37,010 nt of DNA, taken from Candidatus Omnitrophota bacterium (GTDB taxonomy: Bacteria > Omnitrophota > Gorgyraeia > Gorgyraeales > Gorgyraeaceae). Location: NCBI GenBank assembly GCA_030691625.1, contig JAUYDX010000046.1, forward strand, positions 1 through 37,010, read 5' to 3'. Under the pieces are notes generated by a model. The model was given only the letters and a program-made list of their open reading frames with translations, was not told where the DNA came from and made no database searches. Below, one piece after another: positions 1 to 37,010 of the stretch; position 1 is the first letter of the stretch; each line of letters begins with the position of its first letter. A program made the translations under genes and the position numbers.

Positions 1-470
<470 letters not shown>

Positions 471-480
471 TTAACCGTTT

Positions 481-495
481 GCCTAATCTTTAGGC
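481..495 (-). promoter_or_regulatory. Small inverted repeat GCCTAA-AGA-TTAGGC just upstream of the gdhA RBS
   Basis: Perfect 6-bp inverted repeat gcctaatctttaggc. Confidence 0.4.
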
Positions 496-506
496 ATGCT
501 CATACA

Positions 507-549
507 AATAAAAAAGACGTTCTATGCCGTCAATTTTTAGAACGTCTTT
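507..549 (-). terminator. Intrinsic terminator in the gdhA leader (candidate attenuator)
   Basis: Minus strand AAAGACGTTCT-15 nt-AGAACGTCTTT followed by a T-rich run (TTTTTTATTTG); 11-bp perfect stem. Confidence 0.75.
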
Positions 550-595
550 GTCCTATTCAAAGGCCCTAGACTGCCATAGTGCTAAGGTGGGTATA

Positions 596-624
596 ATTAT
601 AACAAGCCTCCCCATTGTTAGCAA
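596..624 (-). promoter_or_regulatory. Predicted sigma70-type promoter for gdhA
   Basis: Minus strand TTGCTA - 17 nt - TATAAT (596..601), upstream of the leader hairpins. Confidence 0.6.
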
Positions 625-642
625 GGGGATTTTTTTAAAAAT

Positions 643-933
643 TTAAACCTTGTCCAGAAGTTTAAGGTTATAATAACCAAGGGTTTTTACTCTGGCCTTG
701 GACTCGGAAACTAAAAAATCGTGAAATTCCTTCATAAACTCATCGTGGTGATTCCTGGTCTTCCATTTATATATAGAGACATACTGATTTTTAACATCCA
801 CTCTCTCCATGGTGTGGTAACTGATAAAACCTTTGGAGTGCAGTCTAGCATGTTTCGCCCACATGATGCTATCCTTGCGATAACCCTTAACCTCTTTCAG
901 CTTTATCTCAAATAGTACTGCGTGTATAAACAT
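643..933 (-). CDS. Small protein, possibly antibiotic biosynthesis monooxygenase-like/dimeric alpha-beta barrel
   Basis: ORF MFIHAVLFEIKLKEVKGYRKDSIMWAKHARLHSKGFISYHTMERV...; start chosen at the internal Met because the longer track ORF overlaps glnA. Confidence 0.55.
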   Translation of the reverse strand: MFIHAVLFEIKLKEVKGYRKDSIMWAKHARLHSKGFISYHTMERVDVKNQYVSIYKWKTRNHHDEFMKEFHDFLVSESKARVKTLGYYNLKLLDKV

Positions 934-950
934 AGTCTTTTCTAACCAGA

Positions 951-2282
951 TTAGAGTATCGGAAGATATTTGTCTATCTCGTACTGGCTGACCTGGGCCT
1001 TGTATTCGTCCCATTCGAGTTTTTTATTTCTTATAAAAAACTCAAACAACTTGTCTCCCAGGGCTTCCTTTACAAGCTTGCTTTTTTCCGTAATCTTTAT
1101 TGCCTCGTATAGATCCTCTGGCAGGGATTCTATGCCGGTCTTTGCCCTTTCCTTCTCTGACATGTGATAGATGTTATCCTCTGACGGTTTCGGGAGTTTA
1201 TACTTATTCTTTATGCCTTCAAGCCCGGCCGCGAGCATTACAGAAAACGCCAGGTATGGATTTGCCGAAGGATCAGGTGAACGAAATTCTATCCTTGTGG
1301 CTTTTTCCTTGCCGGGTTTATACATCGGGACCCTGACAAGCGCGGAGCGGTTCATCTGCGCCCAGCATATATAGACTGGCGCCTCGTATCCAGGCACAAG
1401 CCTTTTATAAGAATTAACCCATTGATTTGTAACTGCCGCGGTCTCGTTAACATGTTTTAAAATACCCGCTATGAAAAACTTCGCGGTTTCTGAAAGATGG
1501 GTTTTATCTGCCTTGTTGAAAAACGCGTTTTTCGAGCCCTTGAAAAGCGACTGGTGCACGTGCATGCCGCTCCCGTTTATGCCGTAAATAGGTTTCGGCA
1601 TGAATGTCGCGTATTTCCCGTGCTGTCTGGCAATCTCTTTTACCACCATGCGGTAGGTCATCACGTTATCCGCCATCTTAAGCGCTTCGCAGTAACGCAG
1701 GTCAATCTCGTGCTGGGAGGTGGCAACCTCGTGATGCGAATATTCCACATCAATGCCCATTTTTTCAAGCATAATTACCGTTTCTCTTCTTAAATCCTGC
1801 GCCACATCAAGAGGCGTCAGGTCAAAATATCCGCCTCTATCAAGTATTATCGTATTCTTCGGATTCTCAAAATAAAAATATTCCAGCTCAGGCCCTATAT
1901 AATAGGTAAAGCCTAGATCTTTTGCCTTTTTTAAGTTTTTCTTCAGGACATATCTCGGATCTCCTTCAAAAGGGCTGCCATTCGGCTTCAGGACATCGCA
2001 GAACATCCTGGCGGAGAAACCGTCTTTATCCGAACGCCACGGAATCAGCTGAAATGTGGACGGGTCAGGCATCGCCACCATGTCGCTTTCTTCTATGCGC
2101 GCAAAACCCTCTATGGAAGAGCCGTCAAAACCCATGCCGTCGTAAAGCGCCTTTTCAAGCTCGCTCCTTGTGATAGCGATGCCTTTTAAGAATCCAAGGA
2201 CATCTGTAAACCACAGCTTGATAAACCTGATATTGTGTTTCTTCGCTAATTTCAATATGTCTTTTTTGGTGTTTGCTGGCAT
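951..2282 (-). CDS. glnA: Type I glutamine synthetase
   Basis: 443 aa; FTDVLGFLKGIAI, GFDGSSIEGF, INGSGMHVHQSL, PGYEAPVYICWA, RIEFRSPDPSANPYLAF motifs. Confidence 0.97.
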   Translation of the reverse strand: MPANTKKDILKLAKKHNIRFIKLWFTDVLGFLKGIAITRSELEKALYDGMGFDGSSIEGFARIEESDMVAMPDPSTFQLIPWRSDKDGFSARMFCDVLKPNGSPFEGDPRYVLKKNLKKAKDLGFTYYIGPELEYFYFENPKNTIILDRGGYFDLTPLDVAQDLRRETVIMLEKMGIDVEYSHHEVATSQHEIDLRYCEALKMADNVMTYRMVVKEIARQHGKYATFMPKPIYGINGSGMHVHQSLFKGSKNAFFNKADKTHLSETAKFFIAGILKHVNETAAVTNQWVNSYKRLVPGYEAPVYICWAQMNRSALVRVPMYKPGKEKATRIEFRSPDPSANPYLAFSVMLAAGLEGIKNKYKLPKPSEDNIYHMSEKERAKTGIESLPEDLYEAIKITEKSKLVKEALGDKLFEFFIRNKKLEWDEYKAQVSQYEIDKYLPIL

Positions 2283-2284
2283 GT

Positions 2285-2674
2285 TTATCTCCTTTTATAT
2301 TCTCTTTCCACTGTAGTTTTTATCCCGCCCCTTGTATTGAATTCTCCTCTGATATGCGCCCACGCTGGCTTACAGGCGCTCACAAAATCCTCCAGTATCT
2401 TATTTGTCACGTGCTCGTGAAATATCCCTATATCTCTGTAAAATAGCATGTACAACTTGAACGACTTTAATTCCGCGCAGTATTTACCGGGTTTATATCG
2501 AAGGGTTATATCCGCGAAATCAGGCAATCCTGTTTTCGGGCATACGCATGTAAATTCAGGATTATCCAAAGTTATAATGTATTCTTTATCGGAATATTTG
2601 TTCTCCCATGCCTCTATCTTTGGCGTCTTTAAATTCCTTACATTCTTCTGCAAACCTTCGTAATTTGATTTCAT
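2285..2674 (-). CDS. queF: NADPH-dependent 7-cyano-7-deazaguanine reductase (preQ1 synthase)
   Basis: FTCVCPKTGLPDFADI, CAELKSFKLYMLFYRDIGIFHEHVTNKI, RGEFNTRGG motifs. Confidence 0.95.
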   Translation of the reverse strand: MKSNYEGLQKNVRNLKTPKIEAWENKYSDKEYIITLDNPEFTCVCPKTGLPDFADITLRYKPGKYCAELKSFKLYMLFYRDIGIFHEHVTNKILEDFVSACKPAWAHIRGEFNTRGGIKTTVEREYKRR

Positions 2675-3384
2675 TTCATCTCGTGCGCCACTATTATCGC
2701 CTCTGCCACCTCTTTCATGGGCTTGCGGCGGTCCATGCTGTATTTCTGGATGCGCCTGAACGCGTCTTCCTCGCTCAGGCCTTCCTGATTCATGAGAATC
2801 CCCTTTGCCCTCTCCACTACTTTTCTAGTCTCAAGCTCTTCCTGGATGACCCTGGTCTTTACCATAAGCTCTGTATTTTCTATGGCGATAGCTGCCTGGT
2901 TCGCGACTGTAGTGAGGACATTTATCTCTGTAGGCGTGAATTTATGAGGTTCTGACGTATAACAGTTCAACACGCCTATCACCTTTCCTTTAACTGCGAG
3001 GGGCACGCACAATAAAGACACCAATTTTTCTTTTACAGCTATATCCTTGTACTTGTATTCCGGCTCTTTTGTGACATCCGATATTGTCATAGGTTTATTC
3101 TGAAGCACAACCTTCCACGCGACGCCTTCGCCTTTGGCAAGCGGTTTTTTATGTATGTACTCCTCGCTTATGCTCTGGGTGGCCCTTATGTTCAGATTCT
3201 GCTTTTTCTCGTCCAGAAGCATCAAAGAACAGATCCTGGAATTCATGACCTCTGCGGTAACTGTCACTATAAGTTTTAGTATGTCTTCCAGATACAGGTC
3301 GCTTGAGATGGCCTTGCTTATTTTCGAAATAGCTTCTATGGTATTATTAGATTTGGATGTTTTCTTCTTTGATTTAGATGGCAT
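2671..3384 (-). CDS. GAF domain plus C-terminal ANTAR RNA-binding domain regulator
   Basis: GAF-like core; C-terminal ERAKGILMNQEGLSEEDAFRRIQKYSMDRRKPMKEVAEAII typical of ANTAR. Confidence 0.9.
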   Translation of the reverse strand: MPSKSKKKTSKSNNTIEAISKISKAISSDLYLEDILKLIVTVTAEVMNSRICSLMLLDEKKQNLNIRATQSISEEYIHKKPLAKGEGVAWKVVLQNKPMTISDVTKEPEYKYKDIAVKEKLVSLLCVPLAVKGKVIGVLNCYTSEPHKFTPTEINVLTTVANQAAIAIENTELMVKTRVIQEELETRKVVERAKGILMNQEGLSEEDAFRRIQKYSMDRRKPMKEVAEAIIVAHEMK

Positions 3385-3407
3385 GTTTTAAGCGCCTCAA
3401 TCATGAG

Positions 3408-3436
3408 GTAGGGACAGAACAATGTTCTGTCCCTAC
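3408..3436. repeat. Family C palindromic element, copy C1 (29 nt, 14-1-14 palindrome)
   Basis: GTAGGGACAGAACA-A-TGTTCTGTCCCTAC; contains the TAG stop of lpxI on the minus strand. Confidence 0.85.
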
Positions 3437-4236
3437 ACAGCTACTATTGTTATTCCAGCCTCATCTGCAAGTTTCAGGGTTTCTTCTTTATCTATCACGA
3501 GCGTCTTATTCGCCTCTATTGCGATACAGGCTGCCTTTACTTCCCGCAATAACTTTATTGTCTCCGGCCCTATAACAGGCACGTCAAACCTCATATCCTG
3601 CCTGGGCTTCGTAACTTTTATAACTACAATGCCTTCTTTCCCGTATTTTGCCGCGCGCCTTATTGCCTCGTCAGTGCCTTCGATGGATTCTACAGCCAGG
3701 ACCACCATGTTCTTGACAGCGATAGACTGGCCCAGGTCCAGGCCTGCGATAGCCTTGGCAATCCTGCGTCCGAAATCTATATCCTTTAAAATTTTATCCT
3801 CTGGCGCCCGGCTGGTCAAAACGCCTTTTTTCGGAAGGTACTCGGACAAAAACGTTATGGAGCTCAAAACCTTTATGCCCTTAAACTCTAAAAGCCTCGC
3901 AACGCCGCCTATTATAGAATCTGTCTTTTTATCCTTCAGCGCCCCTAAAAGGAGCTCCATCTTTTTGTCTATTTTAATGGTGCTGTCAAAAAGCAGCTTG
4001 TGCCTTACCTGGCCGGCCATCACAATGGAGCGGATATTTTCCTCTTTAAGAATTAATAACAGCCTTTCTAATTCTCCCACACCAAGCCAGTAAATCTTAT
4101 TCACAAATTTTTCTAAGTCTTTTGATGTCTCCTCGTTTATGCCTATCGCTACTACCTCAACGCCTTTTTTCCTGGCGCTCTCGGCAAATATAATAGGAAA
4201 CCTGCCGCTACCAGCTATAAGCCCAACCCTATTAAC
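3433..4236 (-). CDS. lpxI: LpxI-family UDP-2,3-diacylglucosamine pyrophosphatase (DUF1009)
   Basis: MVNRVGLIAGSGRFPIIFAESARKKGVEVVAIG...; start trimmed to the internal Met since the upstream part of the ORF is family A repeat. Confidence 0.9.
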   Translation of the reverse strand, partial: VNRVGLIAGSGRFPIIFAESARKKGVEVVAIGINEETSKDLEKFVNKIYWLGVGELERLLLILKEENIRSIVMAGQVRHKLLFDSTIKIDKKMELLLGALKDKKTDSIIGGVARLLEFKGIKVLSSITFLSEYLPKKGVLTSRAPEDKILKDIDFGRRIAKAIAGLDLGQSIAVKNMVVLAVESIEGTDEAIRRAAKYGKEGIVVIKVTKPRQDMRFDVPVIGPETIKLLREVKAACIAIEANKTLVIDKEETLKLADEAGITIVAV

Positions 4237-4248
4237 CATCTTTTGCGC

Positions 4249-4291
4249 AACAACTTGACACTTCAAACAATGTCACAAGTGTCAAGTTGTT
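4249..4291. repeat. Family A palindromic element, copy A1 (43 nt)
   Basis: AACAACTTGACACTT-CAAACAATGTCAC-AAGTGTCAAGTTGTT. Confidence 0.9.
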
Positions 4292-4304
4292 TGGTTTTGT
4301 TATT

Positions 4305-5084
4305 TTATTTGCCGCCCCTGCAGATACCGCGCTCTGAATTTTTCAGGAAAGTCAGCAGATACGCCACTTCCTCTGCTTCCCCTAGCTCTTTTTTCACTTT
4401 TTCGATGCCGTGTTTCAAGATCAGGCCTGAGTGAAAAAGTATCTTAAACGCCTTTCTTAGTTCCGCCTGGGCCTTATGGGACACGCCTGCCCTCTCTATG
4501 CCCACCAGGTTCAGGCCAAAGACCCTTGCGGGATTGCCGTCGCATGTTGAAAAAGGCGGTATGTCCTGGACAACCTTTGAACAGCCTCCTATTATGGCCA
4601 TCTTCCCGACCCTTGTAAACTGGTGGATGGCTGCGAGGCCGCCTAGCACAACCCTGTCTTCAAGAGTAACATGGCCTGCCAGGGTGCCCACGTTAGCTAT
4701 GATACACTTGTTCCCGATCCTGCAGTCATGCGCCACATGCGAATACGCCATAAAAAGATTCTCATCGCCTATAGAAGTCGCTGTCCCCTCTCCTGTTCCG
4801 GGATTCATGGTGACATATTCCCTTATGATATTATTCTTCCCTATCTTCAGAAAACTTTTTTCGCCCTTATATTTAAGGTCCTGCGGCGGACTCCCTATAA
4901 CAGCGCCTGTAAAAATACGCGTGCCTTCGCCTATTACGGTATAACCCTCTATTGTGGCCCTGGCGCCTATGACAACTCCCTTAGCTATTTCAGCTTCAGG
5001 GCCTATAACAGCATAAGGGCCGACTTCTACGTTGTCGGCCAGTTTTGCTTTTTTATCGACGATTGCCGAAAGGTGTATTTTCAT
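4305..5084 (-). CDS. lpxA: UDP-N-acetylglucosamine acyltransferase
   Basis: Hexapeptide repeats; GPYAVIGPEA, IREYVTMNPGT, AYSHVAHDCRIGN, GLNLVGIERAG. Confidence 0.95.
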   Translation of the reverse strand: MKIHLSAIVDKKAKLADNVEVGPYAVIGPEAEIAKGVVIGARATIEGYTVIGEGTRIFTGAVIGSPPQDLKYKGEKSFLKIGKNNIIREYVTMNPGTGEGTATSIGDENLFMAYSHVAHDCRIGNKCIIANVGTLAGHVTLEDRVVLGGLAAIHQFTRVGKMAIIGGCSKVVQDIPPFSTCDGNPARVFGLNLVGIERAGVSHKAQAELRKAFKILFHSGLILKHGIEKVKKELGEAEEVAYLLTFLKNSERGICRGGK

Positions 5085-5085
5085 A

Positions 5086-6399
5086 TCACACGTCTACAAG
5101 GGCAAACATCAGGTCCGCCTCGCTCACTACTGCGCCATCCACCAGGGCCTTTGTATGTACCTGCCCTGTCTTTTGCCTGAGTTTCACCACTTCCACCTCG
5201 AGCCTCAGCTGGTCTCCGGGCACTACGGTCTTCCTGAACTTAGCGTTGTCCAGGCTCATGAAATACGCGTATTTCCCCACATTCTCTTTCTTATTCAGCA
5301 TCAAAACGCCTGCCACCTGCGCCATTGCCTCTATTATAAGGACGCCCGGCATAACAGGCCTGCCTGGAAAATGCCCTGTAAAAAAGTGCTCATTCATCGT
5401 GACATTTTTTATCCCAACCGCCCTTGTATCAGGCACTGTCTCTATTATCTTATCCACTAATAAAAACGGGTACCTGTGCGGCAATATCTTCTGTATATCC
5501 ATGGAATCAAGCGCATTTCCGCCTGTCTCCACATAAACAGCCTTTATGCCGCCCGCCTGGAATTTTTCACGCTGGCTGTTTATCTTTTCCACCAGCTGGA
5601 CATTCAGGGGATGCCCGCTTCGCATAGCGATAATATGGCCTCTAATGCTGTAACCGAGGAGATACAGGTCTCCCAGGAGATCCAGTATCTTATGCCTTGC
5701 GAACTCGTCTTCAAATCTGAGTTTATTGTCTATGACCCCGCCCTCTCCCACTACAACTGTATTGTCGTAATTCGCGCCTTTTCCAAGGCCCTTCTTCCTA
5801 AGCTCATTCACTTCTTTCTCCAGGCAGAATGTCCTCGCAGTGGCTATCTCTTTCTGAAAACTGTTCTCGTCAACTGTAAATGATATATACTGGGCCTTTA
5901 AAAGCGGATGCTCATAATTTAAAGTATACGAAACCCTGAAATTATCGTCGGGTAACACCATGATCATCGCCCCGTCCTGCTCAGCCCATAAAGGAGACCT
6001 CACCTGGTAAATCCTTTTTTGGACCCCCTGCTCTTCTATGCCTACCTTTTTCAATATCTCTATGAAACCCATGGCGCTTCCATCAAGTCCCGGCAATTCC
6101 GGCCCGTCAGTTTCTATAATGATATTATCTATGCCGAGCGCCCACAAGGCAGCCATCAGATGTTCTATGGTATGGATCTCCACTCCGCTTATGCCTATGG
6201 ATGTCCTGCGCGGGCTCTTCTCCTGGCTTAATATGTAATTAATGTCGGCCTTTACCATGGGAGAGTCTTTTATGTCCACCCTTATAAAATTTATCCCTGT
6301 ATTGGTAGGCGCGGGTTTAAATTTTAGATTAACCCGCACACCCGTGTGCAGGCCTACGCCGCTTAGCCCGATTAATTTTTTTATTGTCCTCTGTTCCAT
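5086..6399 (-). CDS. lpxC-fabZ: Bifunctional UDP-3-O-acyl-GlcNAc deacetylase / 3-hydroxyacyl-ACP dehydratase fusion
   Basis: N-terminal LpxC (TIKKLIGLSGVGLHTG, EHLMAAL, FARHKILDLLGDL); C-terminal FabZ (ILPHRYPFLLVDKI, NEHFFTGHFPGRPVMPGVLIIEAMAQ). Confidence 0.95.
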   Translation of the reverse strand: MEQRTIKKLIGLSGVGLHTGVRVNLKFKPAPTNTGINFIRVDIKDSPMVKADINYILSQEKSPRRTSIGISGVEIHTIEHLMAALWALGIDNIIIETDGPELPGLDGSAMGFIEILKKVGIEEQGVQKRIYQVRSPLWAEQDGAMIMVLPDDNFRVSYTLNYEHPLLKAQYISFTVDENSFQKEIATARTFCLEKEVNELRKKGLGKGANYDNTVVVGEGGVIDNKLRFEDEFARHKILDLLGDLYLLGYSIRGHIIAMRSGHPLNVQLVEKINSQREKFQAGGIKAVYVETGGNALDSMDIQKILPHRYPFLLVDKIIETVPDTRAVGIKNVTMNEHFFTGHFPGRPVMPGVLIIEAMAQVAGVLMLNKKENVGKYAYFMSLDNAKFRKTVVPGDQLRLEVEVVKLRQKTGQVHTKALVDGAVVSEADLMFALVDV

Positions 6400-6419
6400 C
6401 TTGCTCCCTCTGTTTCCTG

Positions 6420-7466
6420 TTAATCTTTATTTATTTTTTCGGCCGGGGATTTTAACTTTTCAATATCTTCTTCCAGCTGTTTCACTTTTTTAAACAGCTC
6501 CGGAAGATTCTGGATAAACGCGTTGATCCTCTTAGCCAGGGTATGGGGCTTGGCAGGATATCCTGAGACACATGTGTTTGAAGGGATAGACTTTGTCACG
6601 CCTGCCTGGGCAGCCACCACGACATTGTCTCCGATAGTTATGTGGCCTATAACACCTGATTGCCCCGCGAGGGTTACATTCTTGCCTATATTTGTGCTGC
6701 CTGATATGCCGCTCTGAGCCACCACTATAGAATTTTCCCCGATCACCACATTGTGGGCGATCTGGACCAGATTATCTATCTTGGTGCCCTTCTTTATAAG
6801 CGTCTTGTCAAAACGCGCCCTGTCAATAGTGACATTGGCTCCTATCTCCACATCGTCTTCTATGATCACTGTCCCTATCTGAGGGATCCTGTGATGCACT
6901 CCCTGGACAGTGGAAAAACCAAAACCGTCACTGCCTATGACCGTGCCTCCATGAATAACAACCCTGTCTCCTATTACCACCCTTTCCCTGATTATCACGT
7001 AAGGATAGATAACGCAGTCTTTCCCTATTCTGGCGTGATGCCCTACGTAAGCGCCCGCGTAAAGAATAGTGTTGTCCTTGATTTCAACATTATCCTCCAG
7101 CACAACATAAGGCTCTATGGCTACGTTTTTCCCGATCTTCACCTTATCCCCTAAGATAGCGGTTGGATGGATACCTTTTGGCCTCCTGATTTCGTTAGGA
7201 GCCAGAAGAGAAACCATCTTGGCAAATGCCAGGGATGGATTTTCAGTGCGTATGATAGCCTTGGGGGCTGTCTTCACGTCCCTGGACGTTATAATGGCTG
7301 ATGCCCTTGTCTGCACCATAAGAGGCAGGTATCTGGAATTTGCAACAAAGGTAAGATCGCCTTCCTTGGCCTCTTTTATGCCGCATATCCCTGTTACCAC
7401 TATATTCTCGTCGCCAACTATCTCCCCGTCTATGATGCCGGCTATCTCTTTCAATGTCTTCTTCAT
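6420..7466 (-). CDS. lpxD: UDP-3-O-(3-hydroxyacyl)glucosamine N-acyltransferase
   Basis: [49 protein letters not shown]. Confidence 0.95.
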
Positions 7467-7473
7467 AAAATCC

Positions 7474-7989
7474 TTATTGTTTATTATTATATTTCTCGTT
7501 CAGTATCTTTATGATTTCGTTTGTGATATCCATCCCAGAATCCCCATACAGGAGCACCCTGTCGTTCACAATAATCGAATAGCCATTTTTCTCTCCGTAC
7601 TCTTTTATCACGTCGCTCATTTCCTTCAAAATATCCTTTACCATATTGTCCCTGTCTTTAGTAAGGTCTACCTTGGCATCCTGATCGAACTCCTGCAGGG
7701 ATTTTATCTTGGATTCTATATCTGTCTCTTTTTTCTCGCGCGCGCTTTTGTTCATAAGCTCCAGCTCTTCCCGCATCTTCCTGACCTCCTGCACGAGCTT
7801 TTCCCTCTCTTCCTGTTTCATGTCGCCTTTTTTCTCCAGTTCCTTGTCAAAATCCTTTGTCTTCTGGTATTCGTCAAATGACCTGGAGAGGTCTATATAA
7901 CCGATCTTGCCCTGCGGCTCGCTGAACCCTAAACCAGCAAATAAAAATATAAAAATAAACCCTAGTATGCCTATCAAAATCTTCTTCAT
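7474..7989 (-). CDS. OmpH/Skp family periplasmic chaperone
   Basis: Signal peptide; [27 protein letters not shown]...; Skp-like coiled coil, adjacent to bamA. Confidence 0.85.
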
Positions 7990-8000
7990 TCAACCATCCC

Positions 8001-8036
8001 AACCTCGTAGGTTGCCGTACGGCAACCTACGAGGTT
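8001..8036. repeat. Family B palindromic element, copy B1 (36-nt perfect palindrome)
   Basis: AACCTCGTAGGTTGCCGT|ACGGCAACCTACGAGGTT. Confidence 0.9.
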
Positions 8037-8038
8037 TA

Positions 8039-10378
8039 TTAAAATCCTCTGGTCATGCTAAAATGAATCCTGCCCGTATCGTCCTGATTCTCGTCAGCAT
8101 TCACAGGAAAACCGTAATCCAGTTTGACAGGGCCTATGGGCGTCTTTATCCTGACGCCTGTGCCAACGCCTACCTTTATCCCGCCTGAAGACGTGCCCCC
8201 GCGCGGTTTACTGTCCGGGACATACCATACATTGCCGGCGTCCACGAAAAACGCGCCTTTCAGGTTTTCTATTATGGAAAATGTCAATTCCGCGTTTCCC
8301 ACAGCCATTGTGCCGCCGCCTATGGAATCACCTGACTGGTCCATTGGGCCAACGCCTCTTTCTTTGTAGCCCCTGATCGTATATGTGCCGCCTGCGAAAA
8401 ATCTTTCGTACACAGGGACTGCTCCGGTATCCCCTCCGTACGTAGAGACCACCCCGTCTCTTAGTTTTAACTCCAGGACAAAAGGCCCTAACTGCGAATA
8501 ATGACTCATTGAATTGAAAAATTTCGCAAAATCCTTGTCTCCGGCAAGAGGCCCTCCTGCCACTTCTATGGACCCGATCAGGACAACTCCTTTTACAGGA
8601 TTGAATTTATTATCCGTGGTGTCTTTGGTTAACTGAAACATGGCGCTGGATATGGTATTCTCCCCCTCTTCCGCCTTCAGCGCGCTTGAGGCCTCTGAAG
8701 CAACATCAGCTATATCAACGGTCTCGATCCTGTACGTCAGGTCGCCTCTGAATGTCTCGCTGAATTCCTTGCCGAATCTTATGTCTCCGCCCTGCCTTGT
8801 CTCGTCATAAGCGTAGCCGGATGATCCGCTCCTGTTATACTCCGAGGCGTAAAGGTCAAACCCGAAAGAAAGCGGCTTGTCGAATATCCACGGCTCTGTC
8901 CAGCTTAAAAGATAATTCCTGCGCGTGGATCCGAATTCTCCCCTGAGCTTAATGTCCTGGCCGTCCCCTGTGAACGTAGGAAAATTCAGCATGTCGAAAT
9001 TCCTCTGTTCTATCTCCATAAAACCCACGAGTTTATCTATAGAGCTGAATCCTCCGCCGAAACTGAATTCGCCCGTCTTTGTCTCTTTTACGTCCACTAT
9101 CATGTCCCTCTTGGCCGGGTCTGATGTTTCCTGGGTGTCGAATGTGATGTCCTCAAAATACCCCAGATTATAAAGCCTTTCCTTGCTGCGCCTCAGTTTG
9201 GCGCCGTCGTATTTCTCGCCCGGCTTTATCCTTAATTCCCTTCTTACCACAACATCCTTTGTCTTAGTGTTGCCGCGTATATTGATCTTGTTTACGTAGG
9301 CCACTTCACCCTCGGTCAGGGTATAGGTGATGTCCACCCTGTCAGTATCCATATTTAAAACAGTGTCAGGCCTTACCCTGGCCATTATGTACCCTTTATC
9401 AAAATAATGCTCCTGCGCGCTCCCTACATCCGTGTGCAGCCCTTCTTCTGTAAAGGTGTCGCCCGGCTTCATCTTTAAAAGCGCCTTCAGTTCCTCTTCG
9501 GAAAATACAGAATTGCCGGAGATCTTTATGGCGCCGGTTACGTATTTCCGGCCCTCCTCCAGGCGCACGACAAGCTCAATCCATTTCTTTTTGCGCCTTT
9601 CCTGGAACACGAGTTCATATGAAGGCTTTATATCCAGATAACCCGCCTGTTTATAGAAATTCTTGATACGCTCCATGTCATCTTCCAGCACCTCTTTTTT
9701 ATAAACCCCTGAGCGGAAGAACCCGGCTGTCTTGGATTTCATTATCTTGGCTATGCGCTTGTCGCTGAACGCCGTATTGCCTATCAGGTCTATTTTTTTA
9801 ACAACAGCCCTGGCGCCTTCGTTTATCTCGAATACGACCTCGGACAAGGCGTTGTTTTCATCGACCTTAATCTCGTATGTGACTTCAGCCCACGGATAAC
9901 CCTTTTTCTGGTACAAGTCCTTTATGCTGTCCGCGTCTTTTTTAAGCTTACGATCGTCCGCGAATTCATTCAGTTTCGATTCCACCGCGCCTTCCAGCCT
10001 TTTCGCGTTAAAGACCCTGTTACCTGTAAACGAAACCTTTGTGAGCGGCGCCTTTTCTGTGACTGTAAATATAACTCCCACCCCGTCCTGGACATCTTCC
10101 ACTGCCACGCTTACGTCGCTGAAAAATCCCAGGAGATACAACCTCTTTATGTCCTCATCCACCACCTTCTGGGAAAACATGTCGCCTTTTTTAGTTTTTA
10201 ATTTTGAAAGTATAGTGGCGCCTGAGACAGTCTTATTGTCCTTTACATCTACGTATTTGATTATTTTCTGGGCAGTCTCTTCCTCGGCATAGGAAGGGGC
10301 GCTGAATAACGCCGCTGACAATACAGCGGAGGTTAAAACCAAAAACGCTATTTTGAATTTTAAATTAAAAGATTTCAT
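8039..10378 (-). CDS. bamA: Outer membrane protein assembly factor BamA
   Basis: Five POTRA-like repeats, Omp85 barrel; FFAGGTYTIRGYKERGVGP, KLDYGFPV, C-terminal MTRGF; start at the internal Met preceding the signal peptide. Confidence 0.95.
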   Translation of the reverse strand: MKSFNLKFKIAFLVLTSAVLSAALFSAPSYAEEETAQKIIKYVDVKDNKTVSGATILSKLKTKKGDMFSQKVVDEDIKRLYLLGFFSDVSVAVEDVQDGVGVIFTVTEKAPLTKVSFTGNRVFNAKRLEGAVESKLNEFADDRKLKKDADSIKDLYQKKGYPWAEVTYEIKVDENNALSEVVFEINEGARAVVKKIDLIGNTAFSDKRIAKIMKSKTAGFFRSGVYKKEVLEDDMERIKNFYKQAGYLDIKPSYELVFQERRKKKWIELVVRLEEGRKYVTGAIKISGNSVFSEEELKALLKMKPGDTFTEEGLHTDVGSAQEHYFDKGYIMARVRPDTVLNMDTDRVDITYTLTEGEVAYVNKINIRGNTKTKDVVVRRELRIKPGEKYDGAKLRRSKERLYNLGYFEDITFDTQETSDPAKRDMIVDVKETKTGEFSFGGGFSSIDKLVGFMEIEQRNFDMLNFPTFTGDGQDIKLRGEFGSTRRNYLLSWTEPWIFDKPLSFGFDLYASEYNRSGSSGYAYDETRQGGDIRFGKEFSETFRGDLTYRIETVDIADVASEASSALKAEEGENTISSAMFQLTKDTTDNKFNPVKGVVLIGSIEVAGGPLAGDKDFAKFFNSMSHYSQLGPFVLELKLRDGVVSTYGGDTGAVPVYERFFAGGTYTIRGYKERGVGPMDQSGDSIGGGTMAVGNAELTFSIIENLKGAFFVDAGNVWYVPDSKPRGGTSSGGIKVGVGTGVRIKTPIGPVKLDYGFPVNADENQDDTGRIHFSMTRGF

Positions 10379-10435
10379 TTTAAGCAATATATCATATATA
10401 TTATTATCTGTCAAATTAATCTCGCTCCGGAAATA

Positions 10436-11809
10436 TCAAAATGCCTCTTCGTTTATCAGGCCTTCTTCTTTCAGCGCCAGATTATCAAACTTCGCGTAGT
10501 CCTTGATAAAGGCGAGCTTCATTGAACCCACAGGGCCGTTACGCTGTTTCGCTATTATCATCTCCGCGATGCCCTTATTTTCCTCTGTGGGGTTATAATA
10601 TTCCTCTCTTAAAAGAAGGCCCACAACATCGGCGTCCTGCTCTATAGCCCCGGATTCCCTCAGGTCTGAAAGCTGGGGCCTGCGGTCCTGCCGCGTCTCC
10701 ACTGCCCTTGAAAGCTGGCTCACCGCTATGAGCGGCACATTTAATTCCCTGGCAAGGGCCTTTAATGAACGCGATATCTCTGATATCTCCTGCTGCCTGT
10801 TCTCCGCGCCAGGCATGCCCTGCATGAGCTGCAGATAGTCCACTATAATAAGCTGTATGTTCTGCTGGGATTTCAGCCTTCTCGCCTTGGCCCTTAGCTC
10901 CAGGACAGAAAGAGCGGCTGTATCGTCTATAAAAATCGGGGCTTCTGAAAGTTTTCCGGCAGCGTTGGTGAGCTTGGGCCAGTCTGACTGAGAGAGAAAT
11001 CCTGTCCTCACGTTATGCGCATTTACTCTCGCGTGCGAACACAGCATCCTCTGCACAAGCTGTTCCTTTGACATTTCCAGGCTGAATATCACAAGAGGTA
11101 TTTTTTCCATCACGCCCACGTGTTCTGCTATGGAGCTCACAAAGGCGCTCTTACCCATGGAAGGCCTTCCAGCGAAAACTATCAGGTCTGATGGGTGCAG
11201 GCCTGCGGTCAGGCTGTCAAAATCGCTGAATCCTGTGGGGATGCCTGTGACATGCGCCTTTTTCTGATAAAGCTGGTCTATGGTCTCTATGCTGTCCCTT
11301 ATTATCTCTTTTAGCGGAGCGAAACTCGATTCTATCTTTTTGGAAGAGATCTCGAATATCAGGCGTTCAGCCTTGTCCAGGATCTTCTCCACCTCGCCGT
11401 GCGCGTCGTAGCTTTCAGAGATGATGCCCGTGGCGGTGGAGATCAGGTTTCTCAGTATGCTTTTTTCTTTTACGATAGTGGCGTAGTGCTTTATATTGGC
11501 TGCTGTGGGCACCACTGTGGTGAGATTCGTGATATAGGTAGACCCTCCGACCTTGTCCAATTCCCCTGTCTTTTTTAGTTCCTCTATTAACGTGACTATA
11601 TCAACCGCCTTGCTATCGCTGTATAATTTAAGCATGCTTTCAAAGATACTGCGGTTGGCGTTGTTGTAAAAACTGGAACTGTCCAGCAGCTCCACGGCAT
11701 AACCGATAGCTGTCTCCTCTATGAGCATGGACCCTAATACAGCCATCTCCGCCTCTAAGTTCTGCGGCGGCATCTTTTCCATATTTATGTCTATCTTGTC
11801 CATTTGCAT
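10436..11809 (-). CDS. dnaB: Replicative DNA helicase
   Basis: PPQNLEAEMAVLGSML, GRPSMGKSAF, SDLRESGAIEQDADVV. Confidence 0.97.
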   Translation of the reverse strand: MQMDKIDINMEKMPPQNLEAEMAVLGSMLIEETAIGYAVELLDSSSFYNNANRSIFESMLKLYSDSKAVDIVTLIEELKKTGELDKVGGSTYITNLTTVVPTAANIKHYATIVKEKSILRNLISTATGIISESYDAHGEVEKILDKAERLIFEISSKKIESSFAPLKEIIRDSIETIDQLYQKKAHVTGIPTGFSDFDSLTAGLHPSDLIVFAGRPSMGKSAFVSSIAEHVGVMEKIPLVIFSLEMSKEQLVQRMLCSHARVNAHNVRTGFLSQSDWPKLTNAAGKLSEAPIFIDDTAALSVLELRAKARRLKSQQNIQLIIVDYLQLMQGMPGAENRQQEISEISRSLKALARELNVPLIAVSQLSRAVETRQDRRPQLSDLRESGAIEQDADVVGLLLREEYYNPTEENKGIAEMIIAKQRNGPVGSMKLAFIKDYAKFDNLALKEEGLINEEAF

Positions 11810-12252
11810 TATTTTTTAACGACCCAAACCTTTACCTCAGCCATCACCTCTGGGTGCAGTTTCACCGGCACATGGTAAACGCCCAATGTCTTTATGTGCT
11901 CTTCCAGCATGATCTTGTGTTTCTCTATGATAAGGCCTTCCACCTCGAACGCCTTGCTTATATCCTGGCTCGTAACGCTTCCGAAAAGTTTGTCATCGTC
12001 TCCTGCCTCCACCGGTATAGTGCAGGAAAAAGAGGATATCTTTATCTTCATCCCCTCCGCGTCTTTTTTCTCTTTTATGGCTGCCAGCGCTTTTTTCTTT
12101 TTCATGCCCTCTATGATTTTCAGATTTGACCCGACAGCTGGCCGCGCCAGATTTTTAGGAAGCAGAAAATTCCTGGCGTATCCGTCTTTCACATCCAAAA
12201 CATCACCCATGGCGCCGACATCTTTTACGTCTTCTGTTAATATAACTTTCAT
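11809..12252 (-). CDS. rplI: 50S ribosomal protein L9
   Basis: MKVILTEDVKDVGAMGDVLDVKDGYARNFLLPKNLA. Confidence 0.97.
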   Translation of the reverse strand: MKVILTEDVKDVGAMGDVLDVKDGYARNFLLPKNLARPAVGSNLKIIEGMKKKKALAAIKEKKDAEGMKIKISSFSCTIPVEAGDDDKLFGSVTSQDISKAFEVEGLIIEKHKIMLEEHIKTLGVYHVPVKLHPEVMAEVKVWVVKK

Positions 12253-12284
12253 GTTCTGTCTCCCCTGTATTAAATACGACGAAC

Positions 12285-12566
12285 TTATTCTCCCACGTAC
12301 GGCAAAAGCGCCACGTACCTGGCCCTTTTTACTGCGACCGCTATCTTACGCTGGTGCATCGCGCAATTTCCCGTAAGCCTGGACGGCATTATCTTGCCCT
12401 TTTCTGTTACAAATCTTTTCAGCCTCATGGGATCTTTATAATCTATGGACTCTGTCTTGTCCAAACAGAACCTGCATGATTTCTTTCTGAAAAATTTCTC
12501 TTTTGAGTCAAATCTCTTTGTTTTTAATTTCTTCTTCTTTGTCTTATCGTCCGATCGTCTTGGCAT
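12285..12566 (-). CDS. rpsR: 30S ribosomal protein S18
   Basis: [56 protein letters not shown]. Confidence 0.96.
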
Positions 12567-12578
12567 CTTTTTCTCTCC

Positions 12579-13019
12579 TTAAAATGGTGCGTCTTCCTCT
12601 GGTTTAATATTATCCGCCGGGGCCTCTTCTGTAAATGTATCTTTATGCGGCTCAGCCATATCCTCGGGGCCTGCTCCGGGTTTTCCCCCTGGAGGCGCTC
12701 CGAGAAACTGCACCCTGTCAGCTACTATGTCCAGGGTACTGCGCTTCTGTCCATCCTGCTCCCACGCGCGGTACTGGAGCCTGCCTTCTATAAAAACAGG
12801 CCTGCCTTTTGTCAGGTACTGGCTGCAGCTCTCAGCCTGCTTTCCGAACACAACAACCCTCACAAAACACACCTCATCTTTTTTATCTCCGTGCTGTGTA
12901 ACATAGGTCCTGTTCACAGCCAGGCCGAAAGTGGCGACAGGCGCGCCGCTCGGGACATATCTGAGTTCAGGGTCTCTCGTAAGATTGCCCATCATGAATA
13001 CCTTATTTAAACTCGCCAT
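12579..13019 (-). CDS. ssb: Single-stranded DNA-binding protein
   Basis: LNKVFMMGNLTRDPELRYVPSGAPVATFGLAVNR; acidic EEDAPF tail. Confidence 0.96.
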   Translation of the reverse strand: MASLNKVFMMGNLTRDPELRYVPSGAPVATFGLAVNRTYVTQHGDKKDEVCFVRVVVFGKQAESCSQYLTKGRPVFIEGRLQYRAWEQDGQKRSTLDIVADRVQFLGAPPGGKPGAGPEDMAEPHKDTFTEEAPADNIKPEEDAPF

Positions 13020-13040
13020 CTTTTGCCTCCATTCTTCTTT

Positions 13041-13322
13041 CTATAGTTCCACTATCATGAGCCGCAATATAGACTCGTTAAGCGCGAGGTTTTTCTTTAT
13101 ACCGTCTACAGCGTCCGGCATAACGCTGAAATTAACAAGGTAATAAACGCCTTCTTTGTATTTTTTCAGATAATATGCCAGTCTGCTTTTGCCCAGCTCT
13201 TTTGTTTCAGCTACTGCGCCTTTATTCTTTGTGATGTTCTCCTGTATCTGGCCAAGTATCTTGTCAATGGCTGTCTTGTCCAGATCTGGTTTTAAGATAA
13301 ACATTCCTTCGTAATTTTTCAT
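13041..13322 (-). CDS. rpsF: 30S ribosomal protein S6
   Basis: MKNYEGMFILKPDLDK...; position next to ssb/rpsR. Confidence 0.95.
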   Translation of the reverse strand: MKNYEGMFILKPDLDKTAIDKILGQIQENITKNKGAVAETKELGKSRLAYYLKKYKEGVYYLVNFSVMPDAVDGIKKNLALNESILRLMIVEL

Positions 13323-13344
13323 TATTTCCCTCCGGTAGATATTG

Positions 13345-13917
13345 TTATATTGCCGCGTTGTTATACTGATTCATAGCCGCATCCACGCCCTCTTCTATCC
13401 AGCATACGCAGGCGTTTGAAGCAGCGCCTATTATATCAGGCAGTTTTTTCTGTTCTGCCTTTGTAAACCTGTCCAGGACATACCCTGAAAGGTCTCTTAC
13501 GTTTTTCCTCCCCAAAATCCCTATCCTCATCCTGGGAAATTCCTGGGAGCTGATCGCGTCAATTATGGAATTTAAGCCTTTGTGGCCGCCGCTCGAACCC
13601 TTAGGCCTTATCCTTATTGAGCCGAAAGGAAGCGCTATATCATCCACCACCACAAATACATCAGCCGGCGATATCTTAAGCCAGTGAAGCATTGACCTGA
13701 CAGAACTGCCTGACAAATTCATGAACGTCTGCGGCATGGCAAGAAATGCCTTTTCCCCTTTTATCTCGCCTTCGCCTGTCAACGCCTTAAATCGTTTATT
13801 TGATTTAAATTTTATGCCGCTCTCCCTGGCTAGCTCATCCAAAACCAGAAATCCCGCGTTGTGACGGGTAAATTTATATCCATCCCCTGGATTTCCCAGG
13901 CCCACTATCAACTTCAC
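13345..13917 (-). CDS. pth: Peptidyl-tRNA hydrolase
   Basis: MKLIVGLGNPGDGYKFTRHNAGF, PQTFMNLSGSSV, GSSGGHKGLNSI. Confidence 0.96.
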   Translation of the reverse strand: MKLIVGLGNPGDGYKFTRHNAGFLVLDELARESGIKFKSNKRFKALTGEGEIKGEKAFLAMPQTFMNLSGSSVRSMLHWLKISPADVFVVVDDIALPFGSIRIRPKGSSGGHKGLNSIIDAISSQEFPRMRIGILGRKNVRDLSGYVLDRFTKAEQKKLPDIIGAASNACVCWIEEGVDAAMNQYNNAAI

Positions 13918-14636
13918 TTCTTTTCTTCCTTTTTCTCTTCTTTGGCTGGTTTAGCCGGCGCTTCGGCCTTTTCTTCCTCAGTCTCTTCCTTTTCCTTCTT
14001 CTCTCTTATAAGCTCAGGTTCGGTAGCCTCCCCTTCCGCCGCAGGAGCTGCCACAGCCTCTTCAACCGCCTTCACGTGCTCAACGCTGAAGACTATGCTT
14101 TCGAGATCTGCCAGGATCTTCACGCCCTCAGGAGGCTTTATATCCTTTATGCTCAATGTATCGCCTATCTTAAGATTTGAGATGTCCGCCTCTATCTTGT
14201 CCGGAATATTTGTGGGCAGGCACTCTACCTCCACCTCCCACATGACATGCTGTAAAACCCCGCCTTCCTGCTTCACGCCAACTGCCTCGCCTTTTGAAAC
14301 TATCGGCACCTTTACCTTTAATGTCTCTGTTAGAGATATCTCGTTTAAATCTACATGCACGAGCAGGTCCTTTACAGGGTCTTTCTGCAGCTCTTTGATC
14401 ACGACTATACGCTCTTTTTTCTTTTTATCGCCTTCCACAAAAAGTTTTATGATTACGTTCTCCCCCGCGTCCGTGTGCAGGGCCTTCGCGAGGTTCTTGG
14501 AATCTATCTTCAACGATAGAGTCGCCTCGCCTTTCCTGTAAACCACGCCTGGCACCAGGCCTGTGGCCCTGAGTCTTTTATTCAGCTCTTTTCCTTTTTC
14601 CTCTCTTATATTTGCTTTTAATTCAATAAAATCCAT
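13914..14636 (-). CDS. rplY: 50S ribosomal protein L25/general stress protein Ctc
   Basis: MDFIELKANIREEKGKELNKRLRATGLVPGVVYRKGE; low-complexity E/K/A C-terminal tail. Confidence 0.93.
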   Translation of the reverse strand: MDFIELKANIREEKGKELNKRLRATGLVPGVVYRKGEATLSLKIDSKNLAKALHTDAGENVIIKLFVEGDKKKKERIVVIKELQKDPVKDLLVHVDLNEISLTETLKVKVPIVSKGEAVGVKQEGGVLQHVMWEVEVECLPTNIPDKIEADISNLKIGDTLSIKDIKPPEGVKILADLESIVFSVEHVKAVEEAVAAPAAEGEATEPELIREKKEKEETEEEKAEAPAKPAKEEKKEEKK

Positions 14637-14652
14637 TGTCTCCCCGCCCTTT

Positions 14653-15582
14653 CTATTCGTCAAATAAACAGCTGACTGATTCCTCGTTATGTATCCTCTT
14701 TATGGCTTCGGCTAAAAGAGGGGCTATTGAAAGCACTTGTATTTTTTTATGTTTTTTCCCGTTCTCCACGGGTATCGTATTTGTCACGAATAATTTTGTC
14801 AGGGCTGAATCGCTGATGCGTTTTATTGCAGGCCCTGAAAGCACAGGATGGGTGATGGTGGCATAGATATCCCTCGCGCCCTGTTTTTTCAGCGCGGCCG
14901 CGGCCTCCACGAGCGAGGACGCTGTCGCCACAAGGTCATCCACTATGACAGCGTTTTTGCCCTTGATGTCTCCGAGTATGTTCATGGCCTCTGTGTCTTC
15001 TCCGCTGATCCTGCGTTTATCTATTATGGCGAGCGGCGCCTCAAACCTCTTGGCGTATGCCCGCGCCATCTTTATCCCGCCCACGTCAGGGGAGACTATA
15101 ACTATATTTTTCAGTTTTATGGCCCTTATATGATTAACAAAGATATTCACCGCGTAGAGGTGGTCCATCGGAATGTCAAAAAACCCCTGGATCTGGCCCG
15201 CGTGCAGGTCCACTGTAAGTATCCTGTCAGCGCCTGCTGTTGTAATAAGGTTTGCCACGAGTTTCGCTGTTATAGGGACGCGCGGCTGGTCTTTCCTGTC
15301 CTGCCTGGCATAGCCGAAAAACGGGAGTACCGCCGTGATCCTTTTCGCGGAAGCCCTTTTAAGCGCGTCTATGATGATCAAAAGTTCCATGAGATTATTA
15401 TTCACAGGAGGGCACGTGGGCTGGATTATAAAGACATCTTTGCCGCGCACGTTTTCATTTATCTTTACGCGTATCTCTCCCTCGCTGAACGTGGTGACAA
15501 GCATGTCCCCGAGAGGCAGTTTCAAATACTGGCTTATCTCCTGCGCTAATTTCGGGTTCGCATTCCCTGTAATTATATTCAT
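14653..15582 (-). CDS. prs: Ribose-phosphate pyrophosphokinase
   Basis: ITGNANPKLAQEIS, FSEGEIRVKINENVRGKDVFIIQPT, ITAVLPFFGYARQDRKD, AVIVDDLVATASSL. Confidence 0.96.
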   Translation of the reverse strand: MNIITGNANPKLAQEISQYLKLPLGDMLVTTFSEGEIRVKINENVRGKDVFIIQPTCPPVNNNLMELLIIIDALKRASAKRITAVLPFFGYARQDRKDQPRVPITAKLVANLITTAGADRILTVDLHAGQIQGFFDIPMDHLYAVNIFVNHIRAIKLKNIVIVSPDVGGIKMARAYAKRFEAPLAIIDKRRISGEDTEAMNILGDIKGKNAVIVDDLVATASSLVEAAAALKKQGARDIYATITHPVLSGPAIKRISDSALTKLFVTNTIPVENGKKHKKIQVLSIAPLLAEAIKRIHNEESVSCLFDE

Positions 15583-15602
15583 ATCATCTCCCCATCCCCC
15601 CA

Positions 15603-15645
15603 AACAACTTTACACTTGCGACAATGTTTGTAGTGTCAAGTTGTT
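15603..15645. repeat. Family A palindromic element, copy A2 (43 nt, variant II)
   Basis: AACAACTTTACACTTGCGACAATGTTTGTAGTGTCAAGTTGTT. Confidence 0.9.
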
Positions 15646-15657
15646 TGAAATTTAAAT

Positions 15658-16920
15658 TTATTTTTTGTTTTTATTTAACACCCTGGCAGGGATGCCCACG
15701 ACTATTTTCCCTGCCGGCACGTTTTTATTCCTGGTAACAACGCTTCCAGCGCCTGTAGTGGCTCCCTTACCTACTTTGACGGGGGCTATAAGTATAGTGC
15801 CTGTGCCTATAAACGCGTTGTCTTCTATCACGGTCTTATGTTTTTCTTTGCCGTCATAATTCGCGACTATGGTGCCCGCGCCTATATTGACGTTTTTGCC
15901 GATACTGGTATCCCCTATATAACACTGATGCCGTATTTTGGTTTCCGAACCTATTGTAGAACGCACTATCTCCACAAAATTACCTATCCCTACACTGTCT
16001 CCTATCACAGTTCCGGGCCTTAATCTCGCAAAAGGCCCGATAGCGCAATTAGAGCCTATTTTAACATCCTTTTCTATAAATGTATAGGGGTATATAACCG
16101 TGTCCTTTTTTATCTCTACGCCTTGTTCGACATAGGTATTATTAGGGTCTATAACAGTAACGCCTTTATCCATTATCTCTTCCAGTATCCTTTTTCTCAT
16201 AACAAGCTCTGCCTTACCCAGCTCAGCCCTTGTGTTTACGCCCAGGAATTCCTCGGGGTCATCCGCAGTGACTGATTCCACCTGGATATTGGCTTTCGCG
16301 AGCACCTCTATGGTGTCTGTCAGATAATATTCCTCTTTCTTATTTTCAGGTTTTATCTTTTCAAGTCCAAAGAAAAGCGCTCTTTTATTGAAACAATACA
16401 CGCCTACATTTATCTCTTCCACCACCTTCTGATATATTGACGCGTCAAGCTCCTCAACTATCTTTACGATCTTAGCGGCTGACGAGCGTATAATCCTTCC
16501 ATAACCAGTGGGATTTTTAAGCTGGGCTGTGAGAAGCGTGCATCCTGCGCCGGAAGAAACATGTTTTTCAATGAGCCTCTGTATGGTCTCTTTTTTCAAT
16601 AGCGGCGTATCCCCGTACAGGACAAGGACATTGTCTATTTTATTGTCTTTTACAATAGCCGCTCTCGCCCTTGAAACAGCATCGCCTGTGCCAAGAAGCT
16701 CATCCTGTTTGACGCATCTTATGCCGGGTATTCTTTCTTTCACAAGGCCTGCCTTGTGCCCAATAATAGCTATAACCTTATCTATGCCGAGAGAATTGAC
16801 ATTGTCAATCAGGTACTCCAGCATGGGCTTGCCGCATATATTATGCAGGACCTTTGGCAGGGAAGACTTCATCCTTGTGCCTTCTCCCGCGGCAAGAATA
16901 ATACTAGCTATATTTTTCAT
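15658..16920 (-). CDS. glmU: Bifunctional GlcNAc-1-phosphate uridyltransferase / glucosamine-1-phosphate acetyltransferase
   Basis: ILAAGEGTRMKSSLPKVLH, GDTPLL, NIGAGTIVANYDGKEKHKTVI. Confidence 0.95.
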   Translation of the reverse strand: MKNIASIILAAGEGTRMKSSLPKVLHNICGKPMLEYLIDNVNSLGIDKVIAIIGHKAGLVKERIPGIRCVKQDELLGTGDAVSRARAAIVKDNKIDNVLVLYGDTPLLKKETIQRLIEKHVSSGAGCTLLTAQLKNPTGYGRIIRSSAAKIVKIVEELDASIYQKVVEEINVGVYCFNKRALFFGLEKIKPENKKEEYYLTDTIEVLAKANIQVESVTADDPEEFLGVNTRAELGKAELVMRKRILEEIMDKGVTVIDPNNTYVEQGVEIKKDTVIYPYTFIEKDVKIGSNCAIGPFARLRPGTVIGDSVGIGNFVEIVRSTIGSETKIRHQCYIGDTSIGKNVNIGAGTIVANYDGKEKHKTVIEDNAFIGTGTILIAPVKVGKGATTGAGSVVTRNKNVPAGKIVVGIPARVLNKNKK

Positions 16921-16968
16921 AAAATAGGGTGACTTATAAGGACTTAATCCCTAAAAGCAGTGTGTATA

Positions 16969-16997
16969 ATTATATATGGAATGGCTTTTAATGGCAA
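16969..16997 (-). promoter_or_regulatory. Predicted sigma70-type promoter for the glmU-prs operon
   Basis: Minus strand TTGCCA (16992..16997) - 17 nt - TATAAT (16969..16974). Confidence 0.65.
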
Positions 16998-17018
16998 GGA
17001 AAATATTATAGGTTCAGA

Positions 17019-18035
17019 TCAGATCTTAAAAGACCCTAAAATATTGTCACTGGCCGGGCTAATCTGTGCATTTTGCCAGCTTTCTGCTGGTAAAGTCTTA
17101 TATGAAACAATCGCGGATTTGCCATCTAAATCTGAGTACCTTGCCAATACCGATGCCATTAATTCTGTGTCTTTTTGTGTGTAGGGGACGGACAGTGACC
17201 GTCCCCTACGAGCAAGACCGATAGGGCTCGGGATATCCAGGATATCGAGTATGGTATCGCCGTCTTTCGCGAAAGTCATGAGCCTCTCATTTTCCTTTTC
17301 ATCCCGCCCAACGATAAATTTCAGGTTATCCGAAATCCTGAAATGCCTGCCGACTTTTAAAAGGTGCAGGTCGCTTATGTCATAATCCGGGATATATTTC
17401 AAAAGGTCCTTAAGCCTGGTTGAAAAATTCTCGTCTGTCAAAAGACATCCGCCGGCAGGGCAGGGATAATCATTTATGCCGAATTCTTTTGCCAGGGCTA
17501 TCTGCCTTACGCGCTGTCTGCCGTCTATATCCAGTAATTTCTCCCTGTCAATAATACCTGCTTGTTCCGGCAGGGTAGGTTCGAAAAATTTGGCTGATAG
17601 AGGCCTCACAATAAGGCCTTGGAGTTCGGATTCCTTTTCTATCGTCATTATTGCCTGTTTTCTCTGGGACATAGGCCTCTGGCCCATCACCTCTCCTGTT
17701 ATTATAAATGAAGCGCTTATCTCATCCATAAACTCTTTTGCTTTCTTAAAAGTAAAAATCCTGCAGTCAATGCAGGGGTTCATGTTCCTGCCTCTTGGAT
17801 ATTTGGGATTTTTAACGACCTCCATGTACTCTTTAGTGATATTCATCACTTTTATTGGGACATTGAATTCTTCAGCTACCTTTGTGGCCTGATGCTTACA
17901 GCCTTTGGATGTGCAATTGCAGAACACTGTCAAAAAATTCAGCGCATGCACCTCTATCCCCTGATCAAGCATCAGCTTTATAGCCAGGGTGCTGTCCAGC
18001 CCTCCAGAAAGTAACGCCACTGCCTTTTTATTCAT
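17019..18035 (-). CDS. PP-loop ATPase of the ThiI/MnmA-like tRNA thiolation type
   Basis: KKAVALLSGGLDSTLAIKLML PP-loop; NPCIDCRIF and PCPAGGCLL cysteine motifs; start trimmed to MNKK. Confidence 0.8.
   Translation of the reverse strand: MNKKAVALLSGGLDSTLAIKLMLDQGIEVHALNFLTVFCNCTSKGCKHQATKVAEEFNVPIKVMNITKEYMEVVKNPKYPRGRNMNPCIDCRIFTFKKAKEFMDEISASFIITGEVMGQRPMSQRKQAIMTIEKESELQGLIVRPLSAKFFEPTLPEQAGIIDREKLLDIDGRQRVRQIALAKEFGINDYPCPAGGCLLTDENFSTRLKDLLKYIPDYDISDLHLLKVGRHFRISDNLKFIVGRDEKENERLMTFAKDGDTILDILDIPSPIGLARRGRSLSVPYTQKDTELMASVLARYSDLDGKSAIVSYKTLPAESWQNAQISPASDNILGSFKI
17181..17209. repeat. Family C palindromic element, copy C2 (29 nt), inside the PP-loop gene
   Basis: GTAGGGGACGG-ACAGTGA-CCGTCCCCTAC. 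Confidence 0.9.
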
Positions 18036-18046
18036 CTTCACATCCC

Positions 18047-18089
18047 AACAACTTGACACTTGTGACAATGTCACAAGTGTCAAGTTGTT
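18047..18089. repeat. Family A palindromic element, copy A3 (43 nt, 20-3-20 perfect stem)
   Basis: AACAACTTGACACTTGTGAC-AAT-GTCACAAGTGTCAAGTTGTT; contains the TGA stop of rarA. Confidence 0.93.
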
Positions 18090-19393
18090 TTGCGTAGTTT
18101 GTCTAAGTATTCTTTGATTTTTTTCTCGTAGCCAATATCTGTAGGCGCGTAATATATCCTCTTTTCAGGGATATATTCCTGGTCCACGTAATGATCCTTG
18201 TAGTCGTGGGCGTATTTATAGTCTACGCCGTGGCCGAGTTTCTCAGCCCCGCGGTAATTAGCGTCTTTTAAATGTTTCGGGACCTCGAGAGTCCTTGATT
18301 CTTCCACATCTTTAATGGCCTTTTCTATGCCAAGATAAGCGGCGTTACTTTTTGGCGCGCATGCAATATAACACACTGCCTGTGCCAGAGGGATCCTTGC
18401 CTCTGGCATGCCCACGAATTCAGACACCTGCATTGCCGCGTTTGCCACTACCAGGGCCTGCGGATCAGCATTGCCCACATCTTCACTGGCGCAGATTACA
18501 ATGCGCCTGGCAATGAACCTGGGGTCTTCTCCTGCGTAAAGCATTTTCGCTAGCCAGTATAGCGCCGCGTCAGGATCAGACCCGCGCATGCTCTTAATAA
18601 ACGCGGAAATGGTGTCGTAATGGCCGTCCTCATCCCTGTCATAGACCACTGCTTTTTTCTGTATAGACTCTTCTGCTACCTTAAGCGTAAAATCTATTGC
18701 CCTGTCTTTTCCAGGCTTAGTGGTTAAAACCCCTACCTCAAGGGCATTCAGCCCAATCCTCGCGTCTCCGTCTGAAGCCTCAGCTAAAAACACCAGCGCC
18801 TTTTCATCCATCCTCACTTCTATATTGCCGAAACCGCGTTCTTTGTCTTCCAAGGCATTCTTTAAGATCTGCGTGATATTTTCTTTTGATAATTTCTTTA
18901 ATTCAAAGATTATCGAACGCGAGATAAGCGGGGATACTAAAGAAAAAAATGGATTGTGCGTGGTCGCGCCTATTAAAACAGGATTCCCGCTTTCCACATC
19001 AGGCATTAAAACATCCTGCTGGGCCTTATTAAATCTGTGGATCTCGTCTATAAAAAGTATCGTCTTTTTGCCAGAGGCCTTTTCCCGTTCTTTGGATTGT
19101 TTTATAGCGTCTTTTAATTCCTGGACATTGGAAACAACGGCGTTTATCTCGTGGAAATACGCCTTTGTGACATTGGCTATTACATGCGCAAGCGTGGTCT
19201 TGCCTGTGCCAGGCGGGCCATAAAGTATAAGAGAAGCTACCCTGTCAGCGTCTATTGCCCTTTTTAATAACTTCCCCTCTCCGAGGATATGTTCCTGGCC
19301 AATGAATTCCTTGAGGGTCCGGGGCCGCATCCTGACAGCTAAAGGATATTTTTTCTCTGTAATTTTTTTCTGGGATTCGAAAAGGTCGGGCAT
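18080..19393 (-). CDS. rarA: Replication-associated recombination protein A (MgsA/RarA AAA+ ATPase)
   Basis: MPDLFESQKKITEKKYPLAVRMRPRTLKEFIGQEHILGEGKLL, LYGPPGTGKTTLA, FIDEIHRFNKAQQD. Confidence 0.95.
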   Translation of the reverse strand: MPDLFESQKKITEKKYPLAVRMRPRTLKEFIGQEHILGEGKLLKRAIDADRVASLILYGPPGTGKTTLAHVIANVTKAYFHEINAVVSNVQELKDAIKQSKEREKASGKKTILFIDEIHRFNKAQQDVLMPDVESGNPVLIGATTHNPFFSLVSPLISRSIIFELKKLSKENITQILKNALEDKERGFGNIEVRMDEKALVFLAEASDGDARIGLNALEVGVLTTKPGKDRAIDFTLKVAEESIQKKAVVYDRDEDGHYDTISAFIKSMRGSDPDAALYWLAKMLYAGEDPRFIARRIVICASEDVGNADPQALVVANAAMQVSEFVGMPEARIPLAQAVCYIACAPKSNAAYLGIEKAIKDVEESRTLEVPKHLKDANYRGAEKLGHGVDYKYAHDYKDHYVDQEYIPEKRIYYAPTDIGYEKKIKEYLDKLRKTT

Positions 19394-19399
19394 AAATAA

Positions 19400-19582
19400 A
19401 AATCCCCACATATGCCGTGTGAAAGGATGCTTAATTGAACCCATTAAGCACGTGGGCGCCCTCTCAGGTGTTTATTGTTCCCTTGTAACTACGCCAAGGT
19501 CTACAGCCGCACCTGAAGTTAGGCTCCCCAGTATTTGGTGTTGGCTCAAAAACTTCCATTTCAACACGCACATCGCAGGGAC
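19400..19582 (-). ncRNA. ssrS: 6S RNA candidate
   Basis: About 183 nt; long terminal helix CCCTGCGATGTGCGTGTTGAAA / TTTCACACGGCATATGTGGGG; internal TGAGCCAACACC and AGGGCGCCCACGTGCTTAATGGG motifs typical of 6S; 3' T-run; directly upstream of rarA; own promoter. Confidence 0.8.
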
Positions 19583-19588
19583 AAATTA

Positions 19589-19617
19589 AGTATAACACAC
19601 CTAAATAAATAATGCAA
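19589..19617 (-). promoter_or_regulatory. Predicted promoter for the 6S RNA
   Basis: Minus strand TTGCAT (19612..19617) - 17 nt - TATACT (19589..19594). Confidence 0.65.
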
Positions 19618-19644
19618 GCCGCATGGGCGCATAAGAACTCTAAG

Positions 19645-21702
19645 TTATCTTATCTGCGCGCCCAGTCTCTTTGTCAGGGCATCCTGGACTTTTTTGTGGA
19701 GATCGTTCACTTCCTTGTCAATGAGGGTCCTCTCGCCTGAACGGTACTCTATGGTATAGGCCAGGCTTTTTTTGCCGGCCTCTATCTGCTGTCCCTTGTA
19801 AAGATCAAATACGTCCACGGATTTCACAAGGCCCCTTGCCTCGTCCTTTATCACGTCATAGATGCTCGAGGCGCTGATCGTATCGTCCAAAAGAATAGCT
19901 ATGTCTCTTTTTATGGACGGGTATTTAGGCAGGCTCGTGAATGTCTTTTTTAAACTCGCCGAGCTCAGCAGGCTGTCAAGGCAAAGCTCTGCCACATAAG
20001 CCTTTCTCTTTATATCAAACTTCCTTGCCACGTCTTCCTTTACCTCTCCGAAAACGCCGCAGGTCTTTCCGTCCACATTAATACTACTGGATAGATTTTC
20101 TTTTAATGAGGCGTGCTCTAGTTTTTCCATCTTGTAATCACGCGCGCCAATAGAATCCATAAGCGTCTCTACCACGCCTTTTAAATCAAAAAAATCCAGG
20201 TCCCTGGGTTTTTCCTTCCAGTTGCCTGGCTTATTCCCGCAGATACCTATGGAAAGACGCATGGTCTCGTCTGCCTGGCCGGTAGCCTTGTTCATCGTAT
20301 AAACTTTATTGATCTCAAAAAGCTGCAGCAGCGTATTTTTTCTGTTAAGGTTCCAGTTCAGGACTTCCAGCATCTCTGAAATAAGACTGGGCCGCATGAT
20401 TTCCTGCTGTGAACTCATTGGATTTTTTAAGACCACAAGATTATCTGAAGGTATGCCGAGATATTCTACTTCATTTCTGCTGGTCAATGTATAGGTAATA
20501 ACCTCGTTTAGCCCGAGATTGCACAAGATCTTCCTTATCTCTTTTTCCAGCGCCGCTGTCTTTTTCTCCAGGGCGTATGTCTTATGCGGCGTAAAAGACG
20601 GAAGCCTGGAAGGCACTTTATTATAGCCGTGGAGCCTCGCGATCTCCTCTATCAAGTCTATATCCCTTGAAAGGTCTGTCCTGTAAGACGGGACAGTTAT
20701 TATTATCTTATTTTTCTTTTTAACAGGCCTGAGGTTTAATCTTTTAAATATATCCTTTATAGACTCTAAATCTATGTCGATACCCAGTATCCTGGGTATC
20801 TCTTCCAGGGAAAGGCTGATCTTTATCTCCTTTTCTATCGCATGCCCTGCATCGCTCATGCTTCCTGAAACCCTTGCGCCTGCAAACTCTTTAATAAGTT
20901 CCTGCGCCCTTAAGTTCGCGGCGAGTATCATCGCATTATCCACCCATCTCTCAAACCTGTAGCTTGATTCAGAGGCAATACCCAGCTGCCTGCAGCCCTT
21001 CCTTATAACTACTGGGTCAAAACAAGCGCTTTCTATTAAAATATTCTTAGTGGTTTCTGTAATCTCAGTGGCCTTGCCTCCCATAATGCCTGCTATTGCC
21101 ACAGGCTTTACCGCGTCAGCTATGACAAGTATATTCGGGTCCAGCTGCCTATTTACGCCGTCTATAGTCATTATGCTTTCGTTCTTTTTCGCGCGCCTTA
21201 CTATAATCCTCTTCCCCTCAAGTTTATCCAGATCAAAAGCGTGAAGAGGCTGGCCTGTTTCAAACATGACATAGTTTGTTATGTCAGCTATATTATTCAC
21301 GGCCCTGGCGCCCAAGGCATTTAATCTCTGGGTGAGCCACTTTGGCGACTGGCCCACCTTAACATTTTTCATTATGCTCCCTGCGTAGCGGGTGCAGCCT
21401 GTTTTATCCTGTATTTCTATCTTTACGCTCCCCCTGGACCCTGCCTTTTTCATAAAATTTTTCCTGATGGCCTCTGGCAGTTTTACGCTTACGCCTGAAG
21501 ACGCGCTGAGCTCCCGCGCTATGCCTAACATAGAAAGGCAGTCAGGCCTATTGGGCGTAACCTCTATCTCCATTACAGAGTCGCCCTCTATATCAGTAAT
21601 AGACGCTATCTCAAGGCCTGCCATTGTAAGAGACCCTTGCGCCTTTTGGCAGTCTATCTTTGGAACGATATAATCCTTTAACCAATCAAAACTTACTCTC
21701 AT
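19645..21702 (-). CDS. pheT: Phenylalanine--tRNA ligase beta subunit
   Basis: MRVSFDWLKDYIV, EVTPNRPDCLSMLGIARE, C-terminal FDX-ACB domain; lacks an obvious tRNA-binding insertion near the N terminus. Confidence 0.95.
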   Translation of the reverse strand: MRVSFDWLKDYIVPKIDCQKAQGSLTMAGLEIASITDIEGDSVMEIEVTPNRPDCLSMLGIARELSASSGVSVKLPEAIRKNFMKKAGSRGSVKIEIQDKTGCTRYAGSIMKNVKVGQSPKWLTQRLNALGARAVNNIADITNYVMFETGQPLHAFDLDKLEGKRIIVRRAKKNESIMTIDGVNRQLDPNILVIADAVKPVAIAGIMGGKATEITETTKNILIESACFDPVVIRKGCRQLGIASESSYRFERWVDNAMILAANLRAQELIKEFAGARVSGSMSDAGHAIEKEIKISLSLEEIPRILGIDIDLESIKDIFKRLNLRPVKKKNKIIITVPSYRTDLSRDIDLIEEIARLHGYNKVPSRLPSFTPHKTYALEKKTAALEKEIRKILCNLGLNEVITYTLTSRNEVEYLGIPSDNLVVLKNPMSSQQEIMRPSLISEMLEVLNWNLNRKNTLLQLFEINKVYTMNKATGQADETMRLSIGICGNKPGNWKEKPRDLDFFDLKGVVETLMDSIGARDYKMEKLEHASLKENLSSSINVDGKTCGVFGEVKEDVARKFDIKRKAYVAELCLDSLLSSASLKKTFTSLPKYPSIKRDIAILLDDTISASSIYDVIKDEARGLVKSVDVFDLYKGQQIEAGKKSLAYTIEYRSGERTLIDKEVNDLHKKVQDALTKRLGAQIR

Positions 21703-21721
21703 AAATTCCCCCGTTGCTTTT

Positions 21722-22186
21722 TTAAGGCTCTATATAAGTGATGATACCATTTTCAACTTGCACTTGCTTCCCAGTAGCAACAAATGTTCCAGTCACTCCC
21801 ACTGAACCATCTGAAGAATAATAATTAGTGGCTTTGACTGTGCCGTTTACATCCAATACGGTCCCGGCTGCGGGGCTAGTTGTTCCGATCCCTACCTGGC
21901 CCTGCACTATAAGGCCGTTTGAAGGAGCTGTGCTTGTCCCGGAATAACCTGTTCCTATCGCGACACCGCCTTCCACGCCAAGTTTATTTTTAGGGTCTGT
22001 TGTACCTATGCCTACATTCCCAGAAGTTGTAGCCAAGCTGGTTGTTGAGGTTGTGGTTAATTCTTCATATGCGCCATATGGGGCAGGATAATATGTCGTA
22101 AGCGTAATATCCTCTGCCATAAGAGTAGCCCCTATGCCAACAAGCGCCAGCAAAAACGCGTAGAAGAAATTAAATGTCTTTTGCAT
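21722..22186 (-). CDS. Secreted low-complexity surface protein with 'ITLTTYYPAPYGAYEEL' and 'VGIGTT(D/S)P' bead motifs
   Basis: Signal peptide MQKTFNFFYAFLLALVGIGATLMA; two GxVGIGTTxP motifs. Confidence 0.8.
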   Translation of the reverse strand: MQKTFNFFYAFLLALVGIGATLMAEDITLTTYYPAPYGAYEELTTTSTTSLATTSGNVGIGTTDPKNKLGVEGGVAIGTGYSGTSTAPSNGLIVQGQVGIGTTSPAAGTVLDVNGTVKATNYYSSDGSVGVTGTFVATGKQVQVENGIITYIEP

Positions 22187-22219
22187 GCCTGCCTCCCATG
22201 TTTCAATCTAAACCACCTC

Positions 22220-22257
22220 AACCTCGTAGGTTGCGGCTTGCCGCAACCTACGAGGTT
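22220..22257. repeat. Family B palindromic element, copy B2 (38 nt, 18-2-18)
   Basis: AACCTCGTAGGTTGCGGC-TT-GCCGCAACCTACGAGGTT. Confidence 0.93.
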
Positions 22258-22264
22258 TCTATGG

Positions 22265-23281
22265 TTAAAATTGTTTTAAGAATCTCACGTCGTTCTCGTA
22301 CAATAAGCGGATATCGTCTATGCCGTATTTCAGCATGCAGAGCCTGTCTACGCCCATGCCAAACGCAAAACCTGTGTAGACGCTTGGATCTATTTTCACG
22401 AATTCGAATACCCTGGGATTTATCATGCCTGAACCCAGGACCTCGAGCCAGCCCTTATGCGAGCAGACCCTGCACCCCTTCCCTCCGCAGATAAAACACG
22501 ATATATCCACCTCTGCTGACGGCTCTGTAAAAGGGAAGAAATGCGGCCTGAACCGCATCTTTACATTCTCCCCGAAATATTCTTTCGCGAATCTCTCAAG
22601 CACTCCTTTAAGGTCTGAAAACTGTATACCTTTATCCACCATAAAACCCTCTATCTGGTAAAACATGAATGAGTGGCTCGCGTCCACTGCGTCAGGCCTG
22701 TAAACCTTGCCTGCGTGTATTACCTGTATAGGCGGCTTTTCTTTTTCCATTACCCGAATCTGGCTGGTGGAAGTCTGGCTTCTCAGAAGATTCCCGTTTT
22801 CAATATAAAAGGTATGAAATGTTTCTCTCGACGGGTGGTTTTTAGGTATATTAAGCGCCTCGAAATTATAATACTCTGTCTCTATCTCAGGGCTTTCCAC
22901 TGCCTTAAAACCCATCTTAGCGAAGATCTCCAGTATTTCATCCATTGTCTTCACTAAAGGGTGGATATGGCCAAGCTCTCTTTTTATGCCGGGAAGCGTC
23001 ATGTCGTTATTTTCAAAAACTACCGCCTCCTTTGACCTGAAAGATTTTTCCCGTTCCTCCAATAAAACAGTCACCTTCTGTTTCAGCTTATTTATGAACA
23101 GGCCTGCTTCAGGTTTGTCCTTTTTAGACACGGTCTTTATGCCTTTAAACGCGTCTGTCACAATGCCTTTTCTGCCGAGGTATTTTATCTTCGCCTTTTC
23201 CAGCTCCTCGAAATTAGGCGCGTCTGCTATCTCTTTCACAGCTATTTTTTCGATGTCCTTCAGTTTCTCTATGAATTTCAT
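22265..23281 (-). CDS. pheS: Phenylalanine--tRNA ligase alpha subunit
   Basis: GHIHPLVKTMDEILEIFAKMGF, RPHFFPFTEPSAEVDISC, FAFGMGVDRLCMLKYGIDDIR. Confidence 0.96.
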   Translation of the reverse strand: MKFIEKLKDIEKIAVKEIADAPNFEELEKAKIKYLGRKGIVTDAFKGIKTVSKKDKPEAGLFINKLKQKVTVLLEEREKSFRSKEAVVFENNDMTLPGIKRELGHIHPLVKTMDEILEIFAKMGFKAVESPEIETEYYNFEALNIPKNHPSRETFHTFYIENGNLLRSQTSTSQIRVMEKEKPPIQVIHAGKVYRPDAVDASHSFMFYQIEGFMVDKGIQFSDLKGVLERFAKEYFGENVKMRFRPHFFPFTEPSAEVDISCFICGGKGCRVCSHKGWLEVLGSGMINPRVFEFVKIDPSVYTGFAFGMGVDRLCMLKYGIDDIRLLYENDVRFLKQF

Positions 23282-23291
23282 ATAACCTCTC

Positions 23292-23642
23292 TTATTTTTT
23301 CTTGACACTCTCGACTAATTTTTTGAAAGCATGCGTGTCATTAACTGCCATATCCGCGAGTATCTTCCTGTTTAAGGATACTTTAGCGTCTTTAAGGCCT
23401 TTCATGAATTTAGAATACGACGTGCCGAGTTCTTTGCAGGCGTTGGAAATCCGTAAAATCCACAGCCTTCTGAACGTGCCTTTTTTGGCGCGCCTGTCTC
23501 TCGTGCCGTACATCAGGGCCTTTTTCAGGGTCTCGAGGGTCATCCTGTGCCATTTGCTCCTGCCGGCGCGGTAGCCCTTAGCCATCTTTGATACTCTTTT
23601 CCTGCGAGCCCTTGACGCCGGCCCGTATTTTGCGCGTGACAT
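23292..23642 (-). CDS. rplT: 50S ribosomal protein L20
   Basis: KMAKGYRAGRSKWHRMTLETLKKALMYGTRDRRAKKGTFRRLWILRI. Confidence 0.97.
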   Translation of the reverse strand: MSRAKYGPASRARRKRVSKMAKGYRAGRSKWHRMTLETLKKALMYGTRDRRAKKGTFRRLWILRISNACKELGTSYSKFMKGLKDAKVSLNRKILADMAVNDTHAFKKLVESVKKK

Positions 23643-23664
23643 TTAATACCTCCTTTTAAATCCC

Positions 23665-23707
23665 AACAACTTGACACTTGAAACAATGTCACAAGTGTCA
23701 AGTTGTT
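23665..23707. repeat. Family A palindromic element, copy A4 (43 nt)
   Basis: AACAACTTGACACTTGAAACAATGTCACAAGTGTCAAGTTGTT. Confidence 0.92.
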
Positions 23708-23905
23708 TTAGCCGTATGGTAACAGCTTTTTGGTTATCTTCGCTTCCATACCAAGCACCTCCACGCACCTGCGCATCTTTCTCTTCCTTTTGGAGGATTT
23801 GGATGTGAGGATGTGGCGTTTGCCTGGTTTATATCTCATGAGTTTTCCGTTCTTCGTGAGCTTTAATCTTTTTCTTGCGCCCTTATTAGTCTTCAGTTTC
23901 GGCAT
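23708..23905 (-). CDS. rpmI: 50S ribosomal protein L35
   Basis: MPKLKTNKGARKRLKLTKNGKLMRYKPGKRHILTSKSSKRKR. Confidence 0.97.
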   Translation of the reverse strand: MPKLKTNKGARKRLKLTKNGKLMRYKPGKRHILTSKSSKRKRKMRRCVEVLGMEAKITKKLLPYG

Positions 23906-23919
23906 GCTTTTCTCCTAAA

Positions 23920-24447
23920 TTATTTTTTCACGTTCGCTGACGGCCGCGGCATAAAATATATGAAGATGGATCTACCTTCCATCATCGGACCTTTTTCTAT
24001 CTCTCCCACTTCTCCAAGATCAGCTATAACCCTGTCTACGACCTTTTTACCTATATCCAAATGGCTCATTTCCCTGCCCCTGAACATCATTGTAAGCTTT
24101 GCCTTATCCCCTCTTTCCAAAAAACGCCTCATGTGGTGAATCTTGACCTGGTAATCGTGTTCCTCTATATTAGGCTTCATCTTGATCTCTTTGAGGTGCA
24201 CTACCTTCTGATGTTTCCTGGCTTCTTTTTCCTTTTTCTCCTGTTCGTATTTATATTTCGAATAATCCATTATCCTGCAAACAGGCGGGGACGACTGGCC
24301 AGCCACCTCAACAAGATCAAGCCCCAGTTCTTCTGCTTTTTGAAGCGCGTCCTGGGTATTCACAATACCCATCTGTTCGCTTTCAGCGCCTATAAGCCTT
24401 ACCTCTTTAACGCGTATCCTTTGATTGATCCTCAGGTCTTTTGAAAT
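23920..24447 (-). CDS. infC: Translation initiation factor IF-3, likely AUU start
   Basis: ISKDLRINQRIRVKEVRLIG..; AAGGGG placed 8 nt before ATT, whereas the track GTG start directly abuts it. Confidence 0.95.
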   Translation of the reverse strand: MSKDLRINQRIRVKEVRLIGAESEQMGIVNTQDALQKAEELGLDLVEVAGQSSPPVCRIMDYSKYKYEQEKKEKEARKHQKVVHLKEIKMKPNIEEHDYQVKIHHMRRFLERGDKAKLTMMFRGREMSHLDIGKKVVDRVIADLGEVGEIEKGPMMEGRSIFIYFMPRPSANVKK

Positions 24448-24475
24448 ACAGATCACCCCTTTCTTTTGTTAAACA

Positions 24476-26188
24476 TTAAACCTTGTTAAGTATTTCTTTT
24501 TTTACCCTGTCTATAAAATCCTCTATCTTCATCGCACCCGTATCCCCTTCTTTTCTGGCGCGGAGCGAAATAGTAGCCGACTCTTTTTCTTTATCCCCGG
24601 CTATGAGCATGTAAGGGATTTTATTTAATTCTCCCTCTCGTATTTTATATTGCAGTTTCTCGTTTCTCTTGTCAATCTCAACCCTTACGCCTTCATCCTG
24701 CAACCTCTTTAGAACGCTTTCAGCGTAATCATGCGAACGGTCAGTTATAGGTATCACCAGAACCTGCACAGGCGCCAGCCACACAGGAAAAGCGCCTGCG
24801 TAGTGTTCCACAAGCGTGCCTATAAAACGCTCCATACTGCCCAGTATGACCCTATGGAGCATCACAGGCCTTTCTTTTTTCCCGTCGCTGGAAATATAAG
24901 AAAGATCGAACCTTTCGGGCAGCGCGAAATCGCACTGCACTGTCGCGCACTGCCACGGCCTGCCAAGAGCGTCTCTAACCATTATGTCTATCTTCGGGCC
25001 GTAAAAAGCGCCTTCGCCTTCATTGATATCATAACTCATGGCTTTTGATTCCAGGGCCTTTTTCAGGGCGTCTGTTGCCTGGCGCCAGATCTCGTCTGTG
25101 CCTATGGATTTTAACGGCCTTGTGGAAAGGTCTATCTTGTAATCCTTAAAACCAAAAACCTTCAATGCATCCAGGACAAATTCTATCACGCCTATTATCT
25201 CTTGTTCCAATTGTTCAGGCAGGCAGAATATGTGCGCGTCATCCTGCGTAAATCCCCTGACCCTTAAAAGCCCGTGCAGTACGCCTGTTTTTTCGCGCCT
25301 GTGCACATTGCCAAGCTCAAAATAACGTATTGGCAAATCTCGATAGCTTCTGATCTTTGATTTATAAATCAGTATGTGGCCGGGGCAGTTCATGGGCTTT
25401 AGAACGTATTCTTCGCCTTCCACCTTAAAGACGTACATGTTGTCTTTATAATATTCATAATGGCCTGACGTAATCCATATGTCTGATTTAAGGATGTGCG
25501 GCCCCATCACGATCTGGTAACCGCGCCTCAGATGTTCTTTTTTCTCGTAGTCCTCTATCAGCATCCTGAGGAGCGCGCCTTTTGGATGGTAAAACACAAG
25601 GCCCGGCCCCACTTCGTCGTGGATACTGAAAAGGTCCAGCTCCTTGCCCAGTTTTCTGTGGTCTCTTTTTTTGGCCTCTTCTATTCTATTTAAATACCCG
25701 TCCAGATCTTTTTGCGACTCAAAACACGTGCCGTATATTCTCTGAAGCATTGGGTTTGTCTCTATGCCGTGCCAGTACGCGCCTGCAATGCTTAAAAGTT
25801 TAAACGCCTTTATCTGGCCTGTGGATCTTACGTGCGGCCCCTTGCATAAATCCACAAACTTTCCGTGCCTGTAAATAGACACAGAGTCCCCTTCTAATTT
25901 ATTGATAAGCTCAACTTTATAAGGTTCTTTCGCGAATATTTTCAGCGCCTCTTTTTTAGAAATATCTTCTTTTTCAAACCCCAGGTCTTGTTCTATAATT
26001 TTTTGCATCTCTTTCTCGATGATAGGCAGGTCCTCCGGCTTAAAAGGTTCCGGCCTATCAAAGTCATAGTAAAACCCGTCTTCAATAGCAGGCCCTATGG
26101 CGAGTTTCGCGTCAGGAAAAAGTTTCTTAACAGCGTCTGCCATCGCGTGCGAACAGCTATGCCGTAACGCGTCTAAATCTTTTGCCAT
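24476..26188 (-). CDS. thrS: Threonine--tRNA ligase
   Basis: [59 protein letters not shown]. Confidence 0.97.
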
Positions 26189-26202
26189 AATCAATCCCCT
26201 CA

Positions 26203-26245
26203 AACAACTTTACACTTGCGACAATGTTTGTAGTGTCAAGTTGTT
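26203..26245. repeat. Family A palindromic element, copy A5 (43 nt, variant II)
   Basis: AACAACTTTACACTTGCGACAATGTTTGTAGTGTCAAGTTGTT, identical to A2. Confidence 0.92.
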
Positions 26246-26257
26246 GCGTTTATAAAC

Positions 26258-26334
26258 TGGTGGGCCTAACAGGACTCGAACCTGTGACCTCTTCCATGTC
26301 AAGGAAGCGCGCTAACCAACTGCGCTATAAGCCC
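26258..26334 (-). tRNA. tRNA-Val (GAC), CCA encoded
   Basis: GGGCTTATAGCGCAGTTGGTTAGCGCGCTTCCTTGACATGGAAGAGGTCACAGGTTCGAGTCCTGTTAGGCCCACCA folds as a cloverleaf. Confidence 0.95.
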
Positions 26335-26347
26335 AAAATTTTCAACA

Positions 26348-26433
26348 TGGTGGGCGAGGAGGGAGTTGAACCCTCACGACCTTGCGATCAAAGGATTTTA
26401 AGTCCTTCGTGTATGCCATTCCACCACTCGCCC
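26348..26433 (-). tRNA. tRNA-Leu (TAA), CCA encoded
   Basis: GGGCGAGTGGTGGAATGGCATACACGAAGGACTTAAAATCCTTTGATCGCAAGGTCGTGAGGGTTCAACTCCCTCCTCGCCCACCA; long variable arm. Confidence 0.95.
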
Positions 26434-26507
26434 GGAGGCGACGACCGGAATCGAACCGGTGCATAGGAGTTTTGCAGACTCGTCCCTTACCACTTGGGTA
26501 CGTCGCC
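26434..26507 (-). tRNA. tRNA-Cys (GCA), 3' end TCC without an encoded terminal A
   Basis: GGCGACGTACCCAAGTGGTAAGGGACGAGTCTGCAAAACTCCTATGCACCGGTTCGATTCCGGTCGTCGCCTCC. Confidence 0.9.
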
Positions 26508-26522
26508 GCTTGCCATCTTAGA

Positions 26523-26560
26523 CAAAAAACGTGTAGCTCTGATAAGATACGGCTACACGT
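26523..26560 (-). terminator. Rho-independent terminator of the pseudopilin gene
   Basis: Minus strand ACGTGTAGC-14 nt-GCTACACGT followed by TTTTT. Confidence 0.85.
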
Positions 26561-26579
26561 TGTGAACAATACTTTTCCA

Positions 26580-27050
26580 TTAAAACGGCGGAGCCCATTT
26601 ACCCTTGGAAGCGGACTGCCATTTTACATGTCCTCCCACAAAAAGCATATTGCCGCCCTGGCCTTTGTGGTTCTCAGCCTTGTCGCAGGCTATTGCCTCG
26701 CCACTCTCGGCAGATTCTGTAAGCCCTGTTTTATATGCGTAATCTCCGCTGTCCGCGTTTTCAGGTATGCCTGTAGGGGCTGACGGGCATTTAAAAATCT
26801 CAAGGCTGTCAAGATATCCCCCGTCTACCAGTTCGTTAAGGGTTTTGGGGAATCTTTCCATATTATCTGTAGCGTATAAATGCAACGCTATGCTTATCTG
26901 TTTCAAATTATTCATACAGCTTGTGCGCCTGGCCCTTTCGCGCGCCTGGCCTATCGCAGGCAAAAGCATGCCTGCCAGTATACCTATAATAGCTATTACC
27001 ACCAATAACTCTATAAGGGTAAACCCGCGTTTTTTCAAGCTGACCTCCAT
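26580..27050 (-). CDS. Prepilin-type N-terminal cleavage/methylation protein (type II pseudopilin-like)
   Basis: [37 protein letters not shown]-terminal [10 protein letters not shown]. Confidence 0.9.
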
Positions 27051-27703
27051 GGTTTATTCTTCTTTAAATACCACAATTCTTCTAATTTGTCAAGCAAAAC
27101 ATGGGCGACAAATGCCTTATTTTTCCGCTTTATTTTTGCAATATCCCAGAATCTATCTATGATATCTACGTCTAACTTATTGTCACCAAAAGGGTTATGG
27201 TATTTTGTAAACCTGTTTGCCACTATCATATCCAGTTTTTTAGCCCTGAGTTTTAACCTGGCATTTCTAACCAGGTTAGAGGTCTCTAAGTTAAATCCCA
27301 CAAATATCTTATGTTTCTTATGCCGAGCCAGCTCGCGCAGTATATCTTTATTGGGCGCCAGGTTAATAGAGATTTTTTTTGCCCTTTTTATCTTTTCCTT
27401 TGCAATTTTTTCTGCCTTAAAATCGCTTACCGCAGCGGCCATGATAAGGCAATCCGCGGTTTTTATCTCTTTCTTCAGGGCCTTTAATAAATCATCTGCT
27501 GTTTCGATAGGGATAAATTTATGGACCCTCGGAGGGATAAGACTTACAGGCCCGCTTACAAGAGTTACTCTATGTTTCCTCTTCAGGGCCTCTTCTGCTA
27601 TTTTATAACCCATGTGGCCTGTGGATCTGTTTGAAATAAACCTTACAGGGTCTATGGGTTCCTGGGTTGGGCCTGCGGTTATTATAATCCTGATAAACTT
27701 TTC
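27035..27703 (-). CDS. coaB: Phosphopantothenate--cysteine ligase (CoaB); N-terminal boundary uncertain
   Basis: Frame reads [42 protein letters not shown]...; the conserved N-terminus lies upstream of the first canonical start (27613). Confidence 0.85.
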
Positions 27704-28227
27704 ACTTCCTTTATTATAATTTGTGGGTCCTGTATGTGGCCCATGCCGAGTTTACCGCATGCGAGACTGCCTTTTATAGGGCCTGTAAAATTAATCCCTG
27801 ATTTCTTAAGTTTTTGGATATTCTCCTGCGTGATTTTATTAGTATACATGCCTTCGTTCATCGCGGGCGCGAGCAATACCGGCGCCTTTGTGGCGCACAC
27901 AGCGCAGGTGAGCATGTCATCGCATATTCCGCTCGCGATCTTGGCTATGATATTCGCGGTGGCAGGTAAGACAGCTATACAGTCCGCAGCCTGGGCCAGC
28001 GATATATGCTCCACCTCCCACTCTTCAGGAGCCTTGAACATATCATGACTGATAACCTTGCCCCCTGAAACCGCCTGGAATAAAATCGGTTTTATAAATT
28101 CTTCCGCCTCTTTTGTCAGGACTACTGTTATCCGGGCTCCGAGTTTGCGCAGGCCGCTTATTACATCAAGCGCTTTGTAACACGCAACACTGCCAGTGAC
28201 GCCTATAATAATATTCTTTGTTTTCAT
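27682..28227 (-). CDS. coaC: Phosphopantothenoylcysteine decarboxylase (CoaC, flavoprotein)
   Basis: IIIGVTGSVACYKALDVISGLRK, LAPAMNEGMYTN, GSLACGKLGMGH. Confidence 0.93.
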   Translation of the reverse strand: MKTKNIIIGVTGSVACYKALDVISGLRKLGARITVVLTKEAEEFIKPILFQAVSGGKVISHDMFKAPEEWEVEHISLAQAADCIAVLPATANIIAKIASGICDDMLTCAVCATKAPVLLAPAMNEGMYTNKITQENIQKLKKSGINFTGPIKGSLACGKLGMGHIQDPQIIIKEVKSLSGL

Positions 28228-28252
28228 ATTTATTTCTGCGGCAGTCTTTAAA

Positions 28253-28453
28253 TTATTCTTTCGCTTTCGCCTTATATCCCACCTTGCCAGCGGCTATTTC
28301 TTCCAGGGCGATAGTGGAAATCTTGGTGGTAGAGGTATTGATTAATTTCTGGGCGCCGTTATTAAGCTCATTGGCCCTTCTGGCGGCAATAATAGCGAGC
28401 TTAAAAATACTTTCTGAATCCTTGAATATCCCGCTTATAGGCATATACGACAT
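28253..28453 (-). CDS. rpoZ: RNA polymerase omega subunit-like protein
   Basis: 66 aa; SIFKLAIIAARRANELNNGAQKLI...KISTIALEEIAAGKVGYK; located between gmk and coaC. Confidence 0.85.
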   Translation of the reverse strand: MSYMPISGIFKDSESIFKLAIIAARRANELNNGAQKLINTSTTKISTIALEEIAAGKVGYKAKAKE

Positions 28454-28468
28454 GTAAGCTCTCCTTTT

Positions 28469-29053
28469 TCAACGGTCTCGTTTTACTCTGCAGCGTTCTG
28501 CAACAATAATAGCCCTTAGGCTATCAAGGGCTGATTCCAGCCTGTTGTTAACTACAATATAATCGTACTTATCGCTGCGCGCTATCTCCTGCCTGGCGAT
28601 CTCCAGCCTTTTTTTAATCGCCTCTCTTGAATCTGTGGAGCGGTTTACAAGCCTTTCTCTCAGCATATCAAGAGATGGCGGCAGTATGAATATATACACA
28701 GCGTCTAATTTAAGCCGCTTGATCTTCATGGCGCCCTGGACATCTATGCTGAGTAACACATCGCTTCCCCTCTTCAGCATGTGCAATATATGTTTCTTGG
28801 GCGTGGCATAATATTCTCCAAAGACCTTTGCCCATTCCAGGAATTCCTTTCTCGCTAGGCGTTTCATGAACTCAGGTTTTTCAATAAAGATATAGTCTGT
28901 CCCGTCTTTCTCGCCTGGCCTGGGCGGCCTCGTGGTCATGGAAATAGACCTGTACAAACTGTCCACCAGTTCCACGAGCCTGGTGCAAAGAGTTGTCTTG
29001 CCTGAGCCTGACGGAGCTGATATTATAAAAAGGATCCCTTTTTTCTTTTTCAT
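28469..29053 (-). CDS. gmk: Guanylate kinase
   Basis: GILFIISAPSGSGKTTLC, TTRPPRPGEKDGTDYIFI. Confidence 0.96.
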   Translation of the reverse strand: MKKKKGILFIISAPSGSGKTTLCTRLVELVDSLYRSISMTTRPPRPGEKDGTDYIFIEKPEFMKRLARKEFLEWAKVFGEYYATPKKHILHMLKRGSDVLLSIDVQGAMKIKRLKLDAVYIFILPPSLDMLRERLVNRSTDSREAIKKRLEIARQEIARSDKYDYIVVNNRLESALDSLRAIIVAERCRVKRDR

Positions 29054-29928
29054 TCCACATTCTGCGCCTGTTCGCGCATCTTCTCGAGTTCGCTTTTTAT
29101 GTTAATGACCAGCCTGGATATCTTTATATCATTGGCCTTTGCGCCAAGGGTATTGACTTCCCTGTTGAGTTCCTGCAAAATAAAATCCAGTTTCCTGCCT
29201 GCCTCGTCCCCTGATTCAATCGCCTTTTTAAATCCGTCAATGTGGCTTTTAAAACGCGTGATCTCTTCTGACACATCGCATTGTCTGGCAAAGAGAGCCA
29301 GTTCTGTTTCCAGCCTGGCCTCGTCTATGGCCTTATCCTTTACAATATCCTTGATCCTGGAATCCAGCTTGTTTTTATATTCAATTACCACTGAAGGCGC
29401 CAGTTTTGACACGTCGTCAATATAGCCGGAGATGCTTTCAAGCCTCGCTGAAAAATCCTTATAAAGCGCCTTTCCTTCCTCAGCCCTCATCTTATTGCAC
29501 TCTCTGGCTGCGCCAGCCACGGCCTCTTTTACAGAAGCCCACACGCCCTCTACATCAATATCCTCCTCGCTATGCACGATCACGTCAGAAAAAGAAAGTA
29601 TGTGAGACAACCCTATCTCCTCTTTTATGCCCGCCCTTTTTTTGATCTCTCCCAGGATCTTTTTATACTTATCTATCGCTTTTTTATCCAGCGTTATAGC
29701 CGCGCCATTCTTTTCTGATGCGCGGTGCGAAAGAAATAAATTCACCTTGCCTCTTTTTATGTCCTTACGCAAAAGCTCTTTTATCCTGTCTTCCAGAGGC
29801 ATAATGCTGGACGGCGTCTTGGCTGAAAAATCAAAATACCTGTGATTTACAGCGCGTATCTCGGCTGTAAACACTCCAAGCTTATTCTTTGCCTCGCCTT
29901 TTCCAAATCCTGTCATGCTTTTTATCAT
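29050..29928 (-). CDS. yicC: YicC family protein
   Basis: MIKSMTGFGKGEA...AEIRAVNHRYFDFS; C-terminal GRKLDFILQELNREVNTLGAKAND. Confidence 0.95.
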   Translation of the reverse strand: MIKSMTGFGKGEAKNKLGVFTAEIRAVNHRYFDFSAKTPSSIMPLEDRIKELLRKDIKRGKVNLFLSHRASEKNGAAITLDKKAIDKYKKILGEIKKRAGIKEEIGLSHILSFSDVIVHSEEDIDVEGVWASVKEAVAGAARECNKMRAEEGKALYKDFSARLESISGYIDDVSKLAPSVVIEYKNKLDSRIKDIVKDKAIDEARLETELALFARQCDVSEEITRFKSHIDGFKKAIESGDEAGRKLDFILQELNREVNTLGAKANDIKISRLVINIKSELEKMREQAQNVE

Positions 29929-29930
29929 AT

Positions 29931-30434
29931 TTACGCCCAGATTTTTTTCTTTTGCTTTTCAACTGCCACTGTTTTTGTCGGGTAAAGGTCCACGATTATC
30001 TCATCAGGCTCAAACCAGAGTTTTATCTCCCTTTCTGCCTCAGATTCATTGGATGAGGTATGCAAAACATTCTCATAAAGCCCCTTTGTGGTAATCCTGC
30101 CGTAAGCGCCTCGTATAGTCGTGGGGTCAGCCTCTTCGGGGTTTGTGGAGCCTGCGAGCTGCCTTACTTTGGTCAGGGCATCCTCGCCCCAGTAAACCAT
30201 TGCCATAACCTTTTTTCTGTCGTGCAGAGTACCCTGGATATACTGGATAAGCTCTTCAAAAAAAGGCTTGTCTTTCATGTGTTTATAATGTTCCATTGCC
30301 AGTTCCCGCGACACGCGCACCATTTTCGCTGCCACTATTTCAAGTTTTGTCTCAGCGAGCCTGGTAAGAATATTTCCTGTTAAAGATTTTTTTAACCCAT
30401 CTGGTTTAATAAGTATTAATGCTTGCTGATTCAT
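29931..30434 (-). CDS. ndk: Nucleoside diphosphate kinase
   Basis: ALILIKPDGLKKSLTGNIL, TIRGAYGRI..NVLHTSSNESEAEREIKLWF. Confidence 0.92.
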   Translation of the reverse strand: MNQQALILIKPDGLKKSLTGNILTRLAETKLEIVAAKMVRVSRELAMEHYKHMKDKPFFEELIQYIQGTLHDRKKVMAMVYWGEDALTKVRQLAGSTNPEEADPTTIRGAYGRITTKGLYENVLHTSSNESEAEREIKLWFEPDEIIVDLYPTKTVAVEKQKKKIWA

Positions 30435-30465
30435 GTCTCCCCCGTGCGTGGCACCAGTAATTGTG

Positions 30466-31335
30466 CTATCTCTTTGATTTTAAAAGAGTTATAACTCTTT
30501 GCATATCCGTATCAGAGTAAAACTCTATCTCTATCTTGCCGCCTTTTTTAGCCTTATGGATCCTGACTTTTGTCCCAAAGATTTCTCTTAATTCCTGTTC
30601 CAGGGCTTTAAGGTCTGGGTCTTCTATCAATGCCTTTGTCTTAGATTTCTGCGTTGACATCTTTTTTGCGTAACTCTCTGTGTCTCTTACAGATAGGTCG
30701 TCTTTTATAACCTTGGTGCACAGCCTCATTTGCTCTGATTCTTTGGTTAAACTAAGCATTGCCCTGGCATGGCCCATTGAAATTGTTCCACGTGAAACAT
30801 ATTCCTGAACCTTGGCAGGCAGGTTTAAAAGCCTGGTGATATTCGCGACAGTTGTCCTGTCTTTACCTATAGTATCAGCTACCTTTTCCTGGGTTATATT
30901 AAATTCGTCCTGCAGTCTTTTATATGCCTTTGCCTGGTCAATGGGATTCAGGTTTTCGCGCTGGATATTTTCTATAATGGAAAGTTCTAAAGAATCCAGG
31001 TCTGTGGCGTCTTTTATAATAGCTGGTATCTCTTTATACCCTAGCTTTTTCGCTGCCCTGAACCGTCTTTCCCCTGCTATAAGCTCGTATTCGTTATCTT
31101 TTAAGCGCACTAAAACCGGCTGGATAAAGCCCTTCTCTTTTATAGAGGCTGCCAAATCATCCAGGCTAGTCTGGTTAAAATCTTCTCTTGGCTGATACTT
31201 ATTTGCCCTGATCTTGTCTACAGGGATATTTCTTACCCCCTGCTGGATATTTGATTCAAATATCTGCATGCTGTCAGTTGTCTTTGTTTCAGGTATCAGG
31301 GCTGCTAAGCCTCTACCGAGAACTCTTTTTTCCAT
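30466..31335 (-). CDS. parB: Chromosome partitioning protein ParB/Spo0J
   Basis: RGLAALIPE, YELIAGERRFRAAKKLGYKEIPAII, ENIQRENLNPIDQAKAY. Confidence 0.96.
   Translation of the reverse strand: MEKRVLGRGLAALIPETKTTDSMQIFESNIQQGVRNIPVDKIRANKYQPREDFNQTSLDDLAASIKEKGFIQPVLVRLKDNEYELIAGERRFRAAKKLGYKEIPAIIKDATDLDSLELSIIENIQRENLNPIDQAKAYKRLQDEFNITQEKVADTIGKDRTTVANITRLLNLPAKVQEYVSRGTISMGHARAMLSLTKESEQMRLCTKVIKDDLSVRDTESYAKKMSTQKSKTKALIEDPDLKALEQELREIFGTKVRIHKAKKGGKIEIEFYSDTDMQRVITLLKSKR
30784..30799. promoter_or_regulatory. parS site inside parB
   Basis: TGTTCCACGTGAAACA, match to consensus TGTTNCACGTGAAACA. Confidence 0.93.
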
Positions 31336-32117
31336 GCCTCTTCTCCTCCCAGTACAGCTGGTTCGCCAAGTATCTCATTGGCTAAAGAAAGATATGTCCT
31401 GGCGCCTATTGAATGCTTATCATAAAGATGGATGGGCTGGCCAAAGCCAGGCGCCTCACTCAATTTTATACTACGCGGTATTATAGTCTTAAACACCTTA
31501 TCCTTAAAAAATCGCTTTGCTTCATCTATGACCTCAGATGTAAGATTAGTCCTGTAATCAGCCATTGTCAATAAAACCCCTTGTATCTCCAGGTCTTTAT
31601 TAAGGTTTTCCCGCACCAGATTAACTGTATTGAGGAGCTGGCTCAGGCCTTCTAAGGCATAATATTCACATTGTATTGGGATCAGCACAGAATTACACGC
31701 TGCAAGGCTATTTATAGTCAATATACCTAAAGATGGCGGCGAATCTATAAGGACAAAATCAAACTCATTTACAGCGTCTTTGAGGGCGTTTTTAAGCTTA
31801 TATTCCCTATTCATAAAGCTTACCAGCTCTATTTCAGCGCCTGAAAGATGGATATTCGAAGGTATTATCTTTAAATTAGGCAGGCTTGCTTCCAGCATAA
31901 CTTCAGATGGTTTAAGGCTATTTATCAGGAAGTCGTATGTACTTTTTTCTATTTTTGACTTGTCAATACCAAGGCCGCTGGTAGCGTTTGCCTGAGGGTC
32001 CAGATCTATTATTAATACATTTTTACCTTTATGGGCAAGATAATACCCTAGATTAACTACTGTAGTAGTTTTACCAACCCCGCCTTTCTGATTACATACT
32101 GAAATTACCTTAGCCAT
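31305..32117 (-). CDS. parA: Chromosome partitioning ATPase ParA/Soj
   Basis: AKVISVCNQKGGVGKTTTVVNLGYYLA; the track start MFHVEHFLM is parS-derived. Confidence 0.96.
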   Translation of the reverse strand: MAKVISVCNQKGGVGKTTTVVNLGYYLAHKGKNVLIIDLDPQANATSGLGIDKSKIEKSTYDFLINSLKPSEVMLEASLPNLKIIPSNIHLSGAEIELVSFMNREYKLKNALKDAVNEFDFVLIDSPPSLGILTINSLAACNSVLIPIQCEYYALEGLSQLLNTVNLVRENLNKDLEIQGVLLTMADYRTNLTSEVIDEAKRFFKDKVFKTIIPRSIKLSEAPGFGQPIHLYDKHSIGARTYLSLANEILGEPAVLGGEEAWKKEFSVEA

Positions 32118-32124
32118 AAGAAAA

Positions 32125-32140
32125 TGTTCCACGTGGAACA
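32125..32140. promoter_or_regulatory. parS site upstream of parA
   Basis: TGTTCCACGTGGAACA perfect palindrome, one mismatch to consensus. Confidence 0.88.
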
Positions 32141-32151
32141 TTTTGAATCCG

Positions 32152-32195
32152 ATAACCGTATCATAACCGTATCACTACCATATCACGACCGTATC
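32152..32195. repeat. Tandem repeat, 4 x 11 bp
   Basis: ATAACCGTATC ATAACCGTATC ACTACCATATC ACGACCGTATC. Confidence 0.9.
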
Positions 32196-32398
32196 TTTGT
32201 TACTCTAACCTTAGCTAATTTAACGCCTTGCATACTAAATAAACCTCTGTTCTCTTCTCTGAGAACAGATACCTTGACCTGAGAACGCTTGGCATTTAAT
32301 TTTGATAAGGCTGCTTTTATAGCTTCCTGGGCAGTTTTTCCCTCTACCTCGATCTCATCCTGATTAATTATATGAATTTTATGCTCCATAAATATCAC
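32183..32398 (-). CDS. Jag_N domain-only protein (lacks the KH and R3H domains of Jag/KhpB)
   Basis: IEVEGKTAQEAIKAALSKLNAKRSQVKVSVLREENRGLFSMQGVKLAKVRV; placed after yidC. Confidence 0.85.
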   Translation of the reverse strand: MIFMEHKIHIINQDEIEVEGKTAQEAIKAALSKLNAKRSQVKVSVLREENRGLFSMQGVKLAKVRVTKIRS

Positions 32399-33972
32399 GC
32401 GGCTTTCCTGAACATGAAAAATTGCATAGAGCTGGTAACTAACGTGCTTGTAAGCCAGTACAATACCAGCCCTGATGGTAAAGAATAAAATATAAACCCA
32501 AACATAACAGGCATGATGTTTGTTATGAGTTTTTGCTGCTCTGTCTGGCCAGCGCCTGTTGTGGATTGGGATATCTTCTGCTGTAATATCATAGCACCTA
32601 TCATTAAAATTGGCAATAGATTTATGGAATTACCCAGGAAAGGTATGCTGGACTCCAAGTGAAAAAACGCGTCAGGCATTGAAAGATCCTTGATCCAGAG
32701 AAATGTCGCGTTCTTTAATTCCACTGATCTGGACAGGGTATTGTAAAGCGCTATGAAGACCGGCATCTGTAACACCATAGGTAAACATCCGCTCATGGGA
32801 TTCACATTATACCGTCGGTAAAGTTCCATTATTTCCTTATTCAGCTTTGTGGGATTGTCTTTATGTTCCTGGCGGACCTTTTCTATGTGAGGCTGGAGCC
32901 CCTGCATCTTCTGCATGGATTTAAGGCTCTTGAATGTGAGCGGGTATAAAAATAAATTTATGCAGACTGTGAGTAAAAGTATTGCCACGCCATAGTTATG
33001 GCAAAGAGAATAGAAGAACTGGAGGATCGAGAGAAGTATCAGGCTTATGCTTGTAAGAAATCCGAAATTAAGCGCCTTTGTAAAATTCGGATCGATGCTT
33101 TCAAGCTCTTTGATCTCCATTGGCCCGATATAAAAATTTATTTTATACGACCGGGCCTCGCCAGGGGAAAGCTTTTCATCCTCTACGATAAAACCTATAG
33201 CAGGCTCTCCTGAAATATTTTTAGTAAACACGCCTTTGGGAATAAAGTCAGGCCTTGCTATCACTGCGTAGTATTTATTTTTTAGCGCTACCCAATCTGT
33301 ATCATTTTTATATAACCTGTTGTAATCCAACAGTTTATTGCCGGTAAGCTTTTTGACGCTATTGTCCTTATAATGTATATCAGATTCTATGTATCTGGTT
33401 TCCATTATTTCTTTTTTTGACATATTGGAGCCTGTGACTATATCAAACGATACGTCCTGAGAAACATTGGTCTTATTGGTGATTTTTATAATTGCGGTCA
33501 TGCCGTATTTCCCGTCTACAAAAGAAATGGTTTTTTCCAGTTTCAGCTCGCTTGTTTCCAGAGACATCTTTTTTGCATCGCTATATATTGTAAAGGGTTG
33601 GGAAGAGACCCCAGCCAATGCAGCCTTGCCGTCTATAGATAGGATCCCGGCTGATTGTGTGGCATTTGAAATAAGTTCAATATCAGTCTTTCTTTTAGCA
33701 TCCTTTACAACTATCCTGCTTATAGAGCCGCCTATATTAAGCAGGCCCAAGTCGTATTTATCTGTTGATATATTTTTTACCTGGGCGTTTGAGGGAAGGG
33801 CTTTAACAGGCTCTGGCTCGCTTATTTTAGTTTCTGTAACTATTTGTTTTTGAATAGGTTGTATCTTTTGGCTGGAGTTTGCCAGATCAGGATTTATCTT
33901 GGCTAGTATCATAGGATATGCCAGTATTACTGCTATTGATAAAGTAACTGCTATTAAAACTTTCTTGTCCAT
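32395..33972 (-). CDS. yidC: Membrane protein insertase YidC
   Basis: MDKKVLIAVTLSIAVILAYP; NYGVAILLLTVCINLFLYPLTFKSLKSMQKMQGLQPHIEKVR. Confidence 0.96.
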   Translation of the reverse strand: MDKKVLIAVTLSIAVILAYPMILAKINPDLANSSQKIQPIQKQIVTETKISEPEPVKALPSNAQVKNISTDKYDLGLLNIGGSISRIVVKDAKRKTDIELISNATQSAGILSIDGKAALAGVSSQPFTIYSDAKKMSLETSELKLEKTISFVDGKYGMTAIIKITNKTNVSQDVSFDIVTGSNMSKKEIMETRYIESDIHYKDNSVKKLTGNKLLDYNRLYKNDTDWVALKNKYYAVIARPDFIPKGVFTKNISGEPAIGFIVEDEKLSPGEARSYKINFYIGPMEIKELESIDPNFTKALNFGFLTSISLILLSILQFFYSLCHNYGVAILLLTVCINLFLYPLTFKSLKSMQKMQGLQPHIEKVRQEHKDNPTKLNKEIMELYRRYNVNPMSGCLPMVLQMPVFIALYNTLSRSVELKNATFLWIKDLSMPDAFFHLESSIPFLGNSINLLPILMIGAMILQQKISQSTTGAGQTEQQKLITNIMPVMFGFIFYSLPSGLVLYWLTSTLVTSSMQFFMFRKAA

Positions 33973-33990
33973 TGTTCTCCTTTTGCTAAC

Positions 33991-34212
33991 CTATTTAGAT
34001 ACGTATGGGTCAAAACCGCCTGCTGACAAAGGATTACAACGCATAATCCTTGCCAGGCCTTTTAATAGGCCCTTAAAAATTCCTTTATCTTCCACTGCCA
34101 TAATCGTGTACTGGGAACAGGTGGGATGGAACCTACATTGACATAACATTAATGAAGATATATAGTTATGATAAAATTTTATACTATTTATCAGTATATT
34201 TTTTAAAAACAT
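33991..34212 (-). CDS. yidD: Membrane protein insertion efficiency factor YidD
   Basis: [58 protein letters not shown]-like. Confidence 0.95.
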   Translation of the reverse strand: [73 protein letters not shown]

Positions 34213-34558
34213 CGTGTATTTCTCTTTCTATGGCAGTTGACAGGGTAGATTGGTTTACCTTGGTAGCAACAATAACAATATCAAAACCCGTAGGTAAAAT
34301 ACGCTTTGTATTCCTGTATGCCTCTCTGAGTATTCTTCTGATCCTGTTCCTTAATACAGATTTTTTCTGATGCAAACTCTTCTTGCAGATAAAAGCCGCG
34401 CGATTTGTAGGGGACGGTTTCAAACCGTCCCCTACAGCTTTTTTTAAGATATAAATATTAACTGACCTGGCCCTATGGAAAACGCCATTATCCAGAACAG
34501 CCTTTATAGCGTCGTTTTTCTTCAGGCGCTCTTTTAACGGAAAAGAGTTCAGGCCCAT
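34184..34558 (-). CDS. rnpA: Ribonuclease P protein component
   Basis: FPLKERLKKNDAIKAVLDNG...SVLRNRIRRILREAYR; carries an in-frame family C element. Confidence 0.92.
   Translation of the reverse strand: MGLNSFPLKERLKKNDAIKAVLDNGVFHRARSVNIYILKKAVGDGLKPSPTNRAAFICKKSLHQKKSVLRNRIRRILREAYRNTKRILPTGFDIVIVATKVNQSTLSTAIEREIHDVFKKYTDK
34407..34435. repeat. Family C palindromic element, copy C3 (29 nt, 14-1-14), inside rnpA
   Basis: GTAGGGGACGGTTT-C-AAACCGTCCCCTAC. Confidence 0.93.
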
Positions 34559-34695
34559 CAATGAGTAAGTTTGTGTCTGCCTTTTTGTCGTCGGCGTTTA
34601 AGGACTTTTCTGCCTGTGGAAGATGCCATTCTAGCTCTGAATCCGTGTTTGCGTTTGCCTTTTAAAAGGCTCTTGCGGGTAAGGTGTTTTTTCAT
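34558..34695 (-). CDS. rpmH: 50S ribosomal protein L34
   Basis: [45 protein letters not shown]; absent from the ORF track because of its length. Confidence 0.96.
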
Positions 34696-34723
34696 TGTAT
34701 TTTCTCCAAATTTAGATTTACGT

Positions 34724-34751
34724 ATTATAGCACATCGCCCTTACCCGTCAA
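34724..34751 (-). promoter_or_regulatory. Predicted promoter for the rpmH operon
   Basis: Minus strand TTGACG (34746..34751) - 16 nt - TATAAT (34724..34729). Confidence 0.65.
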
Positions 34752-34837
34752 GGACAAAATCAGGTTATGGGGACGCCGAGCCAGTACGGGACAAGCGTTT
34801 GTTAGAAGGCCTGCCAGGGCTGGCAAAAAGATTTAAC

Positions 34838-34866
34838 TTGAAAACGAAACCGTGAGTTGCTATAAT
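34838..34866 (+). promoter_or_regulatory. Predicted dnaA promoter
   Basis: TTGAAA (34838..34843) - 17 nt - TATAAT (34861..34866). Confidence 0.65.
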
Positions 34867-34886
34867 TGTGGAAAACTTGTGGATAG
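34867..34886. promoter_or_regulatory. DnaA-box-like sites overlapping the dnaA transcription start
   Basis: TGTGGAAAA and TGTGGATAG (consensus TGTGGATAA). Confidence 0.5.
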
Positions 34887-34889
34887 ATT

Positions 34890-36233
34890 ATGCCTTTTGA
34901 ATTGACCAAACTCTGGGACAAAATCCTCGAATACACAAAACAGGAAATAGGAGAGCAGGCGTTTGAGAACTGGTTCACGCAAGCCAAGCTCGCCTCTGTG
35001 ACAGATGACACCATAGTCATCCAGGTCCCGTCTAATTTTTTCAAAGACTGGATATATGACCATTACAGAGACATATTGAATATCGCCATATTGAAAACCC
35101 TGGGCAAGGTAGTGCCTGTAAAATTCGAGATAAAAGAGCAGAAGCTTCAGAAAAAATCCGAGCCTTTAAGCCAGGCCCAGAGCGTGCCTCCTGAAAAACC
35201 CGTTTACAAAAAACCTTTTTACCTGAACCCAAAATATACATTCGAAGGCTTTGTGGTGGGCTCGTCAAACCGCTTCGCGCACGCGGCAACCCTGGCTATC
35301 GCGGAAGCGCCCGCAAAGGCCTATAATCCTTTATTTATATACGGCGGGGTAGGGCTGGGCAAGACTCACTTAATGCAGGCAGCGTGTCATTACATATCTG
35401 AGATGCATAAAAATCTGAAATTGTTTTATACCACAAGCGAAAGTTTTATGAACGAGCTGATCAACGGGATACAGACGAGAACCACCCAGAAATTCCGCGA
35501 AAAATACAGAAGCGTGGACGTGCTGCTGATAGATGACATACATTTTATAGCGGGCAAGGAATCCACCCAGGAGGAATTTTTCCATACCTTTAACGCGCTT
35601 TACGACGGCCACAAGCAGATAGTGCTCTCGAGCGACCGGCCGCCAAAGACAATACCCGGCTTAGAGGAAAGGCTTGTGTCCAGGTTTGAGTGGGGGCTTG
35701 TGACAGATGTGCAGCTCCCGGATTTTGAGACAAGGATCGCCATACTTAAAAAGAAGGCTGAGCGTACCGGCGCCAGCCTGCCTGACGATATACTGTATTT
35801 CATCGCTGAGACCATAAAGACAAATATAAGGGAGCTGGAAGGCGCCCTTATAAAACTTATCGCGTATTCCGCGCTGGAGAATAAAAAAATAACCCTTGCC
35901 CTGGCAAAGGAGATCTTAAAGGACGCGGGCGCGGAGAACGCCAAAAAAATCACCGTGGGAGCTATCCAGGAAAAGGTGGCTGTTTACTTTGACATAAAAC
36001 CTTCTGATATGAAGACAAAAAAACGGACCCGCCAGGTTGCGTATCCAAGGCAGGTGGCAATGTACCTGGCCAGGGAGATGACTGGCCTGACGCTTCCGGA
36101 AATAGGCGGGCATTTCGGGGGGAGAGACCACTCTACAGTGATACACGCCTGCGAAAAAGTGGACACGGATTTAAAGAAGAACCAGAATGTTAAGAACCTT
36201 ATACAAAAACTGATGTTGGAGATAAAAAGTTAG
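34890..36233 (+). CDS. dnaA: Chromosomal replication initiator protein DnaA
   Basis: NPLFIYGGVGLGKTHLMQAACHYI, DVLLIDDIHFIAGKE, GGRDHSTVIHACEKV. Confidence 0.98.
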   Translation: MPFELTKLWDKILEYTKQEIGEQAFENWFTQAKLASVTDDTIVIQVPSNFFKDWIYDHYRDILNIAILKTLGKVVPVKFEIKEQKLQKKSEPLSQAQSVPPEKPVYKKPFYLNPKYTFEGFVVGSSNRFAHAATLAIAEAPAKAYNPLFIYGGVGLGKTHLMQAACHYISEMHKNLKLFYTTSESFMNELINGIQTRTTQKFREKYRSVDVLLIDDIHFIAGKESTQEEFFHTFNALYDGHKQIVLSSDRPPKTIPGLEERLVSRFEWGLVTDVQLPDFETRIAILKKKAERTGASLPDDILYFIAETIKTNIRELEGALIKLIAYSALENKKITLALAKEILKDAGAENAKKITVGAIQEKVAVYFDIKPSDMKTKKRTRQVAYPRQVAMYLAREMTGLTLPEIGGHFGGRDHSTVIHACEKVDTDLKKNQNVKNLIQKLMLEIKS

Positions 36234-36236
36234 TAT

Positions 36237-36324
36237 TGTGGATTATTTTTATTTTTTTGTGGATTATTTGCGCTTCGTAACTATAATATAACCCTTGGGT
36301 TTCGCGCTTGTCCACATATCCACA
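36237..36324. promoter_or_regulatory. Putative oriC: AT-rich dnaA-dnaN intergenic region with four DnaA-box-like 9-mers
   Basis: TGTGGATTA at 36237 and 36258, TTGTCCACA at 36308, ATATCCACA at 36316. Confidence 0.7.
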
Positions 36325-36387
36325 GCGCTTACTATCTAATTCTACTGACTTTTATATTGAATTAGATAATAGAAAAGAGGGAACAAG

Positions 36388-37010
36388 ATGAAAATAAAAA
36401 TATTAAAGCAGACCTTTTTAAAAAACATCCAGCACGTCCAGAACATCATATCTTCTAAAAGCAGTTTACCTATATTATCAAATATTTTAATAGAGGCTGA
36501 AAAAAACAAGGTCATATTAACAAGCACAGACCTTGATATAGGCATATCATCGGTTCTTGAGACGGATGTGGAGGAAGAAGGCTCTATCACAATACCGGCC
36601 AAAAGATTCAATGATATTATAAAAGAACTGCCGGATGAGGACATATCTATAAGCACAATGAAAAACAACTCCATGATCATAAAATGCAGCAAGTGTTTTT
36701 TTAAGATCATAGGCCTCCCGAAAGAGGAGTTTCCAAAACTCCCGGAATTTAAAGATGAACCAAGTGTGGTTATTAAACAAAGTGTTTTGAAAAACATGCT
36801 CAGCATGGCGCATTTTTCAATGTCCCACGATGAGACAAGGTATATTTTAAACGGCGCGCTATTTTTATTTAAGGGTAAAAAGCTTACAATCGTCACCACA
36901 GACGGGAAACGCTTGAGTTTTGTAAAAAAGGACATGGAAAAAGACGGGCTGAACAAGGCCATAATTGTCCCGGCAAAGACGATCTATGAACTAGCCAGGA
37001 TTCTTGGGGA
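36388..37010 (+). CDS. dnaN: DNA polymerase III beta subunit, N-terminal part, truncated by the window edge
   Basis: MKIKILKQTFLKNIQHVQNIISSKSSLPILSNILIEAEKNKVILTSTDLDIGI... Confidence 0.96.
   Translation, partial: MKIKILKQTFLKNIQHVQNIISSKSSLPILSNILIEAEKNKVILTSTDLDIGISSVLETDVEEEGSITIPAKRFNDIIKELPDEDISISTMKNNSMIIKCSKCFFKIIGLPKEEFPKLPEFKDEPSVVIKQSVLKNMLSMAHFSMSHDETRYILNGALFLFKGKKLTIVTTDGKRLSFVKKDMEKDGLNKAIIVPAKTIYELARILG

Follow-up and report, generated by a model that had tools for sequence, protein, structure and literature searches.

How a palindrome comes to be read as ten codons of an intact enzyme gene is the question raised by a locus of Candidatus Omnitrophota, which we analysed within a window comprising the whole stretch of 37,010 nucleotides. 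The gene (17019..18035, minus strand) encodes a ThiI/MnmA-like PP-loop protein of 338 amino acids plus stop with Pfam matches to ThiI-like, MnmA-like and NFACT-R_2. The palindrome, a 29-nt GTAG...CTAC sequence designated copy C2 of family C (17181..17209, minus strand), is present exactly as GTAGGGGACGGACAGTGACCGTCCCCTAC and provides residues 276-285. Its minus-strand codons CGT AGG GGA CGG TCA CTG TCC GTC CCC TAC are read as RRGRSLSVPY, the first C of CGT belonging to the flank and the element to the other 29 of the 30 nt. With 13 of 14 arm positions paired, C2 is a near-perfect palindrome, its DNA hairpin reaching -12.1 kcal/mol compared to -3.8 kcal/mol for shuffles (z = -5.6), and the family C patterns of the window found no match in 100 dinucleotide-preserving shuffles of it. 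A previous sequence-only reading had proposed a second coding copy of the family at this position, and the open 338-aa frame confirms this. Our main reading, to which we assign a probability of about 0.8, is that C2 belongs to the GTAG-tagged REP-like elements, which a RAYT/TnpA_REP (HUH Y1) transposase most likely moves in the form of single-stranded hairpins.

The PP-loop site is empty in the congeners G001, G004 and G008 as well as in every family-level orthologue recovered across it. None of these carries RRGRSLSVPY-like residues, and the orthologue comparison proposed in the sequence-only reading thus came out in its favour. Because orthologues lacking C2 read ARGKVTGED-like residues here, C2 is, as judged from the alignments, acquired sequence. 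In a predicted model of the protein (mean pLDDT 90, lower within the insert), residues 276-285 sit between the strand 272-277 and the helix 287-299, i.e., C2 is predicted to occupy a surface-type loop of the C-terminal domain. Family C fills the site in the source genome (G000) and in G009, where the palindrome has a different core, while the loop of G002, G006, G007, G010 and G011 (loci L050, L052, L055, L056 and L057) holds another, partly hairpin-forming insert starting with AGCGAAGCGAGC or a variant of it. The net gain amounts to 18 nt in G000 and 21 nt in G009, as against an element of 29 nt. The former description of C2 as a coding insertion therefore stands insofar as the sequence is acquired and in frame; it replaces loop sequence, however, and is no simple insertion.

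In-frame copies, one criterion for a Rickettsia palindromic element, were seen in nine genes compared with orthologues. Besides the PP-loop gene, lineage-specific copies lie in the genes for RnpA, DnaE, RsmD, Tgt, KdsD, PGM and FabD and in a RACo-like gene, all names except that of the PP-loop protein having been read by eye from the sequence. Net gains were about 15 nt in DnaE, 18 in RnpA, 0 in RsmD, 15 in KdsD, 12 in PGM and 24 in FabD, and about 21 and 3 nt for the two copies in the RACo-like gene; Tgt was left out, its empty allele being too variable in length. Across the measured sites the gain thus ranges from 0 to about 24 nt and is never 28 or 29. This replacement may partly reflect ascertainment, since 28 or 29 nt alone would shift the frame and survival within a gene requires a compensating indel. 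The copy with the gain of about 3 nt in the RACo-like gene (L034, minus strand) is a second, decayed one, GTAGAGGCGGTCAGTGACCGCCCCCTAC, read in frame as VEAVSDRPLQ. In congeners, the corresponding loops of tgt (L082, L083, L086) and fabD (L183) hold other repeats, such as tandem TCACAGG or GGCTGGA units, and therefore appear to tolerate many inserts.

The pattern GTAGGG(N6-30)CCCTAC matched 37 sites on many contigs of the 1.44-Mb source genome and its reversed control none; pattern searches miss decayed copies, so that at least 37 sites exist, and a few extra copies have one altered end. With lengths of 29 nt (n = 22), 26 nt (n = 9) and 28 nt (n = 6), family C falls within the range of REPs, which are repeated, dispersed sequences of 20-40 bp. 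GTAG, as expected of a REP, stands at the foot of a short palindrome at all 37 sites, and the symmetry of the ends places it on both strands. The cores vary, are self-complementary and form recurring subtypes common to the whole genus. For exact GTAGGGG...CCCCTAC copies, the counts are 61 for G002, 41 for G005 and between 0 and 25 for the remaining congeners, and relatives in named genomes, found via the encoded protein, are Candidatus Omnitrophota. A second palindrome family, AACAACTTGACACTTG...CAAGTGTCAAGTTGTT, has five copies in the window (4249-4291, 15603-15645, 18047-18089, 23665-23707 and 26203-26245), mostly at gene boundaries, and related palindromes follow argB in G005 and G010.

Two further family C copies lie in the window. 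The GTAG of C1 (3408..3436, minus strand) supplies the TAG stop of an upstream ORF (3433..4266, minus strand), which is putatively LpxI-like and for which the congeners stop at the identical residue. C3 (34407..34435, minus strand) is read as VGDGLKPSPT inside an rnpA-like ORF (34184..34561, minus strand), for which 10 other congeners were compared and lack the insert. Frame tabulation bore out the earlier proposals that C1, C2 and C3 use three different phases and that the copy in the stop-containing frame, C1, lies at a gene end, and the frame argument built on them extends to all 37 sites of the genome. The G-TAG phase holds a stop at every site (74/74 strand-phases) and the other two phases are often open. 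By mechanical ORF calls, 11 of 39 copies are intragenic, and the remaining 28 or so are found outside genes or at their ends. All 11 intragenic copies are in open phases (8 GTA.GGG, 3 xGT.AGG; P about 0.0003 under random strand and phase), and the genome-wide census found G-TAG-phase copies at gene ends only, never inside genes. We do not claim a preference for GTA.GGG over xGT.AGG, as 8 of 11 against 41% expected is weak (P about 0.035). In about eight cases a copy provides the TAG that ends a gene, either at the ancestral stop or close to it; in five such cases compared with congeners, the protein ends 0 to about 7 residues before the stop of the orthologues. REPs with GTAG that supply TAG stops or lie inside genes are already published (PMC3733652). 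The suggestion that insertion is frame-independent and filtered by selection fits this census. Neutral filtering alone, however, does not account for the filling of identical codons in several lineages.

Filled alleles are scattered over the genus tree in non-sister species, the tree being based on 1309 aligned residues from the flanks of the same genes as the sites, and the genomes of G003, G005 and G009 being 61-79% complete. The element was found in G000, G005 and G003 at DnaE, in G000, G002, G005, G003, G009 and G007 at KdsD, in G000, G002 and G003 at PGM, in G000, G002, G005 and G008 at RsmD, in G000, G002 and G005 at FabD and in G000, G002 and G008 at Tgt. Junctions are identical to the nucleotide at KdsD, PGM, RsmD and Tgt and lie within 3 nt at DnaE. 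Transfer of whole genes was rejected for DnaE, as its flanks track the species tree within 60 nt of the element (G005 to G006 0.97/0.93, to G003 0.87/0.82).

One explanation, which we rate as a serious contender at somewhat below even odds, is a single old insertion per site that was spread or retained via short-tract recombination between species or long-lived polymorphism, with cores changed or exchanged later. The scattered distribution, which costs about 17 events for seven sites under gains-only parsimony, would be accounted for in this way, as would the DnaE core, which is identical in G000 and G005 and close in G003, the asymmetric RsmD core common to G005 and G008, and the outgroup genera, which are empty at RnpA, DnaE, KdsD, PGM and the cleanly aligned RsmD sites. 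However, the DnaE flanks imply a transferred tract hardly longer than the element, and the shared-origin test of same-site cores was mixed: DnaE gave the best available match, but KdsD ranked among the worst, the cores of G000 and G005 being among the most distant possible. A more tentative and rather doubtful option is that certain codons of housekeeping genes serve as landing pads: GTAG palindromes would be inserted there, or swapped for others, at precisely the same codons in different species, in some cases with unrelated cores of equal length, while the flanks stay species-specific. If true, this would point to a site-directed or element-limited process of REP exchange, of which we found no description in the literature. 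Among GTAG-tagged REPs, a published precedent has different REPs at about one recB site in two Xanthomonas species (PMC3733652).

Regarding the candidate mobiliser, TnpA_REP enzymes act on GTAG hairpins in single-stranded form, which they recognise, bind and cleave, and the REPs of group 3 enzymes are perfect palindromes (PMC8266576). A RAYT flanked by the repeat, as in GTAG-tagged REP systems, was found in G002 and G003, not in the source genome. The orthologous genes of these two congeners (Y1 transposase, PF01797) carry family-type palindromes within about 150 bp, two on the upstream side and one on the downstream side, which measure 26-28 nt and are not of the 29-nt class of C2. GTAG-type palindromes with other cores flank related RAYTs in G014, G084 and G118 on both sides, each RAYT having its own, and another RAYT in G027 has a palindrome on one side. 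In the source genome (91% complete), none of three PF01797 genes is bracketed by family C, for which reason they were rejected as mobilisers, and no relative of the G002 RAYT was found at E <= 1e-15. One RAYT gene of this genome (L035, contig C96) occurs together with four copies of TTGGTGCCAGGCAC(G/C)GTGCCTGGCACCAA (72-98, 720-752, 1716-1744 and 2609-2637) and constitutes a separate palindrome-transposase pair. Moreover, 26-nt copies are preceded by GTTATCCACAA (L008, L016; L186 at about 2300-2950), which also precedes the outer palindromes of the G002 RAYT; GTTATCCACAA and the 26-nt copy are perhaps part of a longer mobile unit.

According to the REP/RAYT reading, the transposase would move the GTAG...CTAC element as a single-stranded hairpin. 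To our knowledge, REP transposition has never been observed directly. One copy would have entered the strand-helix loop of the C-terminal domain of the PP-loop enzyme, where about 11 native nt would have been lost, the reading frame being kept because the net change is +18 nt. A copy with GTAG in the TAG phase would terminate translation and persist only at the end of a gene, and a copy in another phase would persist within a gene only if that phase is open and the loop tolerates it. We infer that a RAYT moved C2, that it did so via a single strand and that selection eliminated all other outcomes. The data themselves show that C2 exists as a member of a family, that it was acquired and replaced native sequence, which frames the copies use and how they are distributed across the genome, and that G002 and G003 have a RAYT between palindromes of this family. 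Several points speak against this explanation: the missing direct observation of REP transposition; in the source genome, neither a RAYT bracketed by family C nor a relative of the G002 RAYT at E <= 1e-15; the 26-28 nt of the palindromes around the G002/G003 RAYT; the disappearance of 5 to 29 nt of target sequence, which the precise IS200/IS605 model would not lead one to expect; and the identical junctions in non-sister species, which are unaccounted for.

It is improbable that the palindromes are instead kept as functional RNA or DNA hairpins, e.g., as terminators, mRNA-stability elements or protein-binding sites, and are spread by selection and not by transposition. Strong hairpins, many copies directly after gene ends and arms that stay complementary in spite of differing cores would suit such a role, but 11 or more copies are found within unrelated genes, most congeners lack these, and copy number ranges from 0 to 61 within one genus. 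That RRGRSLSVPY is ancestral protein sequence, palindromic in DNA by chance, is refuted by the orthologues and contradicted by 37 near-identical palindromes elsewhere in the genome, and we give it practically no weight.

Among known systems, REPINs are paired REPs. Like family C, they are RAYT-linked, non-autonomous palindromic repeats (PMC3116915); family C copies appear to be mostly single palindromes. GTAG-tagged REPs with their RAYT (REPtrons; PMC3733652, PMC8266576) share the GTAG terminus, the short palindrome and the dispersed copies, as well as a RAYT bracketed in relatives, some intragenic copies and TAG stops at gene ends. Family C differs in having GTAG and CTAC inside the palindrome, and hence the tag on both strands, in the loss of native sequence, in the filling of the same codons in several congeners and in its phylum, Omnitrophota. 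The Rickettsia palindromic elements (RPE-1, RPE-4 and RPE-6; summarised in PMC3733652) are likewise in-frame palindromes in genes of functional proteins, including DnaE. Compared by description only, intragenic RPE-4 and RPE-6 are of the CGTC type with no linked transposase (PMC3733652), whereas family C is of the GTAG type with a RAYT in congeners.

In dnaE, kdsD, the phosphohexomutase gene, rsmD, tgt and fabD, identical codons are filled in some members of the genus and empty in others, which provides junction-level evidence that any model of RAYT action must explain, namely a net gain below the element length, identical junctions and different cores. In Omnitrophota, a phylum for which our literature search found no earlier report of such palindromes, short and probably mobile hairpins rewrite the loops of housekeeping proteins.
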